DNA of 64,000 bases. It comes from Paracoccaceae bacterium (GTDB lineage Bacteria; Pseudomonadota; Alphaproteobacteria; Rhodobacterales; Rhodobacteraceae). Below are positions 1 through 64,000 of the stretch, in pieces. Location of the stretch: NCBI GenBank assembly GCA_030950185.1, contig JAUZRU010000009.1:1-64000 (forward strand), read 5' to 3'. The first letter of the stretch is position 1. The number at the start of each line of letters is the position of its first letter. The notes beneath the pieces were generated by a model. It did no database searches, was not told the origin of the DNA, and was given only the letters and a program-made list of their open reading frames with translations. The position numbers and the translations under genes are program-made.

Positions 1-989
1 GCCAGCGTCTGGTATTCCTTCAGCAGCGCCTTTTCCCGCACCAGCCTGATCGGATAGAACGGGATGTCGTCGGGTCCGGCCTCGCGGGAAAACTCACGAT
101 AGCAGATCGTGCTTTCGTGACTTTCCCAAGGGGCCAGATGCTTGTGTTCTGTCACGCGCGTCCATGGAACATCGAGATCGGCAAAATTCATCACCGCACA
201 GCCCTGATAATCGCCTTTGTGGATGGATACCTCGAAATCCAGCGTGCGATAAGCCAGCGGCCCAAGCCGGCAGGAAAAATACCCATCCAGCGGGCCGGAA
301 TAAAATACATGGTCATAACCGCCCGCATGTTCCCGGCTGAAACGGGTGCACAAAATGACCGTGACACGCGGATGGTCAAGGATGCGGGCAACCATTTCGG
401 TGTATCCCTCTTCGGGGATCCCCTGGAAACGGTGGTTGAAATAGTTGTCGTCATAGCCGAACCGCAACGGCAACCGCCTGAAAACACTCGCCGGCAAGCG
501 CGACGGGTCGCGCCCCCACTGCTTGCAGGTATAGCCTTGGAAAAAGGTTTCATAGATATCCCGACCAACCGAGCAAAGCGCCTGATCTTCAAAGCTGGGG
601 GGGCGGGAAACCACAGTATCATGCCTTTGTCGTGCAATGAACCGGGCGGCCTCATCCGGGCGCATCGTCTTGCCGAAAAACTGGTTTATCGTGTGCAGGT
701 TCACGGGCAGCGAATAGATCCGCCCACGGGCCGTCACCTTGACCCGGTGGACATAACGGCGGAACCGCGCAAATCGGTTGACCCAGTTCCAGACCTCGAC
801 ATCATCGGTATGAAAGATGTGGGGGCCGTATTTGTGTACCATCACACCGGTTTCGGGATCGCGTTCGGTGTGGCAATTGCCAGCCAGATGATCGCGGCTT
901 TCGACGACTGTGGCCATATGGCCGGCTTCGGCAAGCTCGCGCGCGATCACCGCCCCGGAAAGACCAGCCCCGACAACCAGCACCTGCAT
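1..989 (-). CDS. glf: UDP-galactopyranose mutase (3' end cut by window edge)
   Basis: Interconverts UDP-galactopyranose and UDP-galactofuranose using reduced FAD, supplying Galf for surface polysaccharide. The reading frame starts at ATG 989 and runs off the left edge, so about 330 residues are visible and the C-terminus is missing. The N-terminus has the Rossmann motif GAGLSG (about residues 7-12), and near residue 54 the family's YGPHIFHT motif, followed by many aromatic residues typical of Glf. It lies about 100 bases downstream of rmlA on the same strand, so it may be transcribed with the rhamnose genes. That would put Galf and rhamnose in the same glycan. Family assignment is secure; the link to one polymer is inference. 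Confidence 0.93.
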   Translation of the reverse strand, partial: MQVLVVGAGLSGAVIARELAEAGHMATVVESRDHLAGNCHTERDPETGVMVHKYGPHIFHTDDVEVWNWVNRFARFRRYVHRVKVTARGRIYSLPVNLHTINQFFGKTMRPDEAARFIARQRHDTVVSRPPSFEDQALCSVGRDIYETFFQGYTCKQWGRDPSRLPASVFRRLPLRFGYDDNYFNHRFQGIPEEGYTEMVARILDHPRVTVILCTRFSREHAGGYDHVFYSGPLDGYFSCRLGPLAYRTLDFEVSIHKGDYQGCAVMNFADLDVPWTRVTEHKHLAPWESHESTICYREFSREAGPDDIPFYPIRLVREKALLKEYQTL

Positions 990-1092
990 TGTGAACAAGC
1001 CTCCCGGTGGAAAACACGTCTATCGCCCTGACAGCACCTATTTTCCACCCGAGAGATTGCCGAAACATGAATGCCGGTCCGCCCGGCCATGC

Positions 1093-1971
1093 TTACCGCC
1101 CCTCGGCAACCCCGACCAGATACTGCCCGTATTGCGTTTTCAGATAGGGTTCTGCCTGTTTCAGCATCTGTTCGCGGGTGATCCAGCCGTTCAGAAAGGC
1201 GATTTCCTCGGGGCAGGCGATCTTGAGGTTCTGGCGTTTCTCGATCGTGCGGATGAAATCGGCAGCCTCAAGCAGGCTGTCATGGGTGCCGGTATCCAGC
1301 CACGCATATCCCCGGCCCAGCTTTTCGACATTCAGCGCGCCGCGTTCCAGATACAGGTTCAGCAGGTCGGTGATTTCCAGTTCGCCCCGCGCCGAGGGCT
1401 TGATCCCGCGGGCAAGTTCCGGTGCCTGCCCGTCAAGGAAATAGATCCCCGTCACCGCATAGGGCGATTTTGGCTGCCGGGGCTTTTCCTCGATAGACAA
1501 TACCCTGTTGCCGTCATCGAACTCGACCACGCCGTAACGCTCGGGGTCGGATACGCGATAGCCGAACACGGTGCCGCCACTTGTGCACTCGTCGGCCGCC
1601 TTTAGCCTGTCTGAAAGACCCTCACCAAAAAACACGTTGTCGCCCAGCACAAGCGCCGAGGGCGCGCCATCAAGAAACGTGTCGGCCAGCAAATAGGCCT
1701 GTGCCAGGCCCTCAGGGCGCGGTTGTTCGATATAGGCAAATTCCATACCCCACTGACGCCCATCACCCAATAATTCGCGGTATAAAGGCAAATCTCGCGG
1801 GGTCGAAATGATCACTACCTCGCGGATATGGGTCAGCATCAGCACCGACAGCGGGTAATAGACCATCGGCTTGTCGTAAAGCGGCAGCAGCTGTTTCGAC
1901 ACCATATGGGTGATCGGATACAGCCGCGTGCCCGAGCCCCCCGCCAGGATCATGCCCTTGCGATCTGTCAT
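1093..1971 (-). CDS. rmlA: Glucose-1-phosphate thymidylyltransferase
   Basis: First enzyme of dTDP-L-rhamnose synthesis: joins glucose-1-phosphate and dTTP to give dTDP-glucose. The 292-residue length is normal for RmlA. The nucleotide-binding signature GGSGTRLYP lies at residues 11-19, with QPRPEGLAQA near 83-92 and LGDNVFFG near 109-116. Its start codon overlaps the rmlD stop by four bases (ATGA), so the two are probably translationally coupled. It is the last gene of the rml set, whose order here is rmlC-rmlB-rmlD-rmlA. RmlA is usually feedback-inhibited by dTDP-rhamnose, which is family knowledge and not visible here. Confidence 0.97.
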   Translation of the reverse strand: MTDRKGMILAGGSGTRLYPITHMVSKQLLPLYDKPMVYYPLSVLMLTHIREVVIISTPRDLPLYRELLGDGRQWGMEFAYIEQPRPEGLAQAYLLADTFLDGAPSALVLGDNVFFGEGLSDRLKAADECTSGGTVFGYRVSDPERYGVVEFDDGNRVLSIEEKPRQPKSPYAVTGIYFLDGQAPELARGIKPSARGELEITDLLNLYLERGALNVEKLGRGYAWLDTGTHDSLLEAADFIRTIEKRQNLKIACPEEIAFLNGWITREQMLKQAEPYLKTQYGQYLVGVAEGR

Positions 1972-2834
1972 TCCTGCCCCTCCAGTTCCGCCAGCACGGC
2001 GCGCAGCCCCACGCGCCAGTCTGGCTGTTCAATGCCATAGGTTTCAAATATTTTGCTACAGTCCAGCACCGAATTTGCCGGCCGCTTGGCGGGCGTCGGG
2101 TACTGACTGGTCGGAATGCGGTTGATGGTTGGCGCATCACAACGCCCCTGAAAGATGGCCTCGGCGAAATCTGCCCAGCTCACGGCCGGCCGGCCCGAGA
2201 AATGGAAGATGCCCGACACCCCGCGCCCCTGGTGAAAGGCGGTCGCGATGGTCAGCAGGGCGTCGGCAATGGCCGCGGCCGGGGTCGGGCCGCCGCGCTG
2301 GTCGTCGACCACGTTCAGCGTGTCACGCTCGGCCCCCAGCCGCAGCATGGTGCGCACGAAATTGTTGCCATGGGCCGAAAACACCCAGGACGTGCGCAGG
2401 ATCACATGCGGCCCGCCAAAGGCGGCAACGCCGGTTTCGCCGCCCAGCTTGGTGCGCCCGTAAACCCCTTGCGGGTGGGGGCGGGCATCCTCGCGCCACG
2501 GCCTGGTGCCGCTGCCGTCGAAAACGTAATCGGTCGAGACGTGCAGCAGCGGGATCCCCCTTTCCGCCGCAAGTCGCGCCATTGCCGTGGGGGCGGCGGC
2601 ATTGACCTCGCGTGCGAGGGCACGTTCCTCCTCGGCGCGGTCAACGGCGGTATAGGCGGCGGCGTTGATGATGACATCGGCGTCAGAGCGCGACACATGC
2701 CCGGCACAGGCCAGCGGTTTGGTCAGGTCCGCGTTTGCGCGGTCCAGAAATGTCGCCTCGATCCCCCGAACACTGGCGGCGCGGGCCAGTTCACGCGCCA
2801 CCTGCCCCGTCTTGCCGAATACCAGAATACGCAT
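1968..2834 (-). CDS. rmlD: dTDP-4-dehydrorhamnose reductase
   Basis: Final step of the rhamnose pathway: NAD(P)H-dependent reduction of dTDP-4-dehydro-L-rhamnose to dTDP-L-rhamnose. ATG 2834 gives 288 residues and places the Rossmann loop GKTGQVA directly at residues 7-13; an upstream extension to 2921 would overlap rmlB and adds no recognisable sequence. The short-chain dehydrogenase core is intact: STDYVF at about 100-105 and the YxxxK pair Y125/K129. The start shares one base with the rmlB stop (TGATG) and the end overlaps rmlA by four bases, so translation is probably coupled along the operon. Confidence 0.96.
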   Translation of the reverse strand: MRILVFGKTGQVARELARAASVRGIEATFLDRANADLTKPLACAGHVSRSDADVIINAAAYTAVDRAEEERALAREVNAAAPTAMARLAAERGIPLLHVSTDYVFDGSGTRPWREDARPHPQGVYGRTKLGGETGVAAFGGPHVILRTSWVFSAHGNNFVRTMLRLGAERDTLNVVDDQRGGPTPAAAIADALLTIATAFHQGRGVSGIFHFSGRPAVSWADFAEAIFQGRCDAPTINRIPTSQYPTPAKRPANSVLDCSKIFETYGIEQPDWRVGLRAVLAELEGQE

Positions 2835-3876
2835 CAAGCACCCCCCGCCAGGCCAAGGCGTTCCTGCCGGTGCCCGCGGGCCTGTATTTCCTGCCACCAG
2901 TCGCGGTTGTCCAGATACCACCGCACAGTGCGGCGCAACCCTTCATCCAGCGTGACCGAGGGCTCCCAACCCAGTTCGCGCCTGATCTTGCTGGCGTCGA
3001 TCGCATAGCGCAGATCGTGGCCGGGGCGGTCGGCGACAAAGGTGATCAGACGGCCATGAGGTGCGCCGTCGGGCAGTTCCTGATCCAGGATCGCACAGAT
3101 CCGGCGCACAAGGTCGATATTGGTCGCCTCGGCATTGCCGCCGATATTGTAGGTTTCTCCCACCTGCCCCTTTTCCACGACCAGCAGCAGGGCACGGGCG
3201 TGATCCTCGACAAACAGCCAGTCGCGCACATTGATGCCCTGCCCGTAAACCGGGATATCGCGCCCCGCCAGCGCGTTCAGGATCACGACCGGGATCAGCT
3301 TTTCTGGAAAATGATACGGGCCGTAATTGTTGGAACAGTTCGTCACCAGAACCGGCAGGCCATAGGTCTCGCCCCAGGCGCGCACCAGATGGTCGCTGGC
3401 CGCCTTGGAGGCCGAATAGGGCGAGTTGGGCGCATAGGGCGTTTCCTCGGTGAACAGGCCGGTTTCGCCGAGGCTGCCATACACCTCGTCGGTCGAGATA
3501 TGGTGAAACCTGAACCCCCGTGGCCGCCCGGCAGCCTGCCACCAGGCGCGCGCGGACTCGAGCAGGGTATAGGTACCGTCCACATTGGTGCGGATGAAAT
3601 CGCCGGGCCCGTCGATGGAACGGTCAACATGGCTTTCGGCCGCCAGATGCATCACCGCATCGGGTTGATGCTGCGCAAATACCCGGTCCAGCGCCGCGCG
3701 ATCGCAGATATCGACCCGCTCGAACGCATAGGCCGGGCTGTCGGCCACCGGCGCCACATTGGAAAGCGAGGCCGCATAGGTCAGTTTGTCGAGATTGACC
3801 ACCTCATGGCCGTCGGCAATCGCCTGCCGCACCACGGCCGAGCCAATGAACCCCGCGCCGCCTGTGACCAGTATCT

Positions 3877-3880
<4 letters not shown>
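2834..3880 (-). CDS. rmlB: dTDP-glucose 4,6-dehydratase
   Basis: Second step of dTDP-rhamnose synthesis: NAD-dependent dehydration of dTDP-glucose to dTDP-4-keto-6-deoxyglucose. ATG 3880 gives 348 residues, normal for RmlB, and overlaps the rmlC stop by four bases. Visible features are the NAD-binding motif GGAGFIGS at 7-14, the catalytic Asp-Glu pair in TDEVYG (about 131-132), and Tyr155/Lys159 in YSASK. All catalytic groups are present. A longer frame to 3913 exists, but its first 11 residues lie inside rmlC and have no family match. Confidence 0.97.
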
Positions 3881-4440
<560 letters not shown>

Positions 4441-4544
4441 TTCCTGCCCTCGCAACTTCACCGGCCCTTGCCCGGCCTCATCAAATGCACCGAACTTCAA
4501 TCAATTCGTCAATGAAACCAACCTGCCGATAGAAAAATCTTTCC

Positions 4545-5057
4545 CTACTCGTCCTTCGCGTCAAAATCATATCGAAAAGTGCACCGTGGCGCACCCCCCA
4601 GAATGGTCTGATCGCGGGTCAATCTTGCCTTGGAATTGAACCCCTCGATAAACGCGCCATCACGGGCGCATGACAGGGTTTTGCCCAGCTCGGCAATGCC
4701 CAGCGCATGATAGGTTTCCGCATATCGGCAGCGGATGACATCGAAATCCAGCCTTTTGTCATCATGATGCAGGATCTCGATTTCCAGCGCGTCGTCGCGG
4801 GTCCAGAATTGCAGGGTTTCCAGAAACGCCGCCCCGTCATCGCCATATTCGGCGGCCAGCGCGGCGCCCTGTTCGCGAGCAAGCTTCTCGATCGTCTGGC
4901 GCAGGATTTCGTGGACCGCATCGCGGCCAAAAGCCCTGGCCATGGCCTCGATGACCGGGGCAAGGATACGCGCCTCGACCTCGCGTCTGGTCAGCACGCC
5001 GATGCGCTGGTTCAGATCATCCGCCGCGGTGGACCTGCCTTTTTCCTGGTCACTCAT
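4545..5057 (-). CDS. ATC hydrolase-like protein (L-2-amino-thiazoline-4-carboxylate hydrolase family)
   Basis: A 170-residue soluble protein whose C-terminal half resembles the family named for L-2-amino-thiazoline-4-carboxylic acid hydrolase: conserved pieces are [10 protein letters not shown] near 114-123, [10 protein letters not shown] near 125-134, and a late Cys followed by an F-N pattern. Characterised members of the wider family act in cysteine synthesis from thiazolines, but most are uncharacterised and the substrate here is unknown. There is no signal peptide or membrane segment. It lies upstream of rmlC on the same strand with no obvious functional tie. Confidence 0.7.
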
Positions 5058-5152
5058 CTCGCCCTTGCCTTTGCATGCCTGTCCGGGTGTCGATTTTCTG
5101 CGCGACCTTCATAGCGTATTTTCGGAGGCATGACCATTTCCAGAGAGACCAT

Positions 5153-5809
5153 TCAGAACGGACAGTGGCTGACAAAGCGCATCCTCTGCCCGCCTTCGGG
5201 GTGGTACAGTTCCAGCACCTCGGCATGCAAGGCCAGCCGGTCGCGGGCCGCCAGAGCCGCGCCCGAGGCATAGAACCGGTCGCCCATAATCGGGTGGCCA
5301 AGCGCGCGCATATGCACCCGCAGCTGATGGCTGCGCCCCGTATGGGGAAACAGGTGCAGCCGGGTCCAGCCATCATGGCGCGAGACCACCCGCCAGCGGG
5401 TCAGCGCATGTCTGCCCCGTTCGTGACAGACCATCTGCAAGGGGCGGTTGGGCCAGTCGGTGATCAGCGGCAGATCGACCTCGCCCTTGTCCCCATCTAC
5501 CTGCCCCCAGACATCGGCGACATAGGTCTTGGCGACATGGCGCCGCTCGAACTGCAAGCCCAGATGACGCTGTGATGCGCGGTTCATCGCGAATACCATG
5601 ATGCCGGATGTGTCCATGTCCAGCCGATGCACCAGCAAGGCCGGCGGGTGCGCTGTCTTGACCCGGCTTTCAAGACAGTCGGCATGTTCGGCTGCCTTGC
5701 CGGGCACCGACAGCAGGCCGGCGGGCTTGTTCACCAGCAACAGAGCGCTGTCCACATGGATCACGTCCAGCGGGGTATCCGGTGGCGCATAGGTGAAGGC
5801 CCCGATCAT
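5153..5809 (-). CDS. rluA: RNA pseudouridine synthase, RluA type
   Basis: Isomerises uridine to pseudouridine in RNA. E. coli RluA modifies 23S U746 and tRNA U32. The 218-residue length matches RluA and not the longer RluC/RluD, and there is no S4 domain. The signature HRLDMDTSG at 61-69 contains catalytic Asp64, VNKPAGLLSVPG precedes it at about 26-37, and RSHQLRVHM follows in the C-terminal half. The phrase LPLITDWPNRP closely parallels RluA. The start ATG overlaps the stop of the downstream-coordinate GFA gene by four bases, so the two are probably co-translated. Confidence 0.92.
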   Translation of the reverse strand: MIGAFTYAPPDTPLDVIHVDSALLLVNKPAGLLSVPGKAAEHADCLESRVKTAHPPALLVHRLDMDTSGIMVFAMNRASQRHLGLQFERRHVAKTYVADVWGQVDGDKGEVDLPLITDWPNRPLQMVCHERGRHALTRWRVVSRHDGWTRLHLFPHTGRSHQLRVHMRALGHPIMGDRFYASGAALAARDRLALHAEVLELYHPEGGQRMRFVSHCPF

Positions 5810-6219
5810 GGGGGCCCTCCCTTCCCATCTTCCGGCCCGCTGCCGGGATAGCGCGGCATCCCCTTGGGAATATCGTAATATGTTCCCTTTTCCGCGACGA
5901 ATATGTGATGGCTGGTCGTCAGGCCCCCGGCGTCATCCAGCGTACCGCTGCCGATCGAGATACTGTCGCGCTCCTCATTGTCCCAGAGCAGGGTCGATCT
6001 GCAGATGCCGCAGAATCCGCGCCGCACATGGGGGCTGCTGCGATACCATTTCAGGGCGCGCTCCGACACCAGTTTCAGCGCCGCCCTGGGCACGGCAGTG
6101 GCCGACCAGTAATGCCCGCTGATCTTGCGGCATTGCGCGCAGTGGCAGGCAACCGAGGGCCGCAAGGGGGCGTGCAGTTCGTAACTTGCCGCGCCGCATG
6201 CGCATGATCCGCTATACAT
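5806..6219 (-). CDS. GFA family zinc protein
   Basis: A 137-residue protein of the GFA/CENP-V family, which binds zinc through clustered cysteines. Visible ligand candidates are C6 and C8 in CACG, the C25-H26-C27-C30 cluster, and C70/C73 in CGIC. The family is named for glutathione-dependent formaldehyde-activating enzyme, but most members have no proven activity, so formaldehyde chemistry should not be assumed. It is the first gene of a pair with rluA, overlapping it by four bases. The C-terminus is rich in Gly, Pro and acidic residues. Confidence 0.85.
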   Translation of the reverse strand: MYSGSCACGAASYELHAPLRPSVACHCAQCRKISGHYWSATAVPRAALKLVSERALKWYRSSPHVRRGFCGICRSTLLWDNEERDSISIGSGTLDDAGGLTTSHHIFVAEKGTYYDIPKGMPRYPGSGPEDGKGGPP

Positions 6220-6341
6220 TTTTCCACCCCATGTTGATTCGCCGGCCCGGTCGTGCGGTGCAAGAATGTCATTTCGGGCCGATCCCCGCAGCCTGAAATC
6301 GGGCAGTCACGGGGATGATCCCGCTCTTTTGGCCTGAAAAC

Positions 6342-6359
6342 CGCCTGAACTGAGGTTCA
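6342..6359 (+). promoter_or_regulatory. Inverted repeat upstream of module A
   Basis: TGAACTGAGGTTCA (6346-6359) is a perfect 5-4-5 inverted repeat about 110 bases before the module A start codon. The segment CGCCTGAACTGAGGTT (6342-6357) resembles CGCCTAAACCTGAGATT upstream of module B (59676-59692, minus strand) in the same orientation relative to its gene. Symmetry and conservation suggest an operator, perhaps for the LuxR-type proteins of the modules. This is inference from two sites only. Confidence 0.4.
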
Positions 6360-6467
6360 AATGGGCATTTCAAACCCTGGGCGCATTTCCTTTTGCACAT
6401 CCACGCCCTTACTGCATCTCATGCGATGGCCCATATTGGCCGCAAGTCGAGACGAGGAGATACGACA

Positions 6468-6944
6468 ATGAATGTCAGATCCGTTGTGATGGCCGGGCTG
6501 GTTGCCTCGACCATGATGGCCGGGGGGGCATTCGCCCAGACCGGCAACAAGATGATTGACGAGATGATCGCCCAGCTGCGCAGCCAGGGCTATACCCAGT
6601 TCCAGGTGGGCCGTACGTTTTTCGGCCGCATCCGCATTGACGCGCTGTCGAAAACCGGTGCGCGCGAGGTAATCATGAACCGCTATACCGGCGAAGTCCT
6701 GCGCGATGCCGACATGAGCGCCCACCGGGCAGAGATGCTGGCCGAAATGGCAAAGAACCATGAAGGCGTGATCGGCGGTATGAGCGGTTCTGGAAACATG
6801 GGTGGCTCTGGCAACGGCATGGGCGGCGGTGCCGGTGGTGGTATGGGCGGCGGTGCCGGCGGTGGCATGGGCGGCGGTGCCGGTGGATCCGGCGGTGGCA
6901 TGGGTGGCGGTGCCGGCGGTTCGGGCCATGGCATGGGTGGTTGA
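6468..6944 (+). CDS. Secreted PepSY-like protein with glycine-methionine-rich tail (module A, gene 1)
   Basis: A 158-residue exported protein. ATG 6468 is preceded by GAGGAGA and begins a clear signal peptide (1-23, AFA before the cut). Residues 24-80 form a compact domain with SQGY, GRTFFGR and YTGEVLRD, like a PepSY-type periplasmic domain. Residues from about 98 to the end are almost all Gly with Met, Ala and Ser. The domain is clearly homologous to the protein at 58912-59409, but the tails are unrelated in composition. A membrane LuxR protein follows 99 bases downstream, the same arrangement as the second copy. Function unknown; periplasmic sensing or cell-surface structure are both possible. 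Confidence 0.82.
   Translation: MNVRSVVMAGLVASTMMAGGAFAQTGNKMIDEMIAQLRSQGYTQFQVGRTFFGRIRIDALSKTGAREVIMNRYTGEVLRDADMSAHRAEMLAEMAKNHEGVIGGMSGSGNMGGSGNGMGGGAGGGMGGGAGGGMGGGAGGSGGGMGGGAGGSGHGMGG
6819..6944 (+). repeat. Coding tandem repeat for Met-Gly-Gly-Gly-Ala-Gly units
   Basis: Four in-frame copies of a unit beginning ATGGGCGGCGGTGCCGG, starting at 6819, 6843, 6867 and 6900 (24, 24, 33 and 33 bases), then a partial copy at 6933. Copies differ by synonymous changes and by an 8- versus 11-codon length. The repeat encodes the glycine-rich tail and is a likely site of length variation by slippage. Confidence 0.85.
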
Positions 6945-7043
6945 GCAGCCACTCTGCTGTTGACAACCACCGTGCCCCGGAATGACGGTCATGACAGCCA
7001 GCATTCCGCCTGATCCCTGCCAGCCTGTTACGGAGGAATCCAA

Positions 7044-7547
7044 ATGAAGCTTGCCGCGGCCTTTCGCATCGACAGGATGATCCTGCTTGTCATCATCCTG
7101 CTTCAAGTGGGTTTCTCGGCCTTCTACATCCTCGATTTCGTCCTGGATGTATTCGGTTTTCGCACGGTTCCCATGAGCTGGGAATATTACGAGGTCGTGC
7201 AGGGCGCGACCATTGTCGGCTTGGTGCTGGGCGTGGTGCTGAGCATCGTGATGCTGGTCAACATGCTGCGGCGCCAGAACGAGGTGCGCTCGACCATGCT
7301 GGCGGCCTCGGGGGCGTTTCACGAGCTGATGCAGCTGAGGTTCGACGAATGGGGCCTGTCGCCTTCGGAACGCGACGTGGCCACCTTTACCATCAAGGGC
7401 CTGTCCAATGACGAAATCGCCACCATCCGGGGCAAGAGCGTCGGCACGATCAAGTCGCAATGCAACGCGATCTTTCGCAAGGCAGGCGTCAGCGGGCGCG
7501 CGCAGCTGGTCAGCCTGTTCATCGAGGATCTGACCTCGGCCACCTGA
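7044..7547 (+). CDS. Two-helix membrane protein with cytoplasmic LuxR-type HTH (module A, gene 2)
   Basis: A 167-residue protein: two predicted transmembrane helices (about 12-31 and 54-74), a short linker containing AASGAFHEL, and a LuxR/GerE helix-turn-helix at about 105-158 (SPSERDVA, KGLSNDEIA, GTIKSQCNAIFRKAGV). It has no receiver or autoinducer domain, so it looks like a membrane-anchored transcription regulator. ATG 7044 has a strong GGAGG. It is paralogous over its whole length to 58206-58745, including the segment between the helices (P-x-x-WEY). The secreted protein just upstream is the obvious candidate partner. What it senses and regulates is unknown. Confidence 0.88.
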   Translation: MKLAAAFRIDRMILLVIILLQVGFSAFYILDFVLDVFGFRTVPMSWEYYEVVQGATIVGLVLGVVLSIVMLVNMLRRQNEVRSTMLAASGAFHELMQLRFDEWGLSPSERDVATFTIKGLSNDEIATIRGKSVGTIKSQCNAIFRKAGVSGRAQLVSLFIEDLTSAT

Positions 7548-7622
7548 CATCATTGCCGTCAGCAGTGACTCGACTCTTTCCATTCCCTTTCGTAAAAACA
7601 GAACGAACAGGGAACATCAATC

Positions 7623-9260
7623 ATGCCGCGCAACCGTCGAATCCTGTCGCTCTGGTTTCCACGACTGGCCGCCGAACGGGCGATGCGGCTGGGGTGCGGC
7701 GTGATCGACGGCCCCTTTGCCGTGGTCGCGACAACCGGCAGCCGACAGACACTTGCCAGCCTGAATACCGAAGCCGAGGCACAGGGCCTGTTTGCCGGCC
7801 AGGCCCTGCGCGATGCGCTGGCCTGCTGCCCCGGCCTGGCCACACAACCCGCCGACCCCGTTGCCGAGGTCGGCTTTCTTGAGCGCATCGCGCGCTGGGC
7901 GGGAAAGTTTACCCCCCTTGTCGCCCTTGATACACCCGATGCCCTGATGCTGGATATTTCAGGCTGCGCACATCTGTTCGGCGGCGAAGAGGGGCTGGCC
8001 ACGACCCTGCGCGACAACTGCGCCGCGCTGGGGCTGAGCGCGCGCATCGGGCTTGCCGACACTCCCGGCGCGGCCTGGGCGCTGGCCCGTTTCGCCGGAC
8101 GCGCGCCCCGGGCATGGCACAGCGGCGACCGTATCAGGCAAGAGGCCCGGGCCACGCGGTCGCGGGCGCAAGCCCGGCCGAACAGACCCGCCCCTGTCGA
8201 TACCACCGCGCCCCCCGCCATCGCCCCGCCGGGGCAGATGCGCAGCGCCCTTGCCCGCCTGCCGGTCGAGGCCCTGCGTCTGCCACCCGATGCGGTGGCC
8301 GGGCTGACACGGCTGGGCATCCGCCATATCGGGGATCTGGCCGGCCTGCCCCGGGCCTCGGTCGCGCGGCGTTTCGGGCGCGACGTGGTGCTGCGGCTGG
8401 ACCAGGCCCTTGGCGTCACCCCCGAACCGATCGGCCCGCTGCCCCCCGAAACCCGTTTTGCCGTTCGCCTGACATTGCCCGACCCGATCGGGCTCGACGC
8501 CGACATCATGGCCGCGATCGACCGGCTGCTGCCTGCCCTTTGCGGCAAGCTGGCCCGCCACGGCCGCGGCGCGCGCCAGATCCGGCTGGAGTTTCACCGC
8601 ACCGACCGCACGCGCCAGAATATCGCGATCGGCCTTGCGCGCGCCATGCGCGCGCCCGACAACATCCGCCCGTTGATCCTGCTGAAGCTCACGGAACTGG
8701 ACGCCGGTTTCGGCATCGACATGATCCGCCTCATGGCCAGCGCGACCGAACCCCTGCATGACCACCAGCATGCCGGCCATGCCGAGGCCCGCGCCGCCGT
8801 CAGCCAACGCCTTTCCGGCAAAACGGCGCTGAATGACCTGATTTCACGTCTGGGCGCGCGCATCGGGCTTGAGGCCATCACCCGTCTGCACCCGGCCGAC
8901 AGCCATATCCCGGAAAAGACCGCAACCGTCATGGGCGCCGCATGGAGCGCCCCCGCCCCCGACTGGCCCCTGCCCCCGACCCCGCGACCGCTGGTCCTGT
9001 TTGCCCCTGAAATCGTCATGGCGCCGGAAACGTCCGACCTTCCGCTGACCTTTCGCTGGCGACGGCGCAATTTCACCGTCGCAGGCACCACCGGCCCCGA
9101 ACGCATCGCCCCCGAATGGTGGCTGAATGATCCGGCCTGGCGGTCGGGCATCCGTGACTATTGGCAGGTGGCCACATCCGAAGGGCCTCGGCTATGGCTG
9201 TTCCGCGCCCATGGGGGGCTGATGTCAGGGGGATGGTTCTGTCACGGGGTGTTCGACTGA
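7623..9260 (+). CDS. imuB: ImuB-like Y-family polymerase homologue
   Basis: A 545-residue protein of the DinB/UmuC superfamily whose N-terminus (LWFPRLAAERA) and C-terminal region match ImuB, the non-catalytic adaptor of the ImuA-ImuB-DnaE2 mutasome in damage-induced mutagenesis. The polymerase active-site acidic residues of true Y-family enzymes are not evident, as expected for ImuB. The helix-hairpin-helix-like segment GLTRLGIRHIGDLAGL lies near 223-238. Unusually, no imuA precedes it and no dnaE2 follows: upstream is module A and downstream the convergent yaaA gene. The partners may lie elsewhere in the genome. Confidence 0.83.
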   Translation: MPRNRRILSLWFPRLAAERAMRLGCGVIDGPFAVVATTGSRQTLASLNTEAEAQGLFAGQALRDALACCPGLATQPADPVAEVGFLERIARWAGKFTPLVALDTPDALMLDISGCAHLFGGEEGLATTLRDNCAALGLSARIGLADTPGAAWALARFAGRAPRAWHSGDRIRQEARATRSRAQARPNRPAPVDTTAPPAIAPPGQMRSALARLPVEALRLPPDAVAGLTRLGIRHIGDLAGLPRASVARRFGRDVVLRLDQALGVTPEPIGPLPPETRFAVRLTLPDPIGLDADIMAAIDRLLPALCGKLARHGRGARQIRLEFHRTDRTRQNIAIGLARAMRAPDNIRPLILLKLTELDAGFGIDMIRLMASATEPLHDHQHAGHAEARAAVSQRLSGKTALNDLISRLGARIGLEAITRLHPADSHIPEKTATVMGAAWSAPAPDWPLPPTPRPLVLFAPEIVMAPETSDLPLTFRWRRRNFTVAGTTGPERIAPEWWLNDPAWRSGIRDYWQVATSEGPRLWLFRAHGGLMSGGWFCHGVFD

Positions 9261-9276
9261 ACAGGAAACGGCCCCG

Positions 9277-10056
9277 TCAGCCACCATCGCCAGCGCGCAG
9301 AAACACCAGTCGGTTACCTTCCGACATCTCGGGCTGATATCGGTATCCGCCAAGATCGAAATCCCGCAGCCCCTCGATGCGGTCGATCCGGTTCTGGATG
9401 ATGAAACGCGCCATCGCGCCCCGGGCCTTCTTGGCGTAGAAACTGACGATCCTTGCCTGTCCGTTGCGGTCCTCCATGAAGACCGGCGTGATGATGCGCA
9501 GGCGCAGCGCGTCGGGGCGCAGGGCGGTGAAATATTCGACCGAGGCACAATTCACCACGATATCGGCCTGCACATGGCGGGCCTGTTCTTCAAGCGCCCG
9601 CGCCAGCCGGTCGCCCCACCAGTCATACAGCGATTTTCCGCGCGCGCTGGCCAGACGGCTGCCCATTTCCAGGCGATAGGGCTGGATCAGATCCATCGGG
9701 CGCAGCAAGCCATACAGCCCCGAAAGGATGCGCAGATGATCCTGGGCATAGGCCATTTCATCGGCATCGAGCGAGGCCGCCTCGAGCCCGGCATAGGTAT
9801 CGCCGGCAAAGGCCAGAGCGGCCGGCTTGACCGAATCCGCATCCGGGTCGGCCTGAAAGGCGCGAAACCAGCCCTGCGCATTGACAGCCAGCGCCTCGCT
9901 GATCTTCATCAGCTTGCGCAGGCCGTCCACATCCAGCGCGCCGGCAAGCCGGGACAGCGCAACCGCATCGTCCTGAAAGGCTGGCCGCGTTGGCGCAACC
10001 GGCAGGGGCGCGGGGCCGAAATCGAGCCGCTTGGCGGGTGAGATCACTGTCAGCAT
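9277..10056 (-). CDS. yaaA: Peroxide stress protein YaaA
   Basis: A 259-residue DUF328/UPF0246 protein. E. coli YaaA limits intracellular iron and DNA damage during hydrogen peroxide stress and can bind DNA. The opening MLTVISPAKRLDF is diagnostic, and the central SGLYGLLRPMDLIQPYRLEM segment is a hallmark of the family. Length is normal. It starts seven bases after the recQ stop on the same strand, so it is probably in an operon with recQ, consistent with a DNA-damage context. Its 3' end nearly meets imuB (17 bases apart). Confidence 0.93.
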   Translation of the reverse strand: MLTVISPAKRLDFGPAPLPVAPTRPAFQDDAVALSRLAGALDVDGLRKLMKISEALAVNAQGWFRAFQADPDADSVKPAALAFAGDTYAGLEAASLDADEMAYAQDHLRILSGLYGLLRPMDLIQPYRLEMGSRLASARGKSLYDWWGDRLARALEEQARHVQADIVVNCASVEYFTALRPDALRLRIITPVFMEDRNGQARIVSFYAKKARGAMARFIIQNRIDRIEGLRDFDLGGYRYQPEMSEGNRLVFLRAGDGG

Positions 10057-10063
10057 GTCCGTA

Positions 10064-12133
10064 TCATTCCCCGCTGGTCAGAATTTCCATGAAACGCGGG
10101 CCGAATCTTTCGGCCCGTGCATCGCCCAGTATGCGGACGATGGCGGCAATGTCATCCGGGCGTTGCGCCGCAAGGCGGGCCAGTTCGCGGCTGGTGCAGC
10201 TCATCGGCTTGCCGGTGCCATCCTCGCCGCGGGCCAGCGCAATCTGCGCCTCTTGCAGCCGGTCGAACAGGCTGCCGCCCTTGCTGCCCGCCAGCTTACG
10301 CCGGGCGGGGTGCAGATCCGGCGCAGGCGCGCCATTGATGACCTCAAGAAAGGCGTCCCCGTATTTTTCCAGCTTTTTCGCCCCCACCCCGTTGAGGCGG
10401 GCAAATTCGTCCAGCGTTGCAGGCCGCAGGCTGGCCATCTCGATCAATGTGCGGTCGGGAAAGACCACATAGGCCGGCGCCTTCATCGCCTCGGCCAGCT
10501 CGCGGCGCTTTGCCTTGAGCGCGGCAAGCAGTGGTTCGTCCTCTTCGGCAACCAGCGCGCGGGGGGTGGTGCGGGTTGGGGTTGCCTTGATCGTGTCGCG
10601 GCGCAGCTCGATCTTCTGTTCTCCGCGCAGGATGGGACGCGCGGCCTGTGTCATGCGCAGCGCGCCGTGGCGGGCGGCGTCGGGGCGGATCAGGTCGTAA
10701 CCCATCATCTGGCGGAATATGGCCTGCCATTCGCCCTTGCTCAGATCCGCCCCGACGCCAAAGGTGGGCAGGCTGTCATGGCCACGGGCGCGGATGCGGT
10801 CATTGGCAACCCCGCGCAGCAGGTCGATCAGATAGCCCGCGCCAAAGCCCTGATCGGTGCGCAGGATGGCCGACAGCGCCTTGCGCACGGGTTCGGTGCC
10901 GTCAAACAGCGCGGGCGGGTTGGCGCAGAGGTCGCAATTTCCACAAGCGTCGATTTCCTCGCCGAAATAGCGCAGCAGCACCCGTCGGCGGCAGTGGCGT
11001 GCCTCGGCCAGGCCCAGCAGGGCATTCAGGCGGGCGTGATCGGCCTCTTTGCGTTCGGGGGGCGCGAGGCCCTCGTCGATCTGGGCGCGGCGCAGGCGGA
11101 TGTCATCGGCGCCATATAGCGTCAGCGTGTCGGCGGGCGCCCCGTCGCGGCCCGCGCGGCCGATTTCCTGATAATAGGCTTCGATGGATTTGGGCAGATC
11201 GGAATGGGCCACCCAGCGGATATCGGGCTTGTCCACGCCCATGCCAAAGGCGACCGTGGCGACCACGATCAGCCCGTCTTCCCGGCTGAAGCGGCTTTCG
11301 ACGATCCGCCTTTCCGCAGCCTCCAGCCCCGCATGATAGGCAACCGCGTTGTGCCCCGCATCGGACAGGGCGCGCGCCAGGGTTTCGGTGCGGGCGCGGG
11401 TTGCGCAATAGACAATGCCCGACTGGCCCTTGCGCGCCCCGGCAAAGGCAAGGATCTGCTCGCGCGGCTTGTTCTTGGGCTGAAAGGCGAGCGTGATGTT
11501 GGGGCGGTCAAATCCGCGCAGAAAGGTTTCGGGTGCGATCCCGTCAAACAGGCGGGTGACGATCTCGGCCCGGGTTTCGGCATCGGCGGTGGCGGTAAAG
11601 GCCGCAAGCGGCAGGCCAAGACGGCGGCGCAGATCACCAATCCGCAGGTAGTCGGGGCGGAAATCATGGCCCCACTGGCTGACGCAATGGGCCTCGTCCA
11701 CGGCCAGCAATGTCGTGTTCGCCCGCCGCAACAGGCGCTCGGTGCCGGGGTTGGCCAGACGCTCGGGCGCGATATAGAGCAGGCGCAAACTGCCATCATC
11801 CAGCGCCTGAAACAGTTCCTCGGTTTCCTCGTCGGTATTGCCGCTGGTCAGGGCGCCTGCATTGACGCCCAGCTCGCGCAGGGCGCGCACCTGGTCGCGC
11901 ATCAGGGCAATCAGCGGCGAGATCACCACCGTCACCCCCTCGCGCGCCAGCGCCGGCAACTGATAGCACAGCGACTTTCCCCCACCCGTGGGCATGATCG
12001 CCAGCACGTTGCGACCCTGGCTGACGGCCTCGACAATTTCGCGCTGGCCAGGGCGGAAATGGTCGAAACCGAAGACGGAATGAAGAAGATCGTCGAGGTT
12101 GCTCACGTTGGTTCGGCTTGTCCCTGGCTGCAT
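10064..12133 (-). CDS. recQ: ATP-dependent DNA helicase RecQ
   Basis: 3'-5' DNA helicase acting in recombination and fork repair. With ATG 12133 it has 689 residues: the Walker A motif MPTGGGKS at 47-54, a DEAH box followed by CVSQWGHDFRPDY, the zinc-binding cysteine cluster (ACGNCDLC) in the RecQ C-terminal domain, and an HRDC domain (DEFARLNGVGAKKLEKYG). About 80 further residues after HRDC carry a second degenerate helical repeat. The start is uncertain: a TTG at 12169 and GTGs at 12148 and 12106 are in frame, and none has a clear ribosome site. It lies between rsmD and yaaA. Confidence 0.95.
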   Translation of the reverse strand: MQPGTSRTNVSNLDDLLHSVFGFDHFRPGQREIVEAVSQGRNVLAIMPTGGGKSLCYQLPALAREGVTVVISPLIALMRDQVRALRELGVNAGALTSGNTDEETEELFQALDDGSLRLLYIAPERLANPGTERLLRRANTTLLAVDEAHCVSQWGHDFRPDYLRIGDLRRRLGLPLAAFTATADAETRAEIVTRLFDGIAPETFLRGFDRPNITLAFQPKNKPREQILAFAGARKGQSGIVYCATRARTETLARALSDAGHNAVAYHAGLEAAERRIVESRFSREDGLIVVATVAFGMGVDKPDIRWVAHSDLPKSIEAYYQEIGRAGRDGAPADTLTLYGADDIRLRRAQIDEGLAPPERKEADHARLNALLGLAEARHCRRRVLLRYFGEEIDACGNCDLCANPPALFDGTEPVRKALSAILRTDQGFGAGYLIDLLRGVANDRIRARGHDSLPTFGVGADLSKGEWQAIFRQMMGYDLIRPDAARHGALRMTQAARPILRGEQKIELRRDTIKATPTRTTPRALVAEEDEPLLAALKAKRRELAEAMKAPAYVVFPDRTLIEMASLRPATLDEFARLNGVGAKKLEKYGDAFLEVINGAPAPDLHPARRKLAGSKGGSLFDRLQEAQIALARGEDGTGKPMSCTSRELARLAAQRPDDIAAIVRILGDARAERFGPRFMEILTSGE

Positions 12134-12181
12134 GCGGCGGACATTCACATATCGGGAATCGGCGGGCAAGGGCGTGATTGG

Positions 12182-12748
12182 TCAGACGGCATCGAACCGC
12201 AGCAGATGCACCCATGTGTCGCCATATCGGCGCGTGTCAAGCAGGGTGAAACCGGTGGGCGGTTGCTGGCGCGCGGCCTCTTCCCACACGACTTGTGCGC
12301 CGTCACACAGCCACCCACCCAAGGCCAGTGCCACAAGCGCCTTTTCCCCCAGCCCCTTGCCATAAGGCGGATCAAGGAACAGCAGGTCGAAAGGCGCATC
12401 TTCATTCCTGCCGGGGCGCGTGGCATCGCGCCGCAGCGCCTGCGCCACCTCGTCAGCCCGGCACAGCGCGATGTTCTGCGCAATCAGCGCCAACGCCTTG
12501 CGGCCCGTATCCATGAACAGAACCGAGGTCGCCCCGCGGCTCAGCGCCTCAAGCCCCAGCGCGCCGGTGCCGGCAAAGACATCCAGCACCCGCGCCCCCG
12601 CGATCACATCGCCCTGGCTGCCATTGACCAGCAGGTTGAATATGCTTTCGCGCACCCGGTCGGTGGTTGGCCGCAAATGCGCCGCCGCATCCCCCTTGCC
12701 CACCGAGGCCAGCCGCAGCCCGCGATATCTGCCGCCGATGATACGCAT
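12182..12748 (-). CDS. rsmD: 16S rRNA (guanine(966)-N(2))-methyltransferase
   Basis: SAM-dependent methyltransferase for G966 of 16S rRNA. The 188 residues show the start MRIIGGRYRG, the PTTDRVRESIFN segment (28-38), the SAM-binding VFAGTGALGLEAL (57-69) and the catalytic DPPY at 126-129. All family landmarks are present. It starts one base before the end of the flavoprotein gene on the same strand. Together with recQ and yaaA it forms a four-gene same-strand run. Confidence 0.95.
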   Translation of the reverse strand: MRIIGGRYRGLRLASVGKGDAAAHLRPTTDRVRESIFNLLVNGSQGDVIAGARVLDVFAGTGALGLEALSRGATSVLFMDTGRKALALIAQNIALCRADEVAQALRRDATRPGRNEDAPFDLLFLDPPYGKGLGEKALVALALGGWLCDGAQVVWEEAARQQPPTGFTLLDTRRYGDTWVHLLRFDAV

Positions 12749-12749
12749 G

Positions 12750-13958
12750 TCAGGAAGGTTTCAGCAGCGATTTCAAATCGCTGCCCGCGTCGGCCACCAA
12801 GGCCTTGTCGGCGCTGCGCCCGGCCTCGATCAGCCGCTTGCCGATCATGTAGGCGCGCGGGTCATTCATGGCATCCACCGCCAGCAGGTGATCGCCCCGG
12901 TAATACCAGACCGACTGGCCCGTCTCGCCCTTGCGCGTGACGATATCGTCATAGCCCGTATTCAGCCCGGCGATCTGCAGCTTGACGTCATACTGGTCCG
13001 ACCAGAACCACGGCCTGGCGACATAGGGCTTGCCTGCACCCAGCAGGTTTTCGGCGATGCATTCGGCGTGGTCGATGGCATTGGGTACCGATTCCAGCCG
13101 CAACCGCCCGCCCTGCCAGGGAAACGAGGCGCAATCGCCCGCCGCCCAGATATGGGGTGCACTGGTGCGGCCCTGTGCGTCGGTCCATATGCCGTTGTCG
13201 ATCTTCAGCCCGGCCGCCTCGGCCAGATCGGTCGCGGGCGTGATCCCGACGCCGACGATCACGAAATCGGCGCTGACCGTGCTGCCATCGCTCAGCTCGG
13301 CGCCATCCACCCTGCCGTCGCCCGTCAGGCGCGCAAGGCCGACACCCTCGCGGATATCGACACCGTGGGCCTGGTGCAATTCGCGAAAGAAATCCGCGGT
13401 CTCGGGCGCGGCGACACGTTGCAGTATGCGCGCGGCCGCCTCGACCAGCACGACATGCAGCCCCTTGAGCGCGGCCACCGCCGCAGCCTCGAGCCCGATA
13501 TAACCGCCGCCCACCACCAGCAAGCGCCGCCCCGGCGCAAATTCGGGCGCCATGGCATCGACATCGGCAAGCGTGCGCACGACATAAACCCCCTCAAGAT
13601 CGCCGCCGATGGCAGCCGGCAGGCGGCGCGGGGTCGATCCGGTGGTCAGCACCAGTTCGTCATAGGGCAATTCCTCGCCCGCTATCCGCAGCACCTGCCG
13701 ATCGGGGTCGATGGCATCAACCCGCGTGCCCGTGCGCAGGGTGATGTCGTTGTCGCCGTAGAAACTTTCGGGCCGCAGATACAGCCGTTCAAGCCCCATC
13801 TCGCCCAGCAGATATTTCTTGGAAAGCGGCGGGCGCTGATAGGGCGGCACGGGTTCATCGCCGATCAGGGTGATCCCGCCGTCAAAACCCAGCACGCGCA
13901 GCTTGGCCACCAGCGATGCACCCGCCTGCCCTGCCCCGACAACCACGATTTCCGTCAT
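12750..13958 (-). CDS. NAD(P)H-dependent FAD oxidoreductase, ferredoxin/rubredoxin reductase type
   Basis: A 402-residue flavoprotein of the putidaredoxin reductase family, which passes electrons from NAD(P)H to a [2Fe-2S] ferredoxin. The FAD motif VVGAGQAGAS is at about 6-15, PPYQRPPLSKKYLLG at 38-52 is characteristic of this family, a second Rossmann motif (VVGGGYIGLEAAA) binds NAD(P)H near 147-159, and IWAAGDCA closes the FAD site near 277. The C-terminal domain contains WSDQYDVKLQIAG. No ferredoxin, Rieske oxygenase or P450 gene is adjacent, so the acceptor is unknown. Confidence 0.88.
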   Translation of the reverse strand: MTEIVVVGAGQAGASLVAKLRVLGFDGGITLIGDEPVPPYQRPPLSKKYLLGEMGLERLYLRPESFYGDNDITLRTGTRVDAIDPDRQVLRIAGEELPYDELVLTTGSTPRRLPAAIGGDLEGVYVVRTLADVDAMAPEFAPGRRLLVVGGGYIGLEAAAVAALKGLHVVLVEAAARILQRVAAPETADFFRELHQAHGVDIREGVGLARLTGDGRVDGAELSDGSTVSADFVIVGVGITPATDLAEAAGLKIDNGIWTDAQGRTSAPHIWAAGDCASFPWQGGRLRLESVPNAIDHAECIAENLLGAGKPYVARPWFWSDQYDVKLQIAGLNTGYDDIVTRKGETGQSVWYYRGDHLLAVDAMNDPRAYMIGKRLIEAGRSADKALVADAGSDLKSLLKPS

Positions 13959-14047
13959 GTCACCCCCGCCAATTGATGCTTTCGTCTGCCCACCGAACCT
14001 ATATCCTTGCCGCTTGAAAGGCCAATAACAAACAAGGGGAAGAAAAG

Positions 14048-14533
14048 ATGATCAAGGTCGGAGACATGCTGCCCGATGCAACACTGATGCGCATTGGCGA
14101 AAACGGGCCGGAACAGGTCACCATCACCAGCCTGCGCGATGGCAAGAAACTGGTGATCTTTGGCCTGCCGGGGGCGTTCACGCGCACCTGTTCGGCCCTG
14201 CACCTGCCCGGTTTCATCCGCAACGCCGATGCCTTTCGCGCCAAGGGCGTCGATCACATCGTCTGCATTTCGGTGAATGATCCATTTGTGATGAAGGCGT
14301 GGGATGACGCGACCGGTGCCGCCGCGGCCGGGGTTGAACTGCTGGCCGACGGTGCATCGGAATTCACCAGGGCGGCGGGGCTTGCCTTTTCGTTGCCCGA
14401 GCTGGGTTTCATCAACCGCTGCCTTCGTTTTTCGGCATATGTCGAGGATGGCAGGATCAGCGCGCTCAACCTTGAAACCCAGTCCGGCGTTTGCGACCTG
14501 ACCGCCGCTGAAACCCTGCTGGATCAGATCTGA
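14048..14533 (+). CDS. Peroxiredoxin, Prx5 (AhpE/TSA) family
   Basis: Thiol peroxidase of 161 residues reducing hydrogen peroxide or organic hydroperoxides. The active-site loop PGAFTRTCS places the peroxidatic cysteine at C48. C149 near the C-terminus is in the position of the resolving cysteine of atypical 2-Cys Prx5 proteins. The loop has Arg where PGAFTPTC is more usual, but the P-x3-T-x2-C pattern is kept. A good ribosome site (AAGGGGAAG) precedes the ATG. No glutaredoxin domain is fused. It is a single-gene unit, convergent with phhB. Confidence 0.92.
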   Translation: MIKVGDMLPDATLMRIGENGPEQVTITSLRDGKKLVIFGLPGAFTRTCSALHLPGFIRNADAFRAKGVDHIVCISVNDPFVMKAWDDATGAAAAGVELLADGASEFTRAAGLAFSLPELGFINRCLRFSAYVEDGRISALNLETQSGVCDLTAAETLLDQI

Positions 14534-14535
14534 GA

Positions 14536-14832
14536 TCAGTCCAGCAGGCGATCCATCTTGCGGGCCAGCCGCACGTCGCGCAAGGAAAGCCCGTTGACAT
14601 CATGGCTGGTCAGCGTGACTTCGACGCGATTGTAGACATTTGACCATTCGGGGTGATGATTCCATTTTTCGGCCCAGATGGCGGCGCGGGTCATCCAGCC
14701 CCAGGCGTCGATGAAGCTTTTGAATTCATAGGTCTTGCGGATCGCATCACGGCCTGCGACCATTTCCCACCCCGCATCGAACAAGGGGGGCAGTTCCTTT
14801 TCGCGGTCGCGCTCTTTCAGTTGATCACTCAT
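14536..14832 (-). CDS. phhB: 4a-hydroxytetrahydrobiopterin dehydratase
   Basis: Pterin-4a-carbinolamine dehydratase, 98 residues, which recycles the pterin cofactor after aromatic amino acid hydroxylation. The active-site segment [16 protein letters not shown] (55-70) contains the His59-His60-Pro61 core, and His78 follows in TSHDVNGLS. No phenylalanine hydroxylase gene is present in the window, so it may have another role in pterin metabolism. Its start overlaps the stop of the FemAB-like gene by four bases? No: phhB ATG 14832 overlaps the FemAB-like stop (14829-14831), and phhB is the downstream gene of the pair. Confidence 0.94.
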
Positions 14833-16007
14833 TCATGGTCCTCTCCGCCCCGTCTGAAGGGGCCATAGCTTGTCATTATCTCGATCTCTTCATCCACTGC
14901 AACGCGTTCGTCCTTCAGGAACTGTGCCACCGCGCGGGCAAAGCCCGGATCCGCGATCCAGTGCAACGAATGTGTTTGCACCGGCATATAGCCGCGCGCA
15001 AGCTTGTGTTCGCCCTGCGCGCCGGCCTCGACCTTTTTCAGGCCGGCATTGATGGCATGTTCGATCGCCTGATAGTAACACACCTCGAAATGCAAAAAGG
15101 GGTGGTGTTCGACCGCCCCCCAATAACGCCCGAACAAGGTGTCGCGCCCGATCATGTTCATCGCGCCAGCCACCCAGCGCCCATCGCGCCGGCACATGAC
15201 CAGCAACACGTCATTGCACATGGTTTCATGCAGCAGATCGAAAAAGCTGCGTGTCAGATAGGGGGTACCCCATTTGCGCGCGCCGGTATCCTGATAAAAG
15301 GCCCAGATCGCATCCCAATGTTCGGGTCTGATGTCGTCGCCCGAAAAACGGTGGATGGTGCCGCCGAATTGCCGGGCGCGCTGGCGCTCCTTTCGGATGG
15401 CCTTGCGCTTGCGCGACGACAGGCGCGACAGGAAATCGTCGAAATCCCCATAACCGTCATTGACCCAGTGGAATTGCTCGCCAATGCGGTGCATCAACCC
15501 CTGCGCCTTGCCTGCAGCGACTTCTTGCTCGGTGCAGAAGGTCACATGAAAGGACGACAGCCCGTTTTCCGATGCCAGAGCGATCGCCCCCTGAATCAAG
15601 GCGGCACGCCCCTGTTCTTCGAAACCCGGCGCGCAAAGAAACCGCCGCCCGGTGACAGGCGTGAACGGCACCGCCGATTGCAGCTTGGGGTAATAGCGTC
15701 CGCCTGCGGTTTCATAAGCGCGGGCCCAGGCGTGATCGAACACATATTCGCCCTGGCTGTGGCCCTTGACATATAGCGGCATCGCCGCGATCAGGCGCCC
15801 GGCCCGTTTCACCACCATGTGACGGGCCATCCAGCCGGTACCGGGGCCCACCGAACCGCTGTCTTCCAGTGCCTTCAGAAAGCGGTGCGTGGTGAAGGGG
15901 TCGTCAGGCGGCGCGCCTTCGGGGCAGGCCAGCGCATCCCATTGCCCTGCCGCAACGGCGTCGATCCCCCCAAGAACCGAAATTTCCAGCTTGTCCTGTT
16001 CAGTCAT
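14829..16007 (-). CDS. FemAB/GNAT-like N-acyltransferase (COG3146 type)
   Basis: A 392-residue protein of the family annotated as GNAT N-acetyltransferase or peptidogalycan biosynthesis/recognition protein. Visible hallmarks are [19 protein letters not shown] near the N-terminus, the basic block [18 protein letters not shown] in the middle, and [14 protein letters not shown] with [11 protein letters not shown] near the C-terminus. These fit a FemAB-like double-GNAT fold; the aminoacyl or acyl donor and acceptor are unknown. It precedes phhB with a four-base overlap, suggesting coupled translation without an obvious pathway link. Confidence 0.85.
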
Positions 16008-16082
16008 CCTGTACAGTCAGGCACAAAGCGGCGCGCTTGCCAAGCCTTGCACCCCCGGCCGCGACCATTTGCAATAACGCGC

Positions 16083-16817
16083 CTACCAGCCCGGCCCCGC
16101 CGTGGTGCCCCCGTCAACCGTCAGAACCGCCCCGGTGATCCACGCCGCCGAGTCCGACACCAGAAACAGCACCGCATGGGCAACGTCGTGCGCATCCCCA
16201 AGGCGGCCCAGCGGACAAGCGGCCTGCCAGCGGGCCACGCCTTCGGGCCAGTCGGCCTCGATCCCGTCCCGCGCGATCAATCCCGGTGCCACCGCATTGA
16301 CCCGCAGGCCCTGCGCGCCGAATTCCACCGCCTGCACCCTGGTCAGGGCCTCGAGCGCTGCCTTGCTGGCGCCATAGCGCCCATGCCCCGGCGCGGGATG
16401 CCCGGCCTCGATGGACGAGATGTTGACGACGGCACCGCCACCGCCCTGTTCCGCCATGACGCGGGTCAACCCTTCGGCGGCGATCACGTTGGTTTTCAGC
16501 ATCTCGTCAAAGCCGGCGTCCGTATCCATGCGCTGATCGGCGGCGCAGTTTACCAGGATATCCGGCCTGCCCAGAGAGGCCGCAACCCGCGCGAAAAGAT
16601 CTGCGGCCGCGTCTGGTTCGCTGAAATCCGCCTCGAACGCCTCTGCCCCGGTGCCGTGTTCGGCAAGCCGGCCCAGCAGATCCTGCGGCGCGGCGCGGCG
16701 ATACTGCAACGCCACTGCGGCGCCGGCCTCGGCCAGACAGGAGGCAATCGCGGCACCAATCCCGCCGCTGGCACCTGTCACCAGCGCGACCCTGCCCGCA
16801 AGGCCCGCGCCGCTCAC
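16083..16817 (-). CDS. Short-chain dehydrogenase/reductase
   Basis: A 244-residue classical SDR. The cofactor motif TGASGGIG is at 14-21, the active-site Asn in KTNV at 110, the Ser in NISS at 134-135 and the YxxxK pair at Tyr148/Lys152. The C-terminus (VLTVDGGTTAG) is also typical. The usual NNAG motif reads NCAA here (90-93). Translation begins at a GTG (16817) overlapping the PNP stop, so it is the third gene of the amidohydrolase-PNP-SDR operon. Substrate unknown; oxidation or reduction of a sugar or aldehyde released by nucleoside salvage is a guess from context. Confidence 0.88.
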   Translation of the reverse strand: MSGAGLAGRVALVTGASGGIGAAIASCLAEAGAAVALQYRRAAPQDLLGRLAEHGTGAEAFEADFSEPDAAADLFARVAASLGRPDILVNCAADQRMDTDAGFDEMLKTNVIAAEGLTRVMAEQGGGGAVVNISSIEAGHPAPGHGRYGASKAALEALTRVQAVEFGAQGLRVNAVAPGLIARDGIEADWPEGVARWQAACPLGRLGDAHDVAHAVLFLVSDSAAWITGAVLTVDGGTTAGPGW

Positions 16818-17647
16818 AACGCGCCCTCGCTGATCATCCGCAACAATATGCGGCGGATGATGTCCCCACCGGTGGCGGCGTTCTCCAGCACCTCTTCCAG
16901 CGTGTCGGGCTGCTGGTCCGGCCCGCCGCTGGCATTGTTGGTCACGGCGGAAAAGCCCAGCACCCGCATGCCTGCGTGGTTGGCGGCAACAACCTCGAGC
17001 ACCGTTGACATGCCAACCAGATCGCCGCCCGCCATGCGCAGAAAGCGCCGCTCGGCGCTGGTTTCGAATTCCGGCCCGTGAACGGCGGCATAGATGCCCT
17101 GTTCCAGCGCAACCCCCTCGGCTTGGGCGGCAGTCTGTGCGGCGACCCGCAGATCGGGGTCATAGGCACGCGACATGTCTGGAAAGCGCAGGCCCAGCCT
17201 GTCGTCATTCGGGCCCGCCAGCGGATGCACACCGAGAAAGCTGATATGATCCCGGATCAACACCGCCGCGCCGACCCGCAGATCGGGGCTCAGCGCGCCG
17301 GCCGCATTTGTCACCACATAGCTTTTCGCGCCCAGCGCCCGCATGACGTAAACCGGCAGCACGATGTCGTCGCCCTCCCAGCCCTCATACAGGTGAAACC
17401 GCCCGTTCTGCGCGACGACCGGCAAATCGCCCAGCATCCCCAGCAGCAATTCACCTGCATGTGACGGCGCGGTCGAGATGGGAAAGCCGGGCAGATCGGG
17501 ATAGGCCAGACGCGCAACCACCCGGATATCGTCAAGAACCGGCCCCAGCCCGGTGCCGGTCACGATTGCCGCACGAGGAACGAAATCGGTGGCGCTGCGG
17601 ATGGCGGCAACCACATCGTCAACGCGGGACGAAAATCCTTGCTTCAT
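16814..17647 (-). CDS. Purine nucleoside phosphorylase (trimeric, PunA/XapA type)
   Basis: Phosphorolysis of purine nucleosides to free base and ribose-1-phosphate. The 277 residues match the trimeric family: GTGLGPVLD near the N-terminus, the phosphate-site region with PSHAGELLLG, TNAAGAL, VHGPEFETSAERR, MSTVLEVVAANH and TNNASG in the C-terminal third. The base-contacting Asn of the last motif suggests 6-oxopurine nucleosides (inosine, guanosine) or their 5'-modified forms. It overlaps the amidohydrolase stop and the SDR start by four bases each. A deaminase feeding a phosphorylase is a known salvage route. Confidence 0.92.
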   Translation of the reverse strand: MKQGFSSRVDDVVAAIRSATDFVPRAAIVTGTGLGPVLDDIRVVARLAYPDLPGFPISTAPSHAGELLLGMLGDLPVVAQNGRFHLYEGWEGDDIVLPVYVMRALGAKSYVVTNAAGALSPDLRVGAAVLIRDHISFLGVHPLAGPNDDRLGLRFPDMSRAYDPDLRVAAQTAAQAEGVALEQGIYAAVHGPEFETSAERRFLRMAGGDLVGMSTVLEVVAANHAGMRVLGFSAVTNNASGGPDQQPDTLEEVLENAATGGDIIRRILLRMISEGAL

Positions 17648-18984
17648 GCCCCGTCCTCCAGCGCGGCACGGATGCGTGGCTGCAAGGCCCGCACGCCTGC
17701 AACCAGCTCGTCCACATCCATCGTCAGCAACTGCCGATCCCTGACCACCTGCCGCCCCGAGACGAACACATCGCGCACATCGCCCCGCCCGGCGGCAAAG
17801 ACCACATGGTTGATCGGGTCAAAGATGGGCGCGGCATGTGGCCCGGTGATATCCAGCAGAATGAAATCGGCCCGCTTGCCCGGCGTGATCGAACCCAGCC
17901 AGCTTTCGGCCGCCAGCGCACGCGCGCCATTGATCGTCGCCATCTGCAAAACCTCGCCAACCGGCATGGCAGTGGCGTCCTCGCGCACGCCCTTGTGCAG
18001 CGTTGCAGCCAACCGCATGGCAAGCCACATATCCATGTCATTGCCGCTGATCGGCCCGTCCGTGCCAAGGCACAGGCTGACCCCGCGCATCAGCATCTCG
18101 GGCACCGGCGCGATGCCCGACGCCAGCTTGAGATTGGACATCGGGTTATGCACCACATGGGTGCCGGTTCGGGCCAGAAGCTCCATCTCATCACAATCCA
18201 CATGCACACAATGGGCCAGCACGGTGCGCGGCGACAATGCCCCCATGGCGCTGAGATGGCCGATCACGCTGCTGGCGTATTGCTTGCGGATGGTTTCCTG
18301 TTCGGCCCGCGTCTCGGCCGCATGGGTGCAGAAAAAGCCGCCCCTTTCGCGGGCAAGGTCCAGCGCCTCATGTATCCCCTTGGGGGCGACCGTATAGGTG
18401 CCGTGGGGCATCGTGCCGACGAACATCTCGTCATCATCGCCATGGCGGTCAAACAGCGCCTCCGCCTGCTCACGCCGATGCTCGGGGCCAAATCCGTCCA
18501 TCCCCGGCGGGTCGAAAAATATCGCCCCCGACGCCAGCCGGATGCCGATTTCCTGCGCGGCGGCAAAGCTTTGATCCGCGTGCCAGAACATGTCCATGAC
18601 CGTGGTCACGCCCCCCAGCAGCAGCTCGGCAAAGCCCAGCGCCGTGCCAAGGCGGCAATCATCGGGGTTGCCCAGAATGGCGGCCTCGGCCTTCCAGACG
18701 GTCTGCAACCATTCCTCAAGCGGCAGATCCTCGACCAGGCCCCGAAACAGGCTGTCTCCGCAATGGGCGTGCATGTTGATCAACCCCGGCATCAGGATGC
18801 GACCGGTCGCGTCGATTTCCCTGTCTGCGCCGGCAGCCATGTCGTCGGGCAGGTCGGCGCTCGCCCCGACCCAGACGATGTCGCGCCCTTCGACGACCAT
18901 GGCACCATCGTCAATCACGGTTTCCTCGCGATCGCAGGTCACGATCACCGCATTCCTGACAACCAGCTTGCGTGTTTCGGCCAT
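17644..18984 (-). CDS. Metal-dependent amidohydrolase, probable adenosine-type nucleoside deaminase
   Basis: A 446-residue protein of the TrzN/MtaD branch of amidohydrolases. The metal-binding HAH is in MPGLINMHAHCGDS near 69-82, further ligands are in CTHAAET and LAHCVHVD, and the late Asp is in LGTDGPISGNDMDMW. Members deaminate 5'-methylthioadenosine, S-adenosylhomocysteine, 5'-deoxyadenosine or related compounds; sequence alone does not choose between them. It is the first gene of an operon with purine nucleoside phosphorylase, which favours a nucleoside substrate giving an inosine-type product. The usual GTDGxxSxN motif is retained. Divergent from the cupin gene. Confidence 0.87.
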   Translation of the reverse strand: MAETRKLVVRNAVIVTCDREETVIDDGAMVVEGRDIVWVGASADLPDDMAAGADREIDATGRILMPGLINMHAHCGDSLFRGLVEDLPLEEWLQTVWKAEAAILGNPDDCRLGTALGFAELLLGGVTTVMDMFWHADQSFAAAQEIGIRLASGAIFFDPPGMDGFGPEHRREQAEALFDRHGDDDEMFVGTMPHGTYTVAPKGIHEALDLARERGGFFCTHAAETRAEQETIRKQYASSVIGHLSAMGALSPRTVLAHCVHVDCDEMELLARTGTHVVHNPMSNLKLASGIAPVPEMLMRGVSLCLGTDGPISGNDMDMWLAMRLAATLHKGVREDATAMPVGEVLQMATINGARALAAESWLGSITPGKRADFILLDITGPHAAPIFDPINHVVFAAGRGDVRDVFVSGRQVVRDRQLLTMDVDELVAGVRALQPRIRAALEDGA

Positions 18985-19119
18985 GTCCTACCTCATTCCA
19001 TTGGCTGGAACATCATTCCTCGAAACACTGGCCGGCAATCAACCCCCTTGCGCGATTTTTTCGCGCGAGGCATCCTTGCGCCTGTCACAAATCCGTCATT
19101 TCCGCCCCGTGAGGCCCCC

Positions 19120-19506
19120 TTGTTCAAACATCTTCATGCCCCTGACGGGAAAGAGTTCTTTACCCGCGAACGCTGCCACATCACCGAACTGCTGAACGAC
19201 CCCGCCCAGCCCGGCCTCTCGATCGCGCGCTGCCGGGTCGAGCCGGGCGTCACGACCGAGCTTCACCGCCTGTCAGGCACAGCCGAAACCTATCTGATCG
19301 AACGCGGGGCGGGGCTGATGGATGACGGAGCCGGCAACAGCTTTGTCGTGGGCGCGGGCGAGTGCGTGGTCATCCCCAAGGACCATCCGCAAAGAATAAC
19401 CAATACCGGTGAAGGGGATCTGGTGTTTCTGGCGATCTGCACGCCCCGCTTCACCCCCGACTGCTATCAACCCGCCGAGGGGGAAAGCGCAACGGCATCG
19501 GAATAG
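19120..19506 (+). CDS. Small cupin-domain protein (TTG start)
   Basis: A 128-residue single-domain cupin with a HRLSGTAETYLIERG first motif and GECVVIPKDHPQRITN second motif, ending with LAICTPRF. No ATG fits. TTG 19120 preceded by GAGG five bases upstream begins FKHLHAPDGKEFF, the natural domain start, whereas the open frame further upstream is antisense to the amidohydrolase and looks non-coding. Its last 40 bases overlap the convergent aminotransferase gene. Many such cupins bind mannose-type sugars or metal; no specific substrate is indicated. Confidence 0.78.
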   Translation: MFKHLHAPDGKEFFTRERCHITELLNDPAQPGLSIARCRVEPGVTTELHRLSGTAETYLIERGAGLMDDGAGNSFVVGAGECVVIPKDHPQRITNTGEGDLVFLAICTPRFTPDCYQPAEGESATASE

Positions 19507-20888
19507 ACAGCCGGCACAAGGCCCGTGCTGCGGGCCAGATCATCCACCGCGTCAATGATGAAACGTGCCGTGTCATCGGTCATCAGATAGCTGAAATTCA
19601 GACGCACCCAACCCGGCTTGGCGGCGTCATCGCCTTTGGCGACACGGGCGCGCAATGCCTCGGATGTTGGACGATCCACTCCCAGCAGATGATGCCCGTA
19701 AGGCCCGGCACAGGAACATCCGCCGCGTGCCTGAATGCCGTAGCGGGCACTCAGCAGACGGGTGAATTCCTTATGGTCTGCCATCGCGCCATCGGCACCG
19801 CGCACGAGAAACGAAAATATCGGCAGCCGCGGCGCGCCGGTTTCGACACCAAGCAGGCGCATCTGCGGATTCCGCCCCCAGCGCGCCAGTGCCATTTCGT
19901 TGAAACGGGCCTCACGCGCCTCAATCGCCTGCTGGCCGATGGCATCCTTGGCCAGCATCACAAGGGCCGCACGAATGTCGCCCAGAATGTTGGGCGTGCC
20001 AGCCTCTTCGCGTTCGGCCAGATTGCCGACATAGTCATGCGCCCAGGGCGAGACATAGGCAACCGATCCTCCGCCCGGCCATGTCGGAGCAGTTGCCCGA
20101 ACAGCCGAGTTGCGCAGGATCATCACGCCCGAAGCACCCGGCCCACCCGGAAACTTGTGCGCGGAAAATACCACCGCATCCTTTTCGGCGCCTGCGCCTG
20201 CTCCCTGCATGTCAATTTCAAGATAGGGCGCCCCGGCGGCGTAATCCCACACGGCCAGCGCCCCGTGGAATTTCAGCAGGCGGGTTACCGCATCGACATC
20301 GGTCAGAATGCCCGACACGTTCGAGGCGGCCGAAAATGCGCCGATCCTCAGATCATATTCGCGAAAGGCAATCAGGGCGGTTTCCAGCGCATCAAGGTCA
20401 GGCCCACCATTTTCGGCCTCGGGAATGTTCACGATGGTGGCACCGCTTTCGCGCCAGGGCAGGATGTTGGAGTGATGCTCGTAAGGCCCGAGAAACACCA
20501 CCGCACGTTCGGCCTTGTGCACACCAAGCAGCGAAACCAGCCGGTTCAACCCCGCCGTCGCGCCAGAGCCGGCAAAGATGACACTGCAATCCGTGCCTGC
20601 ATTGGTCAGTCTTGCAATGGTGGCGCGCGCCTGTTCGCGCAGCCCTGTCATGAAGCCACCGCAATGGGATTCCTCGGTATGGGAATTTGCGTAAAACGGC
20701 AGGATGCGTTCGCTGACAAATTCCTCGACCTGGCGCAACGCGCGGCCCGAGGCGACATAGTCGGCATAAACCAGCGGCACCGGGCCGCTTTCGCCCGGTA
20801 TCATGATGCCTTCCCCAATCAGCCCGCGACGGATATCGGCAAGGGGATCATCCGATTGCAATGAGTGGCGAAATTCATCAAGCAGCAT
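19467..20888 (-). CDS. Class V aminotransferase / cysteine desulfurase-like PLP enzyme
   Basis: A 473-residue PLP enzyme. ATG 20888 has AGGAG seven bases upstream; a longer frame to 20933 would enter the promoter region. The fold-type I class V signature is visible: YEHHSNILPWRESGA, VWDYAAGAPY, and the PLP-lysine segment FSAHKFPGGPGASG. In cysteine desulfurases a catalytic Cys sits on a C-terminal loop; GGCSCAGPYGH here offers two candidates, so selenocysteine lyase/cysteine desulfurase chemistry is plausible, but no SUF or ISC genes are near. A divergent Lrp-type regulator shares its promoter region and probably controls it. Confidence 0.87.
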   Translation of the reverse strand: MLLDEFRHSLQSDDPLADIRRGLIGEGIMIPGESGPVPLVYADYVASGRALRQVEEFVSERILPFYANSHTEESHCGGFMTGLREQARATIARLTNAGTDCSVIFAGSGATAGLNRLVSLLGVHKAERAVVFLGPYEHHSNILPWRESGATIVNIPEAENGGPDLDALETALIAFREYDLRIGAFSAASNVSGILTDVDAVTRLLKFHGALAVWDYAAGAPYLEIDMQGAGAGAEKDAVVFSAHKFPGGPGASGVMILRNSAVRATAPTWPGGGSVAYVSPWAHDYVGNLAEREEAGTPNILGDIRAALVMLAKDAIGQQAIEAREARFNEMALARWGRNPQMRLLGVETGAPRLPIFSFLVRGADGAMADHKEFTRLLSARYGIQARGGCSCAGPYGHHLLGVDRPTSEALRARVAKGDDAAKPGWVRLNFSYLMTDDTARFIIDAVDDLARSTGLVPAVYSDAVALSPSAG

Positions 20889-20921
20889 GGGAAACTCCTG
20901 TGGTTTCGCCAAGTTTCCTGC

Positions 20922-20960
20922 ATAAATACGCAAATATCACCGCAATTTACTTGCATTTAT
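20922..20960. promoter_or_regulatory. Imperfect inverted repeat in the aminotransferase/Lrp divergent promoter
   Basis: The AT-rich region between the divergent genes holds ATAAATACGCAA (20922-20933) and TTGCATTTAT (20951-20960), arms of an imperfect inverted repeat separated by 17 bases. The region is much richer in A and T than its surroundings. The position fits an operator for the adjacent Lrp/AsnC protein, controlling itself and the aminotransferase. Binding is inferred from position and symmetry only. Confidence 0.4.
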
Positions 20961-20989
20961 AAAGTTATATGTTGTCATATGAATGTCTG

Positions 20990-21451
20990 ATGACCAAAAA
21001 ACTCGATCATATAGACCGCGCGATACTGACCGCCCTGCAACAGGATGCCGGGCTATCGCAACGCGCGCTGGCCGAAAAGGTGGGGCTTTCGCAAAACGCC
21101 TGCTGGCGGCGCCTGCAATCGCTGCACAAGGCCGGGATCATCACCGGCTCAAGCGTCACCCTTGATCGCAACAAGCTGGGGCTGGGGCTGGTGGTATTCG
21201 TAATGCTGCGAACAAGGCATCATTCGGCCGCGTGGCTGAAAGAATTTCGCCGCCATGTCGGCACCATCCCCGAGGTGACCGACTTTTTTCGCATCGGTGG
21301 CGATTACGATTATATGCTGCGGGTGGTGACGCAGGATATGGCCAGTTATGATGGCGTTTACCAAAGGCTGATTTCCAAGGTCGAACTGGATTCCGTGACG
21401 TCCTATTTCGCCATGGAAGCGATCATCGAACAAAGGCCGTTGCCCGTCTGA
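20990..21451 (+). CDS. Lrp/AsnC family transcriptional regulator
   Basis: A 153-residue regulator: N-terminal winged helix-turn-helix (LDHIDRAILTALQQDAG, then LSQRALAEKVGLSQNACWRR) and C-terminal RAM/effector domain (GGDYDYMLRVV, VTSYFAMEAI). Such proteins sense amino acids as dimers or octamers. ATG 20990 gives the usual start; an ATG at 20969 would add seven residues, and neither has a good ribosome site. It is divergent from the class V aminotransferase, so sensing of that enzyme's amino acid substrate is the natural hypothesis. Confidence 0.92.
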   Translation: MTKKLDHIDRAILTALQQDAGLSQRALAEKVGLSQNACWRRLQSLHKAGIITGSSVTLDRNKLGLGLVVFVMLRTRHHSAAWLKEFRRHVGTIPEVTDFFRIGGDYDYMLRVVTQDMASYDGVYQRLISKVELDSVTSYFAMEAIIEQRPLPV

Positions 21452-21470
21452 ATGCCAAGGCAATCACCGC

Positions 21471-22868
21471 TTACGCCTTTTTCCACGCCTCCAGCTTTCG
21501 ATACAGCGTGGATGGCGCCACCTCGAGCACCCGCGCGGCGCGTGAAACGGACCCGCCATTTCGGGCAAGGGTTTCCTCGATCACAAGGCGCTCGATTTCG
21601 GCCAGGGGACGACCGATCAGACCGTCAAGCTCTTGCCTGAGGCCGGCACCCTGCCCCGGACGCGCTGGCGTTCCGGCCGGATGTTGCGCGTCGCCCAGTT
21701 GAAGGATTTCCTCGGGCAGCATTGCGGCGGTGACGATTTCGCCATCGTTGAGCACCACCACATTGCGCAGCACGTTCAGCAACTGGCGGACATTGCCCGG
21801 CCAGGGCAGACGCAGAAACAGATCGCGCACCTCGTCATCCAGACGCCTGAATTTCCGCCCTTCTTCGTGGCTGAACTTCAGCAGCATCTCTTCGGCGATC
21901 TCGAGCACGTCCTGCCCGCGTTCGCGCAGGGGGGGCAGATGAATGGGCACGACATGCAGCCGATAGAACAGGTCTTCGCGCAGGCGGCCGCGGCGCACCT
22001 CTTCATGGGGGTCGCGGTTGGTCGCGCAGATGATCCGCACATCCACCTTGCGCGGAGTCGCGGCACCGACCGGCTGAATCGTCGATGTCTGAACAAAGCG
22101 CAACAGCTTGGTCTGCAGGCTCATATCCATTTCACAGATCTCATCCAGGAACAGCGTCCCCCGGTCGGCTGCGCCTGCCGCGCCGGTCTTGTCGGATATC
22201 GCCCCGGTAAACGCGCCCTTGAGATGGCCGAACACCTCGGATTCCAGCAAGTCCGACGGAATCGCACCGCAGTTCAGCGGCACGAACGGCCCTCGCGCCC
22301 GCAGCGAGGTCGCGTGAACGGCCTGTGCGCAAACTTCCTTGCCCGTGCCACTTTCTCCGGTGATGAACACGGTTGCGGTCGAACGGCTGATCGCGCTGAT
22401 CCTGCGATAAACCTCGCGCATGAGGCGCGACGACCCGATGAACCCCTCGAACCGCCCGTCGGAAAGGGCCGAATCCAGTGCTTTCACATCGGGCGCCGGG
22501 CGTGTCTGTCTGAGGGCGGTGTCGATGACATTCAGAAGGCGCCCCTCGTCAAACGGCTTGACCAGAAATTCGACGGCGCCAGCCTGCATGGCCTCGACCG
22601 CCTTGTTGATGGACCCATTCGCCGTGATCACGATCACCCGCACGGTCGGATCCAGCGCCAGAATTTCGCGCATCAGATCCATGCCGTCGCGATCAGGCAG
22701 AACCAGATCAAGCAATATGACCCGTGGCTGCACCTCGTGAAACAGGCCCAGCCCCTCGCCGGCGGTGCCCGCCGTCACCACGTCGTGGCCAGCGCGCCGC
22801 AAGATGGCCTGATATACCATTTGCAGCGAAGGCATATCCTCGACCAGAAGCAGGGGCCGGTTTGTCAT
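21471..22868 (-). CDS. Sigma-54-dependent response regulator, LuxO-like
   Basis: A 465-residue activator with three domains. Receiver 1-120: E10/D11, phospho-acceptor D54, T82 and K104. AAA+ domain: Walker A GESGTGKE at 171-178 and the sigma-54 contact loop GAFTGA at 218-223, with REDLFYRLHVVPIHLPPLR further on. Fis-type HTH at the C-terminus (NGGSVSRAARVLEVAPSTLYRKL). Overall resemblance is to LuxO of vibrio quorum sensing, but targets are unknown. Its start overlaps the upstream HK-REC-Hpt gene by four bases; that Hpt is the likely phosphodonor. It is the output gene of the four-gene relay. Confidence 0.92.
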   Translation of the reverse strand: MTNRPLLLVEDMPSLQMVYQAILRRAGHDVVTAGTAGEGLGLFHEVQPRVILLDLVLPDRDGMDLMREILALDPTVRVIVITANGSINKAVEAMQAGAVEFLVKPFDEGRLLNVIDTALRQTRPAPDVKALDSALSDGRFEGFIGSSRLMREVYRRISAISRSTATVFITGESGTGKEVCAQAVHATSLRARGPFVPLNCGAIPSDLLESEVFGHLKGAFTGAISDKTGAAGAADRGTLFLDEICEMDMSLQTKLLRFVQTSTIQPVGAATPRKVDVRIICATNRDPHEEVRRGRLREDLFYRLHVVPIHLPPLRERGQDVLEIAEEMLLKFSHEEGRKFRRLDDEVRDLFLRLPWPGNVRQLLNVLRNVVVLNDGEIVTAAMLPEEILQLGDAQHPAGTPARPGQGAGLRQELDGLIGRPLAEIERLVIEETLARNGGSVSRAARVLEVAPSTLYRKLEAWKKA

Positions 22869-24457
22869 CCCGCCCCCCGACTGCCATCAGGGGCGGCCCC
22901 ATCCGCCTGTTCGCCAAGGATGAAATCCTGCAATCGATCCAATCCCCTGAGGCATTTTTCACCCAGCCTGCGCACCGCATCGGCATCGTCGGCACGCGCT
23001 GCCGCGTTCAGGTCGCGCGCATCGCCCTGCAGACCGCTGGCACCGATTGCGCCAGCCACCGATATCAGCATATGGGTATTGGAACGAATGTCATTCATGT
23101 CGTTCTCTGCCAGGGCTGCACACAGACCCCTTTTCACGTTCCGGGTATCTTCCCCAAGCTTGTCAAGCAATTCGCCCCTGGCCTCGGGGCCGATGGTTTC
23201 GATCAATCTGTCATAGACCCGTCGGTCAATCAAATCATCTCCGCCCATGCGTTGGATGTCGTCTGGAGAGGCTTTCCTTTCCACCCCACCGGGGACATGG
23301 CCCAAAAAACGGCAGATCTCGTTTCCGAACCCCGCCAGGCTGAGCAGCGGCTTGGCGATGACGCCATCCGCCCCCGCCGCAGCGATGCGTTCGCGGTGTT
23401 TCTCCATGGCATAGGCCGTCAGCGCCACCAGAGGCATTTCGCCCAGGGGGGGATCCTTGGCGCGGATCTCGCGGATCAGCTCAAGCCCCGTCATGCGCGG
23501 CATTTCGATATCAAGCAGCGCAATGTCGAAATGGCCCGTTTCCAGAAACGACAGCGCCTCAAGCCCATCTGCGGCCATGACGTAATCGGCCCCCATGGCA
23601 TCCAGCATATGCTTGACCACCAGCTGGTTGGTCAGGTTGTCCTCGGCCACAAGGATGCGCAGCCCTGTCAGATCGGGGATCGCCTCTTGCGCCATCTCTC
23701 CGGCGGGCCGACGGTCCCACCCGCCCGGTGGTATGCGAAAGACGGCTTCCACCCCACCCTGCTTGCGGTTATGGACATCAAGCGTAGCGCCCATATTTGC
23801 GGCAAGTTCGCGCGCGATGAACAGCCCCAGGCCACTTCCCGGCTTGTTCGAGCGCCCAGCCCTGGCTGCATAGCCATACAGCGAGCCAAGCGCTGCCGAG
23901 GAAATGCCGGGGCCTTCGTCAAGAACCCTGAAACACAGCGCGCCATCCGCCTCGACCGCGACCCGCAGCTCGACCTTGCCCTTGTCGGCAAACTTGATCG
24001 CGTTGCTGATCAGGTTCCCTGTGACGCGCTCCAGCGTCACCCGGTCAAGCGTCACCGCCTCGGGCAGCTCGTCGCCGGTCACGATCGCAAATCCCAACCC
24101 CTTTTCCGCCGCCCGCGCTTGCCAGCGTTTGCCGATCCCGTCCAGAAATGCGGCAAGCCCGACCGCAACCCGGTGCTGTGTCAGCGGCGCAACGCCAAGC
24201 GCCTCTTCCACGACATCGGGTTCCAGCAGCCGCGCCAGCGTCCTGCTGGCGGCGTCGATCCTGTCGAGCTGGGTGATGACCTTGTCGTCAAGACCTTGAC
24301 GCTCTATCAGGCGCAACCCGCCCAGGATATCGGTCAGGGCCGAGCGCAGATCATGGGACAGCAGTGAAAGCCGCTCTTTCGGGCCCGCAACGGCAGGTGA
24401 GACGGCCCCGGCCGGTTTGTTCTGCTGTCTTTCTGTCACCGCTGTTTCCGCCTTCAC
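22865..24457 (-). CDS. Soluble hybrid histidine kinase (HisKA-HATPase-REC-Hpt)
   Basis: A 530-residue cytoplasmic phosphorelay protein from GTG 24457 (a GTG at 24439 is also possible; no in-frame ATG occurs before the kinase core). Order: dimerisation/H-box SHDLRSAL with His35; ATPase with N-box NLISNAIKF (148-156), DEGPGI (180-185) and GSGLGLFIAREL (208-219); receiver 266-375 with D316 and K369; Hpt-like domain with His462 in THMLISVAG. The usual Lys-Gly after the Hpt histidine is Ile-Ser. There are no membrane segments or PAS domain, so its input must come from a partner, most simply the membrane kinase just upstream. Confidence 0.87.
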   Translation of the reverse strand: MKAETAVTERQQNKPAGAVSPAVAGPKERLSLLSHDLRSALTDILGGLRLIERQGLDDKVITQLDRIDAASRTLARLLEPDVVEEALGVAPLTQHRVAVGLAAFLDGIGKRWQARAAEKGLGFAIVTGDELPEAVTLDRVTLERVTGNLISNAIKFADKGKVELRVAVEADGALCFRVLDEGPGISSAALGSLYGYAARAGRSNKPGSGLGLFIARELAANMGATLDVHNRKQGGVEAVFRIPPGGWDRRPAGEMAQEAIPDLTGLRILVAEDNLTNQLVVKHMLDAMGADYVMAADGLEALSFLETGHFDIALLDIEMPRMTGLELIREIRAKDPPLGEMPLVALTAYAMEKHRERIAAAGADGVIAKPLLSLAGFGNEICRFLGHVPGGVERKASPDDIQRMGGDDLIDRRVYDRLIETIGPEARGELLDKLGEDTRNVKRGLCAALAENDMNDIRSNTHMLISVAGAIGASGLQGDARDLNAAARADDADAVRRLGEKCLRGLDRLQDFILGEQADGAAPDGSRGAG

Positions 24458-24494
24458 GCCATTTGCCTGCCATTGCGCGGCTGGCAGGATGCGC

Positions 24495-26186
24495 CTATCC
24501 AACGCCCCCGTCGCCCGTCCGGCCGGTTGTGCCCTGCCGGGCAACCCGCCGGATGAATGGTGCCCGCCGGACGGTGTCGAGGTCAATGGGCAGCTGTATG
24601 ACATCATCGAAAATATCCGGATTTGCGGGTTCGCCCAGCGCGACCAGCAAGGCGTCGGGGAACAGCTTTGCAAATTTTCGAACCTCGTCCACCTCGCGCA
24701 TTCCGCCTGCCTCGATCATGACGACATCGGGCTGCACGCCCTCGGCCTCGGGATCAACAAAACTTACATTCTCGGCACGAAAGGCCGCCTTGCAGATCGC
24801 CGCCAGCGCAGCCGAGCGGCACGCCGCCAGAACCTGAACTCGGGGCAGATGAACCTGCTCTGCCGGAACCGAAACAACAACGGAAATACGGTCATGTTCC
24901 TGTATATCCAGCCTGGTTGTTCCGCCCATATGCCGGATCAGGCCACGCGCCACCGCAGGGCCCAGCGCCTCGGCAACCATCTGCTCCTTGCCGGCAGGTT
25001 CCCGCCCGACAATCAGGTCGGGGGCCCAGTCGCCGCCATCGCTGTGATAGCTGAAACTGATGACGGCCAGCAGGTTTCCCTGCTTCCACGAAACCTCAAG
25101 CGAGATATCACTGGTACCGGCGGTCTCAAGCACATAGCTACACAAATGTGTCAGCGCCTGACGCAAGCGCGCAAAGTCGCCAATCACCTGGCAAGAGATG
25201 TCACCGGTTGCTGTCGCTGAAAATGCGATGCCCTCGCGCGTGGCGACCGGCCCGAAAATGGCGCCAATGGCGTCGGCAAGGCGGGAAGGTTCGAAAGGTT
25301 GCGCCTGCAGGGAAAGACGGTTTTCTTCGAGTTCCGAAAAATCAAGGACATCCTCCAGCAAGCCGAGCATCTGCCGCCCTGACCTGTCGGCCTGATCCAG
25401 AAGGCGTTTGACATGATCGTTTGTGCGCTGCTGCCGTATCAGTGACAGCAGACCCAGGACACCGTTCAGAGGGGTTCTCAACTCGTGGCTCATCATCGCC
25501 AGGAATTGCGACTTGGCCTTGTTGGCGCGTCTGGATTCCTGCAGGAGTTTTTCATTCATTTCGGCCATGGCGCGGAACTGGCGCGTTTCCCTGGCAAAAA
25601 GCACCAGCATGACAAGGCTGGAAAAGACCGCGATGACCGATATGACAGTCAGCTGGGTTGCCCGGCGGGAAAGATCCTCGCGCAGCCCGGCATTGATCCT
25701 GGCCTCGCCATGCAGCACGCGCTGACTGAGACGCCGCAACAGATGGTTGAAGGGGGCTATCTGGCCGCGGATCCGTTCGGCCGCGCCGGTATTGCCCGGG
25801 CCGAGCGACGTTATTTCGGGCTCGATCCTGGCAAGGATGTCGGACAAGGCGGTCAGAACCTTCCCGCCGGGATCGTAATTCCGCAGTCTCTTGCCCACTG
25901 ATCCCTGAGCGAACAGGGCGAGCCGGCTCCACAGGATATCAAAGCGCCGGTTGACATCGGCCGGCCCCACATCCCGTACTCCGGCCTCGAACTTGGCAAG
26001 CTCGCGGTCAAAGCGCATCAGCTCGACCTGCAGCTGGATCGCATCCCACAGGATGTTTTCGCGCCGCGTCACACGCATCTCTTCGACATTCGCGCGCACA
26101 AGCATGAATGTCGCCCCTGCCACCGAAATCGTCATCAGGATCACGATGATCCCAAGAACGTGAAAAAGTCGCGGGGCTTTCGTCAC
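24495..26186 (-). CDS. Membrane histidine kinase with degenerate ATPase domain and pseudo-receiver
   Basis: A 563-residue protein starting at GTG 26186, overlapping the stop of the SUOX-fold gene. Transmembrane helices at about 8-30 and 178-198 flank a helical periplasmic domain of about 145 residues. The H-box MMSHELRTPLNG is intact (His234). The ATPase domain that follows lacks a recognisable N-box: Asn residues are replaced (LTHLCSYVLE near 345-354), and no DxGxG motif is seen. The C-terminal receiver-like region has Glu492 where the phospho-acceptor Asp should be (VVMIEAGG) and no conserved Lys. It probably cannot autophosphorylate alone, and may signal allosterically to or be phosphorylated by the next kinase. 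Confidence 0.8.
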   Translation of the reverse strand: MTKAPRLFHVLGIIVILMTISVAGATFMLVRANVEEMRVTRRENILWDAIQLQVELMRFDRELAKFEAGVRDVGPADVNRRFDILWSRLALFAQGSVGKRLRNYDPGGKVLTALSDILARIEPEITSLGPGNTGAAERIRGQIAPFNHLLRRLSQRVLHGEARINAGLREDLSRRATQLTVISVIAVFSSLVMLVLFARETRQFRAMAEMNEKLLQESRRANKAKSQFLAMMSHELRTPLNGVLGLLSLIRQQRTNDHVKRLLDQADRSGRQMLGLLEDVLDFSELEENRLSLQAQPFEPSRLADAIGAIFGPVATREGIAFSATATGDISCQVIGDFARLRQALTHLCSYVLETAGTSDISLEVSWKQGNLLAVISFSYHSDGGDWAPDLIVGREPAGKEQMVAEALGPAVARGLIRHMGGTTRLDIQEHDRISVVVSVPAEQVHLPRVQVLAACRSAALAAICKAAFRAENVSFVDPEAEGVQPDVVMIEAGGMREVDEVRKFAKLFPDALLVALGEPANPDIFDDVIQLPIDLDTVRRAPFIRRVARQGTTGRTGDGGVG

Positions 26187-26662
26187 CGGTACAGGATTTT
26201 GTCAAGCTGCCAGACCAGGCGGCTGTTGAATACAGGATCGCGAAGCTCGGAAAAATCGCTCATCGGGTAGATGACCCATATCGGGCCTTTGTCCCGCACA
26301 GACAGTTCCTTGCCATCCATCGTCAATGCAAGAATTGGCTGATACTTGTCGAACTCGGACACCTGAACCTCGACTTCGTAATCATTCAGCGCGATCATAC
26401 GCACGCTGGCAGCCCCATCCGCATTGCAGATCCGCAACAGATAGCTGATCCGAGGCCCGCGAAAGCGGCGCACACCATCTATGAATTCGTTGGCGGTCCT
26501 GATTTCGAACTGCGGCATTGCCTTCAGCTCGGCCAAGGTAAAGGATCTGGCGATTTCGGGCGCGCCGTCCCTTTCCACGGTCAGGACGACCTGCGCCGCA
26601 ACGACCCCTGAAAACAGGGACAGCCACAGAAACGCAATCGCCGCGACTAATGAGTTCTTCAT
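26183..26662 (-). CDS. Periplasmic SUOX-fold (molybdopterin-binding-like) protein
   Basis: A 159-residue exported protein: signal peptide 1-23, then a small domain resembling the oxidoreductase molybdopterin-binding (sulfite oxidase) fold (FTLAELKAMPQFEI, RRFRGPRISYLLRI, DYEVEVQVSEFDKYQPILAL, GPIWVIYPMSD). The single Cys (C79) follows ISYLLRI and is not in the usual Mo-ligand context, so cofactor binding is doubtful. It is the first gene of the relay, overlapping the kinase by four bases, and probably acts as a periplasmic sensory subunit for the kinase. Start ATG 26662 was chosen because it begins the signal peptide. Confidence 0.8.
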   Translation of the reverse strand: MKNSLVAAIAFLWLSLFSGVVAAQVVLTVERDGAPEIARSFTLAELKAMPQFEIRTANEFIDGVRRFRGPRISYLLRICNADGAASVRMIALNDYEVEVQVSEFDKYQPILALTMDGKELSVRDKGPIWVIYPMSDFSELRDPVFNSRLVWQLDKILYR

Positions 26663-26825
26663 ACCCTGACCGCCGTCCCTTTTGCCCCCAAGGCACAAGA
26701 TTAACGGCAGGCCACGCCAAATGCCATAAAAATCTGAGAGGCCGCATTATACAGCCCTTTGGTTTTGCAGCACATTTCACGCCTGCCGAGAACGGGGCAG
26801 GGAAAACTCCCCCGCCCCTTGTTCA

Positions 26826-28715
26826 TCATTTCGGGTAGCCCAGCCCCTTCAGCGCCTCGGTAATCTCGTCCAGAATGGCCGGGTCGTCGATGGTTGCGGG
26901 CATCTTCCATTCTTCGCCATCGGCGATCTTCGCCATGGTGCCGCGCAGGATCTTGCCCGAGCGCGTCTTGGGCAGGCGCTCGACCACGACGGCCAGCTTG
27001 AAGGCCGCAACGGGGCCGATGCGTTCGCGCACCAGCTGGATACATTCGGCCACGACCTCGTCGGAACTGCGCCCCGCGCCGGCGTTCAGGCAAAGAAAGC
27101 CCATGGGCAACTGCCCCTTGAGTGCATCCTTGACGCCGATTACCGCACATTCCGCGACATCCGGGTGGCTGGCAAGAACCTCTTCCATGGCGCCGGTAGA
27201 CAGACGATGGCCCGCGACATTGATCACGTCATCGGTGCGCGCCATGATGTAGAGATAGCCGTCGTCGTCCTTGTAACCCGCATCGCCGGTTTCGTAATAG
27301 CCGGGGAAGGTGGACAGGTAGGATTTCCTGTAACGTTCATCCGCCTGCCACAATGTCGGCAGCGTGCCCGGCGGCAGCGGCAGCTTGACCACGATCGCGC
27401 CCAGCTCGCCCGCGCCCAGCTCATGCCCGTCATCGTCCAGCACCCGCACGTCATAGCCCGGCATGGGCACGCCGGGCGAGCCCTCCTTGATCGGAAGCAA
27501 CTCGATCCCCACGGGGTTTGCGGCAATCGCCCAACCGGTTTCGGTTTGCCACCAGTGGTCGATCACCGGCACGCCCAGCTTGTCTTCGGCCCAGTGGAGG
27601 GTGTCCGGGTCGGTGCGCTCGCCGGCCAGAAACAGGGTTTGCAGGCAGGACAGGTCGTATTTTGCGATGAATTCGCCGTCCGGGTCGATTCGCTTGATGG
27701 CGCGAAATGCGGTCGGAGCGGTAAACAGCGCCTTGACACCATATTCGGAGATCACCCGCCAAAAGGTGCCGGCATCGGGGGTGCCCACGGGCTTGCCTTC
27801 GAACAGGATCGAGGTACTGCCCTGGATCAGCGGCGCATAGCAGATATAGCTGTGCCCCACGACCCAGCCCACGTCAGAGGCCGCCCAGAACACATCGCCC
27901 GGATCAATGCCGTAGATGGCCTTCATGCTCCAATGCAGGGCGACCAGATGGCCGGCATTGGGGCGCACCACGCCCTTGGGCTGGCCGGTGGTGCCCGAGG
28001 TGTAGAGGATATAGACTGGATCATCCCCGCGCAGGGTCACGCATTCGGCGGGCGCGGCGCCTTGCTGAAAGGCGTCCCATTCGAAATCGCGCCCCTCGAT
28101 CAGGGGGGCGCGCTCCATTTCGCGTTGCAGGATAACGCAGAAATCGGGCTTGTGTTCGGCCATCTCGATGGCACCATCCAGCAGCGGCTTGTAGGCGATG
28201 ACGCGGCCCGGCTCGATCCCGCAAGAGGCGGCGATCACCGCCTTGGGGCGCGCATCATCGATGCGCGTGGCCAGCTCGTTGGCGGCAAATCCGCCGAACA
28301 CGACCGAATGGATGGCCCCGATGCGTGCACAGGCCAGCATGGCGACCACGGCCTCGGGCACCATCGGCATGTAGATCACCACCCGGTCGCCCCTGGCTAC
28401 GCCGCGCGCCTGCAGGGCGCCGGCCAGCAGGGCGACGCGGTCGCGCATCTGGGCATATGTGAATTTCGCCTTTTTCCCGGTTACCGGGCTGTCATAGATG
28501 ATCGCCACCCGGTCGCCATTGCCCGCCTCGACATGGCGGTCCAGCGCGTTCCAGCAGGTGTTGACCTCGGCATCCTTGAACCATTCGTAAAAAGGGGCGT
28601 TTTCGTCAAACAGCGCGCGCGAGGGCGGCTTGACCCAGTCGATCGCCTCGGCCGCCTTCATCCAGAAGCCTTCGGGATCGCTCTTCCAGCTTTCATAAAC
28701 CTCCCGGTAACCCAT
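26826..28715 (-). CDS. prpE: Propionyl-CoA synthetase
   Basis: Activates propionate to propionyl-CoA with ATP. It is 629 residues long. Start ATG 28715 has GGAGG eight bases upstream. Adenylate-forming enzyme motifs are present: the P-loop YTSGTTGQPKGV in the first half, WWQTETGWAI, YYETGDAGYKDDDGY, and near the C-terminus the acylation-target lysine K588 in PKTRSGKILR. The N-terminal YESWKSDPEGFW and DVGWVVGHSYICYAPL segments favour PrpE over acetyl-CoA synthetase. It follows maeB on the same strand (15-base gap) and supplies the substrate for PccA/PccB in the same region. Confidence 0.93.
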   Translation of the reverse strand: MGYREVYESWKSDPEGFWMKAAEAIDWVKPPSRALFDENAPFYEWFKDAEVNTCWNALDRHVEAGNGDRVAIIYDSPVTGKKAKFTYAQMRDRVALLAGALQARGVARGDRVVIYMPMVPEAVVAMLACARIGAIHSVVFGGFAANELATRIDDARPKAVIAASCGIEPGRVIAYKPLLDGAIEMAEHKPDFCVILQREMERAPLIEGRDFEWDAFQQGAAPAECVTLRGDDPVYILYTSGTTGQPKGVVRPNAGHLVALHWSMKAIYGIDPGDVFWAASDVGWVVGHSYICYAPLIQGSTSILFEGKPVGTPDAGTFWRVISEYGVKALFTAPTAFRAIKRIDPDGEFIAKYDLSCLQTLFLAGERTDPDTLHWAEDKLGVPVIDHWWQTETGWAIAANPVGIELLPIKEGSPGVPMPGYDVRVLDDDGHELGAGELGAIVVKLPLPPGTLPTLWQADERYRKSYLSTFPGYYETGDAGYKDDDGYLYIMARTDDVINVAGHRLSTGAMEEVLASHPDVAECAVIGVKDALKGQLPMGFLCLNAGAGRSSDEVVAECIQLVRERIGPVAAFKLAVVVERLPKTRSGKILRGTMAKIADGEEWKMPATIDDPAILDEITEALKGLGYPK

Positions 28716-28730
28716 CACTCATTCCTCCGT

Positions 28731-31010
28731 TCATCCGTAATGTTGCACCGGCGTCCCCGCCAGGGCCGCGATGTTCAGCAGGCCCCGCGCCGAAATTGCG
28801 GGCGTAACGATATGCGCCCGGTTGCCCATTCCCATCAGGATCGGGCCGACCTCCAGCCCGTGGGCCGAAATCTTGAGTACGTTCTTGACCCCGCTTGCCG
28901 CGTCGGTCGAGGCAAAGACAAGCACATTGGCCGGGTCGTCAAAGCGCGCATCCGGCAGCAGCCGCGCGCGCAGTTCCGGGTCGAGCGCCGCGTCTGCGTG
29001 CATTTCGCCTTCGTAGCAGAAATCGCGTTCCTCGGCGTCCAGTATGGCCAGCGCCGCACGCATCCGCCGACCGCTGTCGGTATCGAGATTGCCGAATTGA
29101 GAATGCGAGCACAGGGCGATCCGGGGTTCGACACCAAAACGGCGCACATGGCGCGCGGCGGCAATCACGCATTCGGCGATCTGCTCGGCGCTGGGCTCGG
29201 GATTGACCTGGGTGTCGGCCACAAACAACGGGCCGTTTTCCATGATCATCAGCGACAGCGCGCCGACCGGGTGCAGCCCGTCAGTGGCAAGAACCTGGCT
29301 GACATAGTTGAGATGCCACAGATATTGCCCGAAAGTGCCGCAGATCAGGCTGTCGGCCTCGCCGCGATGCACCATGACCGCACCGATTGCCGTGGTATTG
29401 GTGCGCAAGATCGCCTTGGCCAGATCGGGTGTCACGCCCCGGCGTTTCATGATCTGGTGGTAGGTGTTCCAATATTCGCGGAAACGGGGGTCGAATTCCG
29501 GGTTCACCAGGTCGAAATGCTCGCCCTCGCGGATCTTGAGGCCAAAACGTTCGATCCGCCGTTCGACCACCTCGGGGCGGCCGATCAGGATCGGACGATC
29601 GACATTTTCCTCGACCATGGCGCTGGCGGCGCGCAAGACGCGCTCGTCCTCGCCCTCGGCAAAAACGATGCGGCGATCGGCGCTGCGGGCGGCGTCGAAA
29701 ACCGGCCGCATGATCATGGATGAACGGAACACCGCGCCTTCCAGACGCTCGCGATAGGCCCGCATGTCGGCAATGGGTCGGGTCGCGACACCGCTTTTCA
29801 TCGCCGCTTCGGCGACAGCGCCCGCAATGCTGGCCATCAGGCGCGGGTCAAAGGGTTTCGGAATCAGGTAATCGGGGCCAAAGCTCATCTGTTCGCCCTG
29901 ATAGGCGGCGGCGGCCTCGGCGCTGGTGGTCTGGCGGGCAAGTTCGGCAATGCCGTGGATGCAGGCCAGCTGCATGTCGTCGTTTATCTCGGTCGCCCCA
30001 ACATCCAGTGCGCCGCGAAAGATGAACGGGAAACACAACACATTGTTGACCTGGTTGGGAAAGTCGGATCGCCCCGTGGCAATGATCGCTTCGGGGCGGA
30101 CCGTTTTTACCTCGTCGGGCAGGATTTCCGGTGTGGGGTTGGCCAGCGCGAAGATGATCGGATGGTCGGCCATTTTCGCAACTTGCGCGGGCTTCAGAAC
30201 GCCGGGGCCGGAAAGACCAAGAAACAGATCGGCCCCTTCGATCACATCGTCTAGCGTGCGCAGGTCGGTCTCTTGCGCATATTCCGCCTTTTGGGCGGTC
30301 ATCTCGGCCTCCCGGCCCTTGTAGACCAGACCGGCTATGTCACACAGCCAGACATTTTCGCGCCGCACACCCAGTTTGAGCAGCATGTTCAGACAGGCGA
30401 TCCCGGCCGCGCCCCCGCCGGTGGACACCACCTTGATTTCGTCGAACCGCTTGCCCGCGATTTGCAGCGCGTTGGTTGCCGCGGCGCCAACGACGATGGC
30501 CGTGCCGTGCTGGTCGTCATGAAAGACCGGGATGTTCATGCGTTCGCGGCAGATGCGTTCGACGATAAAGCAATCGGGCGCCTTGATGTCTTCGAGGTTG
30601 ATCGCGCCAAAGGCGGGTTCCAGTGAACAGACGATATCAGCCAGACGCTCGGGGTCGGATTCGTTCAGTTCCAGATCGAAACAGTCGATGCCCGCGAATT
30701 TCTTGAACAGAACTGCCTTGCCTTCCATCACGGGTTTGGCGGCCAGCGGGCCGATATTGCCCAGCCCCAGCACGGCGGTGCCATTGGTCACCACCGCGAC
30801 AAGGTTGGCCCGCGCCGTATAGCGCGCCGCCGAAGCCGGGTCGGCAACGATATCGTTGCAGGCCTCGGCCACACCTGGTGAATAGGCCCGTGCCAGATCA
30901 CGCCCGTTGGCAAGGGGCTTGGTTGCACGGATTTCCAGCTTTCCGGGTTTCGGAAACTCGTGATATTCCAGCGCCGCCTTGCGCAGATTGTCAGTCGGCC
31001 GTTCGGTCAT
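28731..31010 (-). CDS. maeB: NADP-dependent malic enzyme (MaeB type, with phosphotransacetylase-like domain)
   Basis: Converts malate to pyruvate and CO2 with NADP. The 759-residue size is that of the large bacterial type: residues to about 430 form the malic enzyme ([49 protein letters not shown]), and the rest is a phosphotransacetylase-like regulatory domain ([26 protein letters not shown]). That domain usually senses acetyl-CoA and is not catalytic. With the propionate genes around it, the enzyme can turn succinyl-CoA-derived C4 acids to pyruvate. It is first in a probable maeB-prpE operon and divergent from nhaA. Confidence 0.96.
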
Positions 31011-31039
31011 GGATCTACCCTCTGTTCATGGTGGCATAT

Positions 31040-31059
31040 ATGGTTCACCGTTAAACCAT
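31040..31059. promoter_or_regulatory. Inverted repeat in the maeB/nhaA divergent promoter region
   Basis: ATGGTT (31040-31045) and AACCAT (31054-31059) form a perfect 6-base inverted repeat with an 8-base spacer, about 30 bases from the maeB start codon. A third related element, CTGGTTC, follows at about 31060. The position is suited to controlling maeB. No known regulator motif is recognised. Confidence 0.3.
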
Positions 31060-31165
31060 CTGGTTCAGAGGGCAAGTAAAATTGCCAATTTGCATGCGCT
31101 GACTTGAATCCACCGGTTTTGCCCCCACATTTCTGCGAACGACAACCAGAAATGACAGGAAATCC

Positions 31166-32347
31166 ATGCTGCTTGCTGCACTCGACCGCTTCTTCCGCCA
31201 TGAGGCTGCCGGAGGCATCCTGTTGATACTGTCCGCCGCGGCCGCGCTGGCCGTCGCAAATTCCGGGCTTGCCGGCACATATGACAGCTTTCTCAATACT
31301 TATTTCACCGTTTCCCTTGGCGACGCTGGCCTGTCGAAACCGCTGATCCTGTGGATCAATGACGGGTTGATGGCGATCTTCTTTTTCCTGATCGGGCTGG
31401 AACTCAAACGCGAGATCATGGAAGGCAAGCTGAAGAACCCGCGCGACGTCGTGTTGCCGGGGCTGGCGGCCGTTGGTGGCATGGCGGTTCCGGCGTTGAT
31501 ATATCTGCTGCTGAATGGCGGCGTCCCCGAAAACCTGCGCGGCTGGGCGATACCGTCGGCGACCGATATCGCATTCGCGCTGGGCGTGCTCGCGCTGTTG
31601 GGCAAGCGCGCGCCGGCCAGCCTCAAGGTGTTTCTGCTGACGCTGGCCATTCTTGATGACATGGGCGCGATCATCATCATCGCGCTGTTCTATACCTCGG
31701 AACTGAGCATGACGCATCTGGCACTGGCCGCGCTGCCGATTGCCGGCATGGCGTGGCTCAACCTGCGCGGTGCACATCGGGTGGCGCCCACGCTGCTGCT
31801 GGGCCTCATGCTGTGGGTGCTGGTGTTGAAATCCGGCGTACATGCCACACTTGCAGGCGTTGTTGTCGCCTTTTTCATCCCACTGAAGGACAAGCACGGA
31901 AAATCGCCCCTGCATGCGCTGGAAGACGGGCTTGCGCCCTATGTCCTTTACCTGATCGTGCCGCTTTTCGCCTTTGCCAATGCGGGCGTCACCCTGACCG
32001 GGATCAGTTTCGCCGACCTGCTTGCACCGCTGCCACTGGGCATCGCTGCCGGCCTTGTCATCGGCAAGCAGCTGGGCGTGTTCGGTTTTACCTGGGCGCT
32101 GGTCAAGATGGGAATCGTGCGCCTGCCCCATGGCGCGGGCTGGGTTCATATCTACGGGCTGGCCTGCCTTGCCGGCATCGGCTTTACCATGTCGCTGTTC
32201 ATCGGCGGGTTGAGTTTCGACAACCCCGAACAGATGAACGCCGTGCGCCTTGGGGTGCTGAGCGGGTCGGCCATATCGGCGGTGCTGGGCTATCTGGTGC
32301 TGTATTTCGCCGGCAACAAGAGCGCCGAGCTTGCCGAGACGGCCTGA
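31166..32347 (+). CDS. nhaA: Na+/H+ antiporter NhaA
   Basis: Inner-membrane antiporter that exchanges internal sodium for external protons, for salt and pH homeostasis. The 393 residues span about 12 hydrophobic helices. The transport residues are present: D134 in SATDIAFALG and the D164-D165 pair in LAILDDMGAI, equivalent to E. coli D133, D163 and D164. The family opening (FFRHEAAGGILLI) is intact. The start has AGGA seven bases upstream. A sodium antiporter suits a marine or saline organism. It appears to be monocistronic, convergent with the mutase gene. Confidence 0.97.
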   Translation: MLLAALDRFFRHEAAGGILLILSAAAALAVANSGLAGTYDSFLNTYFTVSLGDAGLSKPLILWINDGLMAIFFFLIGLELKREIMEGKLKNPRDVVLPGLAAVGGMAVPALIYLLLNGGVPENLRGWAIPSATDIAFALGVLALLGKRAPASLKVFLLTLAILDDMGAIIIIALFYTSELSMTHLALAALPIAGMAWLNLRGAHRVAPTLLLGLMLWVLVLKSGVHATLAGVVVAFFIPLKDKHGKSPLHALEDGLAPYVLYLIVPLFAFANAGVTLTGISFADLLAPLPLGIAAGLVIGKQLGVFGFTWALVKMGIVRLPHGAGWVHIYGLACLAGIGFTMSLFIGGLSFDNPEQMNAVRLGVLSGSAISAVLGYLVLYFAGNKSAELAETA

Positions 32348-32397
32348 GCCATCACCACCTGTCGCATCAACGGCCATGCTTATGACCGCCCTTCGTG

Positions 32398-34530
32398 TCA
32401 TCCGCGCACCTCGCGGATGATCGACAGGATGTTCTTTGCCGCCTCGGGAATGTTGGTGCCGGGGCCAAAGATCGCCTTGACCCCCGCCTTGTACAGGAAA
32501 TCGTAATCCTGCTGGGGGATCACGCCGCCGCAGATCACGATGATGTCGTCAGCGCCCTGTTCGCGCAACGCCTCGACCAGCTTGGGTGCCAGCGTCTTGT
32601 GGCCCGCGGCCTGGCTGCTGATCCCGACCACATGCACGTCATTGTCGATGGCATCCTGCGCGGCCTCTTCCGGGGTCTGGAAAAGGGGGCCCACATCGAC
32701 GTCAAAGCCGATATCGGCAAAAGCGGTGGCGATCACCTTGGCGCCGCGGTCATGGCCATCCTGGCCCATCTTGACCACCAGCATACGCGGGCGGCGGCCC
32801 TCGGTTGCGGCGAATTCCTCGACCTCGCGCTGGATTTCGGCGAAGCCTTCGTCGCCTTCATAGGCCGCGCCATAGACGCCGGACAATGTTTTCACCTCGG
32901 CCCGATGCCGTCCGAATGCTTTTTCCATGGCGTCCGATATCTCCCCTACGGTTGCGCGGGCGCGTGCCGCCGCGACAGCAAGCTCCAGCAGATTGCCCTT
33001 GCCCGAACGCGCCGCCCCTTCAAGCGCATCAAGCGCCGCCTGACAGGCATCTGCGTCGCGTGTTGCACGAATCTGCTTCAGCCGCGCAATCTGGGAATCG
33101 CGGACCGCGCTGTTGTCGATCTCGCGGACATCGACCTCGGGCTCGTGCTCGGCGCGGAACTTGTTGACCCCCACGATCACCTCTTCACCGCGGTCGATGG
33201 CGGCCTGGCGGCGCGCGGCGGCCTCTTCGATGCGCAGTTTCGGCATGCCGCTGGCAACAGCCTTGGTCATACCGCCCATTTCGTCAACCTCGTCCAGAAT
33301 TTCGGTCGCCGCATCTACAAGGTCGGCCGTCAGCTTTTCGATGTAATACGACCCGGCCAACGGGTCGACAACATGGGTCACCCCGGTTTCGTTTTGCAGG
33401 ATCAGCTGGGTATTGCGCGCAATGCGAGCCGAAAATTCGGTGGGCAGCGCGATTGCCTCGTCAAAAGAGTTGGTGTGCAGGCTTTGCGTACCCCCCAGAA
33501 CCGCGCTCATCGCCTCATAGGCCGTGCGCACGATGTTGTTGTAGGGATCCTGTTCCTGCAAGCTGACACCCGAAGTCTGACAATGGGTGCGCAGCATCTT
33601 GGAGCGTTCCGATTTCGCGCCAAACCCCTCCATGATGCGGGCCCACAACACGCGGGCCGCGCGCAGCTTGGCAATTTCCATGAAGAAATTCATGCCTATG
33701 GCAAAAAAGAAGCTCAACCTTCCTGCGAAGGCATCGACATCCATGCCACGCTCGATCGCGGCGCGCACATATTCCTTGCCGTCGGCAAGGGTAAAGGCCA
33801 GTTCCTGCACAAGCGTCGCACCGGCCTCTTGCATGTGATAGCCGCTGATGGAAATCGAGTTGAACCGCGGCATTTTATTAGAAGTGTATTCAATGATGTC
33901 GGCAACGATCCGCATGCTGGGCTCGGGCGGATAGATATAGGTATTGCGCACCATGAATTCCTTGAGGATGTCGTTCTGGATGGTGCCCGACAGCTGTTCC
34001 TGCGCCACCCCCTGTTCCTCGCCCGCGACGATGAAACTGGCCAGCACCGGGATCACCGCGCCGTTCATCGTCATGCTGACCGAAACCTTGTCCAGAGGGA
34101 TGCCGTCAAACAGGATCTTCATGTCCTCGACACTGTCGATGGCCACGCCGGCCTTTCCCACATCGCCGACCACACGCGGATGGTCGCTGTCATAACCGCG
34201 ATGGGTTGCCAGGTCGAAGGCGACCGAAACCCCCTGCTGCCCGCCGGCCAGCGCCTGACGGTAAAAGGCATTGCTTTCCTCGGCGGTGGAAAAGCCCGCA
34301 TATTGGCGGATCGTCCAGGGCCGGCCCGCATACATGGTGGCCTTGACGCCCCGCGCAAATGGGGAAAAGCCCGGCAGATTGCCAAGGGTATCGAGACCTT
34401 CCAGGTCGCCCTCGGTGTAAAGCGGCTTGACGGTGATGCCTTCGGGCGTGTGCCAATCGAGATCCTCCAGCGGCCTGCCCCGCAGTTCCCTTTCGGCCAG
34501 CTTCTTCCAGTCTTCCAGCTTGTCGCTCAT
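32398..34530 (-). CDS. scpA: Methylmalonyl-CoA mutase
   Basis: Adenosylcobalamin-dependent isomerisation of methylmalonyl-CoA to succinyl-CoA. The 710 residues carry both the TIM-barrel catalytic domain ([38 protein letters not shown], near-central NAYEAMSAV-type segment) and the C-terminal cobalamin domain with the DGHDRG motif near residue 592, so it is the single-chain homodimeric type. ATG 34530 has GAGGGA upstream. It overlaps the stop of a sulfotransferase-like gene by four bases. With prpE, pccA and pccB it completes propionate use except for the epimerase; no MeaB chaperone is in the window. Confidence 0.97.
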
Positions 34531-35498
34531 GCTGTCCCTCGCATTTCGGATTGGGTGTCGCCCGCAAAGCGGGGCATCATCATTGCCGGGCCCTGGCCAA
34601 CGCCATTGCTGCGCAGCCAGGCAATGTCGTCCCGGTATTTGCGCATCAGCACTTCCTGCTGAGCGGAATCGAACGGCATGAACCGCCCGCGCCCTGCCGG
34701 GATGCGGGCAGCGCCACCGGCATCGCCACGCGCAAGCAACGCCGCCCGCAGCGCGTTCCGGTCTGGCGAGGCATTCACCCGCTCGCCGGCAACTGTGCTC
34801 AGGCCCCGGCCTGTGCCGGTCAACACCCGCAACTGCGCCGAGGGGCGGCCCTTCAGGCGGTCGAATTCCCACACCACCATCCTGGCAAGGGGAAATGCCG
34901 CCGCTACCTGTGAAACGACTTGCCGCCAGCTGCCCGGCTGGGCAACCAGCCTGTCAAGATCACCGTGCCGGGGCGCGGGATCGCCTGCATTGATGGCATA
35001 GGCAAGCGCCGAGGCCCAGTAATCGGGATAGGGGCGAATGCAGATGCCGACCCGCGTGCAATGCGCGCCGAAAATCCGCGAAAAACGGGAAAGCCGTTGT
35101 GGCAAATCGGGATACAAAACCCCCATGCGCAGGTTACGCCGGACCGAGCCAAGGATATTTTCCTCGCTGATCAACAGCTGCCGACACCCCTGCGCTGCAA
35201 GCTGTCCCATCTGGTCTGCGATCATGTCGGCGCTGCGGTTGATCCTGCGTTCGGTCAACTGCCTGTCCTTTTCCGGCCCGTCCAGCAGTCCGGCAAAAAG
35301 ATCACCCCTGGTATCGCCCGGCAACCAGCAGGCCAGCCCGCGGCGCATCAGACGAAAACGGTCCTGCCACAGCGCCCTTTGCAGCGCCGTTGTGCCGGTG
35401 CGATGCGCGCCGATATGCAGGAACACCTCGAGCAAGTGCCGACCCCATTTTGCCAGCGAGGCCCCACGCCCCGCGCCATATGCAAGCAAAAGCAACAT
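34527..35498 (-). CDS. Sulfotransferase-like protein
   Basis: A 323-residue protein whose [15 protein letters not shown] (about 26-40) matches the PAPS-binding P-loop region of sulfotransferases, and [15 protein letters not shown] in the middle resembles the 3'-phosphate-binding region. The rest is weakly conserved, so the acceptor is unknown. Start is assigned to ATG 35498, with AGAGG upstream; a GTG just before the P-loop is a shorter alternative. Its stop overlaps the start of the methylmalonyl-CoA mutase gene, a linkage with no evident metabolic logic. No PAPS synthesis genes are in the window. Confidence 0.72.
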
Positions 35499-35594
35499 TA
35501 AATGGCACCTCTGAGCCGAGGTTTAACAAACAGCGCCGATTGCCCCTTGGAAAGCAGACAAATAAGCCCAATATGAATCGAATACGGAGGATTC

Positions 35595-36014
35595 ATGAAA
35601 CCGCTGACCCTGCTGGCCACCGCGCTGACATTTGCCCTGATTCTGCCGACGGGCACATCGGCGCAGGACACCAACCCTTTGGCCGAATATGCCTGGATCA
35701 AGCGCCCGCTTGTGATCTTTGCCGATTCCGCCAACGACCCGCGATTCCAGCGGCAGATGAAGCTGCTTGAAGATGACCCGAAATCGCTTGCAGAACGCGA
35801 TGTCGTCATCCTGACCGATACCGACCCTGCTGCCCGCAGCCCGCTGCGGCTGAAACTGCGGCCGCGCGGTTTCATGCTGGTATTGATCGCCAAGGACGGC
35901 AAGATCGCCTTTCGCAAGCCCCTGCCCCGAACGGTGCGCGAAATCAGCCGCGCCATCGACAAGATGCCCATGCGCCTTGACGAGATGAAGGAAAAGCGCG
36001 GCATCAGGGACTGA
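35595..36014 (+). CDS. Exported DUF4174 protein
   Basis: A 139-residue secreted protein with a signal peptide (about 1-23, TSA before QDTNP) followed by a DUF4174 domain: YAWIKRPLVIFADSANDPRFQRQ, then FMLVLIAKDGKIAFRKP. The fold suggests a thioredoxin-like beta-alpha arrangement without cysteines in the active position, so no redox role is implied. GGAGG lies four bases before the ATG. It stands alone on the plus strand between pccA (convergent) and the sulfotransferase-like gene (divergent). Function unknown. Confidence 0.85.
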   Translation: MKPLTLLATALTFALILPTGTSAQDTNPLAEYAWIKRPLVIFADSANDPRFQRQMKLLEDDPKSLAERDVVILTDTDPAARSPLRLKLRPRGFMLVLIAKDGKIAFRKPLPRTVREISRAIDKMPMRLDEMKEKRGIRD

Positions 36015-36030
36015 ACGCGCGCAAACGCCC

Positions 36031-36049
36031 CCCCGGCTGTGTGCCGGGG
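36031..36049. terminator. GC-rich hairpin between convergent DUF4174 gene and pccA
   Basis: CCCCGGC (36031-36037) and GCCGGGG (36043-36049) form a 7-base perfect stem with a 5-base loop in the 81-base gap between two convergent genes. No T-run follows on either strand, so it may only help termination. Confidence 0.4.
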
Positions 36050-36095
36050 ATGGTGCAAACCCGAAAGCGGTTGCGCAGCACTCATTCCTTTACCC

Positions 36096-38096
36096 TCATT
36101 CGAACTCCATGATCACGTCGTCCACCGCCAGGGAATCTCCGGCGACCGCATTGATCTTGGCAACCACGCCCTTGCGTTCGGCGCGCAGCACGTTTTCCAT
36201 CTTCATGGCCTCGACCGTGCACAGGATCTGCCCTTCTTCCACGGCCTGCCCTTCTTCGACCGCGACCGACACCATCAGCCCCGGCATCGGGCAGAGCAGC
36301 ATTTTCGATGTGTCCGGCGGGGTCTTTTCGATCATGTGTTTCGACAGCTCGAACATGCGCGGCGTGCGCACCAGCACCCGCAGGTCGGCCCCACGGTGGC
36401 GCATGCGATAACCATTCGGAATACGCGCGACCTTGGCCACAAGGCGTTCGTCATTGACCGACAATATCGCCAGCGGGTTGCCCGGCAGCCAGTCGGAGGT
36501 CACCCGATATGCGCCGCCATCGTCGAATGTGACCGTGGCGCCCTGGCGATCGGCCTCGATGGTCACGGGCCAGTCATGGCCGCTGATCGAAATCACCCAG
36601 TCGCTGCCGACCTCGCGTTCATGGTTGTCCATGGTGCCGGAAATGCGGGCATCGCGGATTTCCTGCACCCGGTACATGGCGGCGGCACTTGCGGCCAGAC
36701 GGCGCAACTCGGCCTCGGGCAGCTCGACCCCGTTGAAACCATCGGGGAACACCTCGTCGATAAATGCGGTGGTCATCTCGCCTGCGGTAAATTTCGGGTG
36801 GTCCATCACCGCCGAAAGGAACGGGATGTTGTGGCCGATGCCCTCGACCTCGAATTCATCCAGCGCGATCCGCATGGTTTCGATGGCAGCGGCGCGATCC
36901 GGCCCCCATGTGCACAGCTTGGCGATCATGGGGTCGTAGAACATGCTGATTTCGCCGCCTTCGAACACGCCGGTATCGTTGCGGATGATCTCGGTGTCCG
37001 ACACATGCTCGGCCGGCGGGCGATAGCGTACCAGCCGCCCCGTAGAGGGCAGAAAGTTGCGATAGGGATCTTCGGCATAAAGCCGGCTTTCGATGGCCCA
37101 GCCATTGATGCCCACGTCATCCTGGGTGATCGACAGCTTTTCGCCCGCCGCAACCCGGATCATCTGTTCGACAAGGTCGATGCCGGTAATCAGTTCGGTC
37201 ACGGGGTGCTCTACCTGAAGGCGCGTGTTCATTTCCAGGAAATAGAAATTGCGTTCGCCATCGACGATGAATTCCACCGTGCCGGCGCTGGAATAGTCCA
37301 CTGCCCGCGACAAGGCGACGGCCTGTTCGCCCATGGCGCGACGGGTTTGAGCATCGAGGAAGGGCGAGGGCGCCTCTTCGATCACCTTCTGGTTCCGCCG
37401 CTGGATCGAACACTCGCGCTCGTTCAGCCAGATGCAGTTGCCATGGGTGTCGCCCAGAACCTGAATTTCGATATGCCGCGGCTGGGTAATGAATTTCTCG
37501 ATAAAGATACGGTCATCGCCGAAACTGCTGGCAGCCTCGTTTTTCGAACTCTGGAACCCCTCGCGTGCCTCGTCATCGTTCCAGGCAATGCGCATCCCCT
37601 TGCCGCCGCCCCCGGCGCTGGCCTTGATCATCACCGGATAGCCGATCTCGCGGCTGATCCTGACCGCCTCTTCGGCATCCTCGATCAGCCCCATATAGCC
37701 GGGCACCGTGGAAACGCCCGCTTCGGCCGCCAGTTTCTTGGACGTGATCTTGTCGCCCATCGCCTGAATGGCGCCCACGGGCGGGCCAATGAAGGCGATA
37801 TTTTCAGCCGCCAGAGCCTCGGCAAAACGGGGATTTTCGGACAGGAAGCCATAGCCCGGATGCACGGCCTCGGCACCGGTCTGGCGCACCGCGTCAAGGA
37901 TGCGCTCCATCACCAGATAGCTTTCGCTGGCCGGCGGCGGGCCGATATGCACCGCCTCGTCGGCCATTTCCACATGCAGCGCGTTCTTGTCGGCGTCCGA
38001 ATAGACCGCAACCGTTGCAATCCCCATCTTGCGGGCCGTCTTGATGACCCGGCAGGCAATTTCACCGCGGTTGGCGATCAGGATTTTCTTGAACAT
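36096..38096 (-). CDS. pccA: Propionyl-CoA carboxylase alpha subunit (biotin carboxylase and biotin carrier)
   Basis: The 666-residue alpha chain carries the ATP-dependent biotin carboxylase (FKKILIANRGEIACRVI, GYGFLSENP, ASAGGGGKGMRIAW, EMNTRLQVEHPVTE) and a C-terminal biotinyl domain with the target lysine K632 in VEAMKMENV. A BT-type linker between them fits propionyl-CoA carboxylase. ATG 38096 begins the family's N-terminus. About 2.7 kb of small genes separate it from pccB, unusual for two subunits of one enzyme but seen in related bacteria. The start shares one base with the stop of a possible small upstream frame. Confidence 0.96.
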   Translation of the reverse strand: MFKKILIANRGEIACRVIKTARKMGIATVAVYSDADKNALHVEMADEAVHIGPPPASESYLVMERILDAVRQTGAEAVHPGYGFLSENPRFAEALAAENIAFIGPPVGAIQAMGDKITSKKLAAEAGVSTVPGYMGLIEDAEEAVRISREIGYPVMIKASAGGGGKGMRIAWNDDEAREGFQSSKNEAASSFGDDRIFIEKFITQPRHIEIQVLGDTHGNCIWLNERECSIQRRNQKVIEEAPSPFLDAQTRRAMGEQAVALSRAVDYSSAGTVEFIVDGERNFYFLEMNTRLQVEHPVTELITGIDLVEQMIRVAAGEKLSITQDDVGINGWAIESRLYAEDPYRNFLPSTGRLVRYRPPAEHVSDTEIIRNDTGVFEGGEISMFYDPMIAKLCTWGPDRAAAIETMRIALDEFEVEGIGHNIPFLSAVMDHPKFTAGEMTTAFIDEVFPDGFNGVELPEAELRRLAASAAAMYRVQEIRDARISGTMDNHEREVGSDWVISISGHDWPVTIEADRQGATVTFDDGGAYRVTSDWLPGNPLAILSVNDERLVAKVARIPNGYRMRHRGADLRVLVRTPRMFELSKHMIEKTPPDTSKMLLCPMPGLMVSVAVEEGQAVEEGQILCTVEAMKMENVLRAERKGVVAKINAVAGDSLAVDDVIMEFE

Positions 38097-38401
38097 CAGG
38101 CAACATCCCTTGTTGTCGGCGCAGCAGTCTGCGTGGCCGGGTGTATTCGGAACGAAAGGGTCGAAAAAGCTGTGGCAATGCCCACAGGATCGCGGGCAAA
38201 GAAACGGGCCCGGCCGAAACAACGACCAGACCCGGAAGGCAGGGAAGGGTAATCTCTGAAACGAGGTGCAACAAAGGCCATGAACGCCCTTGCCACATCA
38301 CGATCATAGGCCATGGTTCCAGCACCACCAAAACCTGTTTCAGGGCGCGGGTCGATCTCGGCCAATTCCTGCCGTCCAGCGAGTTTCATAAGCGAAATCA
38401 T
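38096..38401 (-). CDS. Possible small ORF upstream of pccA
   Basis: A 101-codon open frame fills the 300 bases between the gene ending at 38398 and pccA. Its ATG overlaps the preceding stop by four bases (ATGA) and its TGA shares one base with the pccA ATG (TGATG), the pattern of coupled genes in this operon. Against it: third codon positions are only about half G or C, far below the neighbours, there is no recognisable domain, and it has few hydrophobic core patterns. If not coding, this is simply a 300-base leader of pccA. Confidence 0.3.
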   Translation of the reverse strand: MISLMKLAGRQELAEIDPRPETGFGGAGTMAYDRDVARAFMAFVAPRFRDYPSLPSGSGRCFGRARFFARDPVGIATAFSTLSFRIHPATQTAAPTTRDVA

Positions 38402-38766
38402 GCCGAATCTTCCCCCTGATCCTCGGAAAACACCTCGGGGAAGGAGGCGCGTGCGCGGCTCACGTCGATCTTCAGCAGCGCATCATAGCTGCGGTTGTCG
38501 AACGGCTCTTCCGCCGGCACCACCTCGCGGCCGAACAGCCATGACAGACGACCGGCGTCCAGATTGCCGCGCTCGAAGGGTTCTTCGCCGAAATGCTCCC
38601 ACAGGGCGGCCATGAAGGCCGCATCGGCCCTGCGATCGGCCGGGCGACGATCGGCATAGCGTTCACGGCGAATGATTGGCGTCGCGCCCTTGGGATTGGC
38701 CCGCCGGATGGTAAACTGAAAGTCGCTGCTGGGCAGGCGCGACGGAAATCCGCGATGCTTCAGCAT
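38398..38766 (-). CDS. Conserved-looking small protein between pccB and pccA
   Basis: A 122-residue cytoplasmic protein, rich in Arg, Glu and Phe, with the passages RRERYADRRPADRRAD and GRLSWLFGREVVPAEEPF. I do not recognise a family. ATG 38766 lies 25 bases after the stop of the upstream gene; an in-frame ATG at 38832 would overlap that gene. No signal peptide, membrane segment or metal motif is seen. Gene position in the pcc cluster is the only clue, and a link to carboxylase assembly is speculative. Confidence 0.65.
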   Translation of the reverse strand: MLKHRGFPSRLPSSDFQFTIRRANPKGATPIIRRERYADRRPADRRADAAFMAALWEHFGEEPFERGNLDAGRLSWLFGREVVPAEEPFDNRSYDALLKIDVSRARASFPEVFSEDQGEDSA

Positions 38767-38791
38767 GGCACACCACCGCTGGTCGAGTATT

Positions 38792-39214
38792 TCATTGCCA
38801 TTCGCAACTGCCTCCGGTGATGTCATATGCATTCATGTATTGGGTGACGTTGGCGTCAGACGCGCCACGCGCGATGGGCGCATTCATCAGATTGACGATC
38901 ACCTGACTTACACCGCCGCCAGTCACGCGCGCAACCTCAAGCCCCATGCCCTTGCACAAGCTGTCGAGATCATCCGCGACATCGTCAAAGCTGCGCTTGC
39001 CCTTTTCCTTGCCGATCTCGGGGGCAAGAAAGCGCAGGATCAGCCATGTCTGAACCGTTCCATCGGGCTGGCGGTGATCTTCCCACAGAAATTCATAGGG
39101 CAGCAGATACTGCCCCGACGGCACTGACACCCCTTGGGCATGAACGGCCGGCGACAACAATACAAACCCGGCCACCATGAACGATGATAAAGCCCTTGTC
39201 GCCGCTGCCCTCAT
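38792..39214 (-). CDS. Exported small protein of unknown function (DUF6497-like)
   Basis: A 140-residue protein with a signal peptide (ATRALSSFMVAGFVLLSP, VHA before QGVSVPSG) and a mature domain containing QYLLPYEFLWEDHR and TWLILRFLAPEIG. It may belong to a small Rhodobacterales family named DUF6497, but I place it only by general resemblance. Two cysteines (in SLCKGM and GGSCEW) could form a disulfide. The start was chosen because ATG 39214 overlaps the previous stop by four bases and begins the signal peptide. Periplasmic. Confidence 0.72.
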   Translation of the reverse strand: MRAAATRALSSFMVAGFVLLSPAVHAQGVSVPSGQYLLPYEFLWEDHRQPDGTVQTWLILRFLAPEIGKEKGKRSFDDVADDLDSLCKGMGLEVARVTGGGVSQVIVNLMNAPIARGASDANVTQYMNAYDITGGSCEWQ

Positions 39215-39585
39215 CCGAACCCCCATGACAGGAAACCCAGCGCGCTGACGGCCCAGAACAACACCCATTGCGGCATCTGCGCGACGCTGAAGCCCCCGCG
39301 CCGCATCTGAACAAAGGACGCCACCCCCAGCCAATAGGCATAGACCGTGCAGAACATTGCCAGCGGCATGAAATCAGGACGCCACAGCGGCGAAATGAAC
39401 CCGAGCGCCAGCATCGCCATGGTCACGGCGCCCCAGTTCCACGAAAAGATCAGGGTGTTGCGTGGCACCTCATGCATGTCGCACTGGGTCAGAGGCACCA
39501 CGATCAACCGCCTGCCGCGCGTGACATGCAGGATCAGCCCGAACAGGGACAACAGGGATGCAAGTATCAGAAAAAGCCAGGTCAA
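39211..39585 (-). CDS. Four-helix membrane protein of unknown function (TTG start)
   Basis: A 124-residue integral membrane protein with hydrophobic stretches at about 3-19, 51-66, 73-91 and 106-121. It starts at TTG 39585 with a strong GGAGG six bases upstream; the nearby ATG at 39590 is out of frame. No family is recognised. Its stop overlaps the start of the exported protein that follows, suggesting the two act together at the membrane or periplasm. The cytoplasmic loop contains RGRRLIVVPLTQCDMHEVPR. Confidence 0.72.
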   Translation of the reverse strand: MTWLFLILASLLSLFGLILHVTRGRRLIVVPLTQCDMHEVPRNTLIFSWNWGAVTMAMLALGFISPLWRPDFMPLAMFCTVYAYWLGVASFVQMRRGGFSVAQMPQWVLFWAVSALGFLSWGFG

Positions 39586-39721
39586 ATCATACCCTCCGAA
39601 CAGAAAAAGGAAACATTCATCAATGAAATCATGTATGTAGGCAGCCCCGGCTTGCGCAGGACCAATACCCCGGAAACGATTGCACGTGGCGCCAGCACAC
39701 TCCGGGTGTCGCGCGGTCCGC

Positions 39722-39961
39722 CTAGTCGTCTTCGCGCAGATTCATGACGGCAACGCCCATGGCGACACCGCCGAAGGTCAGACCCGTCTGAAAGAACAGC
39801 AGAAAGGTTGCGACCCCGCTTTCGTCGCGGGCCAGCAATGTGCCAACCCCAAGAAAATCGGTGTAGATCAGTGCCAGCACAAAGACGCAGCCCAGCACGA
39901 TACCCCACGCCGCATGCAGCGCGAGGAACCTGACCAGCAAGGGAAGTTTCGGCTTTTTCAT
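39722..39961 (-). CDS. Small two-helix membrane protein
   Basis: A 79-residue protein with hydrophobic segments at about 12-33 and 50-72 and charged ends (MKKPKLP and NLREDD). This is a common type of short Rhodobacterales membrane protein with no known role. It stands between the 267-residue protein and the four-helix protein on the same strand, with 78 and 136 base gaps. No strong ribosome site decides the start, but the ATG begins at the expected charged end. Confidence 0.7.
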   Translation of the reverse strand: MKKPKLPLLVRFLALHAAWGIVLGCVFVLALIYTDFLGVGTLLARDESGVATFLLFFQTGLTFGGVAMGVAVMNLREDD

Positions 39962-40039
39962 GCCCTGAAACTAAAGCGCCTGCCGCCATCCCGCAACGGG
40001 GCGCGACAAAAAGCACGGGGTCACGAAACCGGAATGTCC

Positions 40040-40843
40040 TCATGCCTTTTCCTCCTTGCCCTGCAAGATACAACTGCCCCCCTTGCGCAGGAAGTCGCGC
40101 CGCTGCCAATGGCCGTAACGGAATATCGGCAAATCAATACTCAGCCGCCACGCCTTGACCGAAATATGTATGAAATCGCCCTCGAGGTCGTTTACCGATC
40201 TGGGTGGCGGATCCGCAATGACCGCGTTGCAGGCAAACTTGTAAGGAAAGTCGTCAAGCGGCGGCACGTCGCCCTTGCCGTTCCATGCAAACGAAATGAC
40301 GACCTTTCTGCCTTTATCCTCGCCCACCGATTTTTCGACCTGAAAGATTTTCCATCGGTCCAGCGGTGGCGGATACGGGGGAAAATACCATGTCTTGCCG
40401 TTCGGGGAATCACACGCGCCATCACGCACGGCAACACGAAACGGCTGAGGGAGATGCTGATCCAGATTCCTGCCGCCAATAATATCGATCTGCACACGGT
40501 ACACGCGCTTGCGATAGATCGGGCCGACCGGGTTGTCTGGATGGCTGGCCAGATGCATGAGCAAAGTACCGCACATGCCGCGCAAGATGGCTGCGTCAAG
40601 CTTGACACGACCTCCCGGCCCCAAAACCGGAATGAAGGTCGCGTCTATTCCAGTCCACTCGCCAATACGCACAACCCGCAGGTCACGCACACCCCAGTTC
40701 CACATCGCCGCGTGCAACGAAAACTGAATGCGTGCCTTGTCGCGGACAAGTCCGGGTGCACCCTTGCTGAGCCACACACCAATCGGGACGGCCAGCAGAA
40801 TCAGACCCAGGAAAATGCCTATGCCTGTCAGCCTTGACTTCAT
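40040..40843 (-). CDS. Membrane-anchored protein of unknown function following pccB
   Basis: A 267-residue protein with one N-terminal anchor (about 7-24, [18 protein letters not shown]) and a large outside domain rich in Arg, Pro and aromatic residues. Cysteines lie in RGMCGTL, DGACDSP, KFACNAV and GSCILQ, an even number suited to disulfides. No domain is recognised. Its ATG overlaps the pccB stop (ATGA), so it is expressed with the carboxylase. Start to finish it shows no resemblance to carboxylase subunits. A periplasmic location is inferred from the anchor. Confidence 0.72.
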
Positions 40844-42372
40844 AGCGGCATGTTGTCGTGTTTCTTCCAGGGGTTTTCCAACGCCTTGTTCCGCAAGCTG
40901 GCAAATGCGCGCGCCACCCGCTTGCGCGTCGAATGTGGCATGATCACATCGTCGATGAATCCCTTTTCGGCGGCAACAAAGGGGTTGGCAAAGCGAGTTT
41001 CGTATTCGGCGGTGCGCTGGGCAATCTTTTCGGGATCATCCAGTTCCGAGCGATACAGGATCTCGACCGCCCCCTTGGCACCCATCACTGCGATCTGCGC
41101 CGTTGGCCAGGCATAGTTGAAATCCCCCCGAAGATGCTTGGAAGCCATCACGTCATAGGCACCGCCATAGGCCTTGCGGGTGATCACCGTGACCTTGGGC
41201 ACCGTGGCCTCGCCATAGGCATACAGCAGTTTCGCGCCATGTTTGATGACACCACCATATTCCTGGGCCGTGCCAGGCAGAAATCCGGGCACATCGACGA
41301 ATGTCAGGATCGGAATGTTGAAGGCATCGCAGAAGCGCACGAACCGTGCCGCCTTGCGCGAGCTGTCGATATCCAGAACACCCGCCAGCACCAGCGGCTG
41401 GTTGGCCACCACGCCAACGGTGCGCCCCTCGATACGGATGAAACCGGTCAGGATATTGGCGGCGAAATCGGCCTGGGTTTCAAAGAAGTCCCCTTCATCG
41501 GCCACCTTTCGGACCAGCTCTTTCATGTCATAGGGCTGGTTGGGGTTTTCCGGCACCAAGGTATCAAGCGATGGCTCGATCCGCTCGGGGTCGTCAAAGA
41601 AGGGGCGCACGGGCACGCCCTGGCGGTTGTTCAGCGGCAGGAAATCGAACAGGCGGCGAATCTCGTGCAGGGTTTCGATGTCATTATCGAAAGCGCCATC
41701 GGCAACCGAAGACTTGGTCGTATGGGTGCGCGCACCGCCCAGCTCTTCTGCGGTGACGACCTCGTTGGTCACGGTCTTGACCACATCGGGGCCGGTCACG
41801 AACATGTAGGAGCTGTCGCGCACCATATAGATAAAATCGGTCATCGCCGGGCTGTAAACCGCGCCACCCGCACAAGGCCCCATGATGACGCTGATCTGCG
41901 GGATCACGCCGCTCGCAAGAATGTTCTTCTGAAACACCTCGGCATAGCCGGCGAGGCTGGCGACCCCTTCCTGAATGCGCGCGCCGCCGCTGTCGTTCAG
42001 CCCGATCACCGGCGCGCCATTCTTCATGGCCATGTCCATGATCTTGCAGATCTTCTCGGCATGCGTTTCGGAAAGTGATCCGCCAAAGACGGTGAAATCC
42101 TGGCTGAACACATAGACCAGACGCCCGTTGATGGTGCCCCAGCCGGTGATGACCCCGTCACCGGGTATCTTGACCTTGTCCATGCCGAAATCGACGCAAC
42201 GATGGGCCTTGAACATGTCGAACTCTTCAAAGCTGCCCTCATCGAGCAGTACCTCGATACGCTCGCGCGCGGTCAGCTTGCCCTTCTTGTGCTGGGTGTC
42301 TATCCGGCGCTGGCCGCCGCCAAGGCGGGCATTGTTGCGGCGGGAATCGAGTTCTTTCAGGATATCTTTCAT
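40840..42372 (-). CDS. pccB: Propionyl-CoA carboxylase beta subunit (carboxyltransferase)
   Basis: Transfers the carboxyl group from biotin to propionyl-CoA, giving methylmalonyl-CoA. The 510-residue length is normal. Recognisable features are [20 protein letters not shown] near the N-terminus, [37 protein letters not shown] with the oxyanion-hole glycines, and [16 protein letters not shown] plus [10 protein letters not shown] in the C-terminal half. It heads the pcc cluster. PccA, about 2.7 kb downstream, supplies the biotin carboxylase half. Confidence 0.97.
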
Positions 42373-42513
42373 TTCGGCCTCGGCTCCTCGGGTCGGTCTC
42401 GCGGTTTGGGGGCCAATCTAGCGCCGGCTTGAAAGAGGGGAAAGGGGAACATGGCGGAACTGCCGATATGTTTGGCCGGCCCACGTACAATCCGCTATAG
42501 GAGCAACCCTGTA

Positions 42514-44292
42514 TCAAAAGGGCCAGAATACCAGAATCGCGGGAATGGACACCGCGATGATCAGTATCTCAAGCGGCAACCCCGCGCGCCAGTAATCGCC
42601 GAAACGATACCCGCCAGGTCCCAGGATCAGGGTGTTGTTCTTGTGTCCGATCGGCGTGAGAAACGCACAACTGGCCGCCACCGCCACCGCCATCAGAAAC
42701 GGGTCGGGGCTGACCCCCAGGCTTTGCGCCATGCTGATGCCCACGGGTGCCGCAACAATGGTGGTGGCCGTGTTGTTCAGCACATCCGACAGTGTCATGG
42801 TGACAACCATCAGCACCGTCAGGATCGCCCAGGCCGGCATGCCGGCGGTCAGGCCGATCAAGGCATTCGCGATCAACCGCGTGCCCCCCGAACTGTCAAG
42901 CGCCTCGCCCAGCGGAATCATCGAGCCCAGCAGCACCACAACCGGCCATTCCACATGGGAATAGACCTCACGCACAGGCACGATACGGGTCACGGCATAC
43001 AGTGCCACCACCACGCCCAGCGCCACCGGCAGATAGACCAGCCCGAAACTGGCCGCAGCAACCGCTGCCGCAAACAGGCCAATGGCCAGCCATGTCTTGC
43101 TGTCCTGGGTCACGTTCAGGCCGCGTTCGGCCAGCGGCAGACAGCCCAGCCATTCGGTTATTGCGCCCTCCATTCCGGTCGGCACCAGCAGCAGCAGGAT
43201 GTCACCTGCACGAACGGTGGTGCGTCTGACCTGCCGGTTGATCCGCCTGCCGCGCCGGGAAATGCCCAGCAGCAATGCGCCCTTGCGCCAGTTCAGCCCG
43301 ATGGCCTGCGCGGTCTTGCCGCGGATCCGGCTGTCCTCGGGTACCACGACCTCGATCAGCGACAACCCCTCGCCGGCGGCCTCGACCCTTGCCTGGCGTT
43401 CGGATTCGGCAAATTCCAGCTTCAGCGCCGAACGGAATTCGTCCAGATCATCGGGCGCCGCCTCGATCACCAGAATATCGCCTGCGGCCAGCTCGGCATT
43501 GCGGGCCGCACCATACAGGCGCTTGCCGCCCCGGATCAGCCCCAGCAGCGCAACATCGGCCTTTTCGGCCTCGTCCTCCAGATCGGCCAGACGTCGGCCG
43601 AGCACCGGCGCGCCCTCTGGCACTGTCAGCTCGGCCACATAGGCGGCGATCTCGGCCATCGGATCCTTGCCCTGGGTGCCGGTGCGCCGCGGGATCAGGC
43701 GCCAGCCGATCAGGGCAACAAATGTCAGCCCGGCCAGCGCCGCGACCAGCCCGACGGGGGCGAAATCGAACATGCCGAAGGGTGTGCCCAACGCATCCTT
43801 GCGGAATGAGGCGATGATGATGTTGGGCGGTGTGCCGATCATGGTGACCATGCCGCCCAGGATGGTTGCAAATGACAGCGGCATCAGGCTGAGCCCCGGA
43901 TCCCGCCCGGCCTTGCGCGCCGCCTGCAGATCGACCGGCATCAACAGGGCGAGCGCCGCGACATTGTTCATGAAGGCCGACAGCAACGCGCCAATCCCAC
44001 CCATGACGGCGATGTGACGACCCAGCGGGCGCGCCGCATTCATCGTCTTGCGGGTAATCAGCTGCACCGCCCCCGAATTCACCAGCCCGCCCGACACGAT
44101 CAGCACCAGGGCCACCACCAGCGTCGCCGGATGCCCGAAACCGGAAAAGGCGCGCTCCGTGGGCACGACCCCGGTCAGAACCCCGACCAGCAGCGCCGCA
44201 AAGGCCACCAGGTCATAGCGCCACCGCCCCCACAGAAGCATGGCAAAGACGGCGGCAAAAATGACAAACAGCGTGATCTGATCGGTGGTCAC
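42514..44292 (-). CDS. SLC13-type (DASS) transporter with two RCK_C domains
   Basis: A 592-residue inner-membrane transporter of the divalent anion/sodium symporter family, often annotated as sodium-sulfate or dicarboxylate carrier. The first transmembrane block contains [16 protein letters not shown] and [11 protein letters not shown], and the second [19 protein letters not shown], the paired SNT-like motifs of the two inverted repeats. Between them lie two TrkA-C domains (each ending AGDILV/LLL) that bind ligands for gating. Translation starts at GTG 44292 with AAGGAG upstream; an ATG-less extension upstream lacks signals. Substrate unknown; sulfate or C4 acid both fit the neighbourhood. 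Confidence 0.88.
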
Positions 44293-44427
44293 GGGGCGCG
44301 CTCCTTCGGCTTTGTCCCAGCCAAGCCGATCCGACGCCAAAGCGCAACCGGAGCGTTGGTCTTGAACCCGGGCACGCCCACGTTCTATAGAGGCGCGGAC
44401 AGGAATTTCCGCGATACGGAGTCGACA

Positions 44428-45168
44428 ATGGCAGGCCATTCAAAATGGGCGAACATCCAGCACCGCAAGGGGCGGCAGGATGCGGCGCGCTCGAAACTGT
44501 TTTCCAAGCTGGCCAAGGAAATCACCGTGGCCGCCAAGATGGGCGACCCCGACCCCGACAAGAACCCGCGCCTGCGCCTTGCCGTGAAAGAGGCCAAGTC
44601 GAATTCGGTCCCCAAGGATGTGATCCAGCGTGCCATCAACAAGGGCTCGGGCGGGGATGTCGAGAATTACGAGGAAATCCGCTATGAGGGCTATGGCCCC
44701 GAGGGCGTGGCAATCATCGTCGAGGCGATGACCGACAACCGCAACCGCACTGCCAGCTCGGTACGCTCGATCTTTACCAAGGCGGGCGGCAACCTGGCCG
44801 AAACCGGCGCAGTTTCCTTCATGTTCGACCGCAAGGGTCTGGTGACCTACCCGGCCAGCGTGGGTGATGCCGACACCGTGTTCGAGGCCGCTATCGAGGC
44901 CGGTGCTGAAGATGTGGAAAGTTCCGAAGACGGGCACGAGATCTATTGCGAGGCCACCGACCTGCACGAGGTCGCCAGCGCGCTGGAAAAGGTGCTGGGC
45001 GAATCCGAAACTACGAAACTGATCTGGAAACCCAACGTCACGACGCCTCTTGATCTTGACGGCGCGCGCAAGCTGATGAAACTGATCAACGCATTGGAAG
45101 ACGACGATGACGTCCAGACCGTCACCGCGAATTTCGAGATCTCCGACGAGGTGATGGAGCAGCTCTGA
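44428..45168 (+). CDS. yebC: YebC/PmpR family regulator
   Basis: A 246-residue protein of the widely conserved YebC family, whose members act as transcription regulators or, as TACO1-like factors, relieve ribosome stalling on proline stretches. Hallmarks are [15 protein letters not shown] at the start, [17 protein letters not shown], and [21 protein letters not shown] (about 91-111). The ATG has ACGGAG upstream. All three structural domains are present. It is divergent from the SLC13 gene and followed by a DMT transporter. Confidence 0.95.
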
Positions 45169-45258
45169 CCTGCCCTGCCCCGCCGGTCAGTTTCATGGCC
45201 AGTGAAATGCCGCCCCCTGACGGTGGGCTGCTCTGGCCGTTCACGGGACAGCTCCGGC

Positions 45259-46179
45259 ATGGCGACACGGTACATACGGCAGGAATATAGCGCAGCCCCT
45301 TGGGTGGGTGTCGCATGGATGGTGGCAACGGGCCTGTTGTTCGTCTTTGTCATCGGCACAGTGCGCTGGCTGGGCGCGGGCATTCCGGCGGCCGAGTCGG
45401 CCTTTATCCGCTATGTATTCGGCCTGATCCTGATGCTGCCCTTCATCCTGCCGGCATTGCGGCGGGGAATGACACGGCGCGTGCTGGCCGTCTATTCGGT
45501 GCGCGGGCTGGCCCATGCGCTGGCGGTGATCCTGTGGTTCTATGCCATGGCGCGCATCCCCATCGCCGAGGTCACGGCGATCGGCTATACCTCGCCCATC
45601 TACATCACCATCGGCGCGGCGGTGTTCTTTGGCGAGCGCATGGCCCTGCGGCGGATCATGGCGGTGGTTGCCTCTTTCATCGGGGCCATGATCATCCTGC
45701 GCCCCGGATTGCAGGAAATTTCCAGCGGTCAGCTTGCGCAGGTCGCCTCGGCCCCGCTGTTCGCGATTTCCTACCTGATCGCCAAGCGCCTGACCGTTAA
45801 CGAAAACCCGACCGTCGTGGTGGGCATGCTGTCGGCATTCGTCACCCTGGCGCTGGCGCCATTTGCCTTTGCCGTCTGGCAGACCCCGACCATGACCCAG
45901 CTGATCGGGCTGGCACTGGTGGCCGTCTTTGCCACGCTGGGCCACTTTGCCATGACCAAGGCATTGCAGGCCGCGCCGCTGATGGTCACCCAGCCGGTCA
46001 CATTCCTGCAGCTTGTCTGGTCAACCCTGCTTGGTGTGCTGGCCTTTGGCGAGCCCGCCGATTTCTGGGTGCTGCTGGGCGGGGCAGTAATCATTGCCTC
46101 GGTCAGTTTCATATCCTACCGCGAATGGGTGCTGTCGCGGCGCGCAACCACCCCGCCGCCTGAAGAAGCGGTTCGATAA
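45259..46179 (+). CDS. DMT (EamA) family transporter
   Basis: A 306-residue drug/metabolite transporter with about ten transmembrane helices and two EamA repeats (first: EVTAIGYTSPIYITIGAAVFFGE; second: PLMVTQPVTFLQLVWSTLLG). Such proteins usually export metabolites such as amino acids. ATG 45259 gives a hydrophilic start of 17 residues before the first helix; the extra upstream frame has no clear signal. It follows yebC by about 90 bases on the same strand. Substrate unknown. Confidence 0.88.
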   Translation: MATRYIRQEYSAAPWVGVAWMVATGLLFVFVIGTVRWLGAGIPAAESAFIRYVFGLILMLPFILPALRRGMTRRVLAVYSVRGLAHALAVILWFYAMARIPIAEVTAIGYTSPIYITIGAAVFFGERMALRRIMAVVASFIGAMIILRPGLQEISSGQLAQVASAPLFAISYLIAKRLTVNENPTVVVGMLSAFVTLALAPFAFAVWQTPTMTQLIGLALVAVFATLGHFAMTKALQAAPLMVTQPVTFLQLVWSTLLGVLAFGEPADFWVLLGGAVIIASVSFISYREWVLSRRATTPPPEEAVR

Positions 46180-46301
46180 TCGGCCACAACCATTCCGCGA
46201 CAATTTCCGAATTGCTCCGCATTGCCGCCGCAATATGGCCCTAATTTTTACCCATAAGTAAATGCGAGGGGGAAATTCCCCAAGAGCGTTGGGAGAATGA
46301 A

Positions 46302-46823
46302 ATGAGAATTCTCGCGGTTGACGACGATACTCATATTCTGGAGGTTCTCAAGGCGGTCCTCCTGGACTCGGGCCATCAGGAGGTCGTGACAACGGCATCC
46401 CCTCTGGACGCCCTGAAAATTGTCACCAACAGCACAGAGATGTTTGACTGTCTGCTTCTGGATATCCAGATGCCGGACATGGATGGGATCACCCTGTGCC
46501 GCCGTATGCGGATGATCCGCGGATACGAAGAAATCCCCATAGTCATGCTTACCGCCATGACCGAGCGCGAATATGTCGAGCGTGCGTTTGAGGCGGGTGC
46601 AACCGACTATCTGACCAAGCCATTTGACGTTCTGGAAATCGGGGCGCGCCTGCGCGTCGCCTCGAAGTTGCGGCAAGCCCAGGAATTACCCCGCAAAGTT
46701 TCGGGACATCAGCCGAAAGCGGCACCCCGCGTTCGGAATCCGAACGGGCTGTCACGCCAGGAACTGGTTGATCTGTTCGCAGACGAATTCAGAAACCACG
46801 CCAAGCTGCAAAAAGTGGTATAG
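46302..46823 (+). CDS. Stand-alone receiver-domain response regulator
   Basis: A 173-residue protein: a CheY-like receiver (1-125) with D7/D8, phospho-acceptor D54 in LLDIQMPDMDG, T84 and K106 in TKPFD, followed by about 50 residues with a basic linker and a helix (LSRQELVDLFADEF) but no DNA-binding domain. It has GGGAG upstream and a strong intrinsic terminator downstream, so it is a one-gene unit. No kinase is adjacent; the partner is elsewhere. Composition of gene and flanks is richer in A+T than surrounding genes. Confidence 0.87.
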   Translation: MRILAVDDDTHILEVLKAVLLDSGHQEVVTTASPLDALKIVTNSTEMFDCLLLDIQMPDMDGITLCRRMRMIRGYEEIPIVMLTAMTEREYVERAFEAGATDYLTKPFDVLEIGARLRVASKLRQAQELPRKVSGHQPKAAPRVRNPNGLSRQELVDLFADEFRNHAKLQKVV

Positions 46824-46871
46824 GCAGCCCGCCCACAGGCAAGACGGCAAAAACCTGCGCTCCACGCCACA

Positions 46872-46897
46872 GGGGGCAGTCCACCTGCCCCTTTTTT
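46872..46897 (+). terminator. Intrinsic terminator after the receiver gene
   Basis: GGGGCAG (46873-46879), loop TCCAC, CTGCCCC (46885-46891), then six T residues (46892-46897). A perfect 7-base GC stem and T-run 50 bases after the receiver-protein stop is a standard rho-independent terminator. Confidence 0.9.
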
Positions 46898-47048
46898 GCG
46901 ACGACAACGGTCGGCCTTGTATTGCCGAAATATATATCGACCCACAGATAGCCCCCCCTGCAAGGGTTTGCCTTCTTATCTTGTGGGTGGGCCAATACCG
47001 TTTCAACCCTGCATGGATGGCACCCATGGACCGCTGCGCCAAATATCG

Positions 47049-47076
47049 AAGGGCCGCGAAAGCTCGCGACCCTTTT
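47049..47076. terminator. Hairpin between flp and the receiver gene
   Basis: An 11-base stem (47049-47059 with 47064-47074, one G-T pair in the RNA) and a 4-base loop AAGC is followed by TT on the plus strand. On the minus strand it lies about 30 bases beyond the flp stop codon. It probably ends flp transcription or isolates the two units from each other. Confidence 0.6.
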
Positions 47077-47101
47077 GAATGTCTTTTGTCGTTCCGAATT
47101 A

Positions 47102-47287
47102 TCAGAACTTGGTCGAGATTTTCTGAGCCGACAGCTGCTTGTTGATGTCACCGGACAGGTTTTGCACGCCACCCGACACGGTTGCCAGAACGGCAATGCC
47201 GAGGCCAACGATGGCGGCGGTCAGAACGACCCAGTCAACGGTTACGGCACCGGATTCGTCATTCTTGAAGTTCTTGAACAGTTTCAT
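47102..47287 (-). CDS. flp: Flp/Fap family type IVb pilin (orphan)
   Basis: A 61-residue prepilin: basic leader MKLFKNFKNDESG, predicted prepilin-peptidase cut after Gly13, then AVTVDWVVLTAAIVGLGIAVLA as the hydrophobic stem. In typical Flp pilins Glu-Tyr follows the cut by four residues; here it is Asp18-Trp19. The start has GGAAGGAG. No tadA, cpaB, rcpA or tadV gene lies in the window, so any TAD pilus that uses this pilin is encoded elsewhere, or the gene is a diverged spare copy. Confidence 0.9.
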   Translation of the reverse strand: MKLFKNFKNDESGAVTVDWVVLTAAIVGLGIAVLATVSGGVQNLSGDINKQLSAQKISTKF

Positions 47288-47710
47288 CTTTTTACTCCTT
47301 CCAGGGTTTCTTGCTCAGTTTTTGTGATGAATGAGCCGGTGCGGTTGTTGTCCCCACCTCGTCTCTTCACATGAGACAATTTGCTGTTCAATTTTGTCGA
47401 AAATTTGAAGAAACAAAGCAATCATGTAGATATTATTGTTGCCATTTCATGGCCTTCCACATGGGCAGAAGCCGGGATATGCCTTTGCGATACACTCAGA
47501 TGTCGCTTTGTCGCGATTTCTCGGGTTTCTCATGGTGCAGGTTGTTTCTTGGGCTCAAGGGTCGTTAACATGCACTTGGGAAGGAGGGCATAAACACCAA
47601 TCACAGCCATAATCGCGGCCTCTCGGCCGACATATCAACCATCGGGATTTTCGACCGGAACAGAAAACCGATGAAACCAGCAAGAAAAATTCCAACGGGA
47701 GAACGAAAAA
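47288..47710. other. AT-rich intergenic region, flp to ABC transporter
   Basis: About 420 bases hold the divergent promoters of flp (minus) and the quaternary-amine transporter operon (plus). It is clearly richer in A and T than surrounding coding DNA. The short open frames in it lack ribosome sites and family resemblance. I see no tRNA or structured RNA that I can support. Confidence 0.6.
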
Positions 47711-48709
47711 ATGAGAAAATTGATCGCAGCTACCCTGCTTGCGACGTTCGGTATTGGCGCGTCAGCCGCTGTTGCTGCCAAATGTGGCAACGTGGTTATT
47801 GCCGAAATGAACTGGCCCTCGGCTGAACTGATGGCCAATGTCGACAAGATCATTCTGGAAAAGGGCTATGGTTGCTCGGTTGAAAAGGTGCCGGGGGCGA
47901 CAACATCGACCTTCGCATCCATGAATGAAAAGGGCACACCGGACATTGCCCCGGAATTGTGGATCAACGGCATTCGCAACCTTCTGGAAAAGGCCAAGGC
48001 CGAGGGGCGTCTGCACACGGCCAATGACGGGCCGATTACCGGACTTGGCGAAGGCTGGTGGATCCCGCCCTACACCAAGAAAGCCCATCCCGAGTTCAAG
48101 ACCGTTCTGGATATCATCGAACACCCTGAGCTTTTCCCCTATGCGGAAGACCCCAGCAAGGGGGCGTTTTATGGCTGCCCGGCGGGCTGGGCCTGCCAGC
48201 ATGTGAACACAAACCTCTTTAAGGCCTTCAAGATGGCTGAAAAAGGCTGGGTGCTCGTCGATCCCGGTTCGGCCGCGGGTCTTGACGGTGCCATCGCCAA
48301 GGCCAACGAACGGGGGGAAAACTGGTTCGGCTATTACTGGTCGCCCACCTCGATCATTGGTAAATACAACATGCAGCTGGTGCCATTTGGTGTTCCGTTC
48401 GTCGGGAACGACCATTGGAACAACTGTATCGTTGTCGAGGGATGCCCTGACCCCAAGCCCTCGGCCTGGACCAAGTCAGAGGTCAATTCGGTCATCACCG
48501 ACAAGTTCATGAAGGCGGGCGGCCCGGCCGTCGAATATATCAAGAAAAGGGTTTTCCCCGGCCCTGTCATGAACTCGATGCTGGTCTATATGGGTGACAA
48601 TCAGGCCGATGGCGTCGATGCCGCCTATGAATTCCTGGCAAAATATCCCGATGTCTGGACAAAATGGGTCAGCCCGGAAGTGGCCGAAAAGATCAAGTCC
48701 GGCCTCTGA
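47711..48709 (+). CDS. ABC transporter substrate-binding protein, quaternary-amine (QAT) family
   Basis: A 332-residue exported protein (signal peptide 1-23) that binds a methylated amine such as glycine betaine, choline or TMAO. Aromatic candidates for the cage are W35 (EMNWPSAE), W84 (ELWINGI), W116/W117 and W210 (YYW). Six cysteines (C25, C55, C156, C162, C239, C245) could form three disulfides. The opening CGNVVIAEMNW resembles the TmoX-like branch for TMAO more than classic ProX, but the specificity cannot be fixed by eye. First gene of an SBP-permease-ATPase operon with GGGAG before the ATG. Confidence 0.88.
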   Translation: MRKLIAATLLATFGIGASAAVAAKCGNVVIAEMNWPSAELMANVDKIILEKGYGCSVEKVPGATTSTFASMNEKGTPDIAPELWINGIRNLLEKAKAEGRLHTANDGPITGLGEGWWIPPYTKKAHPEFKTVLDIIEHPELFPYAEDPSKGAFYGCPAGWACQHVNTNLFKAFKMAEKGWVLVDPGSAAGLDGAIAKANERGENWFGYYWSPTSIIGKYNMQLVPFGVPFVGNDHWNNCIVVEGCPDPKPSAWTKSEVNSVITDKFMKAGGPAVEYIKKRVFPGPVMNSMLVYMGDNQADGVDAAYEFLAKYPDVWTKWVSPEVAEKIKSGL

Positions 48710-48789
48710 TCCTACCACGATGAAACGGCGGGCCCCGATCGCAAATTGCGTTTGGGGCCAGTCAACGTAACTTTTCTGAAGGACCGAAA

Positions 48790-49677
48790 ATGGATTTCCT
48801 GGGCGCATTCCCGCAAATGGGTCGCACCGATCTGCGCGACCTGAAGAAAGGTATCGACGAAGCCTTCCGGCACTTTTCACGAACGCACGGACAGGCAATC
48901 GAGGATTTCTTTCATCCGCTTCTGAAATTTCTTGTGTGGTTCGAAAAGCTGCTGCTGGCAACACCCTGGCCACTGATGATCGCAATCATCGCGGCGTTGG
49001 TCTGGCTCGGCTCCCGCAGCATCAAGATGACGATCGGCTCGATACTGACGTTTCTGCTGATCGGCTATCTGGGGATGTGGAAAGATACCATGTCCACCCT
49101 GGCCCTGATCTCGGTTGCAACATTTCTGTGCATCCTGATCGGAATTCCGCTGGGCATTTTGATGGCGCGTTCAGACCGCATTCAGGCCGTCATCACGCCG
49201 ATTCTGGATATCATGCAGACAATCCCCAGTTTCGTTTACCTGATCCCTGTGCTGATGCTGCTGGGGATTGGCAAGGTGCCCGGGCTGATCGCGGTTTGCG
49301 TCTATGCAATTCCACCTGTCGTGCGGCTGACCAATCTGGGGATCCGGCTGGTCGATCGCGACGTTCTCGAAGCCGCCGATGCCTTCGGTGCCAGTCCGCG
49401 GCAGAAACTTGTAAGCGTGCAATTGCCGCTTGCATTGCCAAACATATTTGCCGGCATCAACCAGACCATCATGATGGCGCTGGGCATGGTCGTGATTGCC
49501 TCGATGATCGGGGTGCCGGGTCTGGGCGTGCCGGTTCTGAAAGCCGTGAACAACCAGTATCTGGCGCTGGGCATGATGAACGGCCTTGCCATTGTTGCCA
49601 TCGCCATCCTGTTTGACCGGGTTTCACAAAAATTCGGCAAGCGCCTGCAAAAGCATTCGGAGACGATCCATGGCTGA
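48790..49677 (+). CDS. proW: Quaternary-amine ABC transporter permease (ProW type)
   Basis: A 295-residue inner-membrane permease with about six helices after a 50-residue cytoplasmic N-terminus (RHFSRTHGQAIEDFFHPL). The ATPase-contact EAA loop reads EAADAFGASPRQKLVSVQLP (about 197-216). LLGIGKVPGLIAVCVYAIPPVVRLTNLGIR is the family's characteristic block before it. AAGGA lies seven bases before the ATG. It pairs with the binding protein upstream, and its 3' end overlaps the ATPase gene by eight bases. Confidence 0.93.
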   Translation: MDFLGAFPQMGRTDLRDLKKGIDEAFRHFSRTHGQAIEDFFHPLLKFLVWFEKLLLATPWPLMIAIIAALVWLGSRSIKMTIGSILTFLLIGYLGMWKDTMSTLALISVATFLCILIGIPLGILMARSDRIQAVITPILDIMQTIPSFVYLIPVLMLLGIGKVPGLIAVCVYAIPPVVRLTNLGIRLVDRDVLEAADAFGASPRQKLVSVQLPLALPNIFAGINQTIMMALGMVVIASMIGVPGLGVPVLKAVNNQYLALGMMNGLAIVAIAILFDRVSQKFGKRLQKHSETIHG

Positions 49678-50731
49678 CAACAACGGGATCGAGCTGCGCG
49701 GGCTGTTCAAGATCTTCGGCCCGCATGGCGAAAAATACATGCAGGCCGTGCGCGACGGCATGACCAAGGACGAACTGAACGCGAAACATGGTCATGTTCT
49801 GGGGCTGAAGGACATCAACATCTCGATTCCCGCTTCGAAAATCCAGGTGATCATGGGGCTGTCGGGGTCGGGAAAATCCACACTGATCCGGCACATCAAC
49901 CGCCTGATCGAACCGACCGCCGGCGAAGTCATCTTTCAGGGGCAGGACATCTGCAAGATGAACAAGGCCGATCTGCTGAGGTTTCGGCGGCACAAGACGG
50001 CGATGGTGTTCCAGAAATTCGCGCTGCTTCCCCACCGGACCGTTCTTGGTAACGCCCTTTATGGCGTCGAACTGCAAGGCATGTCCCGCAAGGAATGTGA
50101 AGAGCGCGCCCGCCGGTGGCTGGCCCGTGTCGGTCTTGACGGGTTTGAAGACCATTATCCCAACCAGCTTTCGGGCGGCATGCAGCAGCGCGTGGGACTT
50201 GCCCGCGCGCTGACCAACAACGCCGACATCCTGCTGATGGACGAGGCCTTTTCCGCGCTAGACCCCTTGATCCGCATGGACATGCAGAAAATCCTGCTGG
50301 ATTTGCAGGAAGAGCTGCACAAGACCATCGTCTTTATCACCCATGATCTGGACGAGGCGCTGCGCCTTGGCGACCGCATCGCCATCCTGCGCGACGGCGA
50401 GGTGATTCAGCAGGGCACCGGGCAGGATATCGTGCTGCACCCCGCAGATGATTACATCGCCGATTTTGTCAAGGATGTGAATCGTGCACGCGTCATAAAG
50501 GTTGGTACGATCATGTCACCGGTAAGCGGGCCGGCAAATGGATTTCCGACACTTGATGCGCAGGCAAGCCTTGAACAGGCTGCAAGGCTTCTTTCAAGCA
50601 GGGGCAAGGATCGCGCAATCGTGCTGGGTGACAACGGCGCAGCCGAGGGGCAGATCACACTCAGGCGCGTGATCGACGCGATGGTTACCCCGGTTGCCTC
50701 GGAAAAAGAAATCAGCAGGCCAGAAACCTGA
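49670..50731 (+). CDS. proV: Quaternary-amine ABC transporter ATPase (ProV type)
   Basis: A 353-residue ATPase. The N-terminus (LRGLFKIFGPHGEKYM) is typical of ProV. Walker A GLSGSGKST, Q-loop VFQKFALLPHRT, signature LSGGMQQRVGLARAL, Walker B ILLMDEAFSALDP and the H-loop in FITHDLDEA are all present. The C-terminal part begins DFVKDVNRARV and carries CBS-like sequence, which in related ATPases senses ionic strength. The ATG lies within the last eight bases of the permease gene. Its end overlaps the convergent phosphatase by 20 bases. Confidence 0.94.
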   Translation: MADNNGIELRGLFKIFGPHGEKYMQAVRDGMTKDELNAKHGHVLGLKDINISIPASKIQVIMGLSGSGKSTLIRHINRLIEPTAGEVIFQGQDICKMNKADLLRFRRHKTAMVFQKFALLPHRTVLGNALYGVELQGMSRKECEERARRWLARVGLDGFEDHYPNQLSGGMQQRVGLARALTNNADILLMDEAFSALDPLIRMDMQKILLDLQEELHKTIVFITHDLDEALRLGDRIAILRDGEVIQQGTGQDIVLHPADDYIADFVKDVNRARVIKVGTIMSPVSGPANGFPTLDAQASLEQAARLLSSRGKDRAIVLGDNGAAEGQITLRRVIDAMVTPVASEKEISRPET

Positions 50732-51476
50732 CATCCCCCTGATCGACCGCAACCGCGGTCAGGCGGCCGGTCGCATAGGCGCCGGTGTCGATCCCGATGC
50801 GGCCCTGTACGGGTTCAGGCAGGTCAACGATTGTGTGGCCATGAATGACCCAGATACCATCCTGCCTGGGTTCCGCGCGAAATGCGGGGTGGCCCCAGAG
50901 CAATGTCTTTTCTTCCTGCGAATCGACAGGCAGGCGCGGATCGGCAGCAGCATGAACCACCAGCATGTTGCCGCTGCGAAATGATCGTGGCCTGTTGCGT
51001 AGCCATTTTTCCGTCTTGCCGAGGGCCTTGCGCAGCTTGTCGCGGGCGGCAGTCATGGCTGCCCCGTCGGAATTTTCGGTAACACCGCCGACCTTGAAAC
51101 TGGCCAGCGTCTGCAGCCCCCCATTTCGCAGCCAACGCCGCCCGGATGCAGCTGGGTCGTCCAGAAAATCCAGCATCATGCGCTCGTGATTGCCCAGCAG
51201 GCAGATGACATTGTCGCCGCCTTCCTCCATCTCGTGCAAATGTTCCAGAACCGCCGCACTGCCATCGCCCCGGTCAATATAGTCGCCCACGAACACAAGG
51301 TCATGCGGGCGCCCATCCGCATCGGCCCGGATCTTTTCGACAATCCTGCCCAGCAGATCATCGCGGCCATGAATGTCGCCCACCGCGTAAAGCAGGCGGT
51401 CAGGCAGCGCGGGTGCATCGAAAACCGCAGCCGGTGTTGCCTTTGGTCGCCTGAAAAGTCTGGAAAAAAGGGCCAT
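50712..51476 (-). CDS. PPP-type metallophosphoesterase (serine/threonine phosphatase-like)
   Basis: A 254-residue calcineurin-like phosphoesterase with the three PPP metal motifs: GDIHGR (33-38), GDYIDRG and GNHE. The C-terminal HGHTI supplies a further His. Such bacterial enzymes act on phosphoproteins or nucleotides (Ap4A); the target is unknown. Start ATG 51476 begins the domain's usual basic leader (MALFSRLFRRP); ATG 51485 is another choice. Convergent with proV and followed upstream by a LysR gene on the same strand. Confidence 0.88.
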   Translation of the reverse strand: MALFSRLFRRPKATPAAVFDAPALPDRLLYAVGDIHGRDDLLGRIVEKIRADADGRPHDLVFVGDYIDRGDGSAAVLEHLHEMEEGGDNVICLLGNHERMMLDFLDDPAASGRRWLRNGGLQTLASFKVGGVTENSDGAAMTAARDKLRKALGKTEKWLRNRPRSFRSGNMLVVHAAADPRLPVDSQEEKTLLWGHPAFRAEPRQDGIWVIHGHTIVDLPEPVQGRIGIDTGAYATGRLTAVAVDQGDVRFLAC

Positions 51477-51555
51477 GTGGGTCATGTCCGTCAGAGTTGA
51501 TGAATCGGGGCAAGTATGGCGGATACCGCCGGCAAAGTGTAGGGCCTCCGGGTGA

Positions 51556-52446
51556 TCATATCCGGCCCAGTTCACGGGCCAGCAGGTCGAACACAAGGCG
51601 CAGCCGGACATTCGACATCAGATCGCGATGAGCGACCAGCCAGGTCGGAAACATGATCGGCGCCATTTCAGGCAAGGCGCGCACGACCAAAGGTTCGGCA
51701 TCGCCGACATGACCGTCCATCACGCCGATACCAAGCCCCTGTTTGACCAGCTCCCACATCACCAGAAAGTTTTCGGAATGCAGCGGAAAATTCCGGCGGC
51801 GCAGCGTCATGCCCCGCTTGTTGAGCATGTTCATCAATTCATCCCCCGCCCCGATATCGATGAAATCGGCGCGGTTTAGGTCGGCGGGTCTGCGCGGGGT
51901 TCCGATGCTTTCCAGATAGGCGGGGGTGGCATACAGGCGGCCCGGAATATCCGCGATCTTGCGGGCGATGAGATCAGGCTCGGACGGGCGGAAATTGCGG
52001 ATGGCGATATCGGCCTCGCGCCGGTACAGGTCACTTGGCGCGTTGGTGGTCACGATCCTGACCGTAATCGCGGGGGCCAGGCGGCGCAGCCTGGCAATGA
52101 TCGGGGGCAGATATATCGCCGCGTTGATTTCCGATGCCGAGATCGAGACATTGCCGACAAGTTCTTGCGACTGTCCGAAGGATGCCAGCGACACACGCCC
52201 GGCGGCCTCGGCCATGGCGCGAAGATGGGGCAGCAGTTCAAGCCCGCCGGGGGTCAGCGTCAACCCGCGACCGGAACGCTCGAACAGCGCGATGCCAAGT
52301 TCCTTTTCAAGCGCATCGACCTGCCGGCCGACCGTCGGCTGTGTCAGGCCCAGCACGCGGGCAGCGGCCGAAAGCGAGCCCTCTTCCGCAGTGGCCAGAA
52401 AGGCCCGCGCGCGGTTCCAGTCGAAATTGATGCCCCTCCAATTCAT
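51556..52446 (-). CDS. LysR family transcriptional regulator
   Basis: A 296-residue LysR protein: winged HTH in the first 65 residues (FDWNRARAFLATAEEGSLSA, LGLTQPTVGRQVDALEKELG) and a periplasmic-binding-protein-like effector domain. It is divergent from the deleted quinone oxidoreductase gene, with the two start codons 128 bases apart over an AT-rich stretch. LysR proteins usually control the divergent gene, so loss of most of that gene's coding region would leave the regulator without its usual target. ATG 52446 or ATG 52458 can start it; neither has a strong ribosome site. Confidence 0.9.
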   Translation of the reverse strand: MNWRGINFDWNRARAFLATAEEGSLSAAARVLGLTQPTVGRQVDALEKELGIALFERSGRGLTLTPGGLELLPHLRAMAEAAGRVSLASFGQSQELVGNVSISASEINAAIYLPPIIARLRRLAPAITVRIVTTNAPSDLYRREADIAIRNFRPSEPDLIARKIADIPGRLYATPAYLESIGTPRRPADLNRADFIDIGAGDELMNMLNKRGMTLRRRNFPLHSENFLVMWELVKQGLGIGVMDGHVGDAEPLVVRALPEMAPIMFPTWLVAHRDLMSNVRLRLVFDLLARELGRI

Positions 52447-52574
52447 GCATATACGCATAACATTCAGTATAATTTAGTCAATTTCTTTTGGATAAGCCCT
52501 GCCCTATTCAGGTTCTGCGTCCCAAACCCGTTTCAACGGCGCCCTCGAAACCTCTCGTCCAAGGAACCCCAGAG

Positions 52575-53027
52575 ATGAAAGCTTTTACCCATAGCCGCTA
52601 TGGCCCGCCCTCGGTTCTGCACCTGCAAGAAATCGCAACCCCGCGACCCGGCGCATCGGAGATACTGATCCGTGTTCACGCAACAACGGTCAGCTCGGGC
52701 GACCATCGCGCAAGGGCGCTGACCGCACGGGGTCGTCTGCTTCTGGTCAATTCCAGCCTGGGCGATATGCTGCGCGCACCCTTCGTTTCCCGGCGCAACG
52801 GCAAGAAACTGATGGCTGGTGTTGCACTGGCGGACAAGGAAATCCTTGAAACGCTGGCAGGGCTTGTCGCACAGGGCCATTTCACCCCGGTGATCGACTG
52901 GATCTACCCGTTTTCCGAAATGCGCAAGGCGCACGCCCATGTGGATACCGGCCACAAGCGGGGCAGTGTGGTGATTTCACTGATCCATGACGAACCCGCG
53001 CATCTGCCACATGTGATCGCCAACTGA
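52575..53027 (+). pseudogene. Quinone oxidoreductase (MDR superfamily) with large in-frame internal deletion
   Basis: A 150-codon frame whose first 48 residues (MKAFTHSRYGPPSVLHLQEI, then HATTVSSGDHRARA) are the normal start of an MDR-family NADPH:quinone oxidoreductase, and whose residues from about 51 on (GRLLLVNSSLGDMLRAP, then YPFSEMRKAHAHVDTGHK) are its C-terminus. The centre, about 180-200 residues with the NADPH Rossmann domain and catalytic region, is absent, while the frame stays open across the junction near 52719-52728. The protein cannot be a normal enzyme. AAGGA precedes the ATG. Neighbour to a divergent LysR gene. Confidence 0.75.
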
Positions 53028-53032
53028 TCGGG

Positions 53033-53938
53033 TCACACCCATTTGGCCATGGGCGGCAGGCTCATCAGCACGGCGTTGGCATCGTGCCCGGTCGCCAGGC
53101 CGAACTTGGTGCCCCTGTCATAGACAAGGTTGTATTCGGCATAAAGACCACGGTGAATCAGCTGCGTATCCTTGTCCTTGTCCGTCCAGGGGGTATCGCG
53201 CCGCTTGCGGGTGATCGGCAGGAAAGCGGGCAAAAAGGCGCGCCCGACATCCTGGATAAAGGAGAAATCCGCCTCCCAGTCGCCAGTATTGTGATCGTCA
53301 AGGAAAATGCCCCCCACACCGCGCGCGCGTCCGCGGTGGGGCACAAAGAAATACTCGTCCGCCCAGGCCTTGAAGCGGGGATAGTATTCGGGATCATGAC
53401 GGTCGCAATGCTGTTTCTGGACCGCATGAAAATGCGCGGTATCCTCGTCATATTCTATGCAGGGGTTCAGGTCGCTGCCGCCGCCGAACCACCAGGCGTT
53501 GGGGGTCCAGAACATGCGGGTATTCATGTGTACCGCTGGGCAATGCGGGTTCTGCATATGCGCCACAAGGGAAATGCCCGAAGCCCAGAAGCGCGGGTCA
53601 TCCTTGACCCCCGGCACGCCACGTGCGGCCATCGACTTGCGCGCCGCCTCGCCCAGCTTGCCATAGACGGTGGAAACATTCACGCCCACCTTTTCGAACA
53701 CGCGCCCGCCGCGCATCACACTCATCAACCCGCCACCCGCGTCAGAACCATCCTCGGACGCCCGGCGGGTCTCGGTAACCTCGAATCGGCCGGCGGGCTG
53801 CGCGGCAAGGGGGCCGGTTTCCTGCTCGTCCTCAAGCTGCTCGAAAGCGGCAACGATCTCGTCGCGCAAGCTGCGGAACCAGGCGGCGGCGCGGCTTTTC
53901 TGTTCTTCCATTGCGTCAGGAGTCTGGCTGTCGGACAT
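53033..53938 (-). CDS. hemF: Oxygen-dependent coproporphyrinogen III oxidase
   Basis: Oxidative decarboxylation of coproporphyrinogen III to protoporphyrinogen IX for heme (and, in phototrophs, chlorophyll) under aerobic conditions. The 301 residues include VSTVYGKLGEAARKSMAARG, AVHMNTRMFWTPNAWWFGGG, EYFFVPHRGRARGVGGIFLDD and a closing YAEYNLVYDRGTKFGLATGH. All belong to the conserved core. ATG 53938 has GGAAGAG upstream; an in-frame ATG at 53983 adds only 15 unlike residues. It ends six bases from the deleted oxidoreductase frame. Confidence 0.96.
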   Translation of the reverse strand: MSDSQTPDAMEEQKSRAAAWFRSLRDEIVAAFEQLEDEQETGPLAAQPAGRFEVTETRRASEDGSDAGGGLMSVMRGGRVFEKVGVNVSTVYGKLGEAARKSMAARGVPGVKDDPRFWASGISLVAHMQNPHCPAVHMNTRMFWTPNAWWFGGGSDLNPCIEYDEDTAHFHAVQKQHCDRHDPEYYPRFKAWADEYFFVPHRGRARGVGGIFLDDHNTGDWEADFSFIQDVGRAFLPAFLPITRKRRDTPWTDKDKDTQLIHRGLYAEYNLVYDRGTKFGLATGHDANAVLMSLPPMAKWV

Positions 53939-54051
53939 GGTTACTCTTCCCTGATGGCGTAGTTCATGCCCTTCTAATGGCATCCGTGGCGTCTGGCCAT
54001 AGCCGGCCCCCGCGCCATCCCGCTTTCGACCCAGCCGAAAGGACCTTTGCC

Positions 54052-54996
54052 ATGAAAAGCAAGATTGCCATCATCCAGCAGCCGCCCGTCCTACTGGACC
54101 TCGACGCATCCCTGAAACGTGCCGTTGACGCCATCCACAGCGCCGCCAGCGAAGGCGCAAGACTCGCGGTGTTTCCCGAGGCTTATCTCCCCGGATATCC
54201 GACCTGGGCCTGGCGGCTGCGCCCCGGTGGCGACATGCGCCTGTCGATCGAGATCCACGCGCGCCTGACGGAAAATGCGGTGAACATCGCCACCGACGAC
54301 CTCGAACCCTTGCGTGATGTGGCGCGCGAAACCGACATGACCATCGTCATGGGAATGAGCGAGATCGATTCGCAGTTCAGCGGCGCCACCCTGTTCAACA
54401 CGGTCGTGCTGATCGGCCCCGATGGGGAAATCCTCAACCGGCACCGCAAGCTGATCCCGACAAATCCCGAACGCATGGTCTGGGGGCGCGGTGACGCGCG
54501 GGGCTTGCGCGTGGTCGATACCCCGGTGGGCCGGATCGGCATGCTGATCTGCTGGGAAAACTACATGCCCCTGTCGCGCTATGCGCTTTACGCGCAGAAA
54601 ATGGACATATTGGTCGCCCCCACCTGGGATTGCGGCGATCGCTGGCAGGCCAGCATGCGCCATATCGCAACCGAAGGCGGCTGCTGGGTGGTGTCGCTGG
54701 CAACTGCGCTGAGGGGGGCGGACATCCCTGACGACTTTCCCGGCCGTGAACAGCTGTTCCCCGACCCCGATGAATGGATCTGCGACGGCGATGCCAGCAT
54801 CATCGCGCCATTCTCGGCCGTCGAGGCGGGGCCTCTGCATCGTTCGACCGACATTCTGTTCGGAGAGATCGACACAGAAAGGGTGAAACTGGCCCGGCGC
54901 TCGCTTGACGTGGCAGGGCACTATAGTCGCCCCGACATCTTTTCGCTGAAGGTCAACCGCCGCCCAATGCCGCCCGTGTCGTTCAAGGATGACTGA
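54052..54996 (+). CDS. Nitrilase
   Basis: A 314-residue C-N hydrolase. The catalytic triad is complete: Glu43 in FPEAYLPGYP, Lys133 in HRKLIPT and Cys167 in ICWENYMPL. The CWENYMPL form marks nitrilase branch 1, which hydrolyses nitriles to acids and ammonia, and not amidases. The substrate could be an aliphatic, aromatic or cyanide-type nitrile. The start has AAAGGACC upstream. It is divergent from hemF and followed by the propeller-cytochrome gene, with no other nitrogen genes near. Confidence 0.9.
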   Translation: MKSKIAIIQQPPVLLDLDASLKRAVDAIHSAASEGARLAVFPEAYLPGYPTWAWRLRPGGDMRLSIEIHARLTENAVNIATDDLEPLRDVARETDMTIVMGMSEIDSQFSGATLFNTVVLIGPDGEILNRHRKLIPTNPERMVWGRGDARGLRVVDTPVGRIGMLICWENYMPLSRYALYAQKMDILVAPTWDCGDRWQASMRHIATEGGCWVVSLATALRGADIPDDFPGREQLFPDPDEWICDGDASIIAPFSAVEAGPLHRSTDILFGEIDTERVKLARRSLDVAGHYSRPDIFSLKVNRRPMPPVSFKDD

Positions 54997-55119
54997 CAGG
55001 CGGCAATCAAACCTTCCTGCGCTGGAAGTGACATGGTGTCCCAACCGGCCCGCCCGCTGCCATGTTGCACCGGCTGCCCTGCCGGCCTAGGCTGCACCAA
55101 ACCAGAGGAGAATTGCCCG

Positions 55120-56337
55120 ATGATCTCAGCCCGCCAGCCTGCCCGTTTCGCCCTGCTTGGGGCGGCTCTTGCGCTGCTTTCTCTCGATCCTGCCGCGCTG
55201 CGGGCCCAGACCGGACCGACCGAAAGCGTCAGCACGATCTACGGGATCGTTGTTGACCCCGCCAGCAATGGCGACAAGGTGCTGATCGCCACCGAATACG
55301 GGCTGCTGCGTTCGCGTCCTGACGGCATGTCGGAACTGGTGCCCAGCCTTGACGCCGCGGTTGTCGCGCTGACCGCCGACCCGAAGGATCCCCGACATCT
55401 GTATGCATCGGGCGTTGACGGCAAGGGCAAGCCGATCGGGTTGATGGAAAGCCCGGATGGGGCTGCCACCTGGTCACCCGTAAACCGGGAAAACCCCGCG
55501 GCACTGGGATCCCTGGCCATAAGCCGCGCTGATCCCGGCCTGATGGTGGGGCTGGCAAAATCGGTGATGTTCAGCAGGGACAAGGGCAAGACCTGGCAGG
55601 CAACCGCCTCGACGCCGGAAAAGACCTTTACGGTGGTTCCCTCGCCCACCGACACGCAGACCGTCTTTGCCGGCACCATGACCGGGCTGATGGTCACCCA
55701 TGACGGCGGCCAGAGCTGGGCCAATGCCGGGGCGGGAGACAAGCCCACAACGATGGTCGCCACGCTTGCCGATGGCACCGTCCTGACCTTTGTCTTCGGC
55801 AAGGGGTTGATGAAGGCAAGGGAACCCGACCTGAAATGGGAAATCCTGTCTGACGGGTTTGCCGACCGCTATATCGTTGATATCGTGCAGGATCCCCGGC
55901 GCCCGGAAAACCTGTTTGCCACGATGGATACCGGTGCCATATTGACAAGCCGCAACAGCGGCAAGAGCTGGATCAGCTTTGAAGGCAGCGACAAGGCCAC
56001 GCCTGAACGCATCGCCCGTGGGGAAGCCCTTTTCAAGAAGAATTGCCAAGCCTGCCACGGCAAAAAGGGTATCGGCGAGGCCCCCGGCGATCCCGGCGCC
56101 AAGGACGAGTATGGCTTCAAGGCGCCGGCGCTCAATGACGACATGCATGCGTGGCATCACGACGACAAGGGCATCATGGCCACCATCAGCAAGGGCTCGC
56201 CCCGCAACAAGCGTATGGTCGCCTTCAGCAAGACATTGTCGGACACGGACATCGAAGATCTGGTCGCCTATATCAAGAGCCTCTGGTCCATCCGCTCGCT
56301 TGCCTGTCAGGGCGCGCGCCACATGAAGTGCATGTAA
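55120..56337 (+). CDS. Exported beta-propeller (BNR/VPS10-like) protein with C-terminal cytochrome c domain
   Basis: A 405-residue periplasmic protein. AGAGGAG stands nine bases before ATG 55120, and a signal peptide covers about 1-30. Residues 35-295 carry BNR-like repeats (SPDGAATWSP, SRDKGKTWQA, THDGGQSWAN, SRNSGKSWIS), as in sortilin/glycosidase propellers. The C-terminal part is class I cytochrome c: CQACH at 309-313 as heme site and Met366 as probable sixth ligand. Such a fusion suggests electron transfer coupled to a periplasmic substrate; partner and substrate are unknown. It is convergent with the DMT gene, four bases apart. Confidence 0.88.
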   Translation: MISARQPARFALLGAALALLSLDPAALRAQTGPTESVSTIYGIVVDPASNGDKVLIATEYGLLRSRPDGMSELVPSLDAAVVALTADPKDPRHLYASGVDGKGKPIGLMESPDGAATWSPVNRENPAALGSLAISRADPGLMVGLAKSVMFSRDKGKTWQATASTPEKTFTVVPSPTDTQTVFAGTMTGLMVTHDGGQSWANAGAGDKPTTMVATLADGTVLTFVFGKGLMKAREPDLKWEILSDGFADRYIVDIVQDPRRPENLFATMDTGAILTSRNSGKSWISFEGSDKATPERIARGEALFKKNCQACHGKKGIGEAPGDPGAKDEYGFKAPALNDDMHAWHHDDKGIMATISKGSPRNKRMVAFSKTLSDTDIEDLVAYIKSLWSIRSLACQGARHMKCM

Positions 56338-56341
56338 GGCC

Positions 56342-57178
56342 CTACAAGCGGATCATCACGACCCCGGCAAGGATCAGCAGCGCTGCCATGACCTTGCCGG
56401 TGTCGGGTCTTTCACGCAGCAAGACCACACCCAGCAGCACCGCGAACAGAACCGAGGTTTCGCGCAGCGCGGCGACAAGGGCGATCGGGGCATGGCCCAT
56501 CGCCCACACGACGATGGCATAGGCTCCATATGAGGCCGCCCCTGCCACGACCCCCGCGCCCAGCGCCTTGGGGTTGCGACTGACAGCACCCCCGCCCCGG
56601 TGCCACAGCGCCCAGCAGGCAAACAGCATCCCGTCCAGAAAGAACATCCACGCCACGAATTGCCCGGGCTGGCCAGAAATACGCGCGCCGTGACCGTCAA
56701 CAAGCGAATACCCCGCTGTCATGCAGGCCGACGCCAGCGCAAAGGGCAGCAGCGCGCGCGATTCCCCGTGGGCAAACACCCCGCGTGCCGTCAGCAGGAT
56801 ACCCCCGCCGATCAGGGCAATCGCAACCATGTCTTGCGGGGCCAGCTTTTCGCCCGGCAGCACAAAGCCAATCACCGCAACCAGCATCGGCGCGGCCCCC
56901 CGCGCAACCGGATAGACGCGCGACAGATCACCACGTTCGTAGGCGAGTGTCAGAAACGCCTTGTAGGAAGAATGAAACACCGTGCTGACCGCCAGCCATG
57001 CCCATGTTGGCGGGTCGGGCAAAGGCAGCACCAATACCACAGCCAGCCCCATGAGGCCCTGCGCACCAGACATCAGGAACATCGACTGAAGCTTGTCCCC
57101 GCCATGCTTGACCGAGGCATTCCAGGATGCATGCAGCAAGGCCGCAAACAGCACCGCGAAAAACACTCCTGCCGTCAT
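56342..57178 (-). CDS. DMT (EamA) family transporter, second copy
   Basis: A 278-residue protein with about ten predicted helices in two EamA halves. It starts FFAVLFAALLHASWNASVKHGG and has VYPVARGAAPMLVAVIGFVLPGE in the middle. It is only distantly related to the exporter at 45259-46179. ATG 57178 overlaps the stop of ogt by four bases, so it is co-expressed with a DNA-repair protein without an evident common role. Substrate unknown. Confidence 0.87.
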   Translation of the reverse strand: MTAGVFFAVLFAALLHASWNASVKHGGDKLQSMFLMSGAQGLMGLAVVLVLPLPDPPTWAWLAVSTVFHSSYKAFLTLAYERGDLSRVYPVARGAAPMLVAVIGFVLPGEKLAPQDMVAIALIGGGILLTARGVFAHGESRALLPFALASACMTAGYSLVDGHGARISGQPGQFVAWMFFLDGMLFACWALWHRGGGAVSRNPKALGAGVVAGAASYGAYAIVVWAMGHAPIALVAALRETSVLFAVLLGVVLLRERPDTGKVMAALLILAGVVMIRL

Positions 57179-57642
57179 ATCAACAGGCCGGCTGCGCCCT
57201 CATGTCGCAGAAGAAAAACCTTGGTTTCGATACCCAGCCCGCCGGAATAGCCCCCTAGACCGCTGGATCCGACCACGCGGTGACAGGGAATCAGAATCGG
57301 CACCGGGTTTGCCCCGCAGGCCCTTCCCACCGCCTGAGGCGGGGCTCCGACATATTCGCTGATCTCGCCATAGCTGCGGGTCTGGCCATAGTCGATTGCA
57401 AACATCGACTCCAGAACCGCATGAACAAAGGGCGTGGCAGGAAAGGACAAGGGAATATCAAAGCGCGTCAGACGGCCCTGGAAATAGGCCGACAACTGGG
57501 CTGACGCCTCGCGCAACAAGGGGGTGACGTGCCTGTCACCCTCGCGCCCCCACCGCAGATGCGAGATCGCGTTGTCGTCTCCGGCAACGGTCAGCCATCC
57601 AACGGGTGTATGCAAAGACAAACGGCCCAAATCTTCCTCCAT
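57175..57642 (-). CDS. ogt: Methylated-DNA--protein-cysteine methyltransferase
   Basis: Removes O6-alkyl groups from guanine by suicidal transfer to its own cysteine. The 155 residues include the RNase H-like N-terminal region and the active site PCHRVV with Cys120, preceded by the recognition region GRACGANPVPILI. No Ada regulatory domain is fused, so it is the constitutive Ogt type. Start at ATG 57642 (a GTG lies three bases upstream); no strong ribosome site. It is upstream of the DMT gene and overlaps it. Confidence 0.92.
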   Translation of the reverse strand: MEEDLGRLSLHTPVGWLTVAGDDNAISHLRWGREGDRHVTPLLREASAQLSAYFQGRLTRFDIPLSFPATPFVHAVLESMFAIDYGQTRSYGEISEYVGAPPQAVGRACGANPVPILIPCHRVVGSSGLGGYSGGLGIETKVFLLRHEGAAGLLI

Positions 57643-57699
57643 CACGGAAGAAAGACTAGGGCCGCAGATCGCAGGGATAAACCCCCGTTATCAGTCGGT

Positions 57700-58005
57700 T
57701 CAGTCCTTGCGGAAATATTTCTTTTCACGCGGCTTGCCGTCCCAGCCGGGCTTGCCGCGCGGCTTGTCATCGGGGCGGCGACTTGCATTGTCGCGATCAC
57801 CCCGGTTGCTGGGGGGCCTTTTGGCACCGCGGTCGTCTTCACGGTGCTCCCATTTCTTCAGCAGAGCGGCAGCGAACTGGTCGCGCCCGATCTTGCCTTC
57901 ATGACACCAGACACAGGAGACTGTGGAGCCGTCGGTTTCTTCAACAGCCATCCTCATCGAACCCGCGGTCAGGACAACAAGATCACCAACATTAAAACCA
58001 GACAT
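57700..58005 (-). CDS. DUF2158 domain protein with basic disordered tail
   Basis: A 101-residue protein. Its first 55 residues (FNVGDLVVLTAGSMRMAVEE, WCHEGK) belong to the DUF2158/YodC group: a small SH3-like beta fold with a Cys-His pattern. Residues 56-101 are hydrophilic, rich in Arg, Lys, Asp and Gly (RRPDDKPRGKPGWDGKPREK), a probable nucleic-acid or protein-binding disordered tail. Function unknown. It lies between ogt and module B on the same strand. Confidence 0.8.
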   Translation of the reverse strand: MSGFNVGDLVVLTAGSMRMAVEETDGSTVSCVWCHEGKIGRDQFAAALLKKWEHREDDRGAKRPPSNRGDRDNASRRPDDKPRGKPGWDGKPREKKYFRKD

Positions 58006-58205
58006 GCGTTACTACCTTCTGCAGCATTCAGGGAAAATCCCTCGGCATGCGGGTGGCTCTCTGCGCCGATCGCACGATCCCGAGGGAACACGTAACCGCA
58101 TCAGCGGCTGCGTGCTCTTACCTCGGCAGAGCAGCTTATGTAACCCCGTATTCTGTCGAAAACACTGTTGTGATGGATCAGAAAAAATACCGTCTGGTCA
58201 AGAAT

Positions 58206-58745
58206 TTACCTTCGCGAACGTTTTCTCCGGCTTTTTCCGTTGTCTCTTTCATTGCCGATATCCGAGGCCCCAGCCATCAGCTCGTCAACAAAATAGCTGA
58301 GAAGCTGATACCGCCCGGACACCCCGGCCTTGCGATAGATTGCATTGCTCTGGGCCTTGACGGTTCCTTCGGATGTGTTGCGGATCGCCGCAATTTCCTG
58401 GGTGGACAGCCCCTTGACCGCGAACCATGCGACATCGCGTTCGGCCGGAGTCAGACCCCATTCATTGAAGTGTTCGTCCAGAAGTTCGGCAAATGCCCCC
58501 GATGCTGCACGAAGCTGCGCCTCAACCCTGCGGTTGCGGGCCTGTGTCTTGACCAGGGCAATGGCGCCAAGCACCACGCCCAGCAGCAAGCCCAGCGCGG
58601 CACCGATCTCGATAAGCTCGCGATATTCCCACGGGATGGGTTTCGTGCGCAGGCCGATATAACCCGAAAGGATATCCCACACGAAAAACGAGGCGCAGAC
58701 GAGTTGCACCAGAAAGATCAGCCAGATGACCCAAGGGCGCGTCAC
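58206..58745 (-). CDS. Two-helix membrane protein with LuxR-type HTH (module B, gene 2)
   Basis: A 179-residue homologue of the protein at 7044-7547: two transmembrane helices (about 5-28 and 46-66), the shared loop IPWEYRE, AASGAFAELL, then a LuxR/GerE HTH (about 96-150: TPAERDVA, KGLSTQEIA, GTVKAQSNAIYRKAGV). It starts at GTG 58745 with GAGGG upstream. A basic tail (GKSRRKRSRR) not found in module A ends it. It lies 166 bases downstream of its secreted partner, as in module A. It is probably a membrane-bound transcription factor. Confidence 0.87.
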   Translation of the reverse strand: MTRPWVIWLIFLVQLVCASFFVWDILSGYIGLRTKPIPWEYRELIEIGAALGLLLGVVLGAIALVKTQARNRRVEAQLRAASGAFAELLDEHFNEWGLTPAERDVAWFAVKGLSTQEIAAIRNTSEGTVKAQSNAIYRKAGVSGRYQLLSYFVDELMAGASDIGNERDNGKSRRKRSRR

Positions 58746-58911
58746 GAGACCACCCTCTGATCTGCGCCCGGCATTGGGCGTGCTTCGTTCAAAGTCATTG
58801 GGGTGCCTGTCACTCCCTGCAGTGATGATATCACAACTTAGCCAGACGTTAGGTCTTTGTCATGCCTGATGCCCAGATGGGCGCGTTCCCGGCGGGCATC
58901 CGTGATGTTGT

Positions 58912-59409
58912 CTAGCCATCATGGCCATCGCCCTTGCCGCCATCGCCACCGCCATCAGAATCGCCGCCGTCAGAATCGCCGCCGTCGCCGCCACCGTCAG
59001 AATGGCCATTGTCGCCACCGCCGTTGCTGTCGCCGCTATCAGCATTTTCTTCATTGCTACCCGAAAAGGTGGTTTTTTCCTTTTCGCCGTCATCTGGATC
59101 CAGCAAACCGGTTTGCGGATTTTTTGCATTTTCCTTTTCAGACTTGGCTTTTTCCTTGTCCGATTTGATCTCTTCCCAATAGTCGCGCAGGATTTCCCCG
59201 GAATACGGGTTAAAGACCAGCTCGCGCGTGAACTTGCCGTTCGAGCCGGTGATCCTTGTGCGCCCCAGCCAGGTTCGTGTGATGGAAAGGTTACGAAAAC
59301 CCTGGCTCTTGAGCTCACTGACAAGCTTGTCCTTGACCGATGCTGCAAAAGCCGGCCCCGTGCCCACTGCCGTAGCCAACAACATGGCCATCAGATATCT
59401 GCGTTTCAT
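58912..59409 (-). CDS. Secreted PepSY-like protein with Asp-Gly-rich tail (module B, gene 1)
   Basis: A 165-residue exported protein. GGAGGG precedes ATG 59409, and the signal peptide ends near residue 22. The domain at about 24-80 matches module A's protein: SQGFRNLSI, TRTWLGRTRI, NPYSGEILRD. A charged spacer (Lys, Glu) follows, and the last 50 residues are Gly, Asp and Ser (GGGDGGDSDGG), including a short tandem of 15-base units. The acidic tail could bind calcium or stay flexible; module A's counterpart is neutral and Met-rich. Followed 166 bases later by the membrane LuxR gene. Confidence 0.83.
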   Translation of the reverse strand: MKRRYLMAMLLATAVGTGPAFAASVKDKLVSELKSQGFRNLSITRTWLGRTRITGSNGKFTRELVFNPYSGEILRDYWEEIKSDKEKAKSEKENAKNPQTGLLDPDDGEKEKTTFSGSNEENADSGDSNGGGDNGHSDGGGDGGDSDGGDSDGGGDGGKGDGHDG

Positions 59410-59797
59410 CTGTTCAGCCCTCCGGGGCTTGCTCGGGTCCCGGCTGTTCAGTTCTGACAACCGGGAAATCATTTTTCGTCGCTCGCTCGGCTGTCCGGGA
59501 AAGCGGTCTTTCCTGAACCTCCTTGACGCCGTGCCAGACGGGGCAATGCCACCAATGGGATCACCTGGCGCCTGTCACATATGCCGCCATGCAAGCCAAT
59601 CTGGGCCGATGTCGTCAATCCGGCAATCCACATCCGGGTTATCCGGCCACCCCTAACCTGATTTCATAGCGTCCTAATCTCAGGTTTAGGCGGGAATCGC
59701 GGCACACAGGACGGAACCGGAGGCGTAAAACGGCGGCCGTGAGGGCGTTCATCAAAGAAATAACCCAACATTTACAATGGTCAAGGTACCGCCCCAC
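59410..59797. other. Intergenic region between module B and trpB
   Basis: About 390 bases with no convincing gene. It must hold the promoter of module B (transcribed leftwards) and the end of the trp transcript. It contains the symmetric elements listed separately. I see no tRNA or other structured RNA and no clear intrinsic terminator after trpB. Confidence 0.6.
59655..59692 (-). promoter_or_regulatory. Paired symmetric elements upstream of module B
   Basis: CCTAATCTCAGGTTTAGG (59673-59690) has inverted CCTAA/TTAGG ends. It overlaps a wider repeat: AACCTGA (59655-59661) and TCAGGTT (59680-59686), which recalls the ACCTG...CAGGT half-sites of lux boxes but with an 18-base spacer. On the minus strand, CGCCTAAACCTGAGATT parallels the sequence upstream of module A (6342-6357). 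A binding site for a LuxR-type protein is a reasonable inference. It lies about 270 bases before the module B start. Confidence 0.45.
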
Positions 59798-61030
59798 TCA
59801 ACCACCCGTGTTGATATCGACCCCCAAGGCCTTGGCCACGGTGAAAATGTCCTTGTCGCCACGTCCGCACATGTTCATCACGATAAGATGGTCTTTTGGC
59901 AGCTCTGGCGCGATTTTCGCCACATGGGCAAGCGCATGGCTGGGTTCAAGCGCGGGAATGATTCCCTCGGTTTCGCAGCTGAGCTGAAAGGCGGCCAGCG
60001 CCTCGGCATCGGTGATCGCCACATATTCGGCGCGCCCCGTGTCGTGCAGCCAGCTGTGTTCGGGGCCGATTCCCGGATAGTCGAGCCCGGCCGAGATCGA
60101 GAACCCTTCGAGGATCTGCCCGTCATCATCCTGCAGCAGATAGGTTCGGTTGCCATGCAGCACGCCGGGGCGCCCGCCGGTCAGGCTGGCACAGTGCTGC
60201 ATCTTTTCGTCAACACCCTTGCCGCCGGCCTCGACCCCGATGATGCGCACATCCTTGTCGTCAAGGAACGGGTAGAACAGGCCCATCGCGTTCGAACCCC
60301 CACCAATCGCAGCAACCAGTGTGTCGGGAAGCCGTCCCTCGGCCTGCATGATCTGCTCGCGCACTTCCTTGCCGATGATCGACTGGAAATCGCGCACCAT
60401 CGCCGGATAGGGATGGGGGCCTGCGACCGTGCCGATGCAATAAAAGGTATCTGCGACATTGGTCACCCAGTCGCGCAGCGCGTCGTTCATCGCATCCTTG
60501 AGCGTGCCTCGCCCTGATGTGACCGGCACCACCTCGGCCCCCAGCAGGCGCATGCGAAAGACATTCGGGGCCTGACGCTCGACATCATGCGCACCCATGT
60601 AAACCACACATTGCAGGCCGAACTTGGCGCAGACGGTTGCCGTGGCCACCCCGTGCTGGCCGGCGCCAGTCTCGGCGATGATACGTTTCTTGCCCATGCG
60701 GCGCGCCAGCAGGATCTGGCCCAGCACGTTGTTGATCTTGTGCGCGCCGGTGTGGTTCAGCTCGTCGCGCTTGAGATAGATTTTGGCGCCGCCAAGACGC
60801 TGCGTCAGGCGCTCGGCGAAATAGAGCGGGCTGGGACGGCCGACATAATGCTTCCACAGGTCGTCCATCTCGGCCCAGAAACTGTCGTCGGTCTTGGCCC
60901 TTTCATATTCCTCTTCCAGCGAAAGGATCAGCGGCATCAATGTTTCGCTGACGAAACGCCCGCCGAACTTGCCGAAACGGCCCTTTTCATCGGGGCCGGC
61001 CATGAAACTGTTGAACAGGTCTTGCGGCAT
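59798..61030 (-). CDS. trpB: Tryptophan synthase beta chain
   Basis: PLP-dependent condensation of indole with serine to make tryptophan. The 410-residue protein has [15 protein letters not shown]-type site with PLP lysine K98, ETGAGQHG for indole/serine binding, and [10 protein letters not shown] for PLP phosphate. All are intact. It starts three bases after trpF. Tryptophan synthase alpha (trpA) does not follow it here, so the alpha chain gene is elsewhere, an arrangement known in Rhodobacterales. Confidence 0.97.
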
Positions 61031-61033
61031 TGG

Positions 61034-61669
61034 TCAAACTCCGTTGGCGGCTTGCAGAAACGCCGCGATCATCTTTTCATCCTTGACGCCCGGCGCGCTT
61101 TCGACGCCCGAGCTGACATCGACCTGCTGCGCACCCGTCAGGCGCACCGCCTCGGCCACGTTGTCGGGCGTCAGGCCGCCTGCCAGCATCCAGGGCACGC
61201 TCCAGCGGCGGTTTGCGATCAGGCGCCAGTCAAAGGACAGGCCGTTGCCACCGGGCAGCGTCGCGTGTTTAGGCGGCTTTGCATCGACAAGCAACTGATC
61301 GGCAACGGGGGCATATTCATCCAGTGCCGGCAGATCACCCTCGTCGGCCACCCCGACGGCCTTCATCACTGGCAGGTGGAATTTCTCGCGGATAGCGGCT
61401 ACCCGCTGCGGGGTTTCCCTGCCATGCAGCTGGAGCATGTCGATCGGCAGGGTGTCGGTCAGCGCCGACAGCAGCGCATCATCAGCGTCAACCGTAAGCG
61501 CGACCTTGCAGACCCCGGGAGGAACCTCGACCATCAGCTCGCGGGCAGTTTCGATCGACAGGTTGCGTGGCGATTTCGGGAAAAACACAAAGCCAAGATA
61601 GGCCGCCCCCAAGCGTGCCGCATAGGCAACATGCTGCTGTTGCGTCAGGCCGCAAATCTTTACCTGCAT
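61034..61669 (-). CDS. trpF: Phosphoribosylanthranilate isomerase
   Basis: Amadori isomerisation in tryptophan synthesis. It is a 211-residue TIM barrel: the N-terminal VKICGLT holds the catalytic Cys6, LQLHG and [10 protein letters not shown] form phosphate-binding loops, and VDVSSGVE carries the catalytic Asp. ATG 61669 starts the barrel directly; a GTG at 61696 overlapping the lapA stop would add nine residues and is a coupled alternative. It sits between lapA and trpB, both on the same strand. Confidence 0.96.
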
Positions 61670-61692
61670 CGGTTCAATCCCGCCCCGGCCAC

Positions 61693-62037
61693 TCACTCAA
61701 GCAGGGCGAGAATGTCATCCCTGCCCTCGCCCGCCTTTTTGCGCAGGCCGCGCAGCTCGCGCTCCATCTGCCCAAGCTCGCGCTTGCGCTGGGCGGCTTC
61801 GGCCCGGTGACGATATTCGCGGATATATTCCAGCACGAACCCGATCAGCAGGCCAACAATGATCGCGCCCAGGATCACCATGAAAAGCGGCAGCTGGAAA
61901 CTGTTCGGAATGGGCAGAAATGTGGTGAATTCCTCGGGCACGACATGCAGCGTGACCTGCCCCCGGTTTGCCAGAGAAACGATAACAAGAAGGATCCCGA
62001 CAATCGTCAGGAAAAGGAAACGGATCATGCGCAGCAT
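61693..62037 (-). CDS. lapA: LapA family membrane protein (DUF1049)
   Basis: A 114-residue inner-membrane protein: helices at about 4-23 and 50-70, then a long charged coiled-coil ([23 protein letters not shown]). The E. coli homologue LapA works with LapB in regulating LPS synthesis through LpxC turnover; lapB is not adjacent. ATG 62037 or ATG 62028 can begin it. It lies between ihfB and trpF, the conserved order downstream of rpsA. Confidence 0.9.
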
Positions 62038-62061
62038 TGCGGCCTCAGTCGGTTGATCGGG

Positions 62062-62343
62062 TCAGCCGCCGTTCAGACGGTCCCTCAGCAATTTGCCGGT
62101 CTTGAAGAACGGCACGTATTTTTCCTCGACCTTGACGGATTCGCCGGTGCGGGGATTGCGGCCTATTCTGGCATCCCGCTTCTTTACGGAAAAGGCGCCA
62201 AAGCCGCGCAGCTCGACCCGGTTTCCATCTGCCATGGCCTGGATGATTTCGTCAAAAATGGTGGAAACGATGCGTTCGACGTCACGTTGATACAGATGCG
62301 GATTTTCTTCGGCGATTTTCTGGACCAGCTCTGATCGTATCAT
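62062..62343 (-). CDS. ihfB: Integration host factor beta subunit
   Basis: A 93-residue DNA-bending protein of the HU/IHF family that pairs with IhfA. The beta-arm segment [20 protein letters not shown] contains the intercalating Pro, and VELRGFGAF is the typical core. [17 protein letters not shown] is characteristic of the beta subunit. GGAGG stands eight bases before the ATG. It follows rpsA after a 335-base gap holding the rpsA terminator. Confidence 0.96.
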
Positions 62344-62678
62344 ACGTCACACCTCCAATTATTACCCGACCCGAAAACATACAGCTGGGCCGAAACCATG
62401 GCTTCCATATAGTGGTGCAAGTTTGGCAGAAAAATCGCCACCTGGGAATAGACGCTTCTGTTACCGCGGCAGAATAACCCGCGTAAGGCCCTGTTTGCCG
62501 GTATTTTTCCCTGCCCGAGCCGCGATCTGGCAAAAATTTCGCACCCATTACCAGGGGCGAACGGATATCAGACCAGCCCACCCTCTGGGTGATTCGTATG
62601 CGCACCATGCCCCGCCAAAGGAAAACGGCCCCCGATCCGAGGGCCGTTTCCGGTATTGTTCAACAAGATCGCGCGACC
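62344..62678. other. Intergenic region between rpsA and ihfB
   Basis: About 335 bases. The end near rpsA carries its hairpin terminator (listed separately), and the rest should contain the ihfB promoter and leader, with GGAGGTGTGACGT just before the start. No convincing gene or RNA is seen. Confidence 0.6.
62623..62649 (-). terminator. Intrinsic terminator after rpsA
   Basis: Read on the minus strand, AAACGGCCC (62649-62641), a 9-base loop, and GGGCCGTTT (62631-62623) pair perfectly, and the stem runs directly into TTTTC. It lies 30 bases beyond the rpsA stop codon and separates rpsA from ihfB. Confidence 0.8.
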
Positions 62679-64000
62679 TCAGTCGTCATCCTTGCTCTTG
62701 AGTGCGGCGCCGAGAATGTCGCCCAGGCTGGCGCCCGAGTCGGACGAGCCGTATTGCTTGACGGCCTCTTTTTCTTCGGCGATCTCGCGGGCCTTGATCG
62801 ACAGGCCCAGACGGCGCGAGTTGCGGTCGATATTGGTGATGCGTGCATCCACCTTGTCGCCGACCGAGAAACGCTCGGGGCGTTGTTCGGAACGGTCGCG
62901 GGACAGATCAGAACGACGGATAAAGCTTTTCATGCCGTCATATTCGACCTCGATGCCGCCATCCTCGATCTTGGTGACCGTGACGGTGACAACATCGCCA
63001 CGCTTGACACCCGAGGTTGCCTCGGCAAAGGGATCGCCGTCCAGCGCCTTGATCGACAGGCTGATGCGCTCTTTCTCGACATCGACATCGGTGACCACGG
63101 CCTTGACGATATCGCCCTTGCGATAGTTTTCCATGGCTTCCTCGCCTGAACGGTTCCAGTCCAGGTCGGACAGGTGAACCATGCCGTCGATGCCGCCTTC
63201 GAGGCCGATGAACAGGCCGAACTCGGTGATGTTCTTGACTTCGCCTTCGACCTCGGTGCCCACGGGGAATGCCTTCTTGAAGTTTTCCCACGGGTTGCCC
63301 TGGGTCTGCTTCAGGCCAAGGCTGACACGGCGCTTGGCGGTGTCGATTTCCAGAACCATCACGTCAACCTCTTGCGAGGTGGAAACGATCTTGCCCGGAT
63401 GCACGTTCTTCTTGGTCCAGGACATTTCGGAAACGTGAACGAGGCCCTCGACACCCGGCTCCAGCTCGACAAATGCGCCATAGTCGGTGATGTTGGTCAC
63501 ACGGCCCTTGTGCACGGTGCCGATCTGGTACTTTTCCTCGACATGGGCCCAGGGATCTTCCTGCAGCTGCTTCATGCCCAGGCTGATACGGTGGGTTTCC
63601 TTGTTGATCTTGACGATCTGCACCTTGATGGTCTCGCCAATCGACACGATTTCCGAGGGGTGGTTGACACGGCGCCAGGCCATGTCGGTGACGTGCAGCA
63701 GGCCGTCCACACCACCCAGGTCGACGAATGCGCCATATTCGGTGATGTTCTTGACCACGCCTTCCACAACGTCGCCTTCGTTCAGCTTGCCGACGATCTC
63801 GGCGCGCTGCTCGGCGCGGCTTTCTTCCAGGATGGCGCGGCGGGAAACGACGATGTTGCCACGGCGGCGGTCCATTTTCAAAATCTGGAAGGGCTGCTTG
63901 ATACCCATCAGGGCAGACGCGTCACGCACGGGGCGCACATCGACCTGGCTGCCGGGCAGGAAGGCAACCGCTCCGCCCAGATCGACGGTAAACCCGCCCT
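62679..64000 (-). CDS. rpsA: 30S ribosomal protein S1 (N-terminus cut by window edge)
   Basis: Ribosomal protein S1, which binds mRNA leaders during initiation. The frame is open to the right edge, so 439 C-terminal residues plus a partial codon are visible; the start lies outside. It shows the end of one S1 repeat (GSQVDVRPVRD, RRRGNIVVSRR) and four further repeats beginning about GDVVEGVVKNITEYGAFVDL, GTVHKGRVTNITDYGAFVEL, GTEVEGEVKNITEFGLFIGL and GDVVTVTVTKIEDGGIEVEY. It ends with KAREIAEEKEAVKQYGSS and an acidic tail. An internal Met at 63938 is not the start. Confidence 0.97.
   Translation of the reverse strand, partial: GGFTVDLGGAVAFLPGSQVDVRPVRDASALMGIKQPFQILKMDRRRGNIVVSRRAILEESRAEQRAEIVGKLNEGDVVEGVVKNITEYGAFVDLGGVDGLLHVTDMAWRRVNHPSEIVSIGETIKVQIVKINKETHRISLGMKQLQEDPWAHVEEKYQIGTVHKGRVTNITDYGAFVELEPGVEGLVHVSEMSWTKKNVHPGKIVSTSQEVDVMVLEIDTAKRRVSLGLKQTQGNPWENFKKAFPVGTEVEGEVKNITEFGLFIGLEGGIDGMVHLSDLDWNRSGEEAMENYRKGDIVKAVVTDVDVEKERISLSIKALDGDPFAEATSGVKRGDVVTVTVTKIEDGGIEVEYDGMKSFIRRSDLSRDRSEQRPERFSVGDKVDARITNIDRNSRRLGLSIKAREIAEEKEAVKQYGSSDSGASLGDILGAALKSKDDD

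Follow-up and report, generated by a model that had tools for sequence, protein, structure and literature searches.

Two copies of a gene pair, in which an exported PepSY-type protein precedes a membrane-anchored LuxR regulator, are present in the window, i.e., the whole stretch of 64,000 nucleotides analysed here. We judge it probable, with some reserve, that such a pair forms an autoregulated one-component system, in which a regulator tethered to the membrane has a periplasmic partner dedicated to it. On sequence comparison the pair is a conserved same-strand unit, and the strongest indication of how the module operates is a palindromic candidate operator. The features concerned are the following.

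6346..6359, + strand: candidate module A operator, TGAACTGAGGTTCA, 122-109 bp 5' of the P0001 start
6375..6390, + strand: second promoter element of module A, CCCTGGGCGCATTTCC, also in the P0005 promoter (promoter alignment)
6468..6944, + strand: P0001, secreted PepSY-type protein of module A, 158 aa, signal peptide, Gly/Met-rich tail
7044..7547, + strand: P0002, membrane-anchored LuxR regulator of module A, 167 aa
7356..7517, + strand: GerE/LuxR HTH of P0002, residues 105-158, recognition helix with Lys137
58206..58745, - strand: P0004, membrane-anchored LuxR regulator of module B, 179 aa, GTG start
58912..59409, - strand: P0003, secreted PepSY-type protein of module B, 165 aa, Asp/Gly tail
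59675..59688, - strand: candidate module B operator, TAAACCTGAGATTA, one mismatch, 279 bp 5' of the P0003 start

Two Homologous Modules in the Window

P0003 and P0004 repeat the arrangement of module A on the opposite strand (58206-59409). The four reading frames and their positions reported in an earlier note were exact on recheck, and its assignment of a LuxR HTH was borne out by Pfam GerE scores of 30.4 and 34.1 bits (cut-off 23.5) for the two window regulators. The homology that it had claimed for both gene products also held: identity is 48% between the regulators (E 4e-45, query residues 13-165) and 39% between the secreted domains (E 1e-11, query residues 4-81), and given these identities and E values the similarity of the two modules is not due to chance. 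The low-complexity Gly/Met tail of P0001, of the GMGGGAGG type, begins at about residue 104. An ImuB/Y-family polymerase-like gene (PF00817) lies 3' of module A on the same strand (window 7623-9260).

The structure model of the regulator (mean pLDDT 88.7) contains helices at residues 2-36 and 46-103 with the HTH helices after them, in keeping with a two-helix membrane hairpin, and the second helix continues in the model as a linker toward the GerE HTH. Two hydrophobic helices and the HTH, a predicted membrane anchor and a DNA-binding domain, are found together in one chain in both the regulator sequence and the model.

Distribution of the Family and Conservation of the Gene Pair

The family was searched for with a regulator profile (A1) built from 20 regulators. 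At E 1e-20 the family was detected in 37 of 61 sampled Rhodobacteraceae genomes, in 42 of 61 genomes of the Rhodobacterales sample and in 7 of 142 genomes of the class sample; in the phylum sample, searched at E 1e-15, it was found in 6 of 150 genomes, every match coming from the window's family or class. Nine of ten genomes of the own genus contained the family.

Three kinds of neighbourhood were distinguished. Class I consists of one or two exported PepSY-type proteins followed by the regulator, class II of a PepSY_2 protein, a cytochrome b561 (PF01292) and then the regulator, and class III of a solitary regulator, often next to ssb, a gene that is also frequently found beside class II regulators. 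Among 143 regulator rows, 109 had a same-strand upstream partner (exported PepSY-type protein and/or cytochrome b561) within 1.7 kb, and 34 had no detected partner. The nearest partner was at most 262 bp from the regulator in 107 of the 109 paired rows, L058 and L157 being the exceptions. The later-fetched set (L104-L157), scored with profiles made before those loci were fetched, had a partner upstream in 48 of 56 rows, including two (L141, L144) with cytochrome b561 alone detected. Adjacency, which the earlier note had proposed as a check of the paired module, is thus upheld in both counts. The 143-row count omits the own-genome copies L001-L003, L005-L007, L082, L092 and L099, the duplicates L083-L086 and L008, and the three solitary regulators L091, L093 and L094; L077 is entered twice because of a split frame, and L113 and L120 each have a near copy (L114 and L121, respectively). 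With L008, L091, L093 and L094 restored, 110 of 147 rows were paired.

Modules A and B are, judged by their regulators, old paralogues: the two sit in separate clades of the regulator tree, so the duplication is old, and a recent duplication of the window modules is ruled out on the same ground. The earlier suggestion that the modules may have specialised is supported by these separate clades, by the different operator half-sites and by the different tails. The own genome (G000; 2.55 Mb, 167 contigs) carries, on another contig, a third membrane-LuxR paralogue (L004:4122-4625, G000:C124; 48% identity, E 1e-38), which adjoins ssb and at whose locus no secreted partner was detected. Solitary copies of this kind recur across the family. 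Within the own genus (10 genomes), module A was found in five genomes and class I modules of a second type in eight; seven of these eight cluster with module B in the tree, from which L101 is absent. At L113 and L114 (G092 and G071), two class I modules are arranged tail to tail.

The Exported Partner

Regarding the term "PepSY-like" used in the earlier note, P0001 and P0003 themselves gave no Pfam match above the cut-off, and it is their relatives that match PepSY_2 or PepSY. Among the class I partners, 65 in number, 11 matched PepSY_2 (best 1e-5) and 4 matched PepSY with E values no higher than 0.01; class II partners are clear PepSY_2 proteins. Comparing the class I and class II partner profiles gave a probability of 92 for an alignment spanning the signal peptide and first helix only. 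The exported-protein model consists of a helix, four strands and a helix, with block means of 95-97 across most of the core. A Foldseek search with the exported-domain model gave no match at E 0.001 or better. In a second fold comparison the Z values reached 6.5, unrelated entries were interspersed among the matches and YpeB (5boi) scored Z 5.0, so that neither comparison pointed to a clear relative. A PepSY origin of the class I partners is likely. As for Tat-type signals, a loose xRRxF motif was present in 10 of 65 class I partners and RR near the start in 30 of 65.

The class I exported proteins have a common core (RT.LGR, RE, TGE.LRD; 65 rows) and a tail with a median of 82 residues. Asp, Glu and Gly make up at least half of the tail in 67 of 91 frames, yet their mix differs widely, and the tail type shifts among relatives between Gly/Met-rich, Asp-Gly repeats and poly-Asp. 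Because these types interchange across relatives, we think it unlikely that the tail is a sequence-specific ligand, contrary to one detail of the earlier proposal, which named the glycine-rich tail as an alternative to the secreted domain for what is sensed. Own-genus secreted proteins at L097, L098, L102 and L103 end in stretches such as YLTGGLGDDIFF, which we take to resemble RTX repeats. The module provides a first functional context for the Gly-rich and poly-Asp exported proteins of Rhodobacterales.

A Palindromic Candidate Operator

Spaced-dyad enrichment in 112 upstream regions yielded TAAA-N6-TTTA, ATAA-N8-TTAT and AAAC-N4-GTTT, which are parts of one palindrome, TAAAC-N4-GTTTA and variants. 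The exact form TAAACN4GTTTA occurred within 250 bp upstream in 9 of 14 double-PepSY modules, compared to a mean of 0.0 in shuffled sequence. When variants are included, a site falls inside the 1.8 kb preceding the regulator at 41 of 68 loci of class I, 19 of 38 of class II and 1 of 35 of class III; downstream stretches of equal length, serving as control, contained one in 3 of 68, 2 of 38 and 2 of 35, respectively. This amounts to 60 of 106 paired modules versus 1 of 35 solitary regulators upstream, and 5 of 106 versus 2 of 35 downstream, the motif and the counts not being independent since the motif was discovered and counted in the same upstream regions. A recognised site was missing in 46 of the 106 paired modules. 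L114 and L121 are omitted from the operator analyses; the window modules are part of the site listing but are excluded from the upstream and downstream counts.

Within the window alone, neither the module A nor the module B site stands out against chance, and the case for the operator therefore rests on conservation. The module A site, a perfect palindrome, recurs as such at an unchanged offset in L008, L009 and, as TAAAC/GTTTA, L010; in L011 its halves differ by one mismatch. The module B site is the only site in the window with at most one mismatch to TAAACN4GTTTA; it is kept in G064 (L100, -275), and an exact site lies upstream in L096, L097 and L098. No site was found upstream in L101, a module B relative in the own-genus genome G069.

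Scanning 12 genomes with the exact pattern, ten of them picked for a known module site, returned 17 sites, 12 of which are in modules. Six of the 12 genomes had one exact site each, in the module. G021, which was not picked for a site, had an exact site 1.28 kb upstream of the regulator, and the own genome had no site of the exact form. A reversed control pattern was not rarer than the motif in the same genomes (27 versus 17 sites). The five exact sites outside modules are at L162 and L169, both within long reading frames, at L159 and L165, both unassigned, and at L166, about 100 bp 5' of a b561-like gene. A large regulon was not seen with the exact pattern in the 12 genomes, a scan by which degenerate sites would be missed.

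The half-site tracks the recognition helix. All 14 modules with GCTTA-type operators have Arg at position 137 of the regulator, and all 46 with GTTTA/GTTCA-type operators have Lys there; at position 141 the GCTTA-type set has Ala, Thr or Gly, and 41 of the 46 others have Asn. Residues 137 and 141 presumably correspond to Lys188 and Lys192 of NarL, which contact bases. In the regulator tree, calculated from 60 rows with the recognition-helix columns removed, the change of Lys/Arg137 together with the operator is one switch, giving one independent pair and no power in a test of co-evolution; the assignment of the operator to the regulator is therefore supported, not proven. The tree omits L145 and L157, both with Lys and mixed half-sites, as well as a single row of class II whose site is weak. 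Lys and GTTTA are retained in L050, a b561-type module placed close to the Arg group in the tree, and no recognised site was found for the further Arg137 regulators L067, L074, L078, L081 and L151.

The periplasmic hairpin differs by class as well. Glu50 is present in 68 of 70 class I rows (the other two being gaps), and class II regulators have Asp35 and Glu53 in 37 of 38 rows and His49 in 28 of 38. These class-specific residues are compatible with a hairpin that may be tuned either to its partner or to a cation.

A Second Putative Target and Plasmid-Borne Modules

In the own genome, TGAACTGAGGTTCA also occurs 150 bp upstream of P0005 (L175:922-1350, - strand; G000:C62:18274), a second secreted protein with a GMGGGAGG tail. 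Within that genome, the DNA pattern of this tail matches at two places only, P0001 and P0005. The CCCTGGGCGCATTTCC element lies 21 bp farther from the operator in the P0005 promoter than in module A. By Pfam, P0005 is not PepSY-like. Its relatives in G064 and G069 retain the site; none were found in the other own-genus genomes searched. Of the five own-genus genomes with module A, only three yielded relatives of P0005. The degenerate form TRAACN4GTTYA has six sites in the own genome. Besides those of module A and P0005, two precede acyl-CoA dehydrogenase-like genes, one precedes a TetR-like gene (names read from the translations) and one is inside a long reading frame; these four were not considered further. 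The sites at L174, L176 and L177, i.e., those of the two acyl-CoA dehydrogenase-like genes and the TetR-like gene, probably belong to another regulator.

Three of 13 records from a plasmid search were examined, and in all three a partner-type gene lies directly upstream of the regulator. On plasmid p7465 of Paracoccus fistulariae (L190), TAAGCGCGCGCTTA lies 143 bp upstream of a module made up of PepSY, b561, LuxR and VIT genes, the regulator being of the Arg type. The same order of PepSY, b561, LuxR and VIT is found on a plasmid of Sulfitobacter sp. SK025 (L189), with an imperfect site at -119. A gene for a metal-sensing repressor is located near the module on this plasmid. On a Thioclava plasmid, which bears a class I pair, no operator site was found. 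The VIT transporter was rejected as a general fourth gene, being present in two of the three plasmids and among L001-L157 only at L143.

Proposed Mechanism and Alternatives

These comparisons strongly suggest that a dimer of the regulator would bind the palindromic operator and control its own operon and, in the own genome, also the secreted P0005, which has the operator, the second element and the tail pattern of module A. Binding of the candidate operator by the membrane LuxR regulator is, in our view, highly probable. The exported protein, or a cation held by this protein and its often acidic tail, would be read by the short periplasmic hairpin. The likeliest working of the module is a feedback, in which the regulator would tune the amount of exported protein to the periplasmic state that this protein reports or sets. 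Direct sensing of the partner by the regulator has slightly less than an even chance, and solitary regulators imply that a nearby partner is not always needed. A cation or metal as the signal is a more tentative idea. Metals are the best guess on account of the acidic tails, the b561 genes, the VIT genes on two plasmids and the metal binding of the PepSY protein lanpepsy, as described in the available part of PMC11845868.

Alternatively, the regulator alone might sense the periplasm or the membrane, and the exported protein would be a mere output, such as a cation buffer or an envelope protein. Such a scheme would accommodate the 34 of 143 rows in which the regulator has no detected partner, and also the finding that the best-supported target is the exported protein's own operon, the second putative target (P0005) being likewise exported and by Pfam not PepSY-like. 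We nevertheless regard it as unlikely, as paired regulators are far commoner than solitary ones and the hairpin residues vary by partner class; this would be expected of a partner-matched hairpin, although shared descent could also account for it.

That some other dimeric regulator binds the palindrome, with the membrane LuxR protein acting elsewhere, appears improbable. Palindromes of this type fit many dimeric regulators, and TRAACN4GTTYA sites precede two acyl-CoA dehydrogenase-like genes and a TetR-like gene in the own genome; however, the site accompanies paired modules, including that on p7465, is nearly restricted to modules in six genomes, and has a half-site that varies with residue 137 of the membrane LuxR regulator. 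There is very little chance that the pair is held together by accident or inherited gene order with no functional link: gene order is largely retained in Rhodobacterales and ssb is a frequent neighbour of class II and III regulators, so part of the neighbourhood conservation is positional, but the pair occurs at separate places in one genome (modules A and B), recurs with different partner classes and is found on three plasmids with a partner-type gene directly 5' of the regulator.

Returning to the tethered regulator with its periplasmic partner, the module might in full represent a new kind of co-component system. A LuxR protein held by a hairpin would read a PepSY-type protein or a cation bound to its tail and control little beyond its own operon, with an operator code that switched together with residue 137; the system would travel on plasmids and could recruit further exported proteins with the same tail, such as P0005. 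We put this forward as a possibility that falls somewhat below an even chance.

For membrane-anchored regulators, both the signal sensed and the way in which the DNA target is located are matters of current interest. The present family is widespread in Rhodobacterales, its candidate operator occurs only once in several genomes, its partner gene is conserved and it offers a natural Lys/Arg specificity switch; both questions are therefore directly testable in cultured, harmless bacteria.

Comparison with Known Systems

The best NCBIfam match of both window regulators is the LIC13292 family regulator (NF047608; E 9e-19 and 1e-18), with 68.2 and 67.7 bits against a cut-off of 200, spanning the linker and HTH and leaving the membrane part uncovered. 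A literature search limited to open-licence papers found no description of a LuxR and exported-protein pair. New here is the palindromic operator upstream of paired modules; the operator, the third paralogue and the b561 variant were all absent from the earlier note.

Transmembrane transcription regulators combine a DNA-binding domain and a membrane anchor in one protein (PMC10269533), as does the single chain described here; the available part of that paper mentions neither the GerE type nor a PepSY partner. The exported partners resemble PepSY_2 and PepSY proteins (PF13670, PF03413), including lanpepsy (PMC11845868) and the PepSY_TM reductases (PMC13038864), so far as the accessible parts of these papers describe them, in being a small exported alpha/beta domain. 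What sets the class I partners apart is a distinct core motif together with a long tail of low complexity.

The co-component systems VtrA/VtrC and ToxR/ToxS, according to the part of PMC9214523 available to us, consist of a tethered transcription factor and a periplasmic partner encoded by adjacent genes on one strand, an arrangement shared by 109 of the 143 rows compared here. In VtrA/VtrC-type systems the signal is received by an obligate heterodimer in the periplasm. The output domain is of the LuxR/GerE type here, while it is a ToxR/CadC-type HTH there. In layout, our regulators have a two-helix hairpin and a C-terminal HTH, whereas in co-component regulators the HTH is N-terminal and is accompanied by a single helix and a domain in the periplasm. 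The partner here is the upstream gene, exported without an anchor and modelled as helix, four strands and helix, in contrast to the lipocalin-like eight-stranded barrel of the co-component partner. Because the output domain and the partner fold differ, the module is not a member of the co-component systems, although it would work like them.
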